Source: Halovenus aranensis
GTDB lineage: Archaea > Halobacteriota > Halobacteria > Halobacteriales > Haloarculaceae
Direction of reading: 5' to 3'
NCBI RefSeq assembly: GCF_900100385.1
Contig: NZ_FNFC01000001.1
Location: forward strand, 186,001-250,000
DNA: 64,000 nucleotides
The number at the start of each line of letters is the position of its first letter. Position 1 is the stretch's first letter. The position numbers and the translations under genes were made by a program. Of the stretch, positions 1 through 64,000 are shown piece after piece. The notes beneath the pieces are model-generated. The model made no database searches, was not told the DNA's origin, and saw nothing but the letters and a program-made list of their open reading frames with translations.

Positions 1-155
1 TCGAGCCTGACCGCGTCCTCGTCGACGGAGAAATGCTGTGCGAGATGCTCGCGGATGACTGACAGCGCCTGGTCGGCCTGGTCGGTCGACGAACCTGCGA
101 GCGTGCTCCGGAGCGGAACGGTCATGACCCGCTCGTCGAGACCACTCGAGCTCAT
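1..155 (-). CDS. rpl31e: 50S ribosomal protein L31e (3' part cut by window edge)
   Basis: The first 51 residues are visible; the gene runs off the left edge. The stretch [17 protein letters not shown] is the conserved L31e core seen in halophilic archaea. L31e is a protein of the large ribosomal subunit near the exit tunnel. The start ATG overlaps the stop codon of rpl39e (ATGA), so the two are translationally coupled in one operon. Confidence 0.93.
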
Positions 156-304
156 TCGTCCGTATCACTCCTGCGCCAGTTGCGTCGTTTGGGGTTCCGA
201 GTCATGTCACGGTCGGTCTTCATGATGACCCACGCCGGGACCCGAGTGTTCTGGTCTTCGAGCTTTCCCAGTCGCTTTTTCTTCGATTTCGACTTCTTGC
301 CCAT
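152..304 (-). CDS. rpl39e: 50S ribosomal protein L39e
   Basis: A 50-residue, strongly basic protein beginning [16 protein letters not shown] and ending in [14 protein letters not shown], which is the full length and pattern of archaeal L39e. It is a structural protein of the large ribosomal subunit that lines the exit tunnel. It is the first gene of an operon with rpl31e, overlapping it by 3 nt. A TATA box sits about 27 nt upstream of its ATG, which suggests a leaderless or near-leaderless transcript. The gene is short enough to be missed by automatic callers. Confidence 0.95.
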
Positions 305-330
305 AGTGTGATTCTCTTTCCCGCCGGGAC

Positions 331-338
331 TTATATGT
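331..338 (-). promoter_or_regulatory. TATA box of the rpl39e-rpl31e operon
   Basis: On the minus strand the sequence reads ACATATAA, about 27 nt upstream of the rpl39e ATG. This is the archaeal TFB/TBP spacing that places transcription start at or next to the start codon. Confidence 0.7.
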
Positions 339-529
339 GTGTTCTTTTCCCCTCATTTCTCGCTCCTGCCGGCATAGCTGTTATCCTTTACTGGCCGCTG
401 TTTTTTGTGCTGATACTGTCGCATCGGCTCGGTGGCTCTGTTTTTACTCCTGATATCTATACCTGATTTGATATACGTCTCGACACACAGAGAGTAGCTC
501 GAAATGCTCGGTAACGGTGCTGAAACCAT

Positions 530-547
530 ATTATCACGTAAGATAAT
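530..547. promoter_or_regulatory. Dyad ATTATC-N6-GATAAT upstream of the Tat lipoprotein gene
   Basis: The otherwise gene-free stretch 305-589 holds the rpl39e promoter on one side and this inverted repeat on the other. The arms are ATTATC and GATAAT with spacer ACGTAA. It lies 43-60 nt before the lipoprotein ATG and its right arm could double as a TATA-like element. A regulatory role is only a guess. Confidence 0.3.
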
Positions 548-589
548 TTGGCCAGTAGATACTATACTATCGGCTTCAAACAGTTACAT

Positions 590-1090
590 ATGAGACGACG
601 GTCGTTTCTGGCTGCGACCGCGATGGGAGCAACAGCCGGAGTGAGCGGGTGTTTGAACGGAGAGGTGGTAGTCAGCCTCTCGACGACTGAACGGGTCCCG
701 TCCTCACAGGGTTGGACGAGAGCAATAGAAGAGCCAAGTGGCTCCGGCGAGCTGTCGTACACGGTTCGGTCCGAACGTCACCGGTTCGAGATTTTCTACT
801 TCGAGGACGAACAGGCCTACCGGCAGTACCAGCGCGCGACCCGAGTCGACGACGAGGCCCCCGAGAACCCGCCAGCGGGTGTCGAATCGCTGCGGTCTGT
901 TGCCATCGAAAACTCCGAGGCCGGTGCCTACGAGGCCAAAGTGCCCAGAGACGGCGGCCGCACCTCGGTGGATTTCGACCAGACACACTATTTTGTCGTC
1001 GACAACTCGGAGTACGGTGAGGTGACGGCCGGCGAAACGGCCGCCCTCCCTGTCTCTATCAGCCTCGAAGTGGTCGAAGACCGTTTCTAA
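590..1090 (+). CDS. Tat-exported lipoprotein, function unknown
   Basis: A 166-residue protein. The N-terminus MRRRSFLAATAMGATAG carries twin arginines followed by a hydrophobic stretch and a lipobox VSGC, so Cys21 should be lipidated after export of the folded protein by the Tat route. The mature part is acidic and has no domain I can name. I chose the ATG at 590 rather than an in-frame TTG 42 nt earlier because it places the twin arginines at residues 2-4. Its last four bases overlap the end of the convergent thpR gene. Confidence 0.75.
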   Translation: MRRRSFLAATAMGATAGVSGCLNGEVVVSLSTTERVPSSQGWTRAIEEPSGSGELSYTVRSERHRFEIFYFEDEQAYRQYQRATRVDDEAPENPPAGVESLRSVAIENSEAGAYEAKVPRDGGRTSVDFDQTHYFVVDNSEYGEVTAGETAALPVSISLEVVEDRF

Positions 1091-1644
1091 TCCGAAAGTG
1101 CGAACCGCTTGACCGTGCTGTATTCGGGACCATCACCGCTGAGTGTGCTCGATTTTAACCGGAGTTCCTCGACAGTCATCGCTCCGGCGTCAGGGTCGTG
1201 GCGTGTGACCAGGTCCTGTATCAGGCCTTTGCTCCCTGCATGTTCCATTCGTGCCAGTGTGACGTGTGGCGTGAACTCGTGGTCTTCAGGGTCGTACCCC
1301 AGGTCTGTGACGCGTGACTCGATTGCGTCGTGCAGTGCCGTGAACGACGCCTCGCCGCCGTCGACGCCCAGCCAGACGACGCTGATGTAATCGAGATGTG
1401 GAAAGACGCCGAGGCCACCGAAAGACGCTTTGAAGGGACTGACGCCGCTCTCGGTGACGGCTTCGCCGATTGCAGCCCGGAGGGTCGGACGGTCGGTCTC
1501 GTCGACGTCGCCGAGGAACTTCAGCGTCAGGTGTGCCTGTTCGGGGTCGGTATACCTGAGTCCGTCGGCGTCGTCGAACAGTTCTTGGACGGCGGCGACG
1601 CGCTCTGTAAGCCCGTCGAGGTCGACGCTAACGAACAGTCGCAT
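1087..1644 (-). CDS. thpR: RNA 2',3'-cyclic phosphodiesterase (2H family, ThpR/LigT)
   Basis: A 185-residue protein, the normal length for ThpR. It has the two signature H-x-T-x motifs of the 2H phosphoesterase superfamily: HLTL at residues 38-41 and HVTL at 127-130. Members hydrolyse RNA 2',3'-cyclic phosphate to 2'-phosphate, and some show weak 2'-5' RNA ligase activity in vitro. The enzyme is presumably cytoplasmic and linked to tRNA or RNA-end processing. The gene stands alone on the minus strand; its stop overlaps that of the convergent lipoprotein gene. Confidence 0.9.
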   Translation of the reverse strand: MRLFVSVDLDGLTERVAAVQELFDDADGLRYTDPEQAHLTLKFLGDVDETDRPTLRAAIGEAVTESGVSPFKASFGGLGVFPHLDYISVVWLGVDGGEASFTALHDAIESRVTDLGYDPEDHEFTPHVTLARMEHAGSKGLIQDLVTRHDPDAGAMTVEELRLKSSTLSGDGPEYSTVKRFALSD

Positions 1645-1697
1645 ACCGGTAGCTTGGTGACGCAGGCCTTAATTGTCCGCCATGCCTACACAGCTGT

Positions 1698-2426
1698 ATG
1701 ACTGATGACCCCCCAGACCACGAGTTCTCGGACGGACAGGGATTCGAGGACCCGTACGACGCCTTCGACCTCGAACCGTCCGAGTTGGCCGTCGACATCG
1801 ATTCGGTCGACCCGGTTGACTCGCACGCTCTGCCGGACATGCTCGACGAGGCAAATATCGAAACCGACTCGGTCGACGCCGAGACGGTCCTCGACATCGG
1901 GCTGGAGTACGTTCGCCTGAACCGGTACGAGCAGGCGACAGAAACGCTCGAACGCGCCGGCCAGTTTGCCGACGACAAGCGAATCCAACAGGAGGCGTGG
2001 GTCAACAAGGGGGTCGCCCACGCGGAACTCGAAGAGTACGACGCCGCCATCGGTGCGTACAAGGAAGCAATCGACATCGACAGCGACTCCGAACACGCCG
2101 CCACGGCGGAGACGAATCTCGCATATTCCCTCTGGGAGTTCGGGCGGACAGAGGAGGCACTCGAACACGCAGAACGCGCCGTCGAAATCGACCCGCGGTT
2201 CGGCGAAGCGTGGTACAACCGTGGCTTTTTCCTCAACGAGCGCGGTCTCGCCGAGGACGCGCTCAACGCCTTCGACAACGCGGTTCGACTCGGCTACCGG
2301 AGCGCCGACTTGCTCGAAGAGAAGGCCGTTGCGCTCGAACGAATGGGCGAAGACGAACGGGCCGAAGAGGTCGCCGAGGAGGCAGAAGCGATGCGCGACC
2401 AGCAGGACCAGGAGCTTCTCGAGTAA
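1698..2426 (+). CDS. TPR repeat protein
   Basis: A 242-residue acidic protein. Residues 1-60 are Asp/Glu-rich and probably disordered. From about residue 60 to 225 there are consecutive helix-turn-helix units of tetratricopeptide type (for example EEALEHAERAVEIDPRFGEA), giving about four repeats. TPR stacks bind partner proteins; the partner is unknown. It is followed after 3 nt by a DUF424 gene, so the two are likely co-transcribed. Confidence 0.8.
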   Translation: MTDDPPDHEFSDGQGFEDPYDAFDLEPSELAVDIDSVDPVDSHALPDMLDEANIETDSVDAETVLDIGLEYVRLNRYEQATETLERAGQFADDKRIQQEAWVNKGVAHAELEEYDAAIGAYKEAIDIDSDSEHAATAETNLAYSLWEFGRTEEALEHAERAVEIDPRFGEAWYNRGFFLNERGLAEDALNAFDNAVRLGYRSADLLEEKAVALERMGEDERAEEVAEEAEAMRDQQDQELLE

Positions 2427-2429
2427 GCC

Positions 2430-2729
2430 ATGGAGACGCTACTCCTGAACGAACGGGAGACGCCGAAAGGTCAGCTCGTCTCGGTCTGTGACGCCGACGT
2501 ACTCGGCGAGGAGTTCGAGAACGACGAGGTCTCGCTCACCGTCGACCCGGAATTCTACGACGGCGACCCGGCCGACGAGGGAACGGTCGTCCAGAGCCTC
2601 GCGAACTGTACCGTCGCCAATTTGGTCGGTACGTCAGCGGTCGCACTCGCGGTCGAACACGGCTTCATCGAGGAGGAGAACGTCCTCGACCTCGGCGGCA
2701 CCCGGCACGCACAACTGCTGTGGCTGTGA
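2430..2729 (+). CDS. DUF424 family protein
   Basis: A 99-residue protein that matches the archaeal DUF424 family by length and by pattern (VVQSLANCTVANLVG followed by GTRHAQLLWL at the C-terminus). The role of the family is unknown. The start codon lies 3 nt after the stop of the TPR gene, pointing to an operon. Confidence 0.75.
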   Translation: METLLLNERETPKGQLVSVCDADVLGEEFENDEVSLTVDPEFYDGDPADEGTVVQSLANCTVANLVGTSAVALAVEHGFIEEENVLDLGGTRHAQLLWL

Positions 2730-2757
2730 CCGCTGTGTTACGACTGTCGGAAATACA

Positions 2758-2775
2758 ATTTCGGGAAACCGAAAT
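2758..2775. promoter_or_regulatory. Perfect inverted repeat overlapping the sufS promoter
   Basis: Arms ATTTCGG and CCGAAAT (7 bp, no mismatch) flank a GAAA spacer. The element ends about 32 nt before the sufS ATG and runs into the AT-rich stretch AAATAATG (2772-2779), the best TATA candidate. A protein bound here would compete with TBP/TFB. A hairpin with a GAAA tetraloop in the 3' end of the upstream transcript is the alternative, but no T-tract follows. Confidence 0.5.
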
Positions 2776-2807
2776 AATGTTACTCCTCCAACCCTGACTG
2801 TACATCG

Positions 2808-4055
2808 ATGGCAACACCTGAGACCGAGGTTCTCGATGTCGAGCGCATTCGGGAAGATTTCCCTATCCTGGAGCGCGAGATTGGTGGCAAACAGCTCGTC
2901 TATCTCGACAACGCGGCGACCTCACAGACACCCGACCCAGTCGTCGACGCGATTGCAGACTACTACCGCGAGACGAACGCGAACATCCACCGCGGTCTCC
3001 ACCAGCTTTCACAGGAGGCAAGCGTCGCCTACGAGGAAGCCCACGACCGGCTAGCGGAGTTTATCGGCGCCAGCGGCGGTCGCGAGGAAATGGTGTTCGT
3101 TCGGAACACCACCGAGGCCGAAAATCTCATCGCCTACGCCTGGGGGCTGAACGAACTCGAACCGGGCGACGAAGTCGTGATGAGTGAGATGGAACACCAC
3201 TCCTCGCTGGTCACGTGGCAACAGATTGCCGACCGGACCGGCGCGGAGATACGCTACATTCAGGTCGACGACGACGGCCATCTCGACATGGACCACGCCG
3301 CCGAGATAATCACCGACGATACGCAGATGGTGAGTGTGGTCCACGTCTCGAACACGCTCGGTACCATCAACCCAGTCGGTGAACTCGCAGACATCGCCCA
3401 CGACCATGACGCCTACATCTTCGTCGACGGTGCACAGTCTGTTCCCACCATGCCCGTCGATGTCGAGGAGATGGACGCAGACTTCTTTGCGTTCTCTGGA
3501 CACAAGATGGTCGGTCCGACCGGTATCGGCGGTCTCTACGGCAAACAGCACCTGCTCGAAGAGATGGACCCGTTCATGTACGGCGGTGGCATGATACGGA
3601 AAGTCGAGTTCGAGGAGACGACCTGGCACGACCTGCCCTGGAAGTACGAGGCCGGGACGCCGGCAATCGCACAGGGCATCGCACTCGCCGAGGCGGCTGA
3701 CTACCTCGACGACATCGGGATGGAGCGCATCGAGCGCCACGAAAACGCCCTCGCACAGTACACTATCGACAGGCTCTCGGAGTTCGACGATATCGACATT
3801 ATGGGGCCGGGCGCGGGCGAACAGCGCGGCGGACTCGTCTCCTTCACGCTCGATACCGTCCACCCCCACGATATCTCTGAGATTCTCAACGACTACTCGG
3901 TCGCCATCCGCGCTGGCGACCACTGTACGCAGCCACTCCACGACAAGATGGGCAAGACTGCCTCGGCGCGGGCCTCCTTCTACATCTACAACACCCGCGA
4001 GGAAATCGACGCGCTGGTCGACGCACTCGACGCTGCGCGTGACCTCTTTCGCTGA
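2808..4055 (+). CDS. sufS: Cysteine desulfurase SufS (class V aminotransferase fold)
   Basis: A 415-residue PLP enzyme of the SufS/CsdA group. It removes sulfur from L-cysteine, forming alanine and an enzyme persulfide for Fe-S cluster assembly. Visible landmarks are YLDNAATSQ near the N-terminus, the histidine pair in EMEHHSSLVTWQ, the PLP lysine in SGHKMVGPTGIGG (Lys233), and the active-site cysteine in RAGDHCTQPL (about Cys373). It stands alone, with no sufBCD or sufU next to it. The promoter carries a perfect dyad, so regulation is likely. Confidence 0.93.
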   Translation: MATPETEVLDVERIREDFPILEREIGGKQLVYLDNAATSQTPDPVVDAIADYYRETNANIHRGLHQLSQEASVAYEEAHDRLAEFIGASGGREEMVFVRNTTEAENLIAYAWGLNELEPGDEVVMSEMEHHSSLVTWQQIADRTGAEIRYIQVDDDGHLDMDHAAEIITDDTQMVSVVHVSNTLGTINPVGELADIAHDHDAYIFVDGAQSVPTMPVDVEEMDADFFAFSGHKMVGPTGIGGLYGKQHLLEEMDPFMYGGGMIRKVEFEETTWHDLPWKYEAGTPAIAQGIALAEAADYLDDIGMERIERHENALAQYTIDRLSEFDDIDIMGPGAGEQRGGLVSFTLDTVHPHDISEILNDYSVAIRAGDHCTQPLHDKMGKTASARASFYIYNTREEIDALVDALDAARDLFR

Positions 4056-4131
4056 GGGCTGTCACCGCAACTGAACGACTGTCTGACCAGAAGCCCCAAC
4101 CTTTCTGTCGGTCGCGGCCGAGTCTCCGCGT

Positions 4132-5130
4132 ATGGACCTCGACCTTGATACGGTCCCGATGGGACGCACTGGGCTGGAAGTGAGCGAAATCGCCTTTGGA
4201 ACGTGGCGGTTCGGCCGTGAGACGGCGGCCGGGAACCTCGAAATCAGCCGCGAGCGGGGTCACGACCTGCTCGATACGTACGAGGCGGCAGGCGGCCGCT
4301 TTATCGACACGGCAAACGTCTACGGCGGCGGCGTCAGCGAGGAGTGGATTGGCGAGTGGATGGAAGAGCGCAATCGCGACGAGTTCGTCATCGCCTCGAA
4401 AATCTTCGGGTCGACCCGCGAGGACGACCCGAACGCTGGCGGTCTCAACCGCAAGCACGTCCGCAACCAGATCGACGTGATGCTCGACCGTCTTGGAACG
4501 GACTATCTCGACGTGCTGTACATCCACCGGTGGGACGAGTCGACCGCTGCACGGGAGCTGATGCGGACGCTCAACAGCCTGGTCGAGGACGGCAAAGTCC
4601 ACTATCTCGGTGCGTCGACGGGCCGCCCGAACGGCTGGCGTATCGCACGAGCGAACGAGATTGCCCGCCAGCACGGCTGGGTGCCTTTTACTGTCACACA
4701 GCCGCGGTACAGCCTCGTCAACCGGGAAATCGAAGCCGAATACATGGAGCTGTGTCGCGAGCGAGATATCGGCATCGCTCCCTGGAGCCCACTCGCCCAG
4801 GGATTTCTGACGGGCAAATACGAACGCGACGCCGACATGCCAGACGACTCGACGGCCTCTGATTCGGACCGCTGGGAGGAGAACTATCTGACTGAGACAA
4901 ACTTCGACGTACTCGACGAGGTTCGGGACGTGGCCGAGGAAGTCGGTGCCACCGAAGCCCAGGTCGCACTCGCGTACCAGCTCCACCACGCCGATGTCAC
5001 CGCACCGATTGTCGGCGCACGCACCACCGACCAGCTCGAAGAGAACCTTCGCGCGGCAACTGTCTCGCTCTCTGACGAGCAGTTCGAGCGCCTCGAAGCG
5101 TCGAAAGCGGACCCATACGCCGATATCTGA
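4132..5130 (+). CDS. Aldo/keto reductase
   Basis: A 332-residue NADPH-dependent oxidoreductase with a TIM-barrel. The AKR catalytic tetrad is visible as Asp59 and Tyr64 (in FIDTANVYGGG), Lys90 (IASK) and His132 (LYIHRW). The C-terminal part has the cofactor-binding pattern APIVGARTTDQLEENLRA. It belongs to the group of single-chain AKRs similar to bacterial YajO/YhdN proteins; the substrate cannot be read from sequence. The enolase-superfamily gene starts 1 nt after its stop, so both are likely in one transcript and perhaps one pathway. Confidence 0.9.
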   Translation: MDLDLDTVPMGRTGLEVSEIAFGTWRFGRETAAGNLEISRERGHDLLDTYEAAGGRFIDTANVYGGGVSEEWIGEWMEERNRDEFVIASKIFGSTREDDPNAGGLNRKHVRNQIDVMLDRLGTDYLDVLYIHRWDESTAARELMRTLNSLVEDGKVHYLGASTGRPNGWRIARANEIARQHGWVPFTVTQPRYSLVNREIEAEYMELCRERDIGIAPWSPLAQGFLTGKYERDADMPDDSTASDSDRWEENYLTETNFDVLDEVRDVAEEVGATEAQVALAYQLHHADVTAPIVGARTTDQLEENLRAATVSLSDEQFERLEASKADPYADI

Positions 5131-5131
5131 G

Positions 5132-6172
5132 ATGGCGAGAGCGATTACCGACGCCCGCTTCGAGCGTCACACGCTTGCCCTGTCGGAGTCGTTTACCATC
5201 TCGCGGGGCACGACCGAGGAGACGACCGTCCTGACCGTCGAACTCGAAGACGATTCGGGACGGGTCGGGGTCGGGGCCGCGGGTCCATCGGCGTACTACG
5301 GCGAGACGGCAGACAGCGTCGCGGAGACGCTGCCTGCGCTACTGGAGGCGGTGACCGGGGTCGGTGACCCCCACGCTCAGCAGGTCATCGCGGAGCGACT
5401 GGTCGAGGTCGCGCCGGCCCAAGCCGCCGCCCGCGCTGCCGTCTCGATTGCCGTCCACGACCTCGCGGCAACGCAGGTCGGGGAGCCGCTGTATCGCCGC
5501 TGGGGACTCGACCCCGAGCGGACGCCACAAAGTTCGTACACCGTTCCAATCAACTCGCCGGAGGAGATGCGTGACCGGGCCCGGCGAGCCGTCGAACGGG
5601 GGTTCGACGTGCTGAAAGTCAAGCTCGGTACCGACGCCGACCGGGAGCGCCTGCGGGCGGTCAGAGAGGGCGCACCCGAAGCGCGCATCCGCGTCGACGC
5701 GAACTGCGCGTGGACCGCCGGCGAGGCTGTCGACAACACGGCGTGGCTGGCAGAGTGCGGCGTCGAGTTCCTCGAACAGCCGGTGGCGGCCGACGACATC
5801 GAAGGGTTACGTCGGGTGTCTGTCGAGGGCGCCGTACCGGTGGCCGCCGACGAGTCGTGTGTCACGGCCGCTGACGTGGGAACGGTCGCCGATGCCGCCG
5901 ATGTCGTCGTCGTGAAACTGATGAAATGTGGCGGCCTGCGGCCCGCAAAACATCAGATTCTGGCCGCAAAGGCCGCGGGTCTCGACGTTATGCTCGGCTG
6001 TATGATAGAGAGCAGCGCCTCGATTGCAGGCGCGTGTCAGCTCGCGCCGCTCGTCGAGTACGCGGACCTCGACGGCGCACTGTTGCTCGCAGAAGACATC
6101 TACGATGGGTGCGTGCTGTCCGACGGCCGTCTCGACCTCACAGCAGTCGAGAGCGGGACCGGTGTCCGCTAG
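5132..6172 (+). CDS. Enolase-superfamily enzyme, dipeptide epimerase / muconate cycloisomerase-like
   Basis: A 346-residue protein of the muconate lactonizing subgroup. It keeps the K-x-K pair (Lys162, Lys164 in LKVKLG), the three metal ligands Asp189 (RVDAN), Glu215 (FLEQP) and Asp240 (AADES), and a second-side lysine in VVVKLMKCGG (Lys262 or Lys265). Such enzymes abstract an alpha proton next to a carboxylate. Dipeptide epimerase or o-succinylbenzoate synthase-like activity are both possible, and the first is more usual in haloarchaea. I chose the ATG right after the reductase stop. The end overlaps the convergent sop2 gene by 4 nt. Confidence 0.85.
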   Translation: MARAITDARFERHTLALSESFTISRGTTEETTVLTVELEDDSGRVGVGAAGPSAYYGETADSVAETLPALLEAVTGVGDPHAQQVIAERLVEVAPAQAAARAAVSIAVHDLAATQVGEPLYRRWGLDPERTPQSSYTVPINSPEEMRDRARRAVERGFDVLKVKLGTDADRERLRAVREGAPEARIRVDANCAWTAGEAVDNTAWLAECGVEFLEQPVAADDIEGLRRVSVEGAVPVAADESCVTAADVGTVADAADVVVVKLMKCGGLRPAKHQILAAKAAGLDVMLGCMIESSASIAGACQLAPLVEYADLDGALLLAEDIYDGCVLSDGRLDLTAVESGTGVR

Positions 6173-6861
6173 TCTGCGGTCACTTCAGTCGTCGTCGTGG
6201 CCTCTTCGACCGATAGCTGGCCCGAGAGGGCAATGAGGCCGAAGCCGACCTTTGAGACAACGTCCAGATACGCGACGACGAGCGCCGAGGTCTCGATTTG
6301 CATCAGGCCGAGGCCGACCGGTGCGAGCACCCAGATTGCCGGATAGATGAGCCACAGGACGACCACGAACGCCCGGAGCTTCCGGAGCAACGCCAGTGTT
6401 CCGGTCTCTCGTGCGGCCCGCTCGAAGCTGGTCGCGGTGATGTAGACGACGCCAACGAACGCGAGTCCGCCGGCAGCGAATCCGGCCCACTTGAGCGGGG
6501 ATGCCACCATCGCCCCGGCGAAGCCGAACAGGATAGTGGCAGCCATCAGCACCAGTGACTGCCAGATGGAACGGTTCGTTGCACCGGCGAGCAGCCCCAG
6601 GTAGAGCACGTGTAGCGGCGTCGTCAACAGCCAGTCGACATACCGGAGTCCGAAGACCGTCGCGTCGGTCTGCGTTTCGAGGACGCCGAGTTTCATCGAC
6701 ATGAGGACGTAGGCCCCGACCGCGATGAGCGGGACGGCCACGAGCACGGAGTACCGACGGTAGTTCTCCCGCGGGACGAGGCGGAATCCGTACGCGAGGA
6801 CGAGCGTCCCCAGCGCCATCCCGATTGCGCCGAGTCTGTACCACATCGTCAGTCCCTCCAT
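6169..6861 (-). CDS. sop2: Sensory rhodopsin II (phoborhodopsin), seven-helix retinal photoreceptor
   Basis: A 230-residue membrane protein with seven hydrophobic helices. Helix C carries RYVDWLLTTPL with Arg73 and the Schiff-base counterion Asp76; helix G carries YLDVVSKVGFG with the retinal lysine at Lys204; helix F has WLIYPAIW with Tyr173. The proton-donor position (Asp96 in bacteriorhodopsin) is Tyr87, so this is a sensor and not a proton pump. The N-terminus closely resembles Natronomonas SRII. The position equal to the signalling threonine Thr204 of that protein is serine here (Ser203). The start overlaps the htrII stop by 1 nt (TGATG), the classic transducer-receptor operon. It gives blue-green light avoidance. 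Confidence 0.95.
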   Translation of the reverse strand: MEGLTMWYRLGAIGMALGTLVLAYGFRLVPRENYRRYSVLVAVPLIAVGAYVLMSMKLGVLETQTDATVFGLRYVDWLLTTPLHVLYLGLLAGATNRSIWQSLVLMAATILFGFAGAMVASPLKWAGFAAGGLAFVGVVYITATSFERAARETGTLALLRKLRAFVVVLWLIYPAIWVLAPVGLGLMQIETSALVVAYLDVVSKVGFGLIALSGQLSVEEATTTTEVTAD

Positions 6862-9170
6862 CAGTCGTCACCTCCGGGGGACGTCACCGCTGTCTGTGTA
6901 TCGGTACTGACGGTGAACTGGTCGAGCAAGTCGTCCAGCGCTGCGGCGTTCTCACGGAGCTGAGTGGCAGAACTCGCCACCTCGCCGATTGCGTCGGCCT
7001 GCTGGTCGGCGGCGTCGGCTACCGTGTCGGCCTCCTGTGCTGTCTCTTGGCTAATGTCTGTCAGGTCGTCGATAACGTTCATGACGTTCTGTGAGGTGCG
7101 TGCCTGTTGTTCGGTTGCGTCGTCTATCTCCTGGATACCGACGTCGACTTCCTCGGTGTACTCGACGATACGCTCGAGCGAATCGATTGCCTCGTCGACG
7201 GTCTCGGTGCCGGCGGTGATACGGTGACTCGTCGCTTCGATGGTGTCGACGGTCTCGTCGGTCTGTGACTGGATGCGCTCGATTCTGTCCTCGATATCCT
7301 GTGCGGCGTCGCGGGTCTCTTCGGCGAGGTTCTTGATTTCGTCGGCGACGACAGCGAATCCGTCTCCACCGGCGTCGGCGCGGGCGGCCTCGATGGAGGC
7401 GTTCAGCGCCAGCATGTTCGTCTGCTCGACGATGTCGGTGATGAGGTCGACGATTTCGCCGATTTCTTCGAGTTCGCTCGCCAGCGCGTTTATCTCTCGG
7501 ACGGTCTCGTCGGTCTCTTCGTCGATAGCGCTCATCTCCTCGACAGCCTCCTGTGCGGCCTCGCGGCCGGTTTCGCCGACCTCGGCGGCCGACTGGGAGG
7601 TGCTTGCGACCTGCTGTGCCGAGGAGGCGACCTGTTCGGCGATTGCCGAGAGTTCTTCCATGTCCGAGGCCGCCTCTTGGAGGCGCTCGTTTTGCTCGGA
7701 GGCTCCCTCGAAGATTTCGCCGATTGAATCACGAACTTCCTGGCTCGCGGTGTCGACTCGCTCGGCGTTGTCGCCTGCGCTATCGCTCGCTTCTAGCACG
7801 TCTCGTGCGAAGGATTTGGTCGTCGAGATAATCTCTTCGAGGGCATCCAGTGTCGTGTTCAGCTCCTCGCCGACCGACTCCATCGCCTCGTGGTCACTCT
7901 CGGGGTCGACCCGCCGCGTGAGGTCACCCGAGGCAACCTCGCCGAGCACCTGACGGTACTCGGTCGCTTTGGCCTCGAGTTCGTCGTTTATCTGTTGCAT
8001 CTGCTCGCTTTCCTCGACGGCCTCTTGCCGTGCCTGTTCAGCTTCCTTTTTGGCCTGCTCGGCGTCCTGGCGTGCCTCCTCTGCCTCGGTAATCTTCTCG
8101 CGGAGCGACGAGCGCATGTCATCGAACGACCGGTAGAGAACGCCGAATTCGTCGTCTCGTGCTGTCGAGAGGTCGACATCGAGGTCGCCGTCACCCATCT
8201 TCTGTGCGCGGTCGGTGAGCCGACGCAGCGACGTGATGGTGTTCGTACCGACTGTGACACCGACGAGCCCGAGGTTGATGATAGCAAACAAAATCAGCCC
8301 AAGCAGGTCGGAGTTAATCTGGTCGGCGAGCTCGAATGCGGCGTCGCGCTCTGTCTCGACGACGACGGTCCAGTCGGCCGTTTCGAGGCCCTTGAATGTC
8401 AGTAACTGGTCGTCCCCGTCGTCGACGAATCGGCTCTGGTCGGCAGTCACGCCCTCGTACTTTTCAGGGTCGATATTCGAATCGTCCAGAATCCGGTCCC
8501 CGTCGGGGTGAGTCACGTAGACGCCCTCCTGATTGATGACGGTCGTACTCGAATTCTCGCGTGCCGCCGAAATCGAGTCCGACTTCGCCTGTAGGTCAGT
8601 CATGTATACGAGCACCCGGTTCTCTTGTCCCGTGACCGGTGAGAGAACGGCGATTATCGGGTGGTCTGCAATCGGGACGTTGAACGGCTCCGTGACGTGG
8701 GTGTCGTGTGGACCGGCGAACGACGGCGGGTTCTCGGCGAAGGCAGCCCCCTGCTCGGCCGGCTGGACGCCGACGAACTGCTCGTTGGAACTCGCCTCGA
8801 AGGTCATCGTCTCCGTGTTGAGGTAGTGGACAGCGGCGACGTGTTCTGAGACCTGGTCGTTCTCGACTAACCGCTGTAACTGCTCGCTCACCTCGTCGGG
8901 GTCGTCGGTGTCAAGTGCCGGACTATCTGACGCGGCCCTAACGCTTCGCTGCGTGTTCAGCAGCCACGAATCTAACTCCCCTGCCTGTGAGTCTGCCAGC
9001 CCAACCATGTCGTCTTCGACGGTATCTTCCAACGTGTTCGACGCCTGTACGCTGATAACTGCCCCGAATGCGACCATCACCAGAATCGCGAACGAGAGTG
9101 CAATCGCTAATTGGACTGCATAGCTCCCCTGAACGAAAGACGGAAGAAGTGAACTCGTTCTCTTTCCCAT
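6861..9170 (-). CDS. htrII: Transducer HtrII: methyl-accepting taxis protein for sensory rhodopsin II
   Basis: A 769-residue membrane transducer. TM1 is about residues 18-41 and TM2 about 289-309; between them is a roughly 245-residue extracellular Cache-like domain. HAMP segments follow (about 312-365 and near 400-450), then the coiled-coil signalling hairpin with its tip around [16 protein letters not shown]. It is long like Halobacterium salinarum HtrII, which also senses serine, and unlike the short Natronomonas HtrII that lacks the large extracellular domain. Dual light and chemical sensing is therefore plausible. It couples to CheA/CheW, which are not in this window. It is the first gene of the operon with sop2. 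Confidence 0.94.
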
Positions 9171-9194
9171 TGCTATAGACTAGTACACGGACTT

Positions 9195-9204
9195 AGATAA
9201 AAAA
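9195..9204 (-). promoter_or_regulatory. TATA box of the htrII-sop2 operon
   Basis: On the minus strand the sequence TTTTTTATCT lies 25-34 nt upstream of the htrII ATG, preceded by CCACCC. The 112-bp gap to the divergent gene at 9283 must hold both promoters. A CTAG core lies just upstream. Confidence 0.6.
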
Positions 9205-9282
9205 GGGTGGCTAGTTTATTTCTACTTGATAACTGGATGACAAGGGACAAATGCTTAGCCGCGGCCGTCCCTGAGAGTGAAT

Positions 9283-10158
9283 ATGAACATTGCTGTGCTC
9301 GGGGCCGACGCCACAGCACGCGAGGTAGCGGCCGCGTGTGTTCGTGCCGGCGAGCGCGTGAATCTCCACGCCGGTGAGGTGACAGCTGTCATGGACAGCA
9401 TCGACACCGTCGAACGCCGGCTGGGGACAGACGGTATCGAAGCGAGCGACCGAATCGAGGGGACGACCGGGCTCGACGCAGCCGTTGCCGACGCCGATAT
9501 CGTGGTCGATACGACTCGCTCGGACGCGGCGGCGCTGCAGGACAGATTCGCCGAGCTCGAAGAGGAAATCGCAGAGGAGACCCTCGTCGCGAGCGCCGTG
9601 CCTGCGGTTTCTGTGACCAGTGCTGCGGCCGGTCTCCGCCGGCCGGGACGTGCGGTTGGCTTCCGCTTCCACCAGCCGCCAGAGCCGTTCGTCGAAGTCG
9701 TCTTGGCCGAACAGACCGAGGCTGTGGCCGCCGACCGGGCCAGCCAGTTCGCCGAACGCGTCGCCACTGACTGGATAGCGGTCCGCGACACCCCTGGAAA
9801 CGTCTCTGCGCGCCTTGCGCTCTCGCTTGAGGTCGTCGCCGTCCGAATGGTCGACGAGGGAGTCGCCGACGTGACAGCTGTCGACACCGCATTCGAGCAC
9901 CTCTATCAGGGAGAGATAGGGCCACTCGAACGTGCAGACCGTCTCGGTCTCGACCAGCGCCACGAGGCGCTCCGCTCGCTCGCCGAGCGTCTAGGGCCGC
10001 GGTTCGAGCCGCCGCCGCTGTTGACGGCGCTCGTCGAAGCGGACAAGACGGGGCTCGATGCCGGCGAGGGGTTCTACGTCTGGGAGGGCGAGACCCCACA
10101 ACACAGTGCGCTCGCGGACCCGACCGCGCCCGAAGACCACCGCGACCTGACGGGCTGA
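9283..10158 (+). CDS. 3-hydroxyacyl-CoA dehydrogenase-like protein
   Basis: A 291-residue protein with the two-domain layout of short 3-hydroxyacyl-CoA dehydrogenases: an N-terminal Rossmann fold (residues 1-180) and a C-terminal helical domain (from about 185, DTAFEHLYQGEIGPLERADRLGLD). The dinucleotide loop reads GADATA instead of GxGxxG, and the catalytic His-Phe-Asn-Pro region reads FRFHQPPEPFVEVV, so NAD binding and substrate may differ from the classic enzyme. The ATG at 9283 is preferred to a GTG two codons earlier. It is divergent from htrII, with no obvious functional link. Confidence 0.75.
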   Translation: MNIAVLGADATAREVAAACVRAGERVNLHAGEVTAVMDSIDTVERRLGTDGIEASDRIEGTTGLDAAVADADIVVDTTRSDAAALQDRFAELEEEIAEETLVASAVPAVSVTSAAAGLRRPGRAVGFRFHQPPEPFVEVVLAEQTEAVAADRASQFAERVATDWIAVRDTPGNVSARLALSLEVVAVRMVDEGVADVTAVDTAFEHLYQGEIGPLERADRLGLDQRHEALRSLAERLGPRFEPPPLLTALVEADKTGLDAGEGFYVWEGETPQHSALADPTAPEDHRDLTG

Positions 10159-10193
10159 CAGCCCGGTCAGCGGTCGGAACCACAGTTGACAAG

Positions 10194-10203
10194 GGTTAAA
10201 AAC
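10194..10203 (+). promoter_or_regulatory. TATA box of the zinc-finger / aEF-1beta operon
   Basis: GGTTAAAAAC lies about 26 nt upstream of the ATG at 10225, fitting a leaderless transcript. Confidence 0.6.
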
Positions 10204-10224
10204 GACGGCCCAAAACGAAACTAC

Positions 10225-10404
10225 ATGAGCGGACTGCAAGAGCAAACCAGGAACCAGTGCATCTCCTGTGGCATCAACGTCGCAGGTTCCAACGCTGCAC
10301 ACTTCGACTGTCCCGAATGCGGGCAGCAGATTTACCGCTGTGCCAAGTGTCGCAAACAGAGCAACCTCTACCAGTGCCCCGACTGCGGGTTCACAGGACC
10401 ATAA
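10225..10404 (+). CDS. Small zinc-finger protein (HVO_2753-like, four Cys pairs)
   Basis: A 59-residue protein with four C-x2-C knuckles: CISC, CPEC, CAKC and CPDC. It ends in [13 protein letters not shown]. Eight cysteines can hold two zinc ions. The pattern matches the haloarchaeal micro-protein family typified by Haloferax HVO_2753, which has been reported to be needed for swarming and biofilm formation. It is followed after 2 nt by aEF-1beta, so a link to translation is plausible. I chose the ATG at 10225 because the TATA box sits about 26 nt before it. Confidence 0.88.
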
Positions 10405-10406
10405 CG

Positions 10407-10673
10407 ATGGGAGACGTAGTTGCTGCAATCAAGGTCATGCCGGACAGCCCCGAAATCGACCTGGACGACCTCCAGAATCGCCTCGAAGACACCCTGCCCG
10501 AGGGTGCCGAGATTAGCGATGTCAACACCGACGACGTTGCGTTCGGGCTCACCGCGCTCATTCCGACGGTCATCGTCCCTGACGAGGAAGGTGGGACTGA
10601 AGCCGTCGAGGAAGCGTTCTCCGAGGTCGAGGACGTCGAGAGCGTCTCTGTCGAAGACGTCGGCCGCCTCTGA
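10407..10673 (+). CDS. ef1b: Elongation factor 1-beta (aEF-1B)
   Basis: An 88-residue protein, the typical size of the archaeal EF-1B guanine-exchange factor. It starts [19 protein letters not shown] and ends with the ferredoxin-like fold strand [12 protein letters not shown]. It recharges aEF-1A with GTP during translation elongation. It sits 2 nt after the zinc-finger gene in one operon and converges on nadE. Confidence 0.93.
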
Positions 10674-10680
10674 GGCTGTT

Positions 10681-11526
10681 CTAGAAGAGCGGTTCGGGTG
10701 ACGGCGGGACGTGTCGCTTGTGGCGGCTCGTCTCGTGAAGCTCCCGGACGTGCTCGATAACCGAGTCGTCGACGCCGAGTTCGGCAGCCGTTGCATTCAC
10801 AGAGAGCGGTCCGTCGATGTGGAGCGCGAGCACCGAGTCGAGCGTATCGTAGCCGACGCCGAGTTCCTCCTCGTCGGTCTGGTCGTCCCACAGGCCTGCA
10901 GAGGGTGTCTTCGTCGCCATCGCCTCCGGAACCCCGAGGTGCTGAGCGAGCTGTCTGACCTGCTGTTTGTAGAGATTGCCGATAGGATGACAGTCGACGG
11001 CGCCGTCGCCGTACTTCGTGTAGTAGCCGACCGCCGCTTCGCTTCTGTTCCCCGTTCCGAGGACGAATCCACCGCGGCGATTCGCCTCGAAAAACGCGAG
11101 CACCGCTCGAATCCGCGCCCGCAGGTTTCCGACAGCGACCTGGACCGATTCGTCGTCGAGGGCCGCCGTATCGACTGTCGGATTTGCATCGAGGAACGAC
11201 TCCACGAGCGGCGATATCTCGACGACATCGTACTCGATGTCGAGTAACTCGCTCGCGACGCGCTCGGCGTCGCTCATGTTCTCGTCTCTGTTGACGGTAC
11301 TCGGAAGGACGAGCCCGTAGACCGCGTCTCGGCCGAGCGCCTCGACGGCGAGGTGAGAGGTGAGTGTGCTGTCGATGCCTCCCGAGAGGTTGATGACGGC
11401 TGACTCGGCGCCCGATACCTCGTACGTGTCGCTGATGAACGAGGTGATGTGGTCGCGCTGACGGTCGAGTTCCGCCTCTGAAAGGGTCAGGTCCAGTGGC
11501 TCGTCTGCTCTCGCTATCTCTACCAT
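10681..11526 (-). CDS. nadE: NH3-dependent NAD+ synthetase
   Basis: A 281-residue enzyme of the ATP-pyrophosphatase type. It has the P-loop SGGIDS and the conserved segments GTGNRSE and YTKYGDGAVD of NadE. It amidates nicotinic acid adenine dinucleotide to NAD+ with ATP and ammonia; there is no glutaminase domain, so ammonia is used directly. The ATG at 11526 is supported by a minus-strand TATA box at 11549-11556. Longer in-frame starts upstream would read through that promoter. Confidence 0.93.
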   Translation of the reverse strand: MVEIARADEPLDLTLSEAELDRQRDHITSFISDTYEVSGAESAVINLSGGIDSTLTSHLAVEALGRDAVYGLVLPSTVNRDENMSDAERVASELLDIEYDVVEISPLVESFLDANPTVDTAALDDESVQVAVGNLRARIRAVLAFFEANRRGGFVLGTGNRSEAAVGYYTKYGDGAVDCHPIGNLYKQQVRQLAQHLGVPEAMATKTPSAGLWDDQTDEEELGVGYDTLDSVLALHIDGPLSVNATAAELGVDDSVIEHVRELHETSRHKRHVPPSPEPLF

Positions 11527-11548
11527 GCATCTCGTTGTGAGGCAGCAC

Positions 11549-11556
11549 AAATAAAC
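11549..11556 (-). promoter_or_regulatory. TATA box of nadE
   Basis: Minus-strand GTTTATTT, 23-30 nt before the nadE ATG. Confidence 0.55.
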
Positions 11557-11661
11557 CGGTCGGATACTCCCAGAAATGGGAACTATCACTCGAAAAGTGA
11601 ATATACGTCCACTTTAACGAAGCGCTACACTCAAGTGAGTTCGCCGTGGATTTCGAGGTGT

Positions 11662-11732
11662 GCGCGGATGGTCTAGTGGTAGGACATGAGCTTCCCAAGC
11701 TCATAGCCCGGGTTCAATTCCCGGTCCGCGCA
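11662..11732 (+). tRNA. tRNA-Gly (anticodon CCC)
   Basis: A complete cloverleaf of 71 nt. The acceptor stem GCGCGGA pairs with TCCGCGC; the D stem is GTC/GAC; the anticodon stem TGAGC/GCTCA encloses loop TTCCCAA, anticodon CCC; the T arm contains GGTTCAATTCC; the discriminator base is A. No intron. It decodes GGG. Confidence 0.96.
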
Positions 11733-11825
11733 TCTCTCTGCCTGAACGGTGGTAAGCGTTGCCCAGACACACGCTGTCAGCACCTGCGCCACACGACCGC
11801 GCCGGCTGTCCTCTGGCAGCGCCTC

Positions 11826-13379
11826 TCACTCGACCGTTAGCTGGTCGAATCGCTTCGCTGCAATTTGCTGCCCGACTCGCCCGACTCCGAGCGAAGCCAG
11901 TATCGTGGCCACGATACCGACGACTGCCAGCGGGGCAACACCCAGTTCGTCAGCCGCGAGTACCCCGAGAGCGGCCGGGGCAGCGAGTGTCACAATCACG
12001 ACGGTGTGACCGGCCATCGCGAATTTGCTCGGCGTAATCGGGCCGTCGGAGTCGAAGGGAACAGCCTCTACCCGAGGGAGAACCAGCCCCATCGCGAGGC
12101 CGGCCGGGACAGCTCCGAGAAAGACAGCGACACTGACCACAAGCGCCGCCGGCAGCAACTCGACTGGGCCGATAAGTAGGCCGGCAGCGACGACTGTCGC
12201 AACCGCGACCGGGAGTCCAACGGCGGCCGCTATCAGCGTGTATCCGGTCACGATTTCGTCTCCTTCGGCAGTGAGCAGATGAGGGAGGGTCCCGTCTTCG
12301 GAGGAAAGCGGATTGAGCGCCAACACGAACCCAGTCATCCAGACCGCATACAGGCCCATCGTGAGGGGAAACAGCGGCAAATCCACGCCCTGCGGGTCGA
12401 CGACACCCAGGCCGACGACGAGCAGCGGGGCACCGACCAGCCCGGCCGTAATGGGCTGTCGCCTCGTCTGAAGCCAGACTCGCCAGGCAACTGCCCGGGC
12501 GGGACCCTCGATGCCGAGCGAGCCGAGCCACGCACCCATGCGCGTCCTGTCGACTCCGGGAGTCTCGCGTTGTCTCCCACTGAACCACGTTCGGCGAGCC
12601 AGTCGCTCGGTGAGCAGTCCCAACAGCGGGACGACGACGAGACTCGCGAGAACCGTCACCCGGAGCGCAGCACGGTCGGGGGACACGCCGGGAACTCGAA
12701 CCAGGAACGCCTCTGCGAAGTTCGCGACGGGAAGTTGTGACAGCACCGAGAGTGAGGTCGCCGGGTAGCCAAGCGCAAACGAGAACACGACGAGGGCAAC
12801 ACCGCCGGCGACGACTCGGCCCGCACTACTCGGCCTGTAGCCGGTCGCAGCAAACCCGAGCCGTGCAGCCATACCGGCCAACTCGGCGGTGAAAAAGAGC
12901 AACACCAGCGCAAGCAGTACCAGCGGGCTCCGCGTCGGGAGTCCGAGCCCCCACAGCAGTGCCACGGCAGTCGCAACCGCGAACAAGCCGAAAAGGGCCA
13001 GACGGCGCGCGTACTCGGCGAGTACTGTCCCCCACAGCGTCGGCCGAATGTCTGCCGAGCGCAACAGGAAGCTGCCACCGGCGACAGACGATGCGTGTGT
13101 CGGCGTCCCCGACGCGGCGAGACCGGCCAAGAAGAGCCAGAGCGCGGCGACTGTCCCGCGGGTCAGCTCTCGGACCTGTGTCGGATCGATATCACCGACT
13201 CCCTCTCCCGACGCCTCGAGACCTGGAACCTGGGAACCGACGAGAACGATGTAGACCCATCCCCCGACGAGGAGGGTCGCTTGGAACAACAACAGCCGCG
13301 GGCGGTCACGCAGCCGCCGCCAGCTCCGGTGGAGGTGTAGCCGCGTGACGAGCACCGTCCGCCGTATGGTCTGTTTCAT
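11826..13379 (-). CDS. ABC-2-like exporter, membrane subunit
   Basis: A 517-residue, very hydrophobic protein with about 12 membrane segments and a short charged N-terminus. It has no close family I can name beyond the haloarchaeal multi-span ABC permeases. It is co-transcribed with the ATPase gene upstream, the two overlapping by 4 nt, so together they form an exporter. The substrate is unknown. Confidence 0.75.
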   Translation of the reverse strand: MKQTIRRTVLVTRLHLHRSWRRLRDRPRLLLFQATLLVGGWVYIVLVGSQVPGLEASGEGVGDIDPTQVRELTRGTVAALWLFLAGLAASGTPTHASSVAGGSFLLRSADIRPTLWGTVLAEYARRLALFGLFAVATAVALLWGLGLPTRSPLVLLALVLLFFTAELAGMAARLGFAATGYRPSSAGRVVAGGVALVVFSFALGYPATSLSVLSQLPVANFAEAFLVRVPGVSPDRAALRVTVLASLVVVPLLGLLTERLARRTWFSGRQRETPGVDRTRMGAWLGSLGIEGPARAVAWRVWLQTRRQPITAGLVGAPLLVVGLGVVDPQGVDLPLFPLTMGLYAVWMTGFVLALNPLSSEDGTLPHLLTAEGDEIVTGYTLIAAAVGLPVAVATVVAAGLLIGPVELLPAALVVSVAVFLGAVPAGLAMGLVLPRVEAVPFDSDGPITPSKFAMAGHTVVIVTLAAPAALGVLAADELGVAPLAVVGIVATILASLGVGRVGQQIAAKRFDQLTVE

Positions 13380-14089
13380 TGGTCGGTGAGTTCGAGAACT
13401 GCCGTTTCGAGGTCACGGTCTCCGTCGCCCGTCGACAGGTCATCCGGACGCTCGTCGGCAACCAGTTCCCCCTCGCTCACGATGCCGACCCGGTCGCAGA
13501 TAGACTCGATAGTCGTGAGGTCGTGAGAGGACACCATCACGGCTGTTCCGTCGTCGCTGACTGTTTCGACGAGTTCTCTAACCGTCCGCGTCGCTCCCGG
13601 GTCGAGTCCGTTCAGTGGCTCGTCGAGTATCAGGACCGATGGCTCGTGTAGCGTCGCCTGTGCGAGCCCCAGCTTCCGGCGCATCCCCGTCGAATACCCT
13701 TCAACTCGGCGGTCCGCGGCATCGAGCAGGTCGTACTGGACCAGCGCCTGCTCGACGCGGTCTCCGTCGTCCAGTCGTCGGAACTGGGCGGCGTATTGGA
13801 GCTGTTCACGTCCGGTTAGCTCGTCGTACAGGGGTGCCTCTGCTGGAAGATAACCGAGCGTCTCCGCGAGTTTGCCACGCCGTGTCGCCTCGACACCGTC
13901 TACCCGTGCCGTTCCACGGTCGGGCTGTAACAACCCGGTGAGCATTCGGATTGTGGTCGTCTTTCCGGCTCCGTTTGGCCCAACGAATCCGTAGACTGTT
14001 CCGGAGGGAACCGACAGGTCGAGTCCGTCGACCGCGAGAACGTCGCCGAACCGCTTCGTCAAATCCTGTGTCTCGATAGCAATCGTCAC
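13376..14089 (-). CDS. ABC transporter ATP-binding protein (ABC-2 type)
   Basis: A 237-residue ATPase. Walker A is GPNGAGKTT, the signature is in EGYSTGMRRKLGLAQA, and Walker B is LILDEPLNGLD. The pattern is that of the CcmA/NatA-like ATPases that pair with ABC-2 permeases. It drives the membrane subunit encoded just downstream with a 4-nt overlap. Confidence 0.92.
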   Translation of the reverse strand: MTIAIETQDLTKRFGDVLAVDGLDLSVPSGTVYGFVGPNGAGKTTTIRMLTGLLQPDRGTARVDGVEATRRGKLAETLGYLPAEAPLYDELTGREQLQYAAQFRRLDDGDRVEQALVQYDLLDAADRRVEGYSTGMRRKLGLAQATLHEPSVLILDEPLNGLDPGATRTVRELVETVSDDGTAVMVSSHDLTTIESICDRVGIVSEGELVADERPDDLSTGDGDRDLETAVLELTDQ

Positions 14090-14176
14090 TACTTTCGACT
14101 GTTGTACGTCTCCGTATAATTATTTCGGCATCGCAGCTGATACACTCCGCTCTGCGGTCACAGGCGGTACAGAAAA

Positions 14177-14246
14177 CGGCGAGACTGGGAGTCGAACCCG
14201 ACTGCGAGACACACCTGTCGGTCTCGCGTAATTCAAATCTCGGCCC
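14177..14246 (-). ncRNA. tRNA-like structured element downstream of tRNA-Ser
   Basis: Read on the minus strand, the element begins GGGCCGAGA and ends TCTCGCCG, so the ends can pair almost like a 7-bp acceptor stem plus discriminator G. Inside are two adjacent perfect hairpins: GCGAGAC/GTCTCGC with a 10-nt loop, and AGTCG/CGACT with loop GGTT. The 3' end resembles a T arm plus acceptor (GGGTTCGACTCCCAGTC) and shares much with the 3' end of the neighbouring tRNA-Ser. No anticodon arm of normal form is present. It lies 34 nt downstream of tRNA-Ser on the same strand. It may be a decayed tRNA, an integration scar or a real small RNA. Confidence 0.45.
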
Positions 14247-14280
14247 GATAGCTGTTCACTCACGTACGTTCGCTCACAAG

Positions 14281-14365
14281 CGGTGGGACTGGGATTTGAA
14301 CCCAGGAGGGGCAAAACCCCACCTGCTCTCAAGGCAGGCGCATTAGGCCACTTTGCTATCCCACC
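14281..14365 (-). tRNA. tRNA-Ser (anticodon TGA)
   Basis: An 85-nt class II tRNA. The acceptor stem GGTGGGA pairs with TCCCACC; the anticodon stem CCTGC/GCAGG encloses CTTGAGA, anticodon TGA; a long variable arm (TGGGGTTTTGCCCCT) marks it as class II; the T arm is CTGGG-TTCAAAT-CCCAG; the discriminator is G, as expected for serine. It decodes UCA and related codons. Confidence 0.96.
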
Positions 14366-14396
14366 TAGCAGCAATGTGTCGTTCTATCTGCCCCCT

Positions 14397-15116
14397 CTAA
14401 GAGTTGTCGGAACGCGTCGAAACGACTTGCCCGTCCTCGACGGTCAATCCCAACTCCTCGACACAGCGCGTTGTCCGTGACGGCACAATCTTCTCTGCAG
14501 CCTTGCGCGCCCGGATGAGCGAGACGGCCGCCGCGAGCCCTGCAGGCGCGTCGAGACAGGGCAACACGGGCAGATACGCGACCGATAGACCCGCATCGAC
14601 GGCCCGTTGGGTCATCGTTTCGACAGCAGGCGCGGCGTAGCTGTCGGTGAAATCTACCGGGTCGGTGAATCCGGCGAAGTAGAGGCCGCCGTTGGTCGTC
14701 GGGCCCAGCACTACGTCGTCGCTCCGGAGTTTCATCGCAATCGTCCCGATGTGCTCTCGCCGCAACAGCGGTGCCGTCGGTTCGACGACGCCGACGGTTC
14801 GCTCTCCTTCGGATTCGAGGAGGTGAGTCAGCGCATTGCCGACGCGACCGGCGTAGCTCTCTCCGACCTGCACTTCGTACCGGACTGAGCCAGGCTCGGA
14901 AAGCTCGTCGTCGAGCAGCGACTGTAACTCCGCGTTGCTGTCGCGCTCGGACTCGGGGTAGTTCACGAGCAGGTCGGCCTCGCCGTGTTCGACGGTGTCA
15001 CACACATCCAGAAGCGACGCGCGATACAGCGCGGTCGCGTCCTCGGCCGACAGTGATTCGTGGTCGGCGAGAGGCGCGTCGTCGGGCAACTCGGCCAGCA
15101 CAGCAACGGTGGTCAT
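14397..15116 (-). CDS. DUF2064-type glycosyltransferase-like protein
   Basis: A 239-residue protein with a nucleotide-diphospho-sugar transferase-like fold. The middle part (VGVVEPTAPLLRREHIG, then DDVVLGPTTNGGLYFAGF) matches the DUF2064 group of GT-A proteins. No classic DxD motif is evident, so catalysis is uncertain. Haloarchaea carry this gene widely. It stands alone between tRNA-Ser and a divergent small membrane protein. Confidence 0.7.
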   Translation of the reverse strand: MTTVAVLAELPDDAPLADHESLSAEDATALYRASLLDVCDTVEHGEADLLVNYPESERDSNAELQSLLDDELSEPGSVRYEVQVGESYAGRVGNALTHLLESEGERTVGVVEPTAPLLRREHIGTIAMKLRSDDVVLGPTTNGGLYFAGFTDPVDFTDSYAAPAVETMTQRAVDAGLSVAYLPVLPCLDAPAGLAAAVSLIRARKAAEKIVPSRTTRCVEELGLTVEDGQVVSTRSDNS

Positions 15117-15176
15117 AACTCTCTCTCGGAGGTGTGGACCCTTGGCATTTTATATCGGGACTGCGTACGTGGCGAC

Positions 15177-15395
15177 ATGCAATGGCGAACACTCGCGGGG
15201 ACAGTCGTCGTCACGGCGGTTTCGCTGGCTGTCCTCGGTATTGCCGGCAACTTCGCGCTCGGTAACGAGCTGTTTGTGTCTTCAGAGATGCAGACGCCCG
15301 CGTTGCTCTCGTTTGGGTTCATCCTGACTGCGATAGTCGTCTTCGGCGCTATCGGACGGCCGTGGCAGAGCTGGGACCGGACGAGCTACTGGTAA
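15177..15395 (+). CDS. Small two-span membrane protein
   Basis: A 72-residue protein with two hydrophobic segments (about residues 5-25 and 38-57) and a C-terminal WQSWDRTSYW. I do not recognise the family. It is probably an inner-membrane protein with both ends on the same side. It precedes the NfeD gene by 57 nt. Confidence 0.6.
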   Translation: MQWRTLAGTVVVTAVSLAVLGIAGNFALGNELFVSSEMQTPALLSFGFILTAIVVFGAIGRPWQSWDRTSYW

Positions 15396-15452
15396 CCGCA
15401 GGTCTGTGACCCGGCCAGAACTGTTTTCCGAGACGGCTCCCAACCAGTTAGC

Positions 15453-16001
15453 ATGGTGCTGGACCTCGCGCTGACGAATCTGCCGTTGCTTTTGATACTC
15501 GTAGGAGCAGGTCTCATCATCGCGGAGGCGTTTGCTCCCGGCGCGCACTTTTTCGTCGTCGGTGTCGCGCTGTTTGCGGCCGGGCTGGTGGGTTACTTCG
15601 GTGCGTTCGTACTTCCCGGCACGGTGAATCTGGTCTTGATGAGTCTCATCGTCATTGTGGCCTCGCTGGCGACGCTCTGGGTGTACCGCGAACTCGACGT
15701 GATGGGTGGGTCGGGCAAAGCAAAAACGTCGGATTCGGACTCACTTCGTGGGTCCACCGGCCGCGTGACCGAACGGGTGACCCCGACGGAAGGCGAAATC
15801 AAACTCGCTGATGGCGGCTTCAACCCCTACTACAAGGCCCGTAGTATGGACGGCGAGATTCCCGAAGGCGAGGAGGTCATCGTGGTCGACCCCGGCGGCG
15901 GCAACGTCGTCACCGTCGAGTCTGTGTCGAAAATCCGGGACGACATCGACCGAGAGCTGGAGGCCGACCGCGAACGCACAGCCGAACGCGAACCGAACTA
16001 A
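15453..16001 (+). CDS. NfeD family membrane protein
   Basis: A 182-residue protein. Residues 1-80 hold three to four membrane spans (beginning LALTNLPLLLILVGAGLIIA), followed by a soluble beta-rich OB-like domain (about 95-160, GSTGRVTERV to VVDPGGGNVVTVESV). This is the short NfeD architecture. NfeD proteins usually act with stomatin/SPFH proteins, but no stomatin gene is adjacent here. The end overlaps the convergent gene by 4 nt. Confidence 0.82.
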   Translation: MVLDLALTNLPLLLILVGAGLIIAEAFAPGAHFFVVGVALFAAGLVGYFGAFVLPGTVNLVLMSLIVIVASLATLWVYRELDVMGGSGKAKTSDSDSLRGSTGRVTERVTPTEGEIKLADGGFNPYYKARSMDGEIPEGEEVIVVDPGGGNVVTVESVSKIRDDIDRELEADRERTAEREPN

Positions 16002-16621
16002 GACTCGTCTGCGTCGTCTCCGGGCTCGTCGCTGTCAGAGCCGTCGTCTGTTCCGTCGTTATCGCGACTGTCGTCAGCTTCGTCGATGTTGTCTTTCAGC
16101 GACTGTAGCTCTGACTCGATGTCGATACCGACGGCGTCCGCTCCAGACTGGTTGGCGTCGGTCTGTGCCTGAGCGGTGCCGTCTTCGGCTAGCTCGTTTT
16201 GAACCTCCTCGCGGAGGTCACGAGCGCGGTCCAGAAGCTCGGTCGCCTGTTCGTTCTCGCTGCGACCTTCGAGTGCAGACTGGAGGTCGGTGAGAACATC
16301 GTCGAGCTGTGACAGCGAGGCTCGGCCGACATCTTCGGCCCGGCTACGGGCCTCGGTGACAGCGCCGTCGGGCGAAGGGTCACGTCCATCCGCAAGACGA
16401 AGCGCGCGCTGGAGTAACTGCAGTGCGCGGACGTTCGTCCGGAGCAATAAAATCAGACCCGGAATCGCCACCTCGCTGGTGAACCGTGCCAGCTCGTTTG
16501 CCGTCGGTAGCCGGGGGCCACGGGGCCGTCCGCGCTCTACTTCCTCCTCTAACTCTCGGAGTGTCGTCGTCAGCTCGGCCAGGAGCTCTCGAAGCTCCGG
16601 GTCGGAATCCGCGTCGCTCAT
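15998..16621 (-). CDS. Haloarchaeal coiled-coil protein, function unknown
   Basis: A 207-residue acidic protein. The N-terminal 35 residues and residues 95-155 are predicted helical coils rich in Glu, Leu and Arg; a hydrophobic stretch near residues 45-68 (SEVAIPGLILLL) may touch the membrane. The C-terminal 45 residues are a low-complexity Asp/Ser/Gly tail. No domain is recognised. The ATG at 16621 is preferred because the upstream in-frame extension loses the halophilic composition. Confidence 0.6.
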   Translation of the reverse strand: MSDADSDPELRELLAELTTTLRELEEEVERGRPRGPRLPTANELARFTSEVAIPGLILLLRTNVRALQLLQRALRLADGRDPSPDGAVTEARSRAEDVGRASLSQLDDVLTDLQSALEGRSENEQATELLDRARDLREEVQNELAEDGTAQAQTDANQSGADAVGIDIESELQSLKDNIDEADDSRDNDGTDDGSDSDEPGDDADES

Positions 16622-16664
16622 ACGCCGACTATGCCTCCACGGTACAAAAACGTACCACGCTAGT

Positions 16665-16934
16665 TCAGTCGTCGGCCGCACACGGACCGGGGCCGTCACT
16701 GCAGGCCTCAGTGGCCGGGCCACAGTCGACCCGTGACTCCGTCGGCTCTGTACTCGATTGCAGCGTGTCGATACCCCAGAGCATCCCTGTCGTTGCGATA
16801 GTCCCGCCAATCGGCAGCGCAACGGCCATCGGGGTCGCGATAACTCCAAGCACTACCAGACCGAGACCCAGCACCGAAAGAGAGAGCCGGTCCGACAGAC
16901 GAAACTGCGAGATAGTATGTCCAAATCTCATCAC
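16665..16934 (-). CDS. Small membrane protein with cysteine-containing tail
   Basis: An 89-residue protein with two hydrophobic spans (about residues 19-34 and 36-54) and a C-terminal tail with three cysteines (CGPATEACSDGPGPC). I do not recognise the family. Its promoter is clear: minus-strand TATA at 16955-16962, with a perfect AT-rich inverted repeat immediately upstream. The start could also be the second methionine. Confidence 0.55.
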   Translation of the reverse strand: MMRFGHTISQFRLSDRLSLSVLGLGLVVLGVIATPMAVALPIGGTIATTGMLWGIDTLQSSTEPTESRVDCGPATEACSDGPGPCAADD

Positions 16935-16954
16935 AACATACTAGCGGTCTTTGC

Positions 16955-16962
16955 CGTATAAA
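16955..16962 (-). promoter_or_regulatory. TATA box of the small membrane protein gene
   Basis: Minus-strand ATTTATAC, 21-28 nt before the ATG at 16934. It abuts the 22-bp dyad at 16960-16981. Confidence 0.55.
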
Positions 16963-16981
16963 TATAATCTGAATTATATTT
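16960..16981. promoter_or_regulatory. Perfect AT-rich inverted repeat (9-bp arms)
   Basis: Arms AAATATAAT and ATTATATTT flank the spacer CTGA with no mismatch. It covers the BRE/upstream edge of the promoter for the gene ending at 16934. A bound regulator would block TFB access or recruit it. Confidence 0.5.
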
Positions 16982-16997
16982 CTGTAGGATTCTCTAC

Positions 16998-17011
16998 TGA
17001 AATAGATTTCA
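16998..17011. promoter_or_regulatory. Inverted repeat TGAAAT-AG-ATTTCA
   Basis: A perfect 14-bp dyad, 16 nt from the preceding one and in the same divergent intergenic region. Spacing and symmetry suggest an operator. Confidence 0.4.
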
Positions 17012-17076
17012 TAGAACGCGGTAGCATACCACACGGAACTCTATTCCCGGTCTTGTCCTACCGACGTTACAGTTGT

Positions 17077-17090
17077 TTAGGCTAACCAAA
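17077..17090 (+). promoter_or_regulatory. DtxR/SirR-like half-box upstream of the TATA box
   Basis: TTAGGCTAACCAAA resembles the TTAGG-N4-CCTAA pattern of iron-dependent DtxR-family operators, with one arm imperfect. It lies just upstream of the TATA-like TTTTAATT at 17095-17102. Confidence 0.4.
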
Positions 17091-17102
17091 ACTCTTTTAA
17101 TT

Positions 17103-17116
17103 TTAGGATGGCCTAA
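17103..17116 (+). promoter_or_regulatory. Perfect DtxR/SirR-like operator between TATA and start codon
   Basis: TTAGG-ATGG-CCTAA is a perfect inverted repeat and fits the iron-dependent repressor consensus used by archaeal DtxR-family regulators. It sits between the TATA element (about 17093-17102) and the ATG at 17126, the classical repressor position. The regulator itself is not in the window. Confidence 0.55.
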
Positions 17117-17125
17117 TTCGATGTG

Positions 17126-17287
17126 ATGGACGCATTCAACGAATCGGGAGCAGACACAGAGGAGGCACCGGACGAAGAGTGTCGGGTGACGATGCACCGA
17201 AGCTCGCCCGACCGCACGGTCTTCACCGAGGAGGACAACACCGAGGGTTGGATTGCGACCGACCTGACCGTCCCGCTCGAACGGTAG
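17126..17287 (+). CDS. 53-residue acidic protein, likely iron-regulated
   Basis: A short open frame encoding MDAFNESGADTEEAPDEE at the start and SPDRTVFTEEDNTEGW then IATDLTVPLER at the end. The composition is halophilic, and the C-terminal half resembles small haloarchaeal DUF7511-like proteins, which I state with low certainty. The ATG lies about 27 nt after a TATA-like TTTTAATT, with two DtxR-type boxes around it. Its stop codon directly abuts the stop of the convergent dpsA. The function is unknown. Confidence 0.7.
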   Translation: MDAFNESGADTEEAPDEECRVTMHRSSPDRTVFTEEDNTEGWIATDLTVPLER

Positions 17288-17833
17288 TTACGTGGTCGCG
17301 TCTTCGAGCACGAGCGTGTCGTCTTCGAGGTAGTGTTCGATGTGATGGGCGTCTTCTTCGACCTCGACGAGAATCTCCCGGAGGAGCTGGGCTGTCGCGT
17401 GGTCACCGAGGTTCGCCGCCAGCTCGACGTGGTCACGCAGGTTTTCGATGATATCGCCGTAGATATCGAGGTCGTTGCCGAGTGAGGTACGGATATCGTA
17501 GACGTCTTGATCTTCTGTGTCGACGGGCGCGTGTTCTTCGATTGCCCCCGGTCCGGCGACGGGAGTTCCGCCGAGTGCCTGTGCGCGTTCCGCGAGCTCG
17601 TCGGCGGCTTCCTCTGCGTTCTCTGCTGCCTCGCCGAGGAATTCGTGGATATCGAGGAACTCTGCTCCGGCAACGTTCCAGTGGTGTTTCTTGAGCTGGT
17701 GGTACAGGACGTACGTCGCTGCGAGGTCCGCGTTCAGCGCGTCGATGACCTGTGTCGCTTTCTCGGTTTCCAGGCGTAGCTCGTTTTCTTCGACACTACC
17801 GAACTCTCGTCTGGGTGACTTCTGGGTACTCAT
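17288..17833 (-). CDS. dpsA: DNA-protecting ferritin DpsA
   Basis: A 181-residue Dps-family protein. The ferroxidase-site pattern is visible in KKHHWNVAGAEFLDIHEFL followed by E-rich helix ENAEEAADELAERAQALGG. DpsA forms a 12-mer that oxidises and stores iron and shields DNA from Fenton chemistry; the Halobacterium protein of this family is known to store iron. It is convergent with the 53-aa gene that carries DtxR-like boxes, so an iron theme joins the two. Confidence 0.94.
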   Translation of the reverse strand: MSTQKSPRREFGSVEENELRLETEKATQVIDALNADLAATYVLYHQLKKHHWNVAGAEFLDIHEFLGEAAENAEEAADELAERAQALGGTPVAGPGAIEEHAPVDTEDQDVYDIRTSLGNDLDIYGDIIENLRDHVELAANLGDHATAQLLREILVEVEEDAHHIEHYLEDDTLVLEDATT

Positions 17834-17858
17834 ACAGTACTATATTGTTACTTCAACC

Positions 17859-17866
17859 ATATAAAT
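17859..17866 (-). promoter_or_regulatory. TATA box of dpsA
   Basis: Minus-strand ATTTATAT, 26-33 nt before the dpsA ATG. A CCTAAA half-site (minus strand, about 17872-17877) lies close upstream and could be a partial iron box. Confidence 0.55.
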
Positions 17867-17921
17867 CTGGCTTTAGGAGAAACTATATTTTCGATTTCTA
17901 AAATTACGTTCCTTGAATCCC

Positions 17922-18248
17922 TCACAGCACACGAAGTCGATACCCCTCGGCTGCGTGTTCGTCAGTCACGCGACCGGCCTCGGTTGCGGCGTCGAGTACC
18001 GCCGTGACGAACGGTTTGGGTACTTCGACGCCGATGAAGTCGTTTCCGTCCCTGCCAGTGGTAAGTCGGGCCATCGTTCGGTCGGTTCCATCGTCGTTGT
18101 AGATGCTGCCGACACGTTCGCCCTCTCGGTGAAACCGCAGCGTCACGTCTGTCGGCTCTATCGAGTCGAAGGTCACTTCGAACACGCGGTCGTCACCCTC
18201 TATCCGCGCGAGCATGCCACCATCTCGCTCCGTGATTGTCGTCTCCAT
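17922..18248 (-). CDS. Haloarchaeal protein of unknown function
   Basis: A 108-residue soluble acidic protein with no recognised domain; predicted mostly beta strands in residues 1-75 and one helix near the end (KPFVTAVLDAATEAG). The start is backed by minus-strand CCTTATAC at 18270-18277, about 26 nt upstream. It precedes dpsA on the same strand but is 88 nt away with its own spacer, so co-regulation is uncertain. Confidence 0.6.
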   Translation of the reverse strand: METTITERDGGMLARIEGDDRVFEVTFDSIEPTDVTLRFHREGERVGSIYNDDGTDRTMARLTTGRDGNDFIGVEVPKPFVTAVLDAATEAGRVTDEHAAEGYRLRVL

Positions 18249-18337
18249 AGTTACGTTACGTACTCGCTTCGTATAAGGATGGCATCGGTGCTGTCGCCAT
18301 CTGGTGAGCTTTTGAGCGTGGCGACGCTACAACAGGT

Positions 18338-18646
18338 ATGACAGTCACCGCGTTTCTCGCTGTCTCACCGACAGTCGAGGGAAGTATGGCGCCCGAAATA
18401 GCCAAGGCAGTCGAGGCACTGGAACCGTTCGATGTTGCTTACGAGACGACGGCGATGGGAACGATACTCGAAGCCTCGGAGGTCTCGGAGGTGTTCGCGG
18501 CCGCCCAGGCGGCTCACGAGGCCGTCGACAGCGACAGGGTGGGGACATTTCTCAAAATCGACGACAAGCGGGCCACCGACGACCCGGCTGAGGCGAAAGT
18601 CGACGCCGTCGAGGAACACCTGGGCCGCGAGGCGACCAGCCAGTAG
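18338..18646 (+). CDS. MTH1187/YkoF-type thiamine-binding protein
   Basis: A 102-residue protein of the Thiamine_BP (formerly DUF77) family: short ferredoxin-like fold, with VEALEPFDVAYETTAMGTILEA and VGTFLKIDDKR as family marks. Members bind thiamine or related pyrimidines and form tetramers. The role in the cell is unclear. The gene is 45 nt before mch on the same strand. Confidence 0.85.
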   Translation: MTVTAFLAVSPTVEGSMAPEIAKAVEALEPFDVAYETTAMGTILEASEVSEVFAAAQAAHEAVDSDRVGTFLKIDDKRATDDPAEAKVDAVEEHLGREATSQ

Positions 18647-18691
18647 CCGCAGTCCACGACTTGATAAGGGCGGCGACACGAACGACACTGT

Positions 18692-19624
18692 ATGGAGAGT
18701 CTCAACCGGATGGCCATGGAACTTGTTGACGAGGCCATCGACTTCGCGGAGGAGCTCACTATCGACGTACATACGCTCGACAACGAGGCGATGGTCCTGG
18801 ACTTCGGCGTCGAACTGCCGGGGGCCATCGAGGCAGGGCTGTTGCTCGCGGAGATCGGGACCGCCGGGCTGGCAACCGTCCAGAGCAGCGTCGACGAGAT
18901 TGCCGGAGCACCGCTTACACACGTCGAGGTGACGACCGACCACCCGGCGCTTGCGCTGCTGTGCTCGGGGAAGGCTGGCTGGGAACTACAGACAGAGAGC
19001 TTCCAGGGGCTCGGCAGTGGACCGGCGCGCGCACTCGTCGCCGAAGAGGACATCTACGAGCGCGTCGGCTTCCAAGACGCATTCGAGTTCGCTGTCCTCG
19101 CCGTCGAGGCAGAGCAACTGCCCGACGAAGAGGTCGTCGCGGCCGTCGCATCGCGGGCTGACGTGCCAGAAGGCGGCGTCTTTCTCCCGACGTTCTCGAC
19201 AGCGAGTGTGACCGGTAGCGTCCTCGCGGCATCGCGTGCAGCCGAGCTAGCGGTTTTCCGTCTCTCGGAGCTGGGCTATGACCCGCTCGACGTGCTCTCT
19301 GTCAGTGGGTCGGCGCCTGTCGCGCCAGTCGCCCACGATGAGGCGACGGCGATGGCCCGGACGAACGACGCTGTCGCCTACGGCGGCCAGGTCCACCTCG
19401 TCGTCGACCAGCCCTTCGACCACTTCGACGAGGTCGTCTCGACGGCTGGCACCGAACACGGCGACCCCTTCGTCGACATCTTCGAGTCCGTCGACTGGGC
19501 GTACGACCAGCTTCCGGTCGAGCTGTTTGCGCCGGCACAGGTCACCGTCGACGTCAGAGGCGGCGACACACACGTCTACGGTGAGCGCGACGAGGCTACC
19601 CTGGCCGAGAGTTTCGGACTCTAA
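18692..19624 (+). CDS. mch: Methenyltetrahydromethanopterin cyclohydrolase
   Basis: A 310-residue protein matching Mch over its full length, with landmarks HVEVTTDHPALALLCSGKAGW, GSGPARAL and PVAHDEATAMARTNDAV. The enzyme interconverts methenyl- and formyl-tetrahydromethanopterin (or the folate analogue in haloarchaea). Haloarchaea make no methane, so this is thought to serve C1 transfer. Its stop and the next start overlap (TAATG). Confidence 0.92.
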   Translation: MESLNRMAMELVDEAIDFAEELTIDVHTLDNEAMVLDFGVELPGAIEAGLLLAEIGTAGLATVQSSVDEIAGAPLTHVEVTTDHPALALLCSGKAGWELQTESFQGLGSGPARALVAEEDIYERVGFQDAFEFAVLAVEAEQLPDEEVVAAVASRADVPEGGVFLPTFSTASVTGSVLAASRAAELAVFRLSELGYDPLDVLSVSGSAPVAPVAHDEATAMARTNDAVAYGGQVHLVVDQPFDHFDEVVSTAGTEHGDPFVDIFESVDWAYDQLPVELFAPAQVTVDVRGGDTHVYGERDEATLAESFGL

Positions 19625-20091
19625 TGCGGTACAGACAGCTCCCACCCGCGGGGGACTGGTCGACTATCGAGGCCGTCTGGCAGTCCGTACCCACAGACCC
19701 CGCCGAGACAACCGACTGCTGTGCCCGGCTCTGTGACCGCACCGCCGTCGAGCGCCGTGAGCACGCGAGCGAATGGCTCGTTTTCCTCTCTGCGCTTGGC
19801 TGTGTCACAGACGACGGCGACGGCTACTATCGGAGCGTCGACTCGCTCGATACCGAGGCGCTCGGCGACCGATTCGAGACGCAGGTCTTCGGGGTCTCGG
19901 AAGTTCTCGCTGTTCTCGACGCCGAAGACGGGCCACTCACGACGGCGGCAATTCGTTCACGTCTCGAGGACGACCCTCTCCGGGGCATCGAGCGCGCCCG
20001 CGAAGGGTACCTCGCTCGACTCCTCGCCTGGGGTGTCGTCTTCGAACGGTTCACAGCCGACGGCGCTGGCTACACCGCCGGGGCCGCCTGA
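19624..20091 (+). CDS. Unknown protein coupled to mch
   Basis: A 155-residue protein starting MRYRQLPPAGDWSTIEAVW. It has predicted helices with the feel of two small winged-helix units (residues 20-70 and 88-145, e.g. VLAVLDAEDGPLTTAAIRS), but I cannot assign a family. The ATG overlaps the mch stop by 1 nt, so it is translated from the same message. It converges on the next gene with only 1 nt between stops. Confidence 0.65.
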   Translation: MRYRQLPPAGDWSTIEAVWQSVPTDPAETTDCCARLCDRTAVERREHASEWLVFLSALGCVTDDGDGYYRSVDSLDTEALGDRFETQVFGVSEVLAVLDAEDGPLTTAAIRSRLEDDPLRGIERAREGYLARLLAWGVVFERFTADGAGYTAGAA

Positions 20092-20092
20092 G

Positions 20093-22627
20093 TCAGGACT
20101 CGGTAGGCTCGCGTCTCGCTCGCAGCGAGGTCCGCAGGTCGGTCAACGTCCGCCAGCCAAGCGCAAGACCGCTGAGTAACAACGTGACACCGAATACCTG
20201 CGAGACGACCGGAAGCGCGTCTTCACGCCGGTCGACTGCAAGTACTTCGATACTCGCCGAGCGCACGCTGTCGCCGGTCGCGACGGTGTAGTTGTACTCA
20301 CCAGCAGGCGCACCCCCGGGTGCGAGGGTGAGTGTCACCGACGCCGTCTCGTTGGGGCCGACCGTCTGCTCGGTCGAATCGACGACTTCACCGTCGAACG
20401 CGAGCGCGACGGGCGCAGTCGCGGTCACGTTACCCGTGTTCCGTACCGATGCGATGACCTCGATGTCGTCGTCCGCCCAGACGGTTTCGGGGCTATCGAG
20501 CCCCGATATCTGGTGTGCTGGCCGGTCGACGATGGTCGTCGTCTGTTCGAAGCGCTGGTCTCCGACAGTGACGACTGTAGAGCGACGACCGGTCTCGTTC
20601 GGCGCGGCAAACGAGGCGACCACGTCCCGTCCCTCATCGGGACCGAGTTCGACCGTCGCCTGGAAGGGACTGTCGGCAGTCTCCCAGTCAGGCTCGACGG
20701 TCACTGTCGTGCTGTCTGGCTCGTCACCCGGGTTGACAAGCGTGACTCGGGCCTCGACGCGCTCTTTGGCAGCGACCGCTGCAGAGACATTCGTATCGAC
20801 GACCGAGAGGCCGCTCGCGTTCCCGGTGGGTGTGCCCCCGCGGTCTGTAAGCCAGTCGTGGTGGCCCTCGATGCCGAGGCGCACACGAGAGTCGACACTA
20901 TCGCCGCCCAACGGGTCAGTGATGACCGTCACTGCCCCCGTAACCTCCCCCGAAAAGGCGTTCACACGCCATCGTTCGGTTCCGTTCTCGGCCCCGAGCG
21001 CCAGCACCTCGCCCTCCGTGGTACCGGCGTACAGCGTCTCACCGGCGGTCGTCGGTGCCAGTAGCGTCTGGTTCTGTTCCAGCCGCCAGCGCTCGCTCCC
21101 GGTACTTGCGTTGAGCGCCGTCACGGTCGACGCGGCGCTGGTGACCGGCGACTGGCCGACGAGATACACCGACGCGCTCGACTCGTTGCCGCCAGATGCG
21201 CCGACTACCGGCGGATAAAACTGCGCCGCTTCCTCTCGGTATCTGAGGCTCTCTTCCCCACTTTCGGGTGCCAGTCCGTACAGGAACTCCCGCGCGCCGG
21301 TGACGTACACCATCGAGTCACCGGTCACGTTAGCCGTGTCGTCGTGAGCCAGTGGTTTGCTCCCGTTGAGGACGACCGGCGGCGACATTCCGCCGGAGAC
21401 GACGCTGTCGAACCGCCAGCGAGTCTCACCAGTCTCGGGGTCGAGAGCGTACAGCGCCGAATTCCCGGCGACGAGCAGCGAGTCGGCTTCCGGGTCGACG
21501 TTCGGAACGCCACTGGAGTAGAAGGTCTCGTCGTCGTCAGTTTTCTGCCAGACTGTTTCACCGTTTGCCACATCGTGTGCCGAAACAACGCCGTCGAGCC
21601 CACCGACGTAGACGACACCGTCGAGCACTGTCGGTGCCCCTGCGACGCTCGTCGAGGTCCCGACGCGCCACCGCCTCTCTCCAGTCGTCGCGTCTAGTGC
21701 GACCAACTCCTCGCCGTCACTGAAATAGACCGACCCGTTGACTACGCTGAGGCGTGTACTTGTGCTGTAGAAGATGTCGTAGTGAGACGAATTTCCTGTG
21801 ATGTTGGTGTAACTCCACTGGCGGTCGCCGGTCAGTGCATCCACCGCGTACACCCCTGAGACAGACCTGACGTAGACGGTTCCATTTGCCACGATCGGCG
21901 TCCGGAGCCGGTCGTTTAGCTCTGTTGTCCACAGTGTTTCGCCACTCTTGCCGGCGAGTGCCTTGAGCGTCCCCGCTCGCGTTCCGGCGTACACCGTCGT
22001 TCCCCAGGGAATTCCTGTCGGCTCCTGGCTCTCCCATTCGGCGGGCCCGACGGCTATCTCGCGGTCCAGCCCACTATCGAATGTCGTGACGCGCGATTCG
22101 GGTGCGCTTTCTGCCTCCAGAAAGGGGAGTCCGAACACCAGAACGGCAACTGCGCCGGCGACCAAGACGAGCGATACCGCTCCCAGGGCCGCGTGTGCCC
22201 ACAGCCACCTGTCACGGGACTGCTCCCAGGCCGGACCACGCAAGTCGACATCGAAGTAGCCGTCCCAGAGCTGTGCCCCACCGGCAGAGTCACAGCCGTA
22301 TACGAGCCGGTGACGGATGTCTTCGGCATCGACGAGTGTGAGTTCGGTACCTCCAATCGTCGCCGCCTCGCCGTCTTCGAGACGGGGCGAGACAACGCGG
22401 TCGACCTGGCCTGTCGGTGGCGGCTCGTATCGAAATCGGGCGAGGCGACCCGGCGGCAACACCAGCAAACGCCGCTTGCGCCCGTTCCGGGTGCAGACGA
22501 CAGTATCGCCCTCGACTGCGGTTTCCCACCCGGCGAGTGACCAGAGCTCCCGAACGAACGACCGGAAGTCCTCGTGGTCGAGCGTCTGCAGCTGGTCTGC
22601 GAACGCCGATGTGGGAATAGTTGGCAT
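20093..22627 (-). CDS. Membrane protein: nuclease-like N-domain, PQQ-type propeller, CARDB-like C-domains
   Basis: An 844-residue protein. Residues 1-145 resemble the Mrr/restriction-endonuclease-like domain found in many haloarchaeal proteins, but the catalytic D/ExK region appears lost (NGRKRRLLVLPPGR). A membrane span follows at 144-168. Residues about 190-590 contain repeated W-rich units such as GTVYVRSVSGVYAVDALTGD, forming a PQQ-like beta-propeller with several N-glycosylation sequons. Residues about 600-790 are two CARDB/immunoglobulin-like domains, and a second span lies near 805-825. So the nuclease-like part is inside and the propeller outside. The function is unknown. Confidence 0.75.
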   Translation of the reverse strand: MPTIPTSAFADQLQTLDHEDFRSFVRELWSLAGWETAVEGDTVVCTRNGRKRRLLVLPPGRLARFRYEPPPTGQVDRVVSPRLEDGEAATIGGTELTLVDAEDIRHRLVYGCDSAGGAQLWDGYFDVDLRGPAWEQSRDRWLWAHAALGAVSLVLVAGAVAVLVFGLPFLEAESAPESRVTTFDSGLDREIAVGPAEWESQEPTGIPWGTTVYAGTRAGTLKALAGKSGETLWTTELNDRLRTPIVANGTVYVRSVSGVYAVDALTGDRQWSYTNITGNSSHYDIFYSTSTRLSVVNGSVYFSDGEELVALDATTGERRWRVGTSTSVAGAPTVLDGVVYVGGLDGVVSAHDVANGETVWQKTDDDETFYSSGVPNVDPEADSLLVAGNSALYALDPETGETRWRFDSVVSGGMSPPVVLNGSKPLAHDDTANVTGDSMVYVTGAREFLYGLAPESGEESLRYREEAAQFYPPVVGASGGNESSASVYLVGQSPVTSAASTVTALNASTGSERWRLEQNQTLLAPTTAGETLYAGTTEGEVLALGAENGTERWRVNAFSGEVTGAVTVITDPLGGDSVDSRVRLGIEGHHDWLTDRGGTPTGNASGLSVVDTNVSAAVAAKERVEARVTLVNPGDEPDSTTVTVEPDWETADSPFQATVELGPDEGRDVVASFAAPNETGRRSTVVTVGDQRFEQTTTIVDRPAHQISGLDSPETVWADDDIEVIASVRNTGNVTATAPVALAFDGEVVDSTEQTVGPNETASVTLTLAPGGAPAGEYNYTVATGDSVRSASIEVLAVDRREDALPVVSQVFGVTLLLSGLALGWRTLTDLRTSLRARREPTES

Positions 22628-22682
22628 TAGCGCCCACTCGGACCTGGAGGGAAAAAGGCATATCGTTACGACAGTCGGCAGA

Positions 22683-23663
22683 TTAGAGGCCGTGGATGTC
22701 TTCTTCAGCTTCGAGCAGTTCGTGGTAACGGTTCCGAATCGTCACTTCTGAGATATTCGCCACCTCGCTGACCTCGCTTTGTGTCACCTTCTCGTTGGTC
22801 AACAGCGAGGCCGCGTACACAGCGGCCGCCGCCAGACCGACCGGTGACTTGCCGGAGTGGACGCCCTGCTCTTTGGCGGTGCCGAGCAACTGGCGTGCGC
22901 GGCGCTCGACTTCTTCGGAGAGCGTTAGCTCCGAGACGAACCGGGGGACGTAGCTTTCGGGGTCGGCCGGTTCGATTTCGAGCTGGAGTTCTCGGACGAC
23001 GTAGCGGTAGGTGCGGGCGATTTCGTCTTTCTCGACGCGCGACACCTGCGTTAGTTCGTCGAGCGAGCGTGGCGTACTGGCCTTGCGGGCGGCAGCATAC
23101 AGCGACGCCGTCGCCACGCCCTCGATAGAGCGACCGGGGAGGAGGTCGTCTTCGAGCGCGCGGCGATAGATGACACTCGCGGTCTCGCGGACGTTCTCGG
23201 GGAGGCCAAGCGCAGAGGCCATCCGGTCGATTTCACCGAGCGCCTGCTTGAGGTTGCGCTCTCGTGAGTCACGGGTACGGAACCGCTCGTTCCAGGTTCG
23301 CAGCCGTTGCATCTTCTCGCGCTGTCGGCTCGACAGTGCGTTGCCGTAGGCGTCTTTGTCCTGCCAGCCGATGTTCGTCGACAGCCCTTTGTCGTGCATC
23401 ATCTGCGTCGTTGGTGCACCGACACGGGATTTCTCGTCTTTTTCACGGGAATCGAACGCCCGCCACTCCGGACCGGGGTCGATTTCGTCTTCCTCGACGA
23501 CGAGACCACAGTCTTCACAGACCGTCTCGCCGTGTTCAGCATCCGACGTGAGCGTGCCGCCACACTCTGGACAGGCGACTGTCTCCTCACCGGAGCGTTC
23601 AGATTCCTCTTCGGTCTCGTTCTCGCTTTCGCGCGCGTATCGTCTCGTAGTGGTATCGGTCAT
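22683..23663 (-). CDS. tfb: Transcription initiation factor IIB
   Basis: A 326-residue TFB. It has an N-terminal zinc ribbon (CPECGGTLTSD to CEDCGLVV), the B-finger/linker (GPEWRAFDSREKDEKSRVG), and two cyclin repeats; the C-terminal helix-turn-helix (TQSEVSEVANISEVTIRNRY) reads the BRE. It recruits RNA polymerase to TBP-bound promoters. Haloarchaea have several TFBs that tune global expression; which paralogue this is cannot be told. A TATA-like GATTTAAGT lies about 75 nt upstream on the minus strand, implying a leader of about 45 nt. Confidence 0.96.
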   Translation of the reverse strand: MTDTTTRRYARESENETEEESERSGEETVACPECGGTLTSDAEHGETVCEDCGLVVEEDEIDPGPEWRAFDSREKDEKSRVGAPTTQMMHDKGLSTNIGWQDKDAYGNALSSRQREKMQRLRTWNERFRTRDSRERNLKQALGEIDRMASALGLPENVRETASVIYRRALEDDLLPGRSIEGVATASLYAAARKASTPRSLDELTQVSRVEKDEIARTYRYVVRELQLEIEPADPESYVPRFVSELTLSEEVERRARQLLGTAKEQGVHSGKSPVGLAAAAVYAASLLTNEKVTQSEVSEVANISEVTIRNRYHELLEAEEDIHGL

Positions 23664-23844
23664 GGTGGACTGGGGATCGGGCTTGTGCCCGCGGAAAACG
23701 TCTTCCTGTACTCAATATGTTGGCTCTTTCAGAACTTAAATCTTTTCCAGAATTGCAGATTTCATTCATACTCGGTAAAAAAATGTTCTTGGTAATCGAT
23801 AGTTAACTGAGCGATTTCGATAACACGCAGCGAAGAGCGGCGAC

Positions 23845-24756
23845 TCAGTCGTCGACGCTCTCGGCGAGTTCGGTGGCACTCGATAGGTCGAGTGTCCCCC
23901 CGATGGTGCGGTTCGGGTACGGGATGTTGATGTCTTCCTCGTCGAAGCGCTCTTTGACTGCTTGGACGTATTCGCCACGCGTTGCGACGAAATCTCCTCG
24001 GTTTGGGTTCGCAATCCAGACTCGCGCCTGAAGTGCAACGTCGGAGTCGCCAAGCTCGACCAGTCGGACCGACGGCCCTGGGTCATCCAGGATCTCGTCG
24101 TGGCGTTCGGCCTCCTCGACGATAATCTCGGTCGCTGTGTCGATGTTGTCGTCGTAGCCGATACCGAAGTTGAACTTGAGTCGGAGCTTATCGTTCGCAA
24201 CGGGGTTTTTGACGGCGTTGTCTGTGAGGTGCGCGTTTGGTACCGTCACCAGTTCGTTATCGAACGTCCGGACACGTGTCACGCGGAGGCTGATATCCTC
24301 GACGACGCCAGCGTTGTCGTTCCACTCTATCCAGTCGCCGATGCGGAACGGGCGGTCGGCGAAGATAAATATTCCCGCCACGAAGTTCTGAATCACCTTC
24401 TGGAGTGCGAAACCGATAGCGAGCGTCGCTGCGGCGCCGATTGTCGCCAGTGACTCCAGAAAGCTGCCAAATCCGGCTATCCCGAACGCGACCGACAGCG
24501 CGACGAACAAGATTGCGAAATTCGTGAGCTTTTTCAGCGGCCTCTTCGCGTGACTATCGAGCCCTCGGGCGTTCATCGCTCGATTTGCAACCGGCGTGAT
24601 GACTGTTCGGCCGAGATAGAACAGGAGGAGCAGGGTGCCGAAAAACACGACTGCCTGTGCAACTGTGTCTGCCCACGGCACGTTTGCGTCGCTGAGCAGG
24701 TCTGCAACGGGCGTCGTGGCTGCAAACCCATCGGTCAGACGACCCAGCCCACTCAT
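23845..24756 (-). CDS. Small-conductance mechanosensitive channel (MscS family)
   Basis: A 303-residue membrane protein with three spans (about residues 30-50, 74-92 and 98-125) and a cytoplasmic beta domain. The pore helix and hinge are in ATIGAAATLAIGFALQKVIQ, followed by NFVAGIFIFADRPFRIGDWI, the MscS signature. It opens under membrane tension to release solutes in osmotic downshock. Its start overlaps the end of the upstream yhbY-like gene by 4 nt. Confidence 0.93.
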   Translation of the reverse strand: MSGLGRLTDGFAATTPVADLLSDANVPWADTVAQAVVFFGTLLLLFYLGRTVITPVANRAMNARGLDSHAKRPLKKLTNFAILFVALSVAFGIAGFGSFLESLATIGAAATLAIGFALQKVIQNFVAGIFIFADRPFRIGDWIEWNDNAGVVEDISLRVTRVRTFDNELVTVPNAHLTDNAVKNPVANDKLRLKFNFGIGYDDNIDTATEIIVEEAERHDEILDDPGPSVRLVELGDSDVALQARVWIANPNRGDFVATRGEYVQAVKERFDEEDINIPYPNRTIGGTLDLSSATELAESVDD

Positions 24757-25001
24757 CGCTCTATCACCGCGGTATGACCCCTGGTTTCGACAGCGGTTGC
24801 GTCGACACGGTCTGCGAGTTCACCTGCGAGCTCCTCCGTATCAGTCCCACCACGCGCCGACCGGTGGAACTTCACCTTCACGTACCGCTGGTTTTCCAGC
24901 TGTGTTTCTAGCTCGTCGATAACAGGCTCAATTCCATTCTTGCCGACCCAGACCGTCACATCGAGGGTATGCATCTTTTCTCGGCGTTTGTCAGCACTCA
25001 T
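24753..25001 (-). CDS. YhbY/CRS1-YhbY (CRM) RNA-binding protein
   Basis: An 82-residue protein of the CRM domain family, an IF3-C-like fold that binds ribosomal RNA. The conserved core is VWVGKNGIEPVIDELETQ and KVKFHRSA. The bacterial homologue associates with pre-50S ribosomes. It comes after the RNase P subunit gene on the same strand, giving an RNA-processing theme, and overlaps mscS by 4 nt. Confidence 0.88.
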   Translation of the reverse strand: MSADKRREKMHTLDVTVWVGKNGIEPVIDELETQLENQRYVKVKFHRSARGGTDTEELAGELADRVDATAVETRGHTAVIER

Positions 25002-25028
25002 TGGTGTACGTATTCTGGGCTATCGCCC

Positions 25029-25036
25029 TTTATATT
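25029..25036 (-). promoter_or_regulatory. TATA box of the yhbY-mscS operon
   Basis: Minus-strand AAATATAA, 28-35 nt before the yhbY ATG. It means yhbY has its own promoter apart from rnp4. Confidence 0.55.
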
Positions 25037-25062
25037 TGGGCAAACACATCGCCCCGATTCAG

Positions 25063-25338
25063 CTACTCGTACGGATACCGGTCGTGTTCGCCACAGTCAC
25101 ACGTCACGACGACGTGCCCATCCTGTAGCCGGACACGCGCGTTCGTGCCTGGAACCAGCGCCACATCACAGCGGTCACAGGTGAACCGGAGGAACTTACG
25201 GGGAAGACGTAGCCGGTTTCGCTCGGCGAGACGGCGCGCTCTACGGACGTAGCGACGGGCGCGGTCGTCGCAGCCCTGACGAACGGCCTCTCGTGCTAGG
25301 TCATGTAACCGCTCGATTCGTTCCGCTGCGATACTCAC
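25063..25338 (-). CDS. rnp4: Ribonuclease P protein component 4 (Rpr2/Rpp21)
   Basis: A 91-residue protein. The N-terminal half has the helical RYVRRARRLAERNRLRLPRK region, and the zinc ribbon uses CDRC and CDC. This matches archaeal Rnp4, a subunit of RNase P that trims the 5' ends of precursor tRNA together with Rnp1. It is slightly shorter than eukaryotic Rpp21, as usual for haloarchaea. Confidence 0.93.
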   Translation of the reverse strand: MSIAAERIERLHDLAREAVRQGCDDRARRYVRRARRLAERNRLRLPRKFLRFTCDRCDVALVPGTNARVRLQDGHVVVTCDCGEHDRYPYE

Positions 25339-25434
25339 GCCTTATCTATCGCCTGGTTTCCCACGTATAGCTTCCGTTCTCGACCACGAAACTCTGACAG
25401 TGAAAAATAATATTCAGCAAATACAACAGCATAC

Positions 25435-25442
25435 TTTTATAG
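25435..25442 (+). promoter_or_regulatory. TATA box within a short dyad, gene at 25468
   Basis: TTTTATAG sits about 28 nt before the ATG. The surrounding ATACT-TTTAT-AGTAT (25431-25445) is a 5-bp inverted repeat around the TATA element. Confidence 0.5.
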
Positions 25443-25467
25443 TATCACGTGGCAGTGGCTCGTACCG

Positions 25468-27201
25468 ATGCGACTTCCAACGGGCACCGATACGGTCGTG
25501 ATGGTAGGGGTAGGTATCGCACTTGTCGTATATCTTGGCGTGGGTGTTGGGGCCGTGACGGCGACGGAGGGGCCGTTAGCCGACGCGGGACTCGACCAGA
25601 CTGTGACGGCGGGAGATACGGTCTATCTCGACGCTGGCGGCTCGACTGCTCCAGACGGGGATATTCAGTCGTACGAATGGGAGATCGAGGCACCCAGCGG
25701 AACGACAATCGAACCGGAGTGTTCGACGTGTGCCAAAACCTCGTTTGCCACGAACGATTCCGGCAAGTACACAGTCTCTGTTACTGTGACCGATGACGAG
25801 GGGCGCAGCGATACGGACACGTTGTACGTGACCGCCGAACCGTACGACCCACCCGAAGTAACGGTAAATGGGCCGTCGACAGTTACTGTCGGCGAACGGC
25901 GGACGGTTTCGATGTCTGTCACCGCCTCAGCGGAACCGATGTCGTCGGTTCTCTGGCACCACAATGGAGATCACCACACGAGCGCGACTCTGTCGGCTGA
26001 CTGGTCAGCCACTCATCAGGTGAATATAAGTTTCGCCGAGCCGGGCATCCACGAGATTAATGCGACTGTCGTCGACGACAAGGGGTATCAGGCAAGCGAT
26101 GGCGCTACTGTCCGCGTCGTCCCGCCAGAGCCCTATCTGGCAGTGAGCATCACAGATATCAACAACACTGTCCAGACGGGAGACACGCTCGTCGTCACAG
26201 CGAGTGTCGAGAACACGGGTAAAGCGCAGGCTACGCAGTCGATGTCACTCACTCGCAACGGAACCGGTGTCGATGATACCACTGTCTCTCTTGGCTCCGG
26301 TGCGAGACAGACGCTCCGATTTGCCTGGCAAGCCGCCGAGAGCGACGAGGGGACATACGAATTCGGGGTTCACTCTGCTAACGAGAGCGAAACCCGGTAT
26401 GTAACTGTGAATGGGGCGGGCAGTGACGCCGGAAACGCTGACAGTATCCCTGACGGTGGGGAAATCAGCCCCCCTGGTTCTGGTACCGGCAAGTCTACCG
26501 AAGACCTACTGATAGACAAGGGACAGCTTAGTGCAAAAATAAGGAAGACTACAAAAGGGCTCACTGTTGATATGCAATTCAAGCCACCCGACGACTGGCC
26601 TGAACATATTGAATCCGTTGATATTGACCCTGGAAAACACGACGCGATGCTTGTAACGCCAGACGGACGAGAGTTTGACATTCGTGATGACGGTAAAATT
26701 CCAGCCAGTGTGTCAAACGTAGAGGAAGGGACTATCAAACTTACACTTAATGATGATGTTTCTTCGCCCGACCACAGCCGAGTCGAAGCAAATGAGGGCG
26801 AAACACTCGAAGACGCCGCGGAAGTACCGAGACCAAAAAATAATAACGATAACAATGACGTAGGTTCCAGCGGCCACGACGGTAGACAAAGTATAACGAA
26901 ATATGATACTTCAGGAACGAGCAACGATGCTATCTCTGACGAGTCTGATAACCAGATAGACATTCCGGCAGGTGCAGTCGGTCCGCCCGATACCACGCAC
27001 TCTGATACAGACTCGCAGTCGACAACCGAGGCTGACCCTGCTGAGCCGAGTACAGGTGGTATGACACAACCGGATAATAATCCAACAAACAATGTTGGCT
27101 ACGTTGGACCAGAAACTATTGGGTCTGTCCGCGAACCAGGGTTGGAGCTAGAGCCGACTCCTGACCCTGATAATGGACTCGGGCGCATCGGACCGACGTA
27201 G
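25468..27201 (+). CDS. Secreted PKD/CARDB-type surface protein
   Basis: A 577-residue protein with an N-terminal signal or anchor helix (residues 8-32). Residues 35-130 form a PKD-like domain (ADAGLDQTVTAGDTVYLDAG, then GKYTVSVTVTDDEGRSD); a second immunoglobulin-like domain covers about 130-220 and a CARDB-like one about 225-315. The rest is an unstructured region rich in Asp, Ser, Asn and Pro, without an obvious C-terminal anchor. Many N-x-S/T sites suggest N-glycosylation. The second half (from about 26500) is markedly AT-richer than the neighbours and hints at lateral origin. The role is likely adhesion or surface structure, by inference. Confidence 0.7.
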   Translation: MRLPTGTDTVVMVGVGIALVVYLGVGVGAVTATEGPLADAGLDQTVTAGDTVYLDAGGSTAPDGDIQSYEWEIEAPSGTTIEPECSTCAKTSFATNDSGKYTVSVTVTDDEGRSDTDTLYVTAEPYDPPEVTVNGPSTVTVGERRTVSMSVTASAEPMSSVLWHHNGDHHTSATLSADWSATHQVNISFAEPGIHEINATVVDDKGYQASDGATVRVVPPEPYLAVSITDINNTVQTGDTLVVTASVENTGKAQATQSMSLTRNGTGVDDTTVSLGSGARQTLRFAWQAAESDEGTYEFGVHSANESETRYVTVNGAGSDAGNADSIPDGGEISPPGSGTGKSTEDLLIDKGQLSAKIRKTTKGLTVDMQFKPPDDWPEHIESVDIDPGKHDAMLVTPDGREFDIRDDGKIPASVSNVEEGTIKLTLNDDVSSPDHSRVEANEGETLEDAAEVPRPKNNNDNNDVGSSGHDGRQSITKYDTSGTSNDAISDESDNQIDIPAGAVGPPDTTHSDTDSQSTTEADPAEPSTGGMTQPDNNPTNNVGYVGPETIGSVREPGLELEPTPDPDNGLGRIGPT

Positions 27202-27385
27202 TCGGTTCTTACTCATCTACTCCTTCTTAACTGTCTCTCACTTCTTCGTTCCCCATTCCATGGACATTGAAGCTAGTAACGTGGCGTCACCTCCAACACG
27301 TACTCTTGTGGAAGACCGGCTACAATCGAGAACGCACCGGGACAGCCTCTACGTGCATCCGCTGTGTTCAAACGCTATGCCGACA

Positions 27386-28639
27386 TTATTCTTCTCGATA
27401 CGGTGGGTAGTCTTTGGGATTTATTTCTACGCCACTGTCTCCGTGGTTGTAGAAGTCGATGACGTGGATGCTCGGATTCTCACCGATATACTTATCCGCA
27501 TACCCCACACCAACACTCAGACGCTCTCGTGCCTGATAGCGGAGTACGTGACCCGTCTCTCTGTCTACAAAAATGCGCGCTTGGCTTTCATTATCAAAAT
27601 AGTACGTCCCGTTTATCCGCTCAGAGTATCCCCAGTGTGTGATATTAAATACGAGCACCTCTTCCCCCTTGATTTCCTCAGGCGCGGACCAGTTTTTCAC
27701 TCGTAGGGGTTCCGGCACTGTCGACTCATTAAGTCTACGAGTTCCGACGTACTCTAAAGTAAAGTTATCCATCCCAAAGATACCGTCAATAACGGGTCTG
27801 AACGACGGACGATGGTCTGGGTGTTGTGAAAATCCAATATCGTGCGTCGGTTTTATCCAATTTCCATTGAAGTCCCGGTAACGGAGGTCGCCGCTAATAT
27901 TGACTGCTCGGCTTGGTACATGGTCATCAGACGGGTAAATCCACTTATAATTCCATCTGTATGTCCAATCCCCTTCATCGTATGTACCGTTACCAACAAG
28001 TTGGAACTCGTTTCTCTGCAGGTCTTCTATTTCGCTTTCTTTGAGTTTGAGTGTCTCGTCGTCGATGAATCTAAACGATATATGTCGCCACTGCCACTGG
28101 AACGTCTCGGTGCTGTTGAAATCTGGAATTGTAAATATTTCAACATTGTCGGTTTGGCCGGGGTCAAAACCAGTAGTGACCGTTGGCATTGTGTGGAATC
28201 CGACCTCGGGGATAACGAGCGTGTAGTTGGTGCCCGGTTCGAGACCTGTGGTGGAGTGGTGCTTATTGCCATCGAAGCGGAACTCCCGGACAAGATTTCC
28301 ACTCTCATTGTAAATCTCGCCTTTTCCACGCACCATTCCAATGCTCTCGTTCTCGGCGTACGTTGTGATAGTGACTCCACGGGGAGATTCGATTGATTGC
28401 GAAACATCATCAGGGTCGTAGTCTGGCGTCGGAGTGGGCGTTGGAGAAGGGGTTGGAGTTGCTGTCGGCGTGGGCGTTTGAGTTGCCGTCGGGGTAGCTG
28501 TTGCTGTCGGCGTCTTTGTCTCGTCTGTCGTCGGCGTTGGCTCGGACGTGGTGTCCTCGTCTGTTACTCCTGACAGTCCGGCACAGCCAGCCAGCGCGAC
28601 TAGTACGACTAGAACGATCACTCGACCATGTCTCGGCAT
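27386..28639 (-). CDS. Lipoprotein with Thr/Pro-rich linker, function unknown
   Basis: A 417-residue secreted lipoprotein: Sec-type signal with lipobox LAGC (Cys19), then a Thr/Pro/Ala repeat linker (residues about 35-75) and a large folded domain. That domain is mainly beta and has several N-x-S/T sequons (for example YNESGN, NITHWGY). It resembles haloarchaeal outer-surface lipoproteins in general; no catalytic domain is recognised. The start at 28639 is preferred to a start 4 codons upstream because it fits the signal sequence. Like its neighbour at 25468 it is relatively AT-rich. Confidence 0.7.
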   Translation of the reverse strand: MPRHGRVIVLVVLVALAGCAGLSGVTDEDTTSEPTPTTDETKTPTATATPTATQTPTPTATPTPSPTPTPTPDYDPDDVSQSIESPRGVTITTYAENESIGMVRGKGEIYNESGNLVREFRFDGNKHHSTTGLEPGTNYTLVIPEVGFHTMPTVTTGFDPGQTDNVEIFTIPDFNSTETFQWQWRHISFRFIDDETLKLKESEIEDLQRNEFQLVGNGTYDEGDWTYRWNYKWIYPSDDHVPSRAVNISGDLRYRDFNGNWIKPTHDIGFSQHPDHRPSFRPVIDGIFGMDNFTLEYVGTRRLNESTVPEPLRVKNWSAPEEIKGEEVLVFNITHWGYSERINGTYYFDNESQARIFVDRETGHVLRYQARERLSVGVGYADKYIGENPSIHVIDFYNHGDSGVEINPKDYPPYREE

Positions 28640-28665
28640 GCACTTGCACACTACTCGAAGACTAG

Positions 28666-28674
28666 TATAAAAAT
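28666..28674 (-). promoter_or_regulatory. TATA box of the Thr/Pro-rich lipoprotein gene
   Basis: Minus-strand ATTTTTATA-type sequence, 27-35 nt before the ATG at 28639. Confidence 0.5.
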
Positions 28675-28737
28675 ATTCGCACCTCGTATAATTGAATTAA
28701 TTCGAACAGAATCCCCCTGTGATGGAGCGATAGCGCG

Positions 28738-28974
28738 TCACCAGTCTTTGCAATCTCGACAGACGAGCGTCCCGCCATCGAACCACTGGCGTTCTGTCGA
28801 ACTCCCACACTCTTTACAGTCTGTCCCTGCCGGGTCTACGCTGGAAGTCGGCGTGGCAGATTCGGTGCTGGTCGGTGACTCCTCGGTTGGCGCGGCCGTC
28901 TGCTCAGTCCCCTCCTTATCGTCACCCTCTCCACCGTCACTGTCGCCGAACTCGTCGAGTGAGGCATCTTCCAT
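28738..28974 (-). CDS. Small zinc-ribbon protein, haloarchaeal
   Basis: A 78-residue protein. The first 45 residues are a Glu/Asp/Thr-rich tail, then a single CKEC...CRDCKDW zinc ribbon at the C-terminus. It resembles the DUF7573-like family of haloarchaeal zinc-ribbon proteins; the family name is my recollection and not certain. It may bind nucleic acid or protein. The function is unknown. Confidence 0.65.
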   Translation of the reverse strand: MEDASLDEFGDSDGGEGDDKEGTEQTAAPTEESPTSTESATPTSSVDPAGTDCKECGSSTERQWFDGGTLVCRDCKDW

Positions 28975-29064
28975 ACCACGTATTCGTCACTACGGCATCT
29001 TATCGATGCTGGTCGCCGCTCGGGCATCAGAACGGACAAGTACTGTGAGTCCAAAGTCCTATAC

Positions 29065-29271
29065 ATGAGCGCACTTTCCAAGATTATCGATAGCATCGTC
29101 GACATGCCCGGAGAGTTCGCCGACGTCGCTGCACAGGGTCCCGCCGAGGGGCTCTTGCTGGCGTTCGGGGCACTCTTTGTCGTTCTCCCGTCCGTTGCGC
29201 TTGGATACCTGGTACTCGGAGCCGGACTCGACCTCGTCACGCCGAGTGGGACAGAGATTCGACATCCATAA
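29065..29271 (+). CDS. Small membrane protein of haloarchaea
   Basis: A 68-residue protein with an amphipathic N-terminus and two closely spaced hydrophobic segments (about residues 28-52). The C-terminal coding sequence overlaps the convergent mer gene by 35 nt, an unusually deep overlap. Both reading frames look real, since the tail motif GSTEIRHP-like ending is kept and mer is full length. Function unknown. Confidence 0.55.
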   Translation: MSALSKIIDSIVDMPGEFADVAAQGPAEGLLLAFGALFVVLPSVALGYLVLGAGLDLVTPSGTEIRHP

Positions 29272-30235
29272 CGGCAAGCGCTTCGCCAATATCCGGGCCG
29301 ACTGGCGATCCGATAACAACGCTATCTGCTGTTTCTAACAACTCGTTCAGCCGTTCCGTCACCGCGTCCGGGTCACCGGCGACACAGAACGCATCGAGCA
29401 TCTGATCGCTGACAGCTTCGAAGGCCGCAGTAAACTCGCCAGCAGAGATGGCTTCTTGAATCTCGCTGGCGCGCTGCTGGTCGATGTCGTGGCGGGCAAG
29501 CACGGGGGGCGGTGCTCCGGCCGCGATGAACGCAGTCGGGGGACGGGCCGCATCGCGGGCGGCATCAGCGTCAGCAGCAACACTCACACTCGCGTACGCA
29601 GCGAAGTCGAACGCAGTCACACGGTCTGGCCCGCCTGCCGTCGTCTCGTCGCGCTCAGCCAGCCCCTCTTCGATGCGCTCGGCCGCCCACTCGATATCCC
29701 GGGGGTGTGAACCGTTGAACAGCACGCCGTCGGCGTACTTTGCGGCCATCCGCGTCATATGCGGCCCCTGTGCGCCGACGTAGACCGGTATCTCGCCTGG
29801 CGTGTAGTTCAGCCCTGCGTCGGTCGCGTTGAAGGTCCCGTCGTGGTCGACGCGGTTGCCGTCCCAGAGTCGGCGAGACACTCGCAGCGTTTCGAGAACA
29901 CGCCGAAGCGCGTTGTCGTGGTCGAATCCGAGGTTTTCGAGCGTCGAGCGGTCGCCAGCACCGACGCCGAACACGCCGCGACCGTCGGCGAGTTCGTCCA
30001 GTGTCGCCATCCGAGACGCCAGCGAGACCGGATGTGTCTCGTAGGGGTTCGTGATACCCGGCCCAATCGCTACCTCCTCGGTCGCCCCAGCGATAGCCGC
30101 CAGCGCAGCGAACTCATCGCGGTTGTTGTAGTGGTGGCTACAAAATACGGTATCGAATCCGCTGTCCGTGGCAGCTTTGGCGTACTCGACGACCTCTGGA
30201 ACCGGCGCCTCGGGCGTTAGCTCAATCCCCAGCAT
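29237..30235 (-). CDS. mer: 5,10-methylenetetrahydromethanopterin reductase-like enzyme (F420-dependent)
   Basis: A 332-residue luciferase-fold protein matching Mer: starts MLGIELTPEAPVPEVVEYA, has GPGITNPYETHPV and GVGAGDRSTLENLG. Mer reduces methylene- to methyl-tetrahydromethanopterin with F420H2; haloarchaea use the homologue probably for methyl-folate supply. The ATG at 30235 gives the family length, and an upstream in-frame extension is spurious. The start overlaps the cofE stop by 14 nt, so the two are co-expressed, which fits because CofE completes the F420 cofactor. Confidence 0.9.
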   Translation of the reverse strand: MLGIELTPEAPVPEVVEYAKAATDSGFDTVFCSHHYNNRDEFAALAAIAGATEEVAIGPGITNPYETHPVSLASRMATLDELADGRGVFGVGAGDRSTLENLGFDHDNALRRVLETLRVSRRLWDGNRVDHDGTFNATDAGLNYTPGEIPVYVGAQGPHMTRMAAKYADGVLFNGSHPRDIEWAAERIEEGLAERDETTAGGPDRVTAFDFAAYASVSVAADADAARDAARPPTAFIAAGAPPPVLARHDIDQQRASEIQEAISAGEFTAAFEAVSDQMLDAFCVAGDPDAVTERLNELLETADSVVIGSPVGPDIGEALAVMDVESLSHSA

Positions 30236-30977
30236 ACGACCACTCCTTGAGCGCCGCTCTGATAATATCGTCCTCGTGCTCCCGGAACAGGTCGTCGCTC
30301 CCGTCGAAATCGCCAAACTCCCAGTCGCTGATGACAGCGACCGGCGTGCCGCCGGCTCCTTCGCCGGTAACGAGGTTCGCCGTCGCGGCGAGCTCATCGA
30401 CGACAGCCTGGACCGTCACACCCATCTCCCGCCCGTCGCGGTCGAGCCGTCCCCGCCAATCCCTGGCAGCGGGCATTCCGGCCCAACCGAGTGCGACCCC
30501 GCGCTGGCCGTACCGGAACGGCCGTCCAGAGGTATCGGTCACGATAACCGGGGCATCGAGCGCGTCGTGCAGGCGCTGGGCGCTGGCTGTGGGGTCCTCT
30601 GGCAACAATAACAGGTCCGAATCCGGAACGTTCGACCGGTCGATACCCGCGTTGACGGTGATGTGACCGAACCGCGTCACTGCGAGCATAAACGGTGCCT
30701 CGAGCAACAATTCCTCGCTCTCTTCGAGCACTGCCTGTGCGAACCGCGGGTCTTTCTGCTCGCCGGCGATGTCACCAATCGTGTCCGCGATTGCCCTGGC
30801 ACGGTCACCTGCCGGAAAGTCGGCGAGGTCGGCCTGCCTGCCTTCGGCTTTCGAGACGATAGTGCTCGCGACACAGACGACGTCGTCGGTGCCGAGTTCG
30901 ACCCGGTCCTCAACGAGCGCGGCAATGTCGTCGCCGGGCTCAATTTCGGGCAACCCCTCCACGGCGAAGACGTTCAT
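30222..30977 (-). CDS. cofE: Coenzyme F420-0:L-glutamate ligase
   Basis: A 251-residue protein matching archaeal CofE over its length: N-terminal EGLPEIEPGDDIAALV, then VCVASTIVSKAEGR, and GVALGWAGM with metal/GTP-binding residues in the central part (VTDTSGRPFRYGQRG). It adds glutamates to F420-0 with GTP. It is upstream of mer and overlaps it by 14 nt, forming a cofactor-plus-enzyme operon. Confidence 0.93.
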   Translation of the reverse strand: MNVFAVEGLPEIEPGDDIAALVEDRVELGTDDVVCVASTIVSKAEGRQADLADFPAGDRARAIADTIGDIAGEQKDPRFAQAVLEESEELLLEAPFMLAVTRFGHITVNAGIDRSNVPDSDLLLLPEDPTASAQRLHDALDAPVIVTDTSGRPFRYGQRGVALGWAGMPAARDWRGRLDRDGREMGVTVQAVVDELAATANLVTGEGAGGTPVAVISDWEFGDFDGSDDLFREHEDDIIRAALKEWSYAGD

Positions 30978-31048
30978 GGTTCTCTCTGGGGGAGCGACTC
31001 TCAAAAGGTGATTGGTCGGGTCGGAATCCGCCGCTGTCGACAGCCCGG

Positions 31049-32995
31049 TTAATCGTCGTCGTCGCTTTCAGCCTCGACACGGGCCTGCCGGCGCTGAGCG
31101 CGCTCGATGAACTCCTGTGGCAACTCATCGATCTCGCCTGCCTGGACTCCCCAGAGGTGGGCGTATAGCCCGTCGTTTTCGAGCAACTCGCTGTGGCTCC
31201 CGCGCTCGACAATCTCGCCGCCCTCGAGGACGAGAATCTGGTCGGCGTCCCTGATAGTCGAGAGGCGGTGAGCGATGGCAAACGTCGTCCGGTCTGCCGT
31301 CAGCTTATCCAGCGAGCGCTGGATGAGCATCTCGGTCTCTGTGTCGACGTCGCTGGTGGCCTCGTCGAGGATGAGTATCTCTGGGTCTTTGAGAATCGCC
31401 CGCGCAATCGAGAGGCGCTGGCGCTGGCCGCCCGAGAGCTTGACACCCCGTTCGCCGACCTCGGTGTCGTATCCCTCGGGCAGGTTCTTGATGAACTCGT
31501 GGGCTTCGGCCATCTTCGCGGCCTCGATGACTTCCTCGCGGGTGGCGTCGAAGGTGCCGTACTTGACGTTTTCCTCGACTGTCCCATAGAAGAGGAACGT
31601 GTCCTGACTCACGTAGCCGATGGACTGCCGAATCGACCGGAGTCGTACGTCTTTCAGGTCCTGGCCGTCGATGGTAATCTCGCCCTCGTCGACGTCGTAC
31701 ATCCGCAACAGCAGCTTGAGAACCGTCGACTTGCCGGCTCCGGTCGGCCCGACGAGCGCGAGCGTCTCGCCGCCCTCGACGGTGAAGTCGATGTCGTCGA
31801 CAATCGTCTCTTCGTCGTCGTAGCCGAACGAGATGTCGTTGTACTCGACGGTACCCCCGGTCACTTCGAGGTCTTCGGCACCGGCGCGCTGTTCGAGACG
31901 GTCGGGCTCGTCCATCAGTCCGAAGATGCGAGCGGAGGACGCACGAGCGCGCTGGTACATGTTGATAATCTGTCCGAACTGCGCCATCGGCCAGATGAAC
32001 CGCTGGCTGTAGAGGATGAAGGCGACGAACGTCCCGGCCCGCAACTCGCCCGAGAACGGCCCGGGCGGCCCTTCGAGCACCCACAGTCCCCCGACGAGGA
32101 ACGTCAGGACGAAGCCGAGTCCAGAGAGCAACTGCAGCCCCGGGAAGAACTTGATGCGGATGTTAATCGCTCCCCAGTTTGCGTCCAGATAGTCGTCGGA
32201 GACATCGTCGACGCGGTCAGACTCGTAGGCTTCAGTGACACTCGATTTGATTACCTTGATACCGCCGAGGTTGTTCTCCAGGCGACTGTTGAGCTTGCCG
32301 ACCATCGAGCGGACCTCGGCGTACTTTGGCTGGATGAGCTTGATGAAGATGAACGTGAAGATGGCAATCAGCGGGACCGGTGCCATCGTCACGAGTGCAA
32401 GCTGCCAGTTGTAGGCAAACAGGAGCACGGCGATGCCGACAACCATCACAGACAGGCGGAAAAAGGAGTTCATCCCGTCGTTGAGGAATCGCTCCAGCCG
32501 GTTGGCGTCGTTCGAGAGGATGGACATCATCTCGCCGGTCTGTTTGTCGGCGAAAAAGTCCATGTTCAGCGCCTGCATCTTGTCGTAGGTGTCGGTCCGC
32601 ACGTCGTGTTGGATGTGCTGTGCGAAATAGTTGAATCCCCAGTTCCGTATCCAGTGGAAGACGGCCGCCAGGATGAAAATCGCCACGAGCAGGCCGATAG
32701 TAAACCAGAACTGGTCTACCGGTTTGGCTGGGATATACGGTTCCAGTATGTTACCGCCTAGAGGCAACGCTTCCGCGTAGCTCGCTTCCTCGGTAAAGAT
32801 TGCGTCGATAGCAACCGCGAGAAACAACGGCGGCAACAGGTCGAGGATACGGGCAAACACCGAGGCGAAAATACCGGTCAATCCGGCCCACCAGTACGGC
32901 GCTCCGTAGTCACGGAACAGCCGCTTCATGGGATTCTCGATGTTTTCCCGTTGTTCTTCGAAGGGGTCGTCTTCGTCCCAGTCTACGCCACTCAT
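31049..32995 (-). CDS. ABC exporter, fused membrane and ATPase domains (MsbA/MdlB-like)
   Basis: A 648-residue half-transporter. Residues 1-345 hold six membrane spans; the ATPase has Walker A GPTGAGKST, signature LSGGQRQRLSIARA and Walker B ILILDEATSDVD. It should work as a homodimer, exporting lipids, drugs or peptides. The ATG at 32995 is preferred to the GTG at 33001. A minus-strand TATA (CTTTTAAA, 33019-33026) supports it. Confidence 0.94.
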   Translation of the reverse strand: MSGVDWDEDDPFEEQRENIENPMKRLFRDYGAPYWWAGLTGIFASVFARILDLLPPLFLAVAIDAIFTEEASYAEALPLGGNILEPYIPAKPVDQFWFTIGLLVAIFILAAVFHWIRNWGFNYFAQHIQHDVRTDTYDKMQALNMDFFADKQTGEMMSILSNDANRLERFLNDGMNSFFRLSVMVVGIAVLLFAYNWQLALVTMAPVPLIAIFTFIFIKLIQPKYAEVRSMVGKLNSRLENNLGGIKVIKSSVTEAYESDRVDDVSDDYLDANWGAINIRIKFFPGLQLLSGLGFVLTFLVGGLWVLEGPPGPFSGELRAGTFVAFILYSQRFIWPMAQFGQIINMYQRARASSARIFGLMDEPDRLEQRAGAEDLEVTGGTVEYNDISFGYDDEETIVDDIDFTVEGGETLALVGPTGAGKSTVLKLLLRMYDVDEGEITIDGQDLKDVRLRSIRQSIGYVSQDTFLFYGTVEENVKYGTFDATREEVIEAAKMAEAHEFIKNLPEGYDTEVGERGVKLSGGQRQRLSIARAILKDPEILILDEATSDVDTETEMLIQRSLDKLTADRTTFAIAHRLSTIRDADQILVLEGGEIVERGSHSELLENDGLYAHLWGVQAGEIDELPQEFIERAQRRQARVEAESDDDD

Positions 32996-33018
32996 TATCA
33001 CGTGTGAGTTGCTTCATG

Positions 33019-33026
33019 TTTAAAAG
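33019..33026 (-). promoter_or_regulatory. TATA box of the ABC exporter gene
   Basis: Minus-strand CTTTTAAA, 24-31 nt before the ATG. Confidence 0.55.
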
Positions 33027-33310
33027 ACTTTCCGAGCCGTGGTACGTACTATCAAAGATATAATTTGTACAAAATTATGATGATTGTGTCTGAGAATGCA
33101 GCACGAAATTCTATAATCGCTTTCATATTCCGTCCGTATCGTCTTTTCTATCCGTCTCTCCACAGCGGCACGTGATTTCGTGTCTCTCTCACACGTTTAG
33201 ATAATAGATATAGCATAAATTAATTTCTGTAATATCCGTTAGTATCGACTGTGTACACACGGCCGACGCGCAGTGACACACCGAAACAACAGCAGGTGCT
33301 GGCAGCCAGC
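33027..33310. other. Gene-free AT-rich stretch with two short palindromes
   Basis: Between the ABC exporter promoter and the next gene's end no coding frame is convincing. It holds the palindromes TTTGTACAAA (33064-33073) and TGTGTACACA (33250-33259), and AT-rich runs (ATATAGCATAAATTAATTTC). I see no tRNA-like or repeat structure. It could carry further exporter control sites or a small RNA. Confidence 0.4.
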
Positions 33311-33883
33311 TTACTGGCCGCGGCCCATCTCGTAGAACTCCTCGTTTGGTCGCCAGTCGGCGAAATGAGCCATCCGATTCGAGAGGTTAAACAGCGAAGT
33401 TAGGCTGGCGATGTCCCAGACCTCCTCCATCGAGAACCCGTACTCGCGGAGCCGTTCGATATCGTCGTCGCCGACTGCCGTTGGCTGTTCTGTGAGTTTG
33501 ACCGCCACGTCACACATCGCCTTGTGCTGGTCGCTGATATTCGCCGTGCGGTGGTTCGTTGCCAGCTGCTCGGCGAGGTGTGGGTCCTCGCCGTAGATGC
33601 GGGCGAGTGCGCCGTGAGCAACCACACAGTACAGGCAGTCGTTTGCCCCGCTGACGGCGACGATAATCATCTCGATTTCCTCTCGTGACAACGGCGAGTC
33701 ATCGACGATTGCGTCGTAGTAATCGAAGAATGCCCGGGCCTGTTTCGGCTTGTATCCGTAGGCAACGAACACGTTCGGAACGAACCCTGCTCGCTCGCGT
33801 TCGTTGTCGATACGCTCTTGTAACTCTTCGGGAAGGTCGTCGATGTCTGGCACCGGGAACCGGGTCATTGCTGGCTCTGACAT
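33311..33883 (-). CDS. Peroxidase-related / AhpD-like carboxymuconolactone decarboxylase family protein
   Basis: A 190-residue helical protein. The AhpD-type core is visible as SGANDCLYCVVAHGALA with the CxxC pair and following histidine, the peroxidase/disulfide-reductase motif of this fold. The N-terminus RFPVPDIDDLPEELQERID fits the peroxidase-related (TIGR01926-like) group. It likely reduces peroxides. The ATG at 33883 skips an 8-residue upstream extension. Confidence 0.85.
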   Translation of the reverse strand: MSEPAMTRFPVPDIDDLPEELQERIDNERERAGFVPNVFVAYGYKPKQARAFFDYYDAIVDDSPLSREEIEMIIVAVSGANDCLYCVVAHGALARIYGEDPHLAEQLATNHRTANISDQHKAMCDVAVKLTEQPTAVGDDDIERLREYGFSMEEVWDIASLTSLFNLSNRMAHFADWRPNEEFYEMGRGQ

Positions 33884-33928
33884 GGCCTCACCACCGGTCG
33901 CCTGCACAATAATCGTTCCTGTCGACCG

Positions 33929-34588
33929 CTATCTTTCAGTGTCTGACCCGCCATCCAAGACACAGCGCATTGCCGTGACGAACGTTCCTGTGACAAACAG
34001 GAGTAACTCCCAGGTCGCACCGATGACGGGAAAGACGCGCTCGGGGTCTTCGTCGGGGTCACTTGGCTCGCCAGGGTCGACGCCGGTGGTGATATCGACT
34101 TCGTCTGTGCTGCCAACGGCTTCGGGGGTCGGAGCGCCGTCGCCGCTTCCCCACTCGATGAACGTCTGGACGAGTCCGCGCTGGTCCGAGAGTTCGATTT
34201 TCCCCTCTAGCGTATAAAACTGGTCGTGAAGGGGCCACAGGAGATTGACGACACCGTCGGTCATATCGAGCAAAACGCCCGTGACAGCATAACAAAACAG
34301 CATCACCCAGGCTACCCGCACCCCCCACGAGCCCCAGCGGCCGAGAATGTACGACTTCTGACGCAGCCCCAGGTCGGCGACGACGACTCCCAGACCGACA
34401 ATCGGAACCAGCAGATTGTGAAAGATTGCCCGGTGGCCGAATCCTGTCACTAGCGGGATGAACGAATCGAAGTCGATGAGCGCGACTGCCCCCAGTACGA
34501 CCAGCAGTGACCGTCTGTCGAAATACCTGCCGAGGAGACCCGTCGCCACCAGGCCAGCAAACGCCATGTGGACGATAGTCGACGGCAT
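33929..34588 (-). CDS. YdjM-like membrane metal-dependent hydrolase
   Basis: A 219-residue protein. The N-terminal 150 residues have about five spans with MPSTIVHMAFAGLVATGLLG and GFGHRAIFHNLLVP: His residues of a YdjM/LexA-regulated membrane hydrolase type family. The C-terminal part includes a soluble acidic loop and a last span. Metal-dependent hydrolysis of membrane lipids or modifications has been proposed for the family; the substrate is unknown. It is divergent from the surface-protein/ABC operon. Confidence 0.75.
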   Translation of the reverse strand: MPSTIVHMAFAGLVATGLLGRYFDRRSLLVVLGAVALIDFDSFIPLVTGFGHRAIFHNLLVPIVGLGVVVADLGLRQKSYILGRWGSWGVRVAWVMLFCYAVTGVLLDMTDGVVNLLWPLHDQFYTLEGKIELSDQRGLVQTFIEWGSGDGAPTPEAVGSTDEVDITTGVDPGEPSDPDEDPERVFPVIGATWELLLFVTGTFVTAMRCVLDGGSDTER

Positions 34589-34690
34589 GGCCACACGTTG
34601 TCGGGGTTCGGAATGAATCTTCCGGCCGGGTGTTTCCGGCAGAGAAACGCCGCGACCGGGTTTTTGATGGGCCATAAACTATCGCGTACC

Positions 34691-36634
34691 ATGTCCCGCC
34701 CACAACGCCCGCAACTTCTGGGCCTTTTGCTCGTGGTCCTCTGTACCGCCGGTGCCCTCTCGCTGGCTGGCATCGCGCCTGCCAGTGCCACAGAGAGCCC
34801 GGAGGACCAACTTAACGTCACTGTCAGCACCGACGACGACTCGGTGTGGGTCAACGAGACAGTCGACATCACAGTGACCGTCGAAAGTACCGGTGACAAA
34901 AAATACAATATCGAGGATATCGCGCTGGTAGACGAGGACGGTGAAACACTCGGCACCGAAAACCCGTTCGGCACTACGGTCGACAGCAGCGGAGCGGAGA
35001 CGTTCCGTATCGAGGACGTACAAATTGACGAGCCCGGAACGACAGAACTTCGGGCAGTCGTCACCGCCGAGTATCGGCTCAAACAGACCGAGGTTACCGC
35101 CGACGAGTCGGTTACAATCGCTGCGACAAACCCAGAGCCGGTCATCGACTTGACTGCAGAGCGAGCCGTCAGTGGCGCCGAGCGGACGCTCTCACTCGCT
35201 GTTGGGAATCCCCACAACGGGAGTATCAATCGAGTGAGTGCCTCGGTAGAGGCCCCTGCGAACGCAGACATCAGGGTCGTCGACGGGGCCGACACGGCAG
35301 CGACAATCGAGCCGTCCGAGACAGAGGACCTCGAGTTCCTCGTTCGGGGCGGGTCGACTGGAACCAACGAGTTTCTGCTGTCACTGCAGTTCGAGACGCC
35401 CGACGGCGAGTACTGGGAGGTAACACGACGGGTCACCGCAGAGTTCCTCGAACCGACCGGCTCCGTAGAGCCTGTCGTCGACCTGACCGCAGAGCGGGCG
35501 GTCAGCGGTTCCGAGCGGACGCTCTCACTCGCTGTCGGAAATCCAAACAACGACTCTCTCAACCGCGTCGAAGCATCGCTCTCGGCACCGTCTGATTCCG
35601 ACCTCCAACTCGCAGATGCCAGCGCCGCGGTGACGACCATCGAACCCTCTGAGACGCGCGACCTCGATTTCGCGGTTCGTGGCGGGGCGACAGGGAGCTA
35701 CGAATTTACCCTCTCGCTTGGGTTCCAGACGCCCGACGGAGCGTACCGAGAGATAACGCGGCCGGTCACGGCAGAGTTTCGCGAACCGACCGGCTCGGCC
35801 GAAATCGACCTCGCTGAGGCGAGCGTGAGCGCGACACCCAACGGCGTCCGAGTCAACGGGTCGTTGTTCACGGCCGGAAATCTCAGCGTTCGGGACGTGC
35901 AGATAACGGCCGCGAACGCGTCAGGTATCGACCCTGCACGCCCGGACCCCCAGGCGTACATCAGCGCTCTCGACGGAGACAGTACCGGCTCGTTCGAACT
36001 CACGGCATCGCTGGCGGACGACCGAGACGACATACCCCTGTCGATACAGTACCGGACAGGCGGCGTCGAACGGACGACGACTGTCGAGGTGCCGTACACG
36101 GGTCCTCGGAGCGTTCCGCCGGTCCAACTGAGCAGCGTCAGTGTCTCTGGAAGCGGCTCTGTCAGCATCAGCGGTGAAGTGGCGAACACACGCGGAAACC
36201 CGGTAACCGGCGTCACAGTTCGGATTCCTGACGTAGAGGGTATCGCGCCCGGAAGCTCTGGGGAGTTCTTCGCGGGGCTGATAGAGAGTGGCCAGTTCAC
36301 GCCGATGGAACCGATTACAGCCGAGGTGACTGGGCCGCGTGAGACGATTCCAGTTGAGGTGAGTTACACCTTCCAGGGAACGCAGTACAGCTCCATTCTC
36401 GAAATCGATTACGACGGCGGCCAGTCCGCTGGCGGTGGTCAGTCAACTGATGGTGGCCAACAGGGTGATACCGCGGGCGGACAGACAGGCGGTTCACTTC
36501 CCGAGTTCGACGCGGGTGCCGACGGTGGCGGTGACGGCGGCGGCGGGTCCGCCCTCGGCGGCCTCCCGATGCTCGTTGGTGGTGTGGCCGTCGTCAGCTT
36601 GCTCATTGCTGCCGTCGTCTACAGACGCCGCTAG
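34691..36634 (+). CDS. Surface protein with tandem immunoglobulin-like domains, membrane-anchored
   Basis: A 647-residue exported protein: signal peptide (residues 1-34), an N-terminal CARDB-like domain to about 145, then two nearly identical ~110-residue domains at about 150-259 and 261-369 (both open VIDLTAERAVSG or VVDLTAERAVSG). More beta domains follow to about 570, then a Gly/Asp linker and a C-terminal membrane helix with basic tail YRRR. This is COG1361-type surface architecture. It is the first gene of an operon with an ABC ATPase (2-nt gap) and an FtsX-like permease, so it may be the transporter's extracellular partner. Confidence 0.82.
   Translation: MSRPQRPQLLGLLLVVLCTAGALSLAGIAPASATESPEDQLNVTVSTDDDSVWVNETVDITVTVESTGDKKYNIEDIALVDEDGETLGTENPFGTTVDSSGAETFRIEDVQIDEPGTTELRAVVTAEYRLKQTEVTADESVTIAATNPEPVIDLTAERAVSGAERTLSLAVGNPHNGSINRVSASVEAPANADIRVVDGADTAATIEPSETEDLEFLVRGGSTGTNEFLLSLQFETPDGEYWEVTRRVTAEFLEPTGSVEPVVDLTAERAVSGSERTLSLAVGNPNNDSLNRVEASLSAPSDSDLQLADASAAVTTIEPSETRDLDFAVRGGATGSYEFTLSLGFQTPDGAYREITRPVTAEFREPTGSAEIDLAEASVSATPNGVRVNGSLFTAGNLSVRDVQITAANASGIDPARPDPQAYISALDGDSTGSFELTASLADDRDDIPLSIQYRTGGVERTTTVEVPYTGPRSVPPVQLSSVSVSGSGSVSISGEVANTRGNPVTGVTVRIPDVEGIAPGSSGEFFAGLIESGQFTPMEPITAEVTGPRETIPVEVSYTFQGTQYSSILEIDYDGGQSAGGGQSTDGGQQGDTAGGQTGGSLPEFDAGADGGGDGGGGSALGGLPMLVGGVAVVSLLIAAVVYRRR
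35138..35800 (+). repeat. Tandem intragenic duplication of a ~110-aa domain
   Basis: Two successive copies (about 35138-35467 and 35471-35800) share long matching stretches, e.g. CGAGCGGACGCTCTCACTCG and related codons, and encode residues 150-259 and 261-369 of the surface protein. Copies differ by scattered changes, so this is a diverging duplication and not an assembly artefact. Confidence 0.6.
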
Positions 36635-36636
36635 CG

Positions 36637-37413
36637 ATGCTCATCACAGCAGAGAACGTCACGAAGCGGTTTACAGGCGGGGCCGATACCGTCCAGGCGC
36701 TCGAATCGGTCGACCTCGCTATCGAAGCCGGCGAGTTCGTCACAATCGTCGGCCCAAGCGGGAGTGGCAAATCCACGCTGTTGAATCTTCTTGGCTTACT
36801 CGATACGCCGACGACTGGGACGGTCACGCTCAACGGAACCGACGTCGAGAGCTACAGCGACCGCGAGCGCACGAGCGTCCGGAAAGAGGCAATCGGGTTC
36901 GTCTTCCAGAGCTACGGCCTCATTCCGACGCTGACGGCGCTCGAAAACGTCGCAGTGCCCCGGATGCTCGAACCGAACCCGTCGGCGACCGAGGAGCGGG
37001 CGGCAGACCTTCTCGCTGCGGTCGGACTCGGCGACCGTCTCGACCATTATCCGGACGAACTCTCGGGCGGGCAAAAACAGCGCGTCGCAATCGGCCGTGC
37101 GATGGTCAACGAGCCAGACCTGATTCTCGCCGACGAGCCGACCGGTAATCTCGACCGCGACACCGGCGAGCGCGTGCTCTCGACGCTGCTAGAGAGTACT
37201 GACGATGACGTTACCGTCGTCGCGGTCACACACGACGAGTACGTCGCCGGATTCAGCGACAGAGTCCTCAATCTGGTCGACGGGAGGCTCCAGCCGGCCG
37301 ACGCCGACGCGATGCGTCCCGACTCCGGCGGGTCACACGCTGATGTCGGCGGTATGGCACCGGCCGGAGATGCCGACTCGGTCGACGCCGAAGCAGGGGG
37401 TGAGCAACAGTGA
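36637..37413 (+). CDS. ABC transporter ATPase (LolD/MacB type)
   Basis: A 258-residue ATPase. Walker [10 protein letters not shown], signature [14 protein letters not shown], Walker [13 protein letters not shown], typical of the LolD/MacB family that powers mechanotransmission through FtsX-like permeases. The C-terminal 40 residues are an acidic extension. The stop overlaps the permease start (GTGA). Confidence 0.93.
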
Positions 37414-38585
37414 GCCTGCTCCGGCGCTATTTCCCACGGACGTACCTCGCCCGGCGGAACCTCCTCAGGGCAAGAACGCGGACCGTGTTAGCCATTTTGA
37501 CGGTGGCAATCGGTGTCGTCGCCGTCGGCGGGCTCGGCGTGTTCGGCCTCGCGTTCGAGGCTGACCAGCAGGCGACCCTGGGTGACCTAGGGAACGAGGT
37601 CCGCGTCGAGGCCCCACAGCAGTTTTTCTCGGAGGATGATGCCCCGGAACTCGACGACCGCCGGCTCGAAGAGATTCGCGAGATTACGGGTGATACGGAG
37701 ATGACGGTGATTCGAGAGTCCGAGCGGGACTTTGGCGGTGGTGGTGGTGGCGAAATCGATATTCCGACGTACGCCCTGGGCGTCACAAACCCGAAATCCA
37801 CTTACACCGTCGTCGAAGGTGAGATTCCAGACGACTGGAACAGGGGAGCACTCATCGACCAACAGACCGCACAGTTCGAAGAACTCTCTATCGGTGACCC
37901 GGTCACGGTCGGCGGGCGACTGCAGCGAGTCACCGCCATCATCGAGCAGCCACAGGGATTTTCGTCTCTCGAACGGACCAACGGTGCCGCAGTCTTGCCA
38001 CTCGATTTGGTCGAGCCGGGTGACCAGCCGTACCGTGGTGTCATCATCTACGCCGACAACGCCGTCGAGGCCGACGAAATCGCTAACGACCTCGAAGCGG
38101 AGCTGAACGGGCCACTCCGACAAGACCAGGACCAGTTCACTATCGAGAGCACAGAAGAGGAAGCCGAGACTGTCGAACAGCAGTTTACGTCGACGAACCG
38201 GTTCCTGCTCGCTGTAGGGAGTATCTCCCTGCTGATTGCCGGTATCAGCATCACGAACGTCCAGCTCATGAGCGCCCGTGAGCGACGAACCGAAATTGGC
38301 GTGCTTCGTGCGGTCGGCTACGGCCGTCTCGATATTCTCGCCATCATGCTGATAGAGGCACTGTTTATGGGCCTTGTCGCCGCGATTGTGGGTGTTGGCC
38401 TCACGCTCGGTGCGGGCGCAGTCATCAACGACGTGTTGCTCGGTGACCCGATGGCCTTCCAGCCAGATACGCTCCAGTACCTGGGCGGTGCGTTTGCGTT
38501 TGGCATCGCTATCTGTATCCTCGCGGGTATCGTCCCGGCCTGGAAGGCATCCCGGGAGCGCCCGGCAGACGCACTCGGCAGTTGA
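37410..38585 (+). CDS. FtsX/MacB-like ABC permease
   Basis: A 391-residue permease starting with GTG: one membrane span near the N-terminus (about 21-45), a large extracytoplasmic domain (about 45-265) with a Gly-rich run ([12 protein letters not shown]), then three C-terminal spans including [18 protein letters not shown], the FtsX signature. It pairs with the ATPase upstream. MacB-type systems act on extracellular substrates rather than passing them through a pore, which suits coupling to the surface protein at 34691. Confidence 0.92.
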
Positions 38586-38665
38586 CGACGTACACCCGAG
38601 TCACGCTTTTTCAGCGCGAGAAACACTGCGAAACGAGTATCATATTTTATGTGCTATAACGCCGC

Positions 38666-39223
38666 ATGAACCGCCGCCAGTTTGTTGCCGGGTGTGGTGT
38701 CGCGATAACGACGGCCACAGCCGGCTGCCTCGACTCGGTCCCCGTACTCGGCAGTGACGGTCCCAGCGCTGACACCCCCGCGGGAGTCGTCGAGATTTAC
38801 ATCAACCTCCAGGAAAAGATGTTCAGCGACCCCGAGAGCGCACAGGAACGGCTGTCTGAAATCACACACAGCCAGTCGCCACAGCAACGCCAAGGAAACG
38901 CGGGCGGGAGCTTTAGCCAGAATGGCGACCTGAAAGTCACGAATATCAACGGTATCAACACTCGCACCAGAGACCTCTCGACCGAGCAGATGCGGGCGCT
39001 GGCAAACAGCGAGTTCACCGACCAGCCGCTGCTCGACGCCAGCGTTATCGAGACGTTGTCGTCTCAGGAGACGGCCCTCGTCGACGCCTCGTATGACACC
39101 GACGCGGAGTTCGAAATCGAGGGTGAGACCCGGGAGTTCCAGAACACGAACAAACGGCGGTTTCTGGTCGCCACTGAAGACGGCAAGTGGCGAATCGTTC
39201 TACAGACACCCGGGGGCGCATAG
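38666..39223 (+). CDS. Tat-exported lipoprotein, function unknown
   Basis: A 185-residue protein. The N-terminus MNRRQFVAGCGVAITTATAGC has twin arginines and a lipobox TAGC (Cys21). The mature part is acidic with an N-terminal SADTPAGVVEIYINLQEKMF segment and predicted mixed alpha/beta fold. No domain is recognised. It follows the ABC operon after 80 nt and could be an accessory, but a separate promoter is possible. Confidence 0.7.
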   Translation: MNRRQFVAGCGVAITTATAGCLDSVPVLGSDGPSADTPAGVVEIYINLQEKMFSDPESAQERLSEITHSQSPQQRQGNAGGSFSQNGDLKVTNINGINTRTRDLSTEQMRALANSEFTDQPLLDASVIETLSSQETALVDASYDTDAEFEIEGETREFQNTNKRRFLVATEDGKWRIVLQTPGGA

Positions 39224-39256
39224 CGGCCGTGTTCGCTCTGTTTTGACGAGCACAAG

Positions 39257-39265
39257 AATTTAAAC
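39257..39265 (+). promoter_or_regulatory. TATA box of the PRC-barrel gene
   Basis: AATTTAAAC, 23-31 nt before the ATG at 39288. Confidence 0.55.
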
Positions 39266-39287
39266 ACTACCCCACGAGAGAAGACGT

Positions 39288-39596
39288 ATGGAAAACGACT
39301 CCGTACCACAGGAGATTACGACACTCGTCGGACGGGAAGTGTACACGAACAGCGGCGTCTTCCTCGGGGAAATCGAAGACCTCCGTCTCGACCTCGACGA
39401 ACAGCAGGTGACCGGACTCGCGCTCCACGAACTGAACGACGAGTTGTTCGCACAGGAGGCCGCCAGCGCCCGTGGTGTCATCGTCCCTTATCGGTGGGTA
39501 CAGGCTGTCGGTGACATCGTCATCGTAAACGACCTCGCCGAACGCGTCCAGCAGGCCAAAGTCGACGACGAAGACGAAAACGAGGTCAGAGCGTAG
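39288..39596 (+). CDS. PRC-barrel protein, CdpB-like candidate
   Basis: A 102-residue protein whose core is a PRC barrel (EITTLVGREVYTNSGVFLG, IEDLRLDLDEQQVTGLAL, GVIVPYRWVQAVGDIVIV). In Haloferax, PRC-barrel proteins CdpB1/CdpB2 join the cell-division complex with SepF; this gene may be such a protein, but single-domain PRC proteins have other roles too. It abuts the convergent DHH phosphoesterase gene, stop to stop. That gene order is, as far as I recall, shared with the Haloferax CdpB1 locus. Confidence 0.8.
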   Translation: MENDSVPQEITTLVGREVYTNSGVFLGEIEDLRLDLDEQQVTGLALHELNDELFAQEAASARGVIVPYRWVQAVGDIVIVNDLAERVQQAKVDDEDENEVRA

Positions 39597-41018
39597 TCAG
39601 CTTCCGTTTCCGTTACTGCTCTCGACGCCCATCGCCTCGAACAGCTTCTTCTTGACAGCTTCCTCGGTCAACTCCAGCAACGTCTCGCGGTTATCGTCGC
39701 TGACCTCGATACCAGTGAAGATGCCGAGCGGTATCTCTGCGCTGGCGTCCGTCGAGTGGCCCGCCACGTCGGCGATATCCCCGAACGCGTCTTCGAGCAC
39801 CTTCCCGATGTCCATCCTGATGTCTTTCGACCGGGCCGCGAGATAGATGACGTCGTCTGCGATAGCGAACACCGCCGTCGTCGTGATTCCTTCGAGGTTG
39901 AGCAGGTGTTGTGCGGCCTGTGAGAGTGCGTCTCGGTCGCGGATGAACCCCGCATTCGAGACGAGATGTGACCCCTCGACCTCACGGTTACGAATCGCCT
40001 CGGCCAGCACGTCAAGCGTCTCGGCGGACATCGATGGCGATTCGACCTGTTCGAGCGTGTCGTGGTCGGCGAAGGGGTAGAGATACGCCGCTGCTGTGAG
40101 GTCTGCCGGCGTCGTATCGCGCTTGAAATCGAGCGTCTCCGCGCGGATGCCGTACAACAACGCAGTCGCGACGGCCTGGTCGAGTGTGAGATCGAGTTCC
40201 TGTATGTACTTCGTGAGAACCGTCGATGTCGAGGAAACGTTCGGGCGAATATCGGTGAACGTCGACTCGTGGTCGTGGTCGTGCTCGTAGTGGTCGATAA
40301 TGATGTCTGCCCCGGCTTCTTCCTCTGGCTCGCCGGCCTTGGCGTGGTCGACGAGCGCGATGGTGTCGTAATCGTCCCCGTCGGTGTCCTCGACGGCGAC
40401 GAGTTCGATGCCCAGGAGATTGACGAATGCGCGGTTCTCCTGGTGACCGATCTCGCCGTCGTAGATGATGTCCGCGTCGATATCGCGGCTCTCGGCGATA
40501 GTTTTTAGCGCGGCCGCGCTGGCAATCGAGTCCGGGTCTGGACTCCGGTGGATACGTATCGCCATCTGGTTGTCCGTGTCGTCGATGACCTCGGTAAGCT
40601 GACGGGCTCTGTACTCCAGTTCGCCGCTTTCGAGCGCTCGCAGTGCCGAGTCTGCGATGACTGTCGAAGGATTGATGACGACATCTGCGCCTGCGTCTGT
40701 CAACTCGTCACCGGAGACTGGGTCAGAGGCACGCGCGATGATGAACTTCTCGTCTCCCCTCTCACGGATATTCCTGATGGCCGCGACGTTCGCTTCGACA
40801 TCCGAAGAGAGAATCAGAACGACATCGCGGTCGGCGATTTCGGCCGCCACGTCCTCGCTTTGAATCTCTCCCTGGCGCGCATCGAGGTCTTGGTCGCGCA
40901 GAGCCTCGACGCGCCCCTCGTCGTGGTCGATGATGAGGAGGTCTTTCCCCTCGGCGACGAGTTCGTCGGCGACGACGTGCCCGACGCTCCCACATCCCAA
41001 AATTGCGTAGGTGGACAT
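39597..41018 (-). CDS. TrkA-N / DHH phosphoesterase (RecJ-like) fusion protein
   Basis: A 473-residue protein. The N-terminus STYAILGCGSVGHVVADELV is a TrkA-N (RCK) nucleotide-binding domain (residues 1-130). From about 160 there is a DHH domain: HRSPDPDSIASAAALK, DYDTIALVDHAKAGE and IIIDHYEHDHDH, and the C-terminal DHHA1 part has GHSTDASAEIPLG. It is likely a phosphodiesterase or exonuclease controlled by a nucleotide. TATA position (41055-41062) favours a start at 41018-41027 over a start at 41051. Confidence 0.9.
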   Translation of the reverse strand: MSTYAILGCGSVGHVVADELVAEGKDLLIIDHDEGRVEALRDQDLDARQGEIQSEDVAAEIADRDVVLILSSDVEANVAAIRNIRERGDEKFIIARASDPVSGDELTDAGADVVINPSTVIADSALRALESGELEYRARQLTEVIDDTDNQMAIRIHRSPDPDSIASAAALKTIAESRDIDADIIYDGEIGHQENRAFVNLLGIELVAVEDTDGDDYDTIALVDHAKAGEPEEEAGADIIIDHYEHDHDHESTFTDIRPNVSSTSTVLTKYIQELDLTLDQAVATALLYGIRAETLDFKRDTTPADLTAAAYLYPFADHDTLEQVESPSMSAETLDVLAEAIRNREVEGSHLVSNAGFIRDRDALSQAAQHLLNLEGITTTAVFAIADDVIYLAARSKDIRMDIGKVLEDAFGDIADVAGHSTDASAEIPLGIFTGIEVSDDNRETLLELTEEAVKKKLFEAMGVESSNGNGS

Positions 41019-41054
41019 TGAGGCCATCGTGAGGCCGGTTCCTGTACTCATTAT

Positions 41055-41062
41055 TGTATATC
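41055..41062 (-). promoter_or_regulatory. TATA box of the TrkA-N/DHH gene
   Basis: Minus-strand ATATACAA; transcription would begin near 41030, inside a longer possible reading frame, so it decides the start. Confidence 0.55.
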
Positions 41063-41182
41063 TGGCTCAGCAGACTCATGTAACTTACGAGGCAGATTCG
41101 ACAGGCAGGTCAACAGGTATGGCCGCTACAACTCGTCTTGGCGTGTGATACTGTCAGCTATGATATGAGACGGTCGCGCCCG

Positions 41183-42007
41183 TTAGGCCATGTTCTCCTC
41201 GTAGTAGTCCTTGGCTGCGAGACCACCAGCCACGCCGAGTGTCACTGCGATAGCGAACGTGAGTCCGACACCAATCGTCGACGCGATACCCTCAGCGATG
41301 ATATACACAATCTCTATCTCGAAGCCGAGCATCTCCAGCCCGATAATCAGCACAATCGCCGACAAGATACCCCGTACCAGGCTGGTAATCCAGATGCCGT
41401 ACTCACTTCGCTCTGTCAGTTCTGCGTTTCCGGTCTGTCGTCCGGCATAATCGGCAAACACCAGCCCGATGATGATGACTGCCGCGCCGGCGACAAAGTC
41501 CGGCGCGTAGTTGATAAACCCTTCAATCCACTGGCTGAGCTCCGGAATCCCGAGTCGGTCGGCCGCCAGAAACGCCGCAAACAGGATGACGTAGTACTTG
41601 ACGGCGGTCCCTGTTGCGTTGGCAATCGGCCCGTACCGTGGAGCCGGTGGTTGCCGTGGAGCCGCCTGATTCGGTGACGACTCGCTTGGATTCACACCGC
41701 CATCGCTCCGTGGCTCCTGAATCGTTTTGCCGACCCACGTTCCCTGTAGCGTGTTGTCGATGCCGAGTCGGTCTACCAGTCTCGTGACGAACGGACCGAG
41801 CCGTGTCCCAATCACATACCCGACGCCGAGAAAGACCACCGCCACAATCAATTCCGGCAGGTACGTAATCAGTTCTTTCAGTGATTCGTCGATAGTATCA
41901 CTGAGCGTGTCGCCCACACTCTTATCACCTGATTGCAGTGCTACCGTTTCGATAGTTGACGGTGAGATGATTCCCCTCTCTTCCCCAAACATGCCACCAA
42001 TGAACAT
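41183..42007 (-). CDS. MscS-like transmembrane-helix protein (channel-like)
   Basis: A 274-residue membrane protein with about five spans and conserved-TM-helix repeats like those in mechanosensitive channel relatives (PELIVAVVFLGVGYVIG and PDFVAGAAVIIIGLVFADYAG). The second half ends in IASTIGVGLTFAIAVTLG then KDYYEENMA, a pore-like helix. The MscS beta domain is missing. It may be a tension-sensing or structural membrane protein. Promoter: minus-strand AATATTTATTG at 42034-42044. Confidence 0.75.
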   Translation of the reverse strand: MFIGGMFGEERGIISPSTIETVALQSGDKSVGDTLSDTIDESLKELITYLPELIVAVVFLGVGYVIGTRLGPFVTRLVDRLGIDNTLQGTWVGKTIQEPRSDGGVNPSESSPNQAAPRQPPAPRYGPIANATGTAVKYYVILFAAFLAADRLGIPELSQWIEGFINYAPDFVAGAAVIIIGLVFADYAGRQTGNAELTERSEYGIWITSLVRGILSAIVLIIGLEMLGFEIEIVYIIAEGIASTIGVGLTFAIAVTLGVAGGLAAKDYYEENMA

Positions 42008-42033
42008 GCATCAACTGAGGCGAGGCCGCCTAC

Positions 42034-42044
42034 AATAAATATTT
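42034..42044 (-). promoter_or_regulatory. TATA box of the MscS-like gene
   Basis: Minus-strand AATATTTATTG, 27-37 nt before the ATG at 42007. Confidence 0.55.
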
Positions 42045-42090
42045 CGAAGAATGGTCAGAATATATACGGTACCTGTCCCGGGAAAGAAAC

Positions 42091-42100
42091 GTATATTAAT
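42091..42100 (+). promoter_or_regulatory. TATA box of tRNA-Lys
   Basis: GTATATTAAT, 26-35 nt upstream of the tRNA 5' end. Confidence 0.55.
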
Positions 42101-42125
42101 CACGTACCATAACTACTGGTTGTCT

Positions 42126-42199
42126 GGGCCGGTAGCTCAGTTTGGCAGAGCGACGGACTCTTAATCCGTCGGTCGCGTGTTCAAATCGCGCCCGGCCCG
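42126..42199 (+). tRNA. tRNA-Lys (anticodon CTT)
   Basis: A 74-nt cloverleaf. The acceptor stem GGGCCGG pairs with CCGGCCC; the anticodon stem ACGGA/TCCGT encloses CTCTTAA, anticodon CTT; the T arm is GCGTG-TTCAAAT-CGCGC; discriminator G. It decodes AAG. No intron. Confidence 0.95.
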
Positions 42200-42387
42200 T
42201 ACAGTAACCTGCTGAACCGTGCGGACAGTCGAACGAATCTCCGGCACGTCTCAATCTGTCTTATCTCAGCTCTGGCTCCAAGCGTTCGGTGCCCAGAGAG
42301 CGGTCTTGCTGACTGCGGACTCGGGCACTTTTGTAGACTCGTCTCCTACCGTCTGAGGAGGGGTCTGACATCTCCGCACGACTGACG

Positions 42388-43266
42388 ATGGCGAGACGAC
42401 GGGTCACCGAAACGGTCGGGCCAGTCCTGACTGCGAGCATCCGCGTTCTCGTTCACTCGAACGTGCTTATCTCGCTGTCGGCAACAAGCCTCGCGGTGTC
42501 GACAGTGCTCCTGGCGGAGCTATCTATCGACCCACTGCCGCTGTTTATCGTGTTCTCCGTGACGATGTTCGTCTACTCGTACAACCGCATCGCCGACTTC
42601 GCAGAAGACAGCAAAAATATCCCAGAGCGCGCGTCGTTTACCAGTCGGTACGGCACGTCACTGCTTGCGGTCGGTATCGCTCTCTACGTTCTTGCGACAG
42701 CGCTCGCAGTCCTACAGGGGATTCCTGCCGCGCCCGCAATGGGGATTCCACTCGCCGTCGCCGTGTTGTACTCCGTTGTCGGCCTGAAGAAGGTCCTCCT
42801 CGTCAAGAACCTCCTCGTGGGGCTCTCGTGGGGACTCATCCCAGCAGGTATCGGCATTTACTACGGCGCGCTCTGGACGACAGACGTGCTGTTCATGGCG
42901 GTGTTCAGTACGACAATGCTCACGATTGCGGCCGCGATATTCGACATCAAAGACATCGAGGGCGACAGCGAGGCCGGTATCGACACGCTCCCCGTGCTGT
43001 ACGGTCCCGCGGTGACGCGCCGCGTCGCCGTCGCTGCTACTGCCGTCGTCGCTCTAACTGTCGGCGCACTCGTCTGGACGGGAGTTCTCGACCCGATGTA
43101 CCTGCTGTTAGAGGTGTTTCTGGCGTACGTCATTGGCTACAGTCTGGTTGCTACGGCCGACCGTGGGCCGCTGTTCTATGGCTTCGTGGTCGACGCCGAA
43201 CACATTTTTCTCGCCGTGTTGCTGGCGCTTGTCGAAGGGGTCAGTCGAGGGGCTTTCGCATCTTGA
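42388..43266 (+). CDS. UbiA-family prenyltransferase
   Basis: A 292-residue membrane protein with about eight to nine spans. The first Asp-rich motif is N66-R-I-A-D70-F-A-E-D74 and the second FDIKDIEGDSEAGIDTLP, the pair that binds Mg-prenyl diphosphate in UbiA enzymes. It transfers a prenyl chain to an aromatic or lipid acceptor (for example in menaquinone or archaeal lipid synthesis). The acceptor is not decidable. Its 3' end overlaps the convergent GNAT gene by 26 nt. Confidence 0.88.
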   Translation: MARRRVTETVGPVLTASIRVLVHSNVLISLSATSLAVSTVLLAELSIDPLPLFIVFSVTMFVYSYNRIADFAEDSKNIPERASFTSRYGTSLLAVGIALYVLATALAVLQGIPAAPAMGIPLAVAVLYSVVGLKKVLLVKNLLVGLSWGLIPAGIGIYYGALWTTDVLFMAVFSTTMLTIAAAIFDIKDIEGDSEAGIDTLPVLYGPAVTRRVAVAATAVVALTVGALVWTGVLDPMYLLLEVFLAYVIGYSLVATADRGPLFYGFVVDAEHIFLAVLLALVEGVSRGAFAS

Positions 43267-43678
43267 CGTGTGGGATGTTGGCCTCCTCGAAGACGCCGCT
43301 GGTGCGCTCGTAGCCCCGCTTTTGATAAAATGGCTCGACGGCAGTCTGTGCGTGTAGCAGGGCCTGCGAACAGCTCTGCTCGCGGGCGTCTGCCTCGAGT
43401 GCGTCCATCAGCAGCCGACCGATGCCACGCCCGCGATAGGGTTCTCTGACGGCGACGCGCTCGATTTTTGCGAGGCCGTCCTCGGGCGTTCGGAGCCGCG
43501 CGGTACCGACAGGGTAGTCGCCGTCGTAGGCGACGACGTGAGTCGCATCGTCGTCGTTGCCGTCCCACTCCTCGTCGGCAGAGACGTTCTGCTCTTCGAC
43601 GAAAACGTCCTGCCGAACCGCGTAGGCGTCGGAGAGGTCGCCGTCTCTCTCGACCCGGCGCACATCGTACTCGCTCAT
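43241..43678 (-). CDS. GNAT-family N-acetyltransferase (ElaA-like)
   Basis: A 145-residue protein. N-terminal DAYAVRQDVFVEEQNV is an ElaA-type mark, and ERVAVREPYRGRGIGRLLM is the acetyl-CoA binding motif A (R/Q-x-x-G-x-G/A). The substrate is unknown. It lies between UbiA and a regulator gene but on the opposite strand to UbiA. Confidence 0.9.
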   Translation of the reverse strand: MSEYDVRRVERDGDLSDAYAVRQDVFVEEQNVSADEEWDGNDDDATHVVAYDGDYPVGTARLRTPEDGLAKIERVAVREPYRGRGIGRLLMDALEADAREQSCSQALLHAQTAVEPFYQKRGYERTSGVFEEANIPHVKMRKPLD

Positions 43679-43731
43679 CGGTAGATGGTTCTGGCTCGAT
43701 GATGCTGTGTATTTCGGCCGTTGAACCGCTA

Positions 43732-44694
43732 TCAGGCCGGCTCTTCTTCGACGCGGTCGAGGATGAGATTCCGGAAGTCGTCTGGCTCTTCGAGGTCCTC
43801 AACCTCTTCTCGCTCGACGATAGCTGTCCCCTCGACAGCTTCACGGCGTGCGCTCTCGACGACGTAGACGGATTGTGTTCGCGTGACTCGCCCGACTGAG
43901 GACATGATGCGGGCGCGCTTCTCGGCGGTTTTGGTGAACTCGGAGTGGCCCGTGAGGACCTGCTGTTGTTCACCTTCGTCCTCACTGACGGTCTTGAACG
44001 GCGCGCGGTCAGTCGGATGGACCTCGTAGCCGACGCGGGTGAGTACCGTCACGATACCCTCGTCGTCAGGGTCGACCTCTGGTCCGTCCGGCGGGTCGTC
44101 TTGGTCTTTGACCGACTCTTCTTCGTCGAGTACCGACACTGGGGCGGTGAGTGGCTCGTCGAACAGGTCTTCGAGCTCTGCGGCCACTTCGACGCTCGCG
44201 TCCATCCCGTCCTCGTACTTCGAGACAGTCCGGCGAGAGACCCCGAGTTCCTTTGCCAGACGGCCCAGCGACCAGTCGCGGTCTTCTCTGGCGTCCCGGA
44301 GCACGTTGCTGTCGATGTTGACATAGAGCCCGCCCGGCGCGGCATACACCAGCGGTGGGACGCCCTCGACGAACAGGTCCATCGCGGTGTCGGGCGAGAG
44401 CACTGGGACGCCGTGTCTGAAATACACCACGCCGGACTCCAGTTCCTCGTCACGGGTTCGGAGCCCGAACACGAGGGGCGTCGCGTTCAGATACGTCCCG
44501 AGCCGACGCATCTCGGCCCCTGTCGCGGCGTCGAAGGCGTCGATGTTGCCCAGAATCTTCACCAGCAGTACGTCCTCGCCCCGACGGGCAGCCACGTCGA
44601 AGCTCTTGGGTCGGATTGCACAGCGCTCGCTGACAAGAAAACCAGCGTCCTCGAGCATCGCTGTGACGTTTCCGACCAGTGCAGATCTGGACAT
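43732..44694 (-). CDS. Archaeal HTH-type transcriptional regulator (COG1395-like)
   Basis: A 320-residue protein. Residues 1-130 form a nuclease-fold-like N-domain ([19 protein letters not shown]), then a Cro/C1-type helix-turn-helix at about 138-165 ([24 protein letters not shown]), then a C-terminal domain with an acidic linker. This is the architecture of the archaeal COG1395 regulators. The target is unknown. It has a strong TATA box (44724-44734). Confidence 0.85.
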
Positions 44695-44723
44695 AGCGTT
44701 TCTGTGGCAACTAGCTATTCGGG

Positions 44724-44734
44724 GTATATATAAA
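44724..44734 (-). promoter_or_regulatory. TATA box of the COG1395-like regulator
   Basis: Minus-strand TTTATATATAC, 30-40 nt before the ATG. It is one of the best-formed TATA boxes in the window. Confidence 0.6.
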
Positions 44735-44928
44735 TTGGGGCACCAACCAGTCCGCTGTCATTCGGTTTCGCCACAGCAAGGGTTTCAACCCCATCTGACC
44801 TGTATTTACCCGTCACAGCGTGCGTGGTCTGAGAGCGACAGTCGACACGACTGCCTGAACGGCCCACGACTCAAACCGCCGTTTGACTCTTTGGCAGTGA
44901 CTTATCACAGCCGTTCGTAGCGTCGGAT

Positions 44929-45549
44929 ATGCGACGACGACGATTCATCGGTGCTGCTGGCTGTGCGCTGGCGGCAACCGCAGGCTGTCTCTCCGGAAGT
45001 GACGACGCGACACCGACCGACTCCGAAGGAAGCGGTCCCGACGACGGCACGCCGACCGGGACGCCAGCGGACGACCCCCTGACCGATGCCGGCTGTCCGA
45101 GCTTTAGCGATAGCGCCGACCAGACGGTCTGTACGCACACAGACCACGACGCGGACGTATACCCGACTGTTTCCGACCGGGTGTTCGCGCCGACGACAGA
45201 CGACGACAGCGTCGAGTTACTCAAAATACAGCTCCACAACGAGGGAGACAGCGTGTTTGGGCTCAATCCCTACGAATGGTCGCTCAAGCGACAGACCGGC
45301 GACGGCTGGGAACACGTCGCACCCGAGGAGTACATCGAGCCGTGGTACAACCTCGCGCCCGGGGAGGCCTACACGTGGACGCTAAGCGTCGAGACACACC
45401 CGTCCCCGAACGGCGACCGACACACCTCGATTACCGAGAATCTCGACGCCGGGACCTATGCGTTTCAGGTCACTGGTATCGCCGACCCAGGCTCCGATAA
45501 CGGGACAACCATCGAGTCCATCGCGCTGTTCAACCTCGAGCGCGACTGA
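44929..45549 (+). CDS. Tat-exported lipoprotein, function unknown
   Basis: A 206-residue protein. Its N-terminus MRRRRFIGAAGCALAATAGC has the arginine pair and a lipobox (Cys20), followed by a Thr/Pro/Asp linker. The mature domain is mostly beta (for example NEGDSVFGLNPYEWSLKRQTGDGWEHVAPEE). No family is recognised. A weak TATA-like ACTTATCAC lies at about 44899-44907. Confidence 0.7.
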   Translation: MRRRRFIGAAGCALAATAGCLSGSDDATPTDSEGSGPDDGTPTGTPADDPLTDAGCPSFSDSADQTVCTHTDHDADVYPTVSDRVFAPTTDDDSVELLKIQLHNEGDSVFGLNPYEWSLKRQTGDGWEHVAPEEYIEPWYNLAPGEAYTWTLSVETHPSPNGDRHTSITENLDAGTYAFQVTGIADPGSDNGTTIESIALFNLERD

Positions 45550-45591
45550 GCGCCCACGTCTCGAAAGCGGTTAGTTTGGCTCGTCGCTAGC

Positions 45592-46860
45592 GTGGATGTG
45601 ACGGTCATCGGACTCGACGACACCGACTCCCGGCGACTCGGGATGTGTACGACCTACGTCGCTGCCAGGCTCGCAGAGCGCCTCGCTGCGGAAGGTCACG
45701 TCGAGCGGACGCTATTGGTACGTCTGAACCCCGCGGTCGAACACAAGACGCGGGGGAACGCTGCGCTCGCAGTCCACTGCGACGTGGCGCCCGAGCGGGC
45801 GCTCGACCTCGGCGAGCAGGCGCTGGAGCGGGCCGTCACCGAGGATGACCAGACCAACCCCGGACTGGTCGTCGCAGACTGTCTGCCGGAGGAGGTCCCG
45901 GCGACAGTGAGCCGCTTTGCCGCCGACGCGGTACAGGAGAAACACGACCGCGACACCGCCAAACGGGTTGCCGACGAGGCCGGATTTGCGGTCGCTTCGG
46001 CGGGCAACGGCCGCGGCGTCATCGGGGCGCTTGCGGCCGTCGGCGCGTGGCGAGCCTTCGAGGAGTGGACCTACGAGTGTATCTCGTACCGGGAGCGTGA
46101 ACGATGGGGGACTGACCGCGAGGTTGACTACGATTCGTTGCTCGCGGCCGCCGATTCGGGGTATCCGACGGTCTGGGACACCGTCGACCGCGAGGAGGGT
46201 GAGGCGGTCTGTGTTCCCAGGACGCCCTGTCCGATTCTCCACGGCATCCGCGGCGACGACCCGGACGCGGTCAGAGACGTGGCCGACGCCATCGAGAGCG
46301 AGCCGGTCGACCGGCGGCAGGTATTTCTCACCAACCAGGGAACCGACGTCCACCTTCAGGACGGAACGCCGGCGACTGTCTCTGATGGGCGGGCCTACCG
46401 GCTGACCGCCGAGGTCCTCACCGCACCGGAGACACAGGAAGGCGGGCACGTCTTCTTTTCCGTCGACAGCGACGGCGAGAGCCTCGACGTGGCAGCCTTC
46501 GAGCCGACCAAGCGGTTTCGTGACCACGTTCGCAAGCTCCGAGTGGGCGACCGACTCACCGTCTGTGGCGAGGTGAGCGACGGAACGCTCAAGCTCGAAA
46601 AGCTCGCGGTCCGAGACCTAGTCGAAACCGAACTGGTCACGCCGGACTGTCCCGACTGTGGTAACTCGATGAAATCGGCCGGCCGGAACGCCGGCTACCG
46701 CTGTCGTGACTGCTCGACCAGTGCTGAGGGAAAGGTGTCGCGCCCACTCGACCGGGCGCTCGACCGCGGCTGGTACGAGGTGCCGCCGTGTGCGCGCCGC
46801 CACATCGCCAAACCGCTCGTTCGCGGTGGGTTCGACGCACCGACACACCCCGAGCGATAG
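45592..46860 (+). CDS. tiaS: tRNA(Ile2) 2-agmatinylcytidine synthetase
   Basis: A 422-residue protein starting with GTG. The N-terminus TVIGLDDTDSRRLGMCTTY is the TiaS signature with the DDTDS motif; central ASAGNGRGVIGALAAVG fits the catalytic domain; C-terminal OB-fold precedes a zinc ribbon CPDC...CRDC. The enzyme attaches agmatine to C34 of tRNA-Ile(CAU) so that it reads AUA instead of AUG. It is essential in archaea. Confidence 0.95.
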   Translation: MDVTVIGLDDTDSRRLGMCTTYVAARLAERLAAEGHVERTLLVRLNPAVEHKTRGNAALAVHCDVAPERALDLGEQALERAVTEDDQTNPGLVVADCLPEEVPATVSRFAADAVQEKHDRDTAKRVADEAGFAVASAGNGRGVIGALAAVGAWRAFEEWTYECISYRERERWGTDREVDYDSLLAAADSGYPTVWDTVDREEGEAVCVPRTPCPILHGIRGDDPDAVRDVADAIESEPVDRRQVFLTNQGTDVHLQDGTPATVSDGRAYRLTAEVLTAPETQEGGHVFFSVDSDGESLDVAAFEPTKRFRDHVRKLRVGDRLTVCGEVSDGTLKLEKLAVRDLVETELVTPDCPDCGNSMKSAGRNAGYRCRDCSTSAEGKVSRPLDRALDRGWYEVPPCARRHIAKPLVRGGFDAPTHPER

Positions 46861-46910
46861 GCGACCGCGTTTCCGGAGGTTCAAGTTCGTCCCGGTCGTC
46901 GACCCGGCAA

Positions 46911-47915
46911 ATGCGCGTCAGCCACTACTTCGAGTGGGAGTCACAGATCACAGGTGGGCACGCGCAGTCCGTGCAAAACCAGCGGACGGTCCTCGACCGG
47001 AAAGGCATCGAGTACACGACAGAGCCGACCCTCGACGCTGACGTTCTCCATCTCAACAACATGGGGCCACGCTCCGTGTACTACGCAAAGCGGGCCCAGC
47101 GCGCCGACGTGCCGGTCGTCGTCCACGGCCACCAGACTGCCGAAGACCTCAAAGAGAGCTTCCGGTTTTTCACCGCCCTCTCGAAGCCGGCACGCCCGTA
47201 TCTCTCGTATGCGTACTCGCTTGCCGACCATATCGTCTGTCCCACCGAACACAACCGACGGGTTCTCGAAACGTACACCGACGCGCCGAAAACCGTCATC
47301 AGCAACGGGTTCGACCCCGGGAAAATCGACGGCCACGACGACGACGCACTCCGGCAAGAGTATCTCGACCGGTACGACCTCGACCCACCGGTTGTCTTCA
47401 TGGTTGGCCACGTCATCGAACGGAAGGGACTACGCTCGTTCGTCGAGACGGCCCGCCGGATGCCAGATGTCGACTTCGCGTGGTTTGGCTACCTCAACCC
47501 CGGCGGCGGCACCGTCGACCGCCTGCTGCGCAGTCGAACGACGACGAAACTCGTCAACGCCGCCCCCGAGAACTGTACCTTCACCGGCTACGTCGACGAC
47601 ATCGCCGGGGCCTTTGCCGCGGGCGACGTGTTCTTCTGGCCGTCGAAAAACGAGAACGAGGGGATGGCACTGCTGGAGGCGATGGCCGCCGGCAAACCCC
47701 CTGTCATCCGCGATATCGAGACCTACGGGTGGCTGGACGACGAGACTCACTGTCTGAAAGCCGACGAGGAGTTCGTCGACCCGCTTCGGCGGCTGGTCGA
47801 GAACCCAACGGAGCGTGACCGCTTCGGCGACGTCGCCGCCGAGAAGTCTGCGGAGTTCACTATCGACGCTATCGCCGACGACATCGAGACACTGTACGGC
47901 CGTATCACCGCATAG
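46911..47915 (+). CDS. Group 4 family glycosyltransferase
   Basis: A 334-residue GT-B enzyme. It has the C-terminal nucleotide-sugar motif E-x7-E in KNENEGMALLEAMAAGKPPV, and an N-terminal GGHAQSVQNQRTVLDRKGI. It transfers a sugar from a UDP/GDP donor to a lipid or glycan. The ATG at 46911 fits the family length. Only 50 nt separate it from tiaS, so co-transcription is possible but functional linkage unlikely. Confidence 0.88.
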   Translation: MRVSHYFEWESQITGGHAQSVQNQRTVLDRKGIEYTTEPTLDADVLHLNNMGPRSVYYAKRAQRADVPVVVHGHQTAEDLKESFRFFTALSKPARPYLSYAYSLADHIVCPTEHNRRVLETYTDAPKTVISNGFDPGKIDGHDDDALRQEYLDRYDLDPPVVFMVGHVIERKGLRSFVETARRMPDVDFAWFGYLNPGGGTVDRLLRSRTTTKLVNAAPENCTFTGYVDDIAGAFAAGDVFFWPSKNENEGMALLEAMAAGKPPVIRDIETYGWLDDETHCLKADEEFVDPLRRLVENPTERDRFGDVAAEKSAEFTIDAIADDIETLYGRITA

Positions 47916-47936
47916 GTCGATACCCGCCCCGAACGT

Positions 47937-47947
47937 GTTGTGACAAC
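47937..47947. promoter_or_regulatory. Inverted repeat GTTGT-G-ACAAC upstream of HTH_10 gene
   Basis: A perfect 5-bp dyad with a 1-nt spacer, 32-42 nt before the ATG at 47979 and next to the TATA-like TTTTGTAA. It may be the operator of the regulator itself. Confidence 0.35.
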
Positions 47948-47978
47948 TGTTTTGTAACTCTGTCTGAAAAGACCGGCA

Positions 47979-48623
47979 ATGCTCGCACAGTTCCGATACG
48001 ACGCGACTGTCCTCGGGCCGACGTTACGCAGTAACTTCGCCACGCGGCTGGAGGCCACGCGGACAAACGTCGGGCGCGACTACGTCCAGCGCACCAACTT
48101 CTCAGTCGCGACGGCAGATATCGAGCAATTCGAGACGACACTCGATTGGGACTCTACTGTGACGGCGTTCAGCAAGCGCTACGAGGGTCCCGAACGGCTA
48201 ATCTATCATGTCGAGTACCAGCGGGAGATTTTAGAGACTCTCGGCTATCTTGCTGCACTCGACTGCGGCGGCGAGTTCCTGCATGCACACACCGAGTCAT
48301 CCGAGTGGGTCGTCCGGATGCTGTTCCCGAACAGACAGGCGTTCGGCGAGTTCGTCGACCAGTGTCACGACTACGGACTCGAACTCGATATCGACCGAAT
48401 TACCGACGCAGACTTCACGCCGGACGCCCCGGAGTACGGACTCACGGAGACACAGCGCGAGACGCTGTTGACCGCGTATGCGATGGGATACTTCTCTGTC
48501 CCACAGGAAACGACACTCGAAGCGGTCAGTGACGAGCTTGGTGTGTCTGTCTCTGCAGTCTCTGGTCGGCTCCACCGTGGCCTGACCCAACTCATCGGTA
48601 ACGCTTTGGACGCCCCGAAGTAG
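47979..48623 (+). CDS. HTH_10 (Bat-like) transcriptional regulator
   Basis: A 214-residue protein with a C-terminal HTH_10 domain typical of haloarchaeal bacterio-opsin-activator relatives: LTETQRETLLTAYAMGYFSVPQ then LEAVSDELGVSVSAVSGRLHRGL (residues about 150-205). The N-terminal part resembles the Bat-type sensing domain but lacks PAS/GAF modules. Target unknown; a phototaxis or opsin link is only possible because sop2 is far away. Confidence 0.85.
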   Translation: MLAQFRYDATVLGPTLRSNFATRLEATRTNVGRDYVQRTNFSVATADIEQFETTLDWDSTVTAFSKRYEGPERLIYHVEYQREILETLGYLAALDCGGEFLHAHTESSEWVVRMLFPNRQAFGEFVDQCHDYGLELDIDRITDADFTPDAPEYGLTETQRETLLTAYAMGYFSVPQETTLEAVSDELGVSVSAVSGRLHRGLTQLIGNALDAPK

Positions 48624-48725
48624 CGTCGTCCTGATACCGTATGACTGACCGCCTTCGCCAGGGGACTTGAATACGTGAAATGTTTCGGGTCAAGCCTCAA
48701 CCGGGTCCGTCTGTTGTAACAAGAT

Positions 48726-49256
48726 ATGTCCGATACGACGGTACACGTTGAACACGTCGAGGCGTTTCTCGAATCGTTTGGCGACGTATCACCGGTCTTC
48801 CAGCGGAAGGCATCGAATCACTTCGAGGAACACGGCATCGACCCCTACGGCGACCAGGAGTGGGTCAGCCAGGCGTCGGTCAGGAGCGCAGTCGCCGCGC
48901 TGGCAGAGGACGCTGGCTCGGCGACGATGTACGAAGCCGGCAAATCAGTCGGTGGAAATATTCCGACGGAGGCCAGCGAGGCACCCGCGCGTCTCCAGAC
49001 TCTCAACGAAACGCACAAGTCAGCGTTCCGAGACCCGCGAGAGTCGTTACCCGCCGGCGAGTTTCAGTGGTCTGAGACCGGCGGCTCACTCCGAGTGAGC
49101 GCGACACAAAATTGGCCGTACGGCGACTCGTTCCCACACGGAAGCGAGTTCACGAGCGGGATACTAAGCGCCGTCCTGAGCACTACCACCTCCTCGGAGA
49201 TTACTGAAATCAGTGCGGACAGCCGCGAAGCAATCGCGTTCGAGGTCGAGCTGTAG
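48726..49256 (+). CDS. Haloarchaeal protein of unknown function
   Basis: A 176-residue soluble protein with a helical N-terminal half (VEHVEAFLESFGDVSPVFQRKASNHFEEHG) and a beta-rich C-terminal half. It recalls V4R/heme-NO-like helical folds by pattern only, without any metal ligand I can point to. It follows the HTH_10 gene after 102 nt on the same strand. Confidence 0.6.
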   Translation: MSDTTVHVEHVEAFLESFGDVSPVFQRKASNHFEEHGIDPYGDQEWVSQASVRSAVAALAEDAGSATMYEAGKSVGGNIPTEASEAPARLQTLNETHKSAFRDPRESLPAGEFQWSETGGSLRVSATQNWPYGDSFPHGSEFTSGILSAVLSTTTSSEITEISADSREAIAFEVEL

Positions 49257-49320
49257 CCGTTTTTCGGGGACCGGTGGAAACCCAAAAGAGGTAACTGTTC
49301 TGGTGTCCCCACACCTGGTA

Positions 49321-51600
49321 ATGGAGCTAGGGCTGGTCGTCCTGTGGATGGCTGTCTTCCTGTTGCTCGGGTTCGCCGCCCTCCCCGTTGCGGCGTGGCT
49401 GTTGCCAGAGACGGAGTACGTCGGCTTCGCGATACCGATTGCGCTCGCGGTCGTCGGCGTCGTTGGCCATCTGGTCGGCCAGGTCGCCTTCGGCTGGCCG
49501 GCGTTACTCGCAGGACTCGCGGTGTTGCTCGCTCTCTCTGTGGCAACTGCGGGCCGGACTGATGTCGACCTCGACACCGACCGACTGGCCGAGTACGGGC
49601 TGGTGTTCGTCGCCGCCTTCTCGCTTATCGTCGTCATCCGCGGTGTCGACCCGTCTGCGGCACCCTTGCCGGTCGCTATCGGCGAGAAGTTTCTCGATTT
49701 CGGTCTGTTGAACACGCTCGAACGGTCTGGCTCGCTCCCGCCGGAGTCGATGTGGTTCGCCGACGAGCCGGTCAAATACTACTACGGCGGCCACCTCGTC
49801 GTGTCGCTGCTGTCGACGCTCACCGGGACGAGCACCGTCTACGCCTACAACCTCGGGCTGGCTGGTGTCTACGCGACGCTGCTGGTGGCCGCCTACGCTC
49901 TGGCGGCCTCTATCGTCCGACCGTACGATGTCTCACGGTGGGCCGCGGGGGCACTGGGAGCGTTTTTCGTCGGAGTCGCGAGCAACCTCGAAACGGCTGT
50001 TCGGCTGGCCGCGTGGCTGCTCCCCGACGGCATAGCGGAGTCACTCGTCTCCTGGGCCGGGATGGACGCCGGGGTTACGGCCTGGTCGCCGGCCGATTTC
50101 TCGTACTGGGACGCCAGCCGTGTCATCCCCGTCGAGCCAGGGAACCCAGACAGCGGATTCGCCGCTGCGACGGAGTTCCCGTTGTTTGCTTGGCTCAACG
50201 GCGACCTACACGCGCACATGATGAGCCAGCCGTTCATGTTACTCGCCGCTGGCCTGCTCCTCGCGGTCTGGCGCTCACCGGCCGACCACCGCCGGCTCCT
50301 GCTGTTTGGCTTTCTCCCGCCGCTGGTCGGCCTCATCGGGTTCATCAATCTGTGGTCGCTACCGACCGCGCTGGGGCTCACGGCGCTCACAGTTTTTTTC
50401 GTACCGGATGGCCCTGGCTGGCTGCTTCCAGCCCGGCTTCGGCCGCCCGCCTCTGAACGTCGCGGCCGCGACGAGATGGAGCGGTTCGTGGGTGCAGCGC
50501 TTTCGACTGCCGTGGTCGCGCTCGGCGCGATTGTCTGGACGCTCCCGTTCTGGACGACCGTCATCCTCGGAAGTCCCGACCAGTCTGTCGGCTACTGGGA
50601 CCAGTGGACGCCGCTTGGTCCGCTTGTCGTCGTTCTCGGTGGCTTCTTGGCTGCTATCGGCGTCTACGTCGCTCGTGCACTCCACGAACAAGACGAGCGC
50701 GCCCACCCCGGAGTTGTGCTAGCGGCCGGCGTGTTCGTCGTTGGGACAGCGACTGTACTCGGCGTCGCGGCCGTCGGCGTTGCGGTCCCGTTGATTCTTT
50801 CGGGCTGGTGGCTGTTGCGCCGAGAGGCTGTCGGCTTCGAGACGGTGTTGGTCGTCGCCGGGGCCGGACTGGTGTTACTCGTCGAACTGGTCACAATCGA
50901 GGGCGAGCGCTTCAACGTCATCTTCAAGCCGTACGTCCACGTCTGGCTGTTTTGGGCGATTGGGGCCGCAGTCGCGCTTTCTCGGCTGGCTGCCGGGTGG
51001 CCCACGACCGACAGCGTTGTGACCACGCGCCGGCGGCAGGCCGGGACCGCCCTCGTGGTCGCGCTCGTTCTTCTAACGGTTCCATACGCCGGGTTCGCGC
51101 TCCAGAACCACGTCGACGCCGGCACACCGACGACCGACGAGGTGGGGGCGACACTCGACGCGACAGCGTACCTAGAGGTTCGGTTCCCCGGGGAAGCGGG
51201 GGCGATTCGCTGGCTCGACACGAGGGACGGACAGCCGACGATTCTCACGACCGCCCCGGCGGGCTACACCTGGGACAGTCAGGAGGGTGACGGTGCTGCT
51301 GCCCCCGCGAGCCTGACGGGGCTCCCGACCGTCGCCGGCTGGTCCCACGAGGCACAGTATCGCGGCGACGAGCCGTACAACAGGCGCGTTGAAGACGTTC
51401 ACGCGATGTACGGGGGTGACGCCGGGACACAGCGGCGGCTGCTCGGTGAATACGATGTCGAATACATCTACGTCGGCCCGGCCGAGCGAAACTCACCGTA
51501 TTTCGAGGTGAGCGTCGACACCCTCGACGCCGTGACTCCCGTCAGAACTGTGGGGCGCGTAACGATATACGAAGTCGACCAGTCCGCACTCGCTGGGTAG
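49321..51600 (+). CDS. DUF2298 polytopic membrane protein (GT-C-like)
   Basis: A 759-residue protein with about 12-14 membrane spans. The KYYYGGHLVVSLLSTLTG segment is the hallmark of the archaeal DUF2298 (YYY) family, and a large C-terminal soluble part follows (GEAGAIRWLDTRDGQPTILTTAP). Members resemble oligosaccharyl transferase-like GT-C enzymes and are linked to exopolysaccharide or surface glycans. The start at 49321 is the first ATG after a ribosome-poor leader. Confidence 0.85.
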   Translation: MELGLVVLWMAVFLLLGFAALPVAAWLLPETEYVGFAIPIALAVVGVVGHLVGQVAFGWPALLAGLAVLLALSVATAGRTDVDLDTDRLAEYGLVFVAAFSLIVVIRGVDPSAAPLPVAIGEKFLDFGLLNTLERSGSLPPESMWFADEPVKYYYGGHLVVSLLSTLTGTSTVYAYNLGLAGVYATLLVAAYALAASIVRPYDVSRWAAGALGAFFVGVASNLETAVRLAAWLLPDGIAESLVSWAGMDAGVTAWSPADFSYWDASRVIPVEPGNPDSGFAAATEFPLFAWLNGDLHAHMMSQPFMLLAAGLLLAVWRSPADHRRLLLFGFLPPLVGLIGFINLWSLPTALGLTALTVFFVPDGPGWLLPARLRPPASERRGRDEMERFVGAALSTAVVALGAIVWTLPFWTTVILGSPDQSVGYWDQWTPLGPLVVVLGGFLAAIGVYVARALHEQDERAHPGVVLAAGVFVVGTATVLGVAAVGVAVPLILSGWWLLRREAVGFETVLVVAGAGLVLLVELVTIEGERFNVIFKPYVHVWLFWAIGAAVALSRLAAGWPTTDSVVTTRRRQAGTALVVALVLLTVPYAGFALQNHVDAGTPTTDEVGATLDATAYLEVRFPGEAGAIRWLDTRDGQPTILTTAPAGYTWDSQEGDGAAAPASLTGLPTVAGWSHEAQYRGDEPYNRRVEDVHAMYGGDAGTQRRLLGEYDVEYIYVGPAERNSPYFEVSVDTLDAVTPVRTVGRVTIYEVDQSALAG

Positions 51601-51602
51601 AT

Positions 51603-51857
51603 TCAGGCGCGGGCCTGGAGAACGTCGATTTCACTCTCGTCGACAGCTTCGACGTCTAGATGCATCGGAATGTAGCTACGTCGCTCGTAGTCCTCGCGCT
51701 CGTCTTCGGAGCCGACAGTACACCACAACTGCGGGTCTGATGGGCCGTGGAAATCCCCCTGTCGGTTGATGCCGAAACAGACGAATTCGTCGCCGTCGTA
51801 CTCGATGACGGCACCCTTCCGGATACCGGGGTCGCCGCGAATGATGAGTTTCTGCAT
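51603..51857 (-). CDS. HAH_0734 family small protein
   Basis: An 84-residue haloarchaeal protein. The start MQKLIIRGDPGIRKGAVIEY and FGINRQGDFHGPSDPQLWC match the HAH_0734 family, of unknown function. It is on the opposite strand to DUF2298, whose stop lies 2 nt from its stop. Confidence 0.8.
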   Translation of the reverse strand: MQKLIIRGDPGIRKGAVIEYDGDEFVCFGINRQGDFHGPSDPQLWCTVGSEDEREDYERRSYIPMHLDVEAVDESEIDVLQARA

Positions 51858-51993
51858 ACCGGTTGGTTCGACTGAGCGCGTCTTAATCACTTCGGAGCGA
51901 CCTCGCTGACCGGACGAGACTCCTGCTCTCTTTGGGACGCTGACAGGACACACTTCGGGGTCTATTAGTATCTGCTCGGTGCAAGGGCACACA

Positions 51994-53211
51994 ATGAGCT
52001 ACCGGACACTCGACGACCTCGACGATGGACAACGGGTACTCGCCCGATTCGACCTGAACTCGCCGGTCTCGGTCGGCGTCGTCGAGGACAACCGCCGGTT
52101 CGCCCGGCATGCACGGACTGTCAGGGAACTCGTCGACGCTGGCCACCGCGTTGCCCTGCTCGCTCACCAGGGACGGCCGGGGCGTGACACGTTCGTCACG
52201 CTCGAACAACACGCCGACATTCTCGCCGAGTACCTCGACCACCCCGTCGAGTACGTCCCCGATACGTACGGGCAGACGGCGCTTGACGCCATCGAGCATC
52301 TCGACGCTAGCGACGTCATCTTGCTCGAAAACGTCCGGATGACCGACGACGAACTCCCAGAGCGCGACCCCGAGGAACATTCTCGGAGCGACCTCGTCCA
52401 GACCCTCGCCCCCGAGTTCGACGCCTACGTCGGCGACGCGTACTCGGCGGCACACCGCAGACACGCCTCGATTGTCGGCTTCCCGCTGGTGATGGACGCC
52501 TACGCGGGACGGGTCATGGCTGCCGAGTACGAGGCTAACTCGGCAATCGCCACCCGCGAGTTCGACGGCGAGGTGACGATGGTCGCCGGCGGGACGAAAG
52601 CGACCGACGTTATCGAGGTCATGACCACGCTCCGAGACAAGGTCGACAACTTCCTGCTCGGCGGGGTCGTCGGAGAACTCTTCTTGCGAGCAGTGGGGTA
52701 CGATGTCGGCCGGGATATCGACGAGAACGACCTCTACGAGAGCCAGTGGCTGGCCAACCGCGAGAAGATTGCAGACCTCATCGAGAACCACCCGAGCGAC
52801 TTGGTTTACCCGACGGACCTCGCCTACGCCGATGGGGCCGACGAGCGCGCCGAGGTAACCGTCGCAGAGGTCAAAAACAAAGACCACGACTATCTCGACG
52901 TTGGGTCAGACACCGCAGAGCAGTACGCCGACATCGCCGCCAACTCGGAGGCAGTCTTTGTCAAGGGTGCGCTTGGTATGTTCGAAGACGAGCGGTTCAG
53001 CGACGGAACCACCCGCGTCCTCGACGCAATCGCACAGGGTGATTGTTTCTCGGTCGTCGGTGGTGGCGACACGTCCCGAGCCATCGAGATGTACGGTATG
53101 GACGAAGCAGACTTCTCACACGTGTCGATTGCGGGGGGTGCCTACATCAACGCACTCACCGGCCAACCGCTTCCCGGAGTCGAGGTTCTCAAAGACGACG
53201 GCGAGTGGTAA
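51994..53211 (+). CDS. pgk: Phosphoglycerate kinase
   Basis: A 405-residue protein of the archaeal PGK type. N-domain RFDLNSPVSVGVVEDNRRFARHA, LLAHQGRPG, and the C-terminal ATP site VVGGGDTSRAIE and AGGAYINALTGQPLPG are all present. It converts 1,3-bisphosphoglycerate and ADP to 3-phosphoglycerate and ATP in the lower glycolytic/gluconeogenic pathway. It converges on cheC, ending directly before its stop. Confidence 0.95.
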   Translation: MSYRTLDDLDDGQRVLARFDLNSPVSVGVVEDNRRFARHARTVRELVDAGHRVALLAHQGRPGRDTFVTLEQHADILAEYLDHPVEYVPDTYGQTALDAIEHLDASDVILLENVRMTDDELPERDPEEHSRSDLVQTLAPEFDAYVGDAYSAAHRRHASIVGFPLVMDAYAGRVMAAEYEANSAIATREFDGEVTMVAGGTKATDVIEVMTTLRDKVDNFLLGGVVGELFLRAVGYDVGRDIDENDLYESQWLANREKIADLIENHPSDLVYPTDLAYADGADERAEVTVAEVKNKDHDYLDVGSDTAEQYADIAANSEAVFVKGALGMFEDERFSDGTTRVLDAIAQGDCFSVVGGGDTSRAIEMYGMDEADFSHVSIAGGAYINALTGQPLPGVEVLKDDGEW

Positions 53212-53862
53212 TCAGTTGTTTGTGAGGCTATCGTCGGCGAGCACGTCTGCCTGGATGTCGGTATCGATATCGAGTTGTTTCACGAGGTCGACGAGGTCGT
53301 GAATCTGTGGGAACGTGTAAACGGTGAGGTCGACGTCGGTGCTGGAGGCGAGAATCTCCGAGTCCAGCACAAAAACGAGGTCTTCGTCGGGCCAGCCGCC
53401 CATCTTCTCGATAATCTTGCTGGTCGGGCCGTAGGTGAACGTGGGAGTTCCCATCCCGATTGTCGTATCGAGGACATTCGCCCAGCCGTCGATGTATCCA
53501 GAGGTCATGATGTTGCCGATTTCCTGGATAGCAGACCGCTCCATGTCGGTAAAGCCCTGTGAGTCGCCTTCACCGCCGCCGGGAATCATCGACTGAGCGA
53601 GTTGCTTGCTGTCTTCGGGGTCGAGAACGAACAGGACGTACCCGTTCGGCGGGTCGGTCAACTCGACGAAGATGCCGACCTGTTTCGTGTCACCGAGATG
53701 TGTCTTGACGTCCTCCATGTGGAGAAAATTGATTTTCGCGACCTCGATTTCCGCGTCCAGTCCGGCCATCTGGTTGAGGCTGCTGGCGACCTGCCGGGAC
53801 CCCTCCTTGGAGATTTTGTTGAAGACCTCCAATTTCCGGACATCAACCTTCATACTGCTCAT
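53212..53862 (-). CDS. cheC: CheC-family chemotaxis protein (single phosphatase site)
   Basis: A 216-residue protein of the CheC/FliY fold. The second active site is intact, SAIQEIGNIMTSGYIDGW, with the catalytic Glu and Asn. The first site, which should read EIGN-like, is replaced by FNKISKEGSRQVASSLNQM, with Lys at both key places. So it is a one-site CheC, as for some haloarchaeal CheC paralogues. It would dephosphorylate CheY-P in taxis adaptation, or act as a scaffold with CheD. It fits the htrII/sop2 theme. Confidence 0.9.
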   Translation of the reverse strand: MSSMKVDVRKLEVFNKISKEGSRQVASSLNQMAGLDAEIEVAKINFLHMEDVKTHLGDTKQVGIFVELTDPPNGYVLFVLDPEDSKQLAQSMIPGGGEGDSQGFTDMERSAIQEIGNIMTSGYIDGWANVLDTTIGMGTPTFTYGPTSKIIEKMGGWPDEDLVFVLDSEILASSTDVDLTVYTFPQIHDLVDLVKQLDIDTDIQADVLADDSLTNN

Positions 53863-53903
53863 GTGTCTCGTCTATGCGGCCCGGCCCTCCTAAAGACTCG
53901 GGT

Positions 53904-54368
53904 CTACGAATCGACGCCTTCGCGCGTCTTGACCGCCATCCCGGTCTCGAAGGCGAGCATCCCCTCCCCCGAAAGCTCTGCCCGTCCGACACCGAGCAGT
54001 CGTCCGTCTTCGTGTACGACGAGTACCTCGTCGCGCGGTCGGATTGCCTCGTCTGCGCGCACGACGAACTTGGCGAAGACGTTACGGCCCTCTCTGACGA
54101 ACGGCTCGCTCTCGTCGTCGACGACGACTCGATACGACGACGCCGGTAGGCCGCTGTCGAGGCGCTGGCCGCCTGCGATGCCTAACCTGAAGCGCCCGTC
54201 GCGCTCGTAGGTCGCGATGCGCCCGCTGTCGGCGTGAATCTGGCGGGGCCGTCCCGAACTCGTCCGCGTCAGCTCGAGTGACTCCTCCTGTGGAAACAAC
54301 GCCTCGCCTGCCTCAGGGCCGAACTGGTACCGGGCGACCGTTCTGAGGTCGTCGATAGCTGCTGTCAT
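53904..54368 (-). CDS. PUA-domain protein
   Basis: A 154-residue protein with a C-terminal PUA domain (NVFAKFVVRADEAIRPRDEVLVVHEDGRLLGVGRA), an RNA-binding fold frequent in archaeal tRNA/rRNA modification enzymes. The N-terminal 70 residues have no assigned catalytic domain. It directly abuts the small membrane protein gene upstream (stop to start), so they share an operon. Confidence 0.82.
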   Translation of the reverse strand: MTAAIDDLRTVARYQFGPEAGEALFPQEESLELTRTSSGRPRQIHADSGRIATYERDGRFRLGIAGGQRLDSGLPASSYRVVVDDESEPFVREGRNVFAKFVVRADEAIRPRDEVLVVHEDGRLLGVGRAELSGEGMLAFETGMAVKTREGVDS

Positions 54369-54590
54369 CTATACCTGTTGTCTCGTCTCCTCGCTTTCGG
54401 CGTTTTCGATTGCCTGTCCAAGGATGTACGGCGTCACGACGGCATCCACGGCCGCAATTGCGACCATGAGGCCGGTAAGAAGCGTGTCATCGACAACCAA
54501 GACAGCGACGACCACAATTGTCAGAGAACTCATTAGCCCAAGCATCACTCGGACGTTTGGGTTTGCAAGCGGGTTTTCTTCAGGGTCCAT
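54369..54590 (-). CDS. Small two-span membrane protein
   Basis: A 73-residue protein with two membrane segments (about residues 13-33 and 36-56). Promoter: minus-strand ATTTTTATT at 54614-54622. It is the first gene of an operon with the PUA protein. No family is recognised. Confidence 0.65.
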   Translation of the reverse strand: MDPEENPLANPNVRVMLGLMSSLTIVVVAVLVVDDTLLTGLMVAIAAVDAVVTPYILGQAIENAESEETRQQV

Positions 54591-54613
54591 ATCGAGTAAT
54601 GACAATCGTACGG

Positions 54614-54622
54614 AATAAAAAT
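54614..54622 (-). promoter_or_regulatory. TATA box of the small membrane protein/PUA operon
   Basis: Minus-strand ATTTTTATT, 24-32 nt before the ATG at 54590. Confidence 0.5.
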
Positions 54623-54704
54623 AGCTGTGTTGTCTCGTCGGTTTCGGGGTATCGCTCTGGCCCCGCTGTCGCTGTGTAGCTGGCGAAACCGAATCCAAAG
54701 ACAG

Positions 54705-54713
54705 TTTTATATA
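54705..54713 (+). promoter_or_regulatory. TATA box of the DUF420 gene
   Basis: TTTTATATA, 19-27 nt before the ATG at 54732. Confidence 0.6.
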
Positions 54714-54731
54714 CAGTCCTCATCTCCCGCT

Positions 54732-55391
54732 ATGTCCGTCGCTCACACGCTCAAATCGAGTGCACGCGACCGTCCGGTGGCGGTGACTGTGGCGGTGACG
54801 GTACTGGGGTACGGGCTCGTCATCGGAACCTTTCTGGGTATCATCGACTTCTACCCGGACCTCTCGAAAGGGACCGTCGACTTGCTGACTCACCTCATCG
54901 CAATTATCAATACCGGTGCTCTAGCCGCGCTCGTGGCTGGTGTCTACTTCATCTCCCAGCGCGAGATTACGAAACACGCGACCTCGATGCTGATAGCGTT
55001 CTCGCTCATCCTGCTGTTTCTGGTCGTCTACGTCTTCCGCGTGGGTGGGGGTGAAACCAAGGCTATCGTCGCACCGGACCTAGTGACGACCGTCTACCGG
55101 GCGATGCTCGCGATTCACATCCTCCTCTCTATCGTTTCGGTTCCGGTGGTCGTGTACGCTGTCGTCTTGGGGTTGACGCGGACCCCGGCAGAACTGGCGG
55201 AGTCCCTCAAGTCGACGGTCGGCCGTCTCGCCGCCAGCGCGTGGATTCTCAGCCTCGCACTCGGCATCATCACCTACTTCATGCTGAATCACGTTTACGA
55301 CTCCGAGCCGCTGAATTCGGTGGTCTTTCTCGGCGCTGTCGGGCTTCGACCGGCCCTTAGCGACGGTCTCGCGTCGCTGTTCGACGACTGA
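54732..55391 (+). CDS. DUF420 membrane protein
   Basis: A 219-residue protein with about five spans. The pattern (RDRPVAVTVAVTVLGYG, ISQREITKHATSML, AIHILLSIVSVPVVVYAV) is that of DUF420, small heme/copper-oxidase-associated membrane proteins with conserved histidines. It may assist cytochrome oxidase assembly. No oxidase gene is in the window. Confidence 0.85.
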   Translation: MSVAHTLKSSARDRPVAVTVAVTVLGYGLVIGTFLGIIDFYPDLSKGTVDLLTHLIAIINTGALAALVAGVYFISQREITKHATSMLIAFSLILLFLVVYVFRVGGGETKAIVAPDLVTTVYRAMLAIHILLSIVSVPVVVYAVVLGLTRTPAELAESLKSTVGRLAASAWILSLALGIITYFMLNHVYDSEPLNSVVFLGAVGLRPALSDGLASLFDD

Positions 55392-55410
55392 GACCGGCAG
55401 CACGTTCACA

Positions 55411-56334
55411 TTAGTCGCGCCATTTCACCAGCCCGTAGAGGTACCCAACCCCGACGAGCCCGGTCAGCACGAACAACATGACAAACTGGAGTAACTTCGA
55501 TACCGTGGGACCGCGGGCTAGTGACCCGAGGCGTGACGGGACGGTATCGAACAACAACTCGCCGAGAAACTCCGTTTCCTTGTCCGTCGAGTCCTCGGTG
55601 ACAATCGTCTCCATCGCTCGCTTGGAGTACCCCTGCCAGAACGCCCGTTCGAGCAGCCAGCGTAACTCTGTCCGATACGCGAAGACTTTGTGGCCAACCT
55701 CCGCGTCGGCGTTGTAGACGACGCCGCGGCCGTACTCCTCGCGCATACGGGCACAGAACTCCGTTTCGTGGGCCTGCAAGTTCGCTTCGCCCTGCCGGCC
55801 GACCTGTGTCTCGAATCCGCCGAGTTCGTCGAGGACCCACGTTCGAAACGAGATATTCGAGCCGAAGGTGTTCCGCACTTCTTCGCCGTCCTCTGCGAAT
55901 CCCGGTCGATTGACACCGACCAGCCAGTAGAACTCCGCCGGTAGGAAGCTCGGCTTGCCTGCTACCCAACGCGGCGTCATCCGGCCGCCGGCGGCGATTG
56001 CATCCGTCGATTCGTAGACCGTGACGAGCTCTTCGACCCACCGCTCGTCTGCGACGGCGTCGTCGTCGATGAGCGCGACCACGTCGCCGGTGACGTACTC
56101 TAAGGCGTTGTTGCGACTCCCCGAGAGTCCGACGTTCTCGTCGTTACAGTGTGTCGTTACGTTCGAGACGTGGCCGTAGTCCTCGACGACGCGATCATAG
56201 AGCGTCTCGTTCCCGTCGACGACGAGAATCAGTTCGATATCGTCGTAGGTCTGTGTTCGGATGCTCTCGACGGCTTCACAGAAGTGGTCGTACACGTCGG
56301 CGGAGTAGGTGCAGATGACGACCGAGACCTTCAT
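55411..56334 (-). CDS. GT2 family glycosyltransferase, AglG-like
   Basis: A 307-residue GT-A enzyme: MKVSVVICTYSADVYDHF, DIELILVVDGNE, DVVALIDDDAVADERW (the DxD motif) and a C-terminal membrane helix (LLQFVMLFVLTGLVGVGYLY). Length and pattern match the AglG group that adds glucuronic acid to dolichol phosphate-linked glycan in haloarchaeal N-glycosylation. It lies alone and not in an agl cluster. Promoter: minus-strand AATATTTAT at 56360-56368. Confidence 0.88.
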   Translation of the reverse strand: MKVSVVICTYSADVYDHFCEAVESIRTQTYDDIELILVVDGNETLYDRVVEDYGHVSNVTTHCNDENVGLSGSRNNALEYVTGDVVALIDDDAVADERWVEELVTVYESTDAIAAGGRMTPRWVAGKPSFLPAEFYWLVGVNRPGFAEDGEEVRNTFGSNISFRTWVLDELGGFETQVGRQGEANLQAHETEFCARMREEYGRGVVYNADAEVGHKVFAYRTELRWLLERAFWQGYSKRAMETIVTEDSTDKETEFLGELLFDTVPSRLGSLARGPTVSKLLQFVMLFVLTGLVGVGYLYGLVKWRD

Positions 56335-56359
56335 CACTCGCTCTTTTCCCGGTTTCCCG

Positions 56360-56368
56360 ATAAATATT
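56360..56368 (-). promoter_or_regulatory. TATA box of the AglG-like gene
   Basis: Minus-strand AATATTTAT, 26-34 nt before the ATG at 56334. Confidence 0.55.
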
Positions 56369-56390
56369 GTGAAGCGCGACACCGCCGTTA

Positions 56391-58417
56391 TTAGTCTGTG
56401 ACGAACTCGACGCCGGTCACCTCGAAGCGAGCGCCCCCATCGGCGCTCTCGGTGACTGCAATCTCCCAGCCGTGTGCCACGACGACTTGCTTGACGATAC
56501 CGAGGCCGAACCCCGTCCCCTCATCAGAGGTCGAGTAGCCGGTCTCGAACACCGTCTTCCGGTCGGATTCCTCGATACCAGCGCCGTCGTCGGCGATATA
56601 GAAGCCACGACCCTCCAGGATTCCGACGGAGACAGTCACGTCGTCGCCGCCATGTTCGACTGCGTTTCGGACGAGATTTTCGAGCAACTGCTGGAGACGG
56701 TTCCTGTCTGCCTGGATGCGAGCGGTGTCGACGGTATCGATGGTGGCCGCCGCGGTATCGACGGTCCGCCAGCATCGCTCGACGAGCTCGCCGAGGGCGA
56801 CCGGCTCCATCTCGCCGATGTGCTCTCCCTGGCGCGCCATCGTGAGCAGGTCCTCGATGAGGACGTCCATCCGCTCGTGTGCCTGCGCGACTGCGTCGAG
56901 GTGGCCGCTGTCGCACTCGTCTTGTGCCAGTTCGAGTTGGAGGCCGGCCACGTTCAGCGGGTTCCGAAGGTCGTGACTGATGACGCTGGCGAACTCGTCG
57001 AGCTGGTCGTTTTGCCGTGCCAGCTCGTCTCGGCGGTCCTGCAGCTTGGTCTTTTGCTGTTGGTCCTGCAGGGCAGTTTCGGCTGCCGTCGCAAGAATGC
57101 GAGCGAGGAATTCGTCGGTTTCGTCGAAGACTCCCGGGGTCGTATCACCGACCGCAATTGTCCCGAACTCGCCTATTGGAAGGTGCATGAGGCTTCGTAC
57201 TCCGGTGTCCTGGTCGACGGCGTATTTGAGCTCCTCGATGTCGTCGTAGACCCGAACCTCACCGGCCTCGAAGGCCACCCAGTTTAGGTTCCGTCCCTCT
57301 GGAGTGAACACTGTCCGTTCTGGCAGTATCTCCGGGACAATCGCGCTCATCGCCGTCGGAACCAGCCCGCCGGCCTGTTCGTCGTAGAGCCGGACAGAGA
57401 CAATCGAGAAGTCGAGAACGTTTTCGGCAGCGTCGACGACGTGCTCGGCAATTTCCTGTTCCGAGTCGGCCCGGACGAGCTTCCGGGTCGCCTCGTGCAG
57501 CATTTCGAGCCGACGCTGACGCGTTCGTAGGGTCTGCTCGCGCTCGACGCGGTCGAGGGCCACTTCGAGGTAGTTCGCCAGCACTTCGACGAGTCTGTTG
57601 TCTGTCTCGCTGAATGCGTCTTTCTCGGGCGAAGAGACGACGAACAGCCCGCGGTCGCCGAGCGGATGCAAAATCGCGCTCTCGGCCGGGCTCGCCTCTG
57701 TCAGGCGGTCGGATGCGGGAAGTGAATCGATGCAGACAGACTCGCCGTTGTCGACGACCTCCCACGCGAGTGCGTCGGTCGACCCCGGTGAGGCGTCCCG
57801 CTCAAAAACCGGGAGACTGTCGAACAGTTCTGGAACCGTGGCCGCCGACGCAACTGGCTCCAGGCGGGTTTCCGCGTCGTTCGCGAGGTTGACGCCGCTG
57901 AGTGGCGCCCCGATGATGTTGTCTGCCGCAGTGACAGCACAGTTTGCCGTCTCCTCAACAGTCTCGGTGTACATCAACTCTCGGGTCCGTTCGCGCAGCT
58001 GCTCTAGCTTGCGCTGGGCGTCGTAGCGGTCGACCGCATTTGCGATTCGATTGGCGAGGACAGTATACTGCTCGGGGCCGCTCTCTTTCTGGAGGTAGTC
58101 TGTCACCCCCGCGGAAATCGCTTCGCTGGCGATTGTCTCGCTTCCTTTCCCGGTGAACAGGATGAACGGGATGTCCGGATACTCCGCTCTGACCGTTTTG
58201 AGAAACTCGATACCGTCCTCACCAGGCATGTCGTAGTCGGAGACCACACAGTCGTACTCCTGTTCGTGCAGGCGCGCTCTCCCGTCCGCCGTGCTCGTTG
58301 CCGTATCGACGACGAACCGCTCGTCGGCTTCTCCAGCAGAGAGACCGTCAACTCCCTGAAGCTGGCGTTGTCGTCGACGTGAAGAACAGAGATGGTGCCG
58401 GCGGCGGACTGGGCCAT
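56391..58417 (-). pseudogene. Response-regulator / GAF / histidine-kinase hybrid, frameshifted near its start
   Basis: The kinase reads in one frame from 56391 to about 58328: receiver core CVVSDYDMPGEDGIEFLK, two GAF domains, HisKA SVISHDLRNPL, and HATPase NLVRNAVEHGGDD, DDGAGIEE and GFGLGIVK. The true N-terminus (MAQSAAGTISVLHVDDNASFREL) is in a different frame and runs from the ATG at 58417 to about 58331. One missing base near 58329-58331 joins VSLLE to ADERFVVDTA. With it restored, a normal protein of about 675 residues results. So it is either a sequencing error or a recently broken gene. A TATA (58439-58448) supports the 58417 start. Confidence 0.85.
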
Positions 58418-58438
58418 TTGGTATTTGTTCAGGTACTA

Positions 58439-58448
58439 CATATAAAAA
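58439..58448 (-). promoter_or_regulatory. TATA box of the hybrid kinase gene
   Basis: Minus-strand TTTTTATATG, 22-31 nt before the ATG at 58417. Confidence 0.55.
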
Positions 58449-58529
58449 TCTTCGACGTAGTCGGAGCGGGAACTGTCCGGCAACGCTCTGTGATGGGGGC
58501 GATGCCAATTCTCATTTCCAACCCGATAA

Positions 58530-60782
<2,253 letters not shown>

Positions 60783-60864
60783 CGACACCCGGCGGTCGGA
60801 GACCTGTCGTACGCGGCCGTTTTCTGTTCGGAAAGACTAACCGAACCTGCGTCGTAGCGATGGT

Positions 60865-61764
60865 ATGCAGATACTCGTGTTAGGCGCGACTGGGTTCGTC
60901 GGTCAGTCGCTCGTCCCCGCACTGCTGGAAGCGGGCCACGAGGTCCGGGCGCTCTCTCGGAACCGAGAACGCGCAACCGCGATGCTCGACTCTCGCGTCG
61001 AGGTAGTCGAGGGTGACGTTCTCGACGCACCGACTCTCGACGGTGCCTTCGAGGGAATCGACCTGGCGTATTACCTGGTCCACTCGATGAGTGCCGGTGA
61101 CCAGTACGAACAACGCGATAGACGCGGTGCCGACAACGTGGCCGCGGCAGCGAGCGAGGCCGACGTCGACCGCCTCGTCTATCTCGGCGGACTCGGCGAG
61201 ACCGGCAACGACCTCTCGACACACCTCGCCTCCCGCCGTGAGGTCGAGCGTCGACTCGCGGAAGGGGCCTACGAGCTAACGACGTTCCGGGCCGCGATTA
61301 TCGTCGGTGCCGGTAGCGAAAGCTTCGAGATGGTCCGCCAGATGGTCAAGCGGATTCCGGTCATGATTACGCCGACCTGGGTCCGGACGCCGGCACAGCC
61401 GATCGCTATCAGTGACGTGGTCGCCTACCTGTCTAAAGCCGCAACAGAGCCCGAGACGGCCGGAATGACACTCGAAATCGGCGGCCCGGAGGTCATCTCT
61501 TACGAGGAGATGATGCGCCGGACGGCCGCGGTGATGGGTCGCCGGCTGTACGTCTTCCCGGTTCCCTTTCTCACGCCGAAAATCTCGGTCTACTGGATTG
61601 ACCTCGTCACCGATACGCCGCCCAGTATCTCGCATCCGTTGATAGAGGGACTCAAGAATCCGGTTGTGGTGACCGACGAGACGGCACAGGAACGTTTCGA
61701 CGTGGAGTTGACACCCTTCGACGAGGCGGTCGAAACCGCAGTAACGAGCGCGCGGTCGACATGA
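60865..61764 (+). CDS. NmrA/SDR-type NAD(P)-binding reductase
   Basis: A 299-residue protein with an N-terminal Rossmann fold (ILVLGATGFVGQSLVPALLEAG). The extended region includes AYYLVHSMSAGDQYEQRDR and a substrate-side helix pair. It belongs to the atypical SDRs (NmrA/DUF2867-like), which often lack the catalytic Tyr. Substrate unknown. It overlaps the next gene by 4 nt. Confidence 0.85.
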   Translation: MQILVLGATGFVGQSLVPALLEAGHEVRALSRNRERATAMLDSRVEVVEGDVLDAPTLDGAFEGIDLAYYLVHSMSAGDQYEQRDRRGADNVAAAASEADVDRLVYLGGLGETGNDLSTHLASRREVERRLAEGAYELTTFRAAIIVGAGSESFEMVRQMVKRIPVMITPTWVRTPAQPIAISDVVAYLSKAATEPETAGMTLEIGGPEVISYEEMMRRTAAVMGRRLYVFPVPFLTPKISVYWIDLVTDTPPSISHPLIEGLKNPVVVTDETAQERFDVELTPFDEAVETAVTSARST

Positions 61765-62462
61765 GCGACGACCGCGCACTCGGCGAGGCTGAGTGGGTCT
61801 ACGAGAGTATCGTCCGCAGCGTCCCGGGAATCAACACCTCCCGAAGCGTGGCGCTCGTGGCGCAGTTACTCGGCTTCGAGGCCGCGATTCTCGTCCTCGC
61901 TATCTGGTACGACCTCCCGCAGGCTGCCGTCGCTGGGACAGTCGCTGTCTTGGTCTCTGTTGCGGGCAGTGCGTTCATGCTCGGGCTCTCACGGGTCATC
62001 CGCCGCGAAGACGCTCCGCCTGCCTACCGGCAGCTACTCTTTGGCTCTCATATCGAAATCGTCCTGGGGCTTATGGCGTTTTTCGCACTGGTGGTCTACG
62101 TCTTCGTCCACGACCCCCGGCAGGGTGGTGAGTCGCTGCTCACTGCCGTTCTCGGGGACCGGCCCCCAGCCGCGTTTACGTTCCTGCTTCTCGTGGTCAG
62201 CTGGGACGTTATGTACCGAATTGGCGTGGGATGGTGGGCGAGTCTCGTCGGACTGTGGCGGACCTACTGCTACGGTGACGACCTGCCATACGAGACGTGT
62301 ACCAGGCTGCGTCGACTCGACGCCGCAACGATTGGCTTTGCTGCGTTCCAACTCATCTTTCTGCCCCTGCTCGTCGGACACCCGCTGCTCCAGGCCGCGG
62401 TCGTCGGGCACGCGGTCGCGGTGGCGGCCGTCTCTGGGCTGTCGGTGCTGCTTCTCCGGTAG
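61761..62462 (+). CDS. Haloarchaeal multi-span membrane protein (DUF7530-like)
   Basis: A 233-residue protein with about six spans (LVAQLLGFEAAILVLAIWY, LLFGSHIEIVLGLMAFFALVV and others). It resembles a haloarchaea-specific family known to me as DUF7530; I hold this loosely. It overlaps the NmrA-like gene by 4 nt, so both are translated together; a membrane-bound reductase partner is one idea. Confidence 0.7.
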   Translation: MSDDRALGEAEWVYESIVRSVPGINTSRSVALVAQLLGFEAAILVLAIWYDLPQAAVAGTVAVLVSVAGSAFMLGLSRVIRREDAPPAYRQLLFGSHIEIVLGLMAFFALVVYVFVHDPRQGGESLLTAVLGDRPPAAFTFLLLVVSWDVMYRIGVGWWASLVGLWRTYCYGDDLPYETCTRLRRLDAATIGFAAFQLIFLPLLVGHPLLQAAVVGHAVAVAAVSGLSVLLLR

Positions 62463-62594
62463 TACGGGGGTGTTCTCGACTCGCACTGGCTCTGTGACGA
62501 CCTTGCCGGTTTCAGCCGGGATAGACACGCTTTTGAGCCGCGATGGCATTCACGTGTGTATGCCTGCGCTCGACGGCAGCACGGAGGTGTATCG

Positions 62595-63563
62595 ATGACG
62601 ACCGACCTCACCGAAATTACGGTTATCGGAGGGGACAAGACTGGGCTGATTGCTCGTGTCACCACACTGCTGTTCGAGCGCGGAATCAACATCGAGGACC
62701 TCGACCAGGCGGTCCGTGACGGCCTGTTCCGGATGTCGATGCGAGTCGACACCGAGGAGATGACTTGCGACCCGGACGAACTCCGGAGCGCGCTGCTCGA
62801 GTTGGGCCGTGAACTGGGCGTCGACATCCAGGTCCGGTTTCCGAGTGACCGCGAGACCCAGCGGATTGCGGTCTGTGTCACCAAGGAGTCCCACTGTCTG
62901 GAGGGGCTCATGGAGGCCGCAGATGGCGGCGACCTCGATGTCGAAATCGCTGCTGTCATCAGCAACCGCGGAACGCTCCGGCATCTGGTCGAACCGACCG
63001 ATATCCCCTTCTACGATATCGGCGACGGCAAAGGCTCGCCCGACGAGGACCGCATGCTCGACATCTTGGCCGAACACGATATCGACCTGATCGTACTGGC
63101 GCGGTATATGCGCATCCTCGGTCCGAAAATCGTCTTCCGGTACGAGGACCGTATCATCAATATCCACCCGAGCCTGCTCCCCGCGTTCCCGGGGGCGGCC
63201 GCTTACCGCCAGGCAAAAGAAGAGGGTGTCCGCATCGGCGGCGTCACCGCACACTACGTGACCACCGACCTCGACCAGGGGCCGATTATCACCCAGCGCG
63301 CGTTCGACATTCCGGACGACGCCGCGATCGACGATATCAAGGCGCGCGGCCAGCCGCTCGAAGTCGAGGCGCTGCTGGAAGCCGTCGACCTTCATACGGA
63401 CGACGCGGTCGCCGTCCACCGCGGGCGGACGAGTCTCCGTGACGGGGCCGACTCCGGGGAGTACCAGCTCGGATTACCCGAGACTGCCCAAGAAGAGAAC
63501 CCGACACAGCCGGTCGACGCCGCGCTTGACCGCGGTGACGCGCCAAACGCTGCCGACGACTAG
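62595..63563 (+). CDS. purU: Formyltetrahydrofolate deformylase
   Basis: A 322-residue protein: N-terminal ACT domain (TEITVIGGDKTGLIARVTTLLFE), then the formyltransferase-like domain with catalytic AAVISNRGTL (Asn), NIHPSLLPAFPG (His) and VTTDLDQGPII (Asp). It hydrolyses 10-formyltetrahydrofolate to formate and THF, feeding formate-dependent purine synthesis. It is about 40 residues longer than bacterial PurU, the extra being an acidic tail after GRTSLRDG. Confidence 0.93.
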   Translation: MTTDLTEITVIGGDKTGLIARVTTLLFERGINIEDLDQAVRDGLFRMSMRVDTEEMTCDPDELRSALLELGRELGVDIQVRFPSDRETQRIAVCVTKESHCLEGLMEAADGGDLDVEIAAVISNRGTLRHLVEPTDIPFYDIGDGKGSPDEDRMLDILAEHDIDLIVLARYMRILGPKIVFRYEDRIINIHPSLLPAFPGAAAYRQAKEEGVRIGGVTAHYVTTDLDQGPIITQRAFDIPDDAAIDDIKARGQPLEVEALLEAVDLHTDDAVAVHRGRTSLRDGADSGEYQLGLPETAQEENPTQPVDAALDRGDAPNAADD

Positions 63564-63630
63564 AGGGTCGAAGCGGCGTGTCAGTACCGCGAGACAAACC
63601 TGCAGACAGCACTAAGAGACGGGTGCCGAG

Positions 63631-63906
63631 TCACTTTCCGGGTGCAACCTGTGGGTTTTGTCTGCAAGACGACTGTGCCCTCGTCTGTCGCTGTGTGACG
63701 AGTCTGGCGACGTGGCCGTACAGACGCTCACCGACTCTGACGCCGACGACACCAGCTACCGCTCCCATCACGAGGGCTGGTGCAGTCATGACCGCGACCA
63801 GCACCGGGAACACCAGTATCGTCCCGAGGAATCCCTCGACCGTCCAGTTCTCGCGGTACTCGTGGTGCCGTTTCGATCCCGTGGCCGAATGTGGTGTCTG
63901 TCTCAT
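63631..63906 (-). CDS. Small membrane protein, unknown
   Basis: A 91-residue protein with a basic N-terminus, two close hydrophobic segments (about 24-62), and a basic tail with one cysteine. I do not recognise it. A TATA-like CACTTATG lies about 27 nt before the ATG (63906) on the minus strand. The remainder to the window edge (63907-64000) shows no gene. Confidence 0.5.
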   Translation of the reverse strand: MRQTPHSATGSKRHHEYRENWTVEGFLGTILVFPVLVAVMTAPALVMGAVAGVVGVRVGERLYGHVARLVTQRQTRAQSSCRQNPQVAPGK

Positions 63907-64000
63907 CGTATCTATCCCAATGGTCTATCTCCACATAAGTGTAATCAGAATTAAGCTTCTGTAACAAGCGTTACTGAAAACCTCTTCTGTCCTGCTGGGC

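Follow-up and report, generated by a model that had tools for sequence, protein, structure and literature searches.

The gap between two small genes of Halovenus aranensis, in a 64-kb window on contig C22 (the whole stretch of 64,000 nt that was analysed), probably holds two independent promoters placed back to back: an iron-box promoter on the plus strand (promoter A), which would be repressed by a DtxR-family regulator, and a composite TTCAG promoter on the minus strand (promoter B), which would be driven by a regulator of the DUF7347-DUF7351 family. The small genes on either side are both real; a membrane protein is encoded on the minus strand (16665-16934; GTG at 16934, ATG at 16931; 88 aa from the ATG, with the C-terminal motif CGPATEAC) and a DUF7331-like protein on the plus strand (17123-17287; GTG at 17123, ATG at 17126; 53 aa from the ATG), the latter followed by dpsA on the minus strand (17288-17833). 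A first-pass annotation of the DNA had listed four inverted repeats between the two genes, and all four are present where it placed them: AAATATAAT-CTGA-ATTATATTT with 9-bp arms at 16960-16981 and TGAAAT-AG-ATTTCA at 16998-17011, both read here on the minus strand, and the imperfect dyad TTAGGCTAACCAAA at 17077-17090 and the perfect dyad TTAGG-ATGG-CCTAA at 17103-17116, both on the plus strand. Dinucleotide shuffling of the gap produced a perfect 9-bp arm in 7 of 1000 trials, and in 5 of 1000 it reached the observed count of arms of at least 6 bp, nested arms included; the box at 17103 is ordinary by itself in this test. The dyad statistics by themselves make a moderate case, and the weight comes from conservation.

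As the sequence reads, the left-hand dyads (16960 and 16998) are slices of one predicted composite minus-strand promoter, TTCAGTA-N8-TACAGAA-N6-TTCAGATTA-TATA, which is matched at 16957-17003 with 0 mismatches and ends, on its TATA side, about 33 nt from the start codon. The first of the two dyads corresponds to TTCAGATTA with the TATA region, and the second to the first TTCAG half-site with an upstream TGAA; cTGAA is a majority feature of the consensus of 65 copies. The strongest dyad of this left-hand array was missing from the first-pass annotation: TTTCTGTAG-N6-CTACTGAAA at 16979-17002, or TTTCAGTAG-N6-CTACAGAAA when read on the minus strand, for which 0.04 matches are expected per window at 3 mismatches. 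The proposal that each gene has its promoter between a pair of dyads is exact for the plus-strand gene; in the case of the minus-strand gene one dyad overlaps the TATA region, and the other belongs to the larger array.

The composite element is sharply distinguished from its background and recurs across the class. In a matrix scan of the window two TTCAG sites were found, the best at 16957-17003 with 71.4 bits (the matrix was built from exact copies, this site itself being in the training set) and a second minus-strand copy at 63934-63980 with 57.2 bits and 1 mismatch; everything else scored 12 or less. With up to 3 mismatches allowed, the genome of H. aranensis has five copies, compared with none for the control. 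Across 84,980 species genomes, exact matching returned 64 stretches, all from Halobacteria, and viral contigs contained no exact copy; at up to 2 mismatches the promoter was found in 67 of 194 genomes of the class and 34 of 65 genera, with 0 for a reversed-pattern control. The exact scan favours conserved copies, and the mismatch-tolerant counts are the fairer ones; the genomes counted share ancestry and are not independent. A lone ATTCAGATTATATTT stretch, lacking the dyad, lies upstream of a LysW-like carrier protein gene (L065, G003:C2:122496) and could be a chance occurrence.

Upstream activating sites occur in archaeal promoters, for example those of bop or gvp. The TTCAG element resembles these in that a dyad immediately precedes BRE/TATA, some 55-60 bp ahead of the start codon; it differs in its sequence, in its fixed composite arrangement with TTCAGATTA, and in its association with small membrane proteins and with regulators of the DUF7347-DUF7351 family. 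No description of the TTCAG motif, nor relevant work on DUF7331 or DUF7347, was found in the part of the literature that was covered; the promoter system is apparently undescribed, with absence from the literature being a weak sign of novelty.

The commonest neighbour of the TTCAG element is a DUF7347-DUF7351 gene, encoding an ArsR-like winged-helix protein, which is found at 21 of the 64 loci, its near end no more than 460 bp away; farther out, the remainder of the 478 kb contains no such gene. These 21 loci come from related genomes with common ancestry and are not independent, and roughly two thirds of the loci elsewhere have no adjacent DUF7347-DUF7351 gene. DUF7347-DUF7351 proteins are numerous in haloarchaea; the genome of H. 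aranensis encodes about 15 paralogues, none beside its TTCAG elements, and the regulator would therefore act in trans in this species. By association, a DUF7347-DUF7351 regulator is the most likely binder of the TTCAG element. It is rather doubtful that a TFB or TBP paralogue, acting as an alternative basal factor, recognises the element instead; the constant spacing with which the element passes into the TATA region, and the BRE-like position of TTCAGATTA, are consistent with such a factor, but the upstream 24-bp dyad looks like a dimer site, and the recurrent DUF7347-DUF7351 neighbour also speaks against it. With a winged-helix regulator as the most likely binder, promoter B would be bound at an upstream-activator position, on the inverted half-sites TTCAGTA and TACAGAA that precede TTCAGATTA and TATA, and would drive the gene of the small membrane protein, which would belong to a dispersed regulon of proteins of this kind. 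Pfam assigns DUF7347-DUF7351 no function, and we know of no target or target site of these proteins; a highly specific candidate binding site makes the family testable.

The right-hand half of the gap has a different character. The downstream box TTAGGATGGCCTAA (17103-17116, plus strand) is an exact match to TTAGGNNNNCCTAA, the 14-bp consensus proposed for a single DtxR/IdeR dimer (PMC8464063), and lies between the TATA box and the start codon; the upstream box TTAGGCTAACCAAA (17077-17090, plus strand) has 1 mismatch to the consensus and overlaps the probable BRE. The two boxes flank the probable BRE/TATA ACCAAAACTCTTTTAAT, within which the putative TATA box TTTTAAT (17095-17101, plus strand), some 28 bp ahead of the ATG, is conserved between the boxes. 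The distance from box to box is exactly 26 bp in all 25 promoters having both, which come from several haloarchaeal families. Of 46 DUF7331 loci, 33 have the downstream box, and the consensus of 33 promoters reads tTaGGc.gACCAAAACccTTtTa..TTTAGGc..gCCTAA. One of the two boxes is absent in some relatives, and some genomes of one family retain the upstream box only. On the minus-strand side, no match to TTAGGNNNNCCTAA at up to 2 mismatches occurs between 8941 and 17077. Both right-hand boxes (17077 and 17103) are of the DtxR/IdeR iron type, and the iron repression that they predict for the DUF7331 gene is well supported.

Iron homeostasis has been reported for haloarchaeal DtxR-family regulators (PMC11349517). 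Promoter A is similar to DtxR/IdeR iron-box promoters, including those of the haloarchaeal Idr1/Idr2, SirR and TroR regulons, in having TTAGGNNNNCCTAA boxes at iron-gene promoters (the consensus used here being that of PMC8464063) and in a genome that encodes DtxR-family regulators. In place of the 19-bp overlapping double-dimer site of DtxR/IdeR, however, two separate boxes 26 bp apart are arranged around BRE/TATA, and the target differs from those regulons in being an uncharacterised small gene paired with dpsA. In the proposed mechanism, an Fe2+-loaded DtxR-family repressor would occupy the two boxes and bracket BRE/TATA; the two-box geometry suggests that the bound repressor would exclude TFB/TBP and RNA polymerase. 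The DUF7331 gene would be silent when iron is plentiful and released when iron is short, and its product would then probably act on, or together with, the neighbouring DpsA.

Genome-wide pattern searches returned 15 exact iron boxes in H. aranensis, compared with 7 for a reversed control pattern, and most of the exact boxes sit shortly upstream of a start codon. Among the genes behind them are those of two substrate-binding lipoproteins of PF01497 and, at C21:108173, a DtxR-family gene that would be subject to autoregulation; the other targets (an AAC(3)-like gene, glycosyltransferases and a histidine kinase) have no obvious connection with iron. The PF01497 family includes iron-siderophore binders. 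Two iron boxes stand right before the gene of the AAC(3)-like acetyltransferase (L030:1515-2387, C28), which matches PF02522, falls below the NCBIfam AAC cut-offs and is an odd member for an iron regulon. Four DtxR-type regulators score over the PF01325 cut-off (C22:305809, C42:103652, C24:76594 and C21:108173), of which C22:305809 resembles solved IdeR/DtxR chains along its length. For all four the top NCBIfam model is an MntR model, scoring below its cut-off, and the boxes of promoter A could on that account answer mainly to manganese through an MntR/SirR-like regulator; this is improbable, as the box is the IdeR/DtxR consensus (PMC8464063), dpsA adjoins the gene, and two of the box genes are PF01497 binding proteins.

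An iron response is also favoured by the partnership with dpsA, which was identified with NF041388 (E 8e-89, 296 bits against a cut-off of 170) and is convergent with the DUF7331 gene at zero gap. The name DUF7331-like is used because the match to PF24018 (DUF7331) lies under the Pfam gathering cut-off (E 0.0016, 19.3 bits against 27, over 42 of 59 positions); the protein has an invariant core, R-VF-E--N---WI, and homologs in 122 of 145 genomes of the order. The dpsA gene lies beside the DUF7331 gene at 8 of 17 loci in the search of the genus, a second pair in H. aranensis (on C7) included, and at 19 of 29 loci in the order, with convergent orientation in 17 of the 19 as judged from strand reading. 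A rigid double box together with a conserved dpsA partnership points to a likely iron-starvation role for this uncharacterised family of small proteins. The second pair (C7:92475-92915) has three exact iron boxes and an adjoining gene for a PF01497 binding protein. The dpsA promoter itself is not claimed as a box target; the site at 17873-17886 has 2 mismatches and is inconsistent among relatives. In the region upstream of dpsA (17834-17921), TTTTGGTACACCAAAA or a similar sequence is seen in some relatives (L014).

Returning to promoter B, a small hydrophobic ORF starts 20-50 nt downstream of the TTCAG element in 60 of 65 loci; the second copy in the window precedes a 91-aa small membrane protein gene on the minus strand (63631-63906). 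The linked proteins have a median length of 89 aa and a hydrophobic span of 44 residues, which leaves room for a two-helix hairpin, and 15 of 63 carry a CxPxTxxC-like motif near the C terminus, including the product of 16665-16934. No Pfam or NCBIfam family was matched over cut-off by these small membrane proteins. In H. aranensis a TTCAG promoter with 2 mismatches also stands in front of an operon for an ABC-2 exporter, located after ribosomal protein genes (C21:206964, L076), and a partial copy precedes such an operon in J07HX64. Recent duplication of small-protein genes along with their upstream DNA, as the sole source of the TTCAG likeness, is very unlikely; one single-linkage cluster does take in 35 of 63 proteins, but just 104 of 1953 protein pairs are related at E 1e-3, whereas the DNA element shows almost no variation and also stands on the exporter operon. 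Fast divergence of the proteins behind a scarcely changing DNA element argues for selection on the element. The balance is even as to whether there is a TTCAG regulon in which the DUF7347-DUF7351 family reads a shared signal and switches on dispersed, fast-diverging small membrane proteins and, in some species, an ABC-2 exporter; if so, the system might serve in signalling or in envelope stress, and some of its members have the CxPxTxxC-like motif at the C terminus.

The arrangement of the gap itself separates the two promoters. An alignment of the gap from related genomes, which the first-pass annotation had proposed as a check, places the dyads in two conserved islands, 16957-17011 and 17076-17116, among the three relatives having both genes; the approximately 65 bp between them is not conserved and is nearly all absent in one relative (L013). 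As two conserved islands flank a freely changing spacer, the gap is read as two promoters and not as one hub. An Rfam scan of 15.8-18.4 kb gave zero matches, so no known RNA element is present there. The iron-controlled or DtxR switch suggested in the first-pass annotation keeps its two right-hand boxes and the dpsA neighbourhood and loses both dyads on the left. These are part of another promoter system, with no tie to iron in any locus examined; the single regulatory hub is replaced by two promoters that share a gap only in a few Halovenus genomes. Control of both genes by DtxR-type regulators through all four dyads is hardly credible, for although the dyads lie inside 160 bp and both islands are conserved, the left-hand sequence is unlike an iron box, no iron theme was found at the 64 other exact TTCAG places, and the small membrane protein gene is present in only 5 of 18 genomes of the genus, compared with 16 of 18 for the DUF7331 gene. 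Little points to a link between the iron-box promoter and the TTCAG promoter, and their common gap appears to reflect a juxtaposition within a single lineage; outside the genus, the DUF7331 gene and the TTCAG element are each found without the other.
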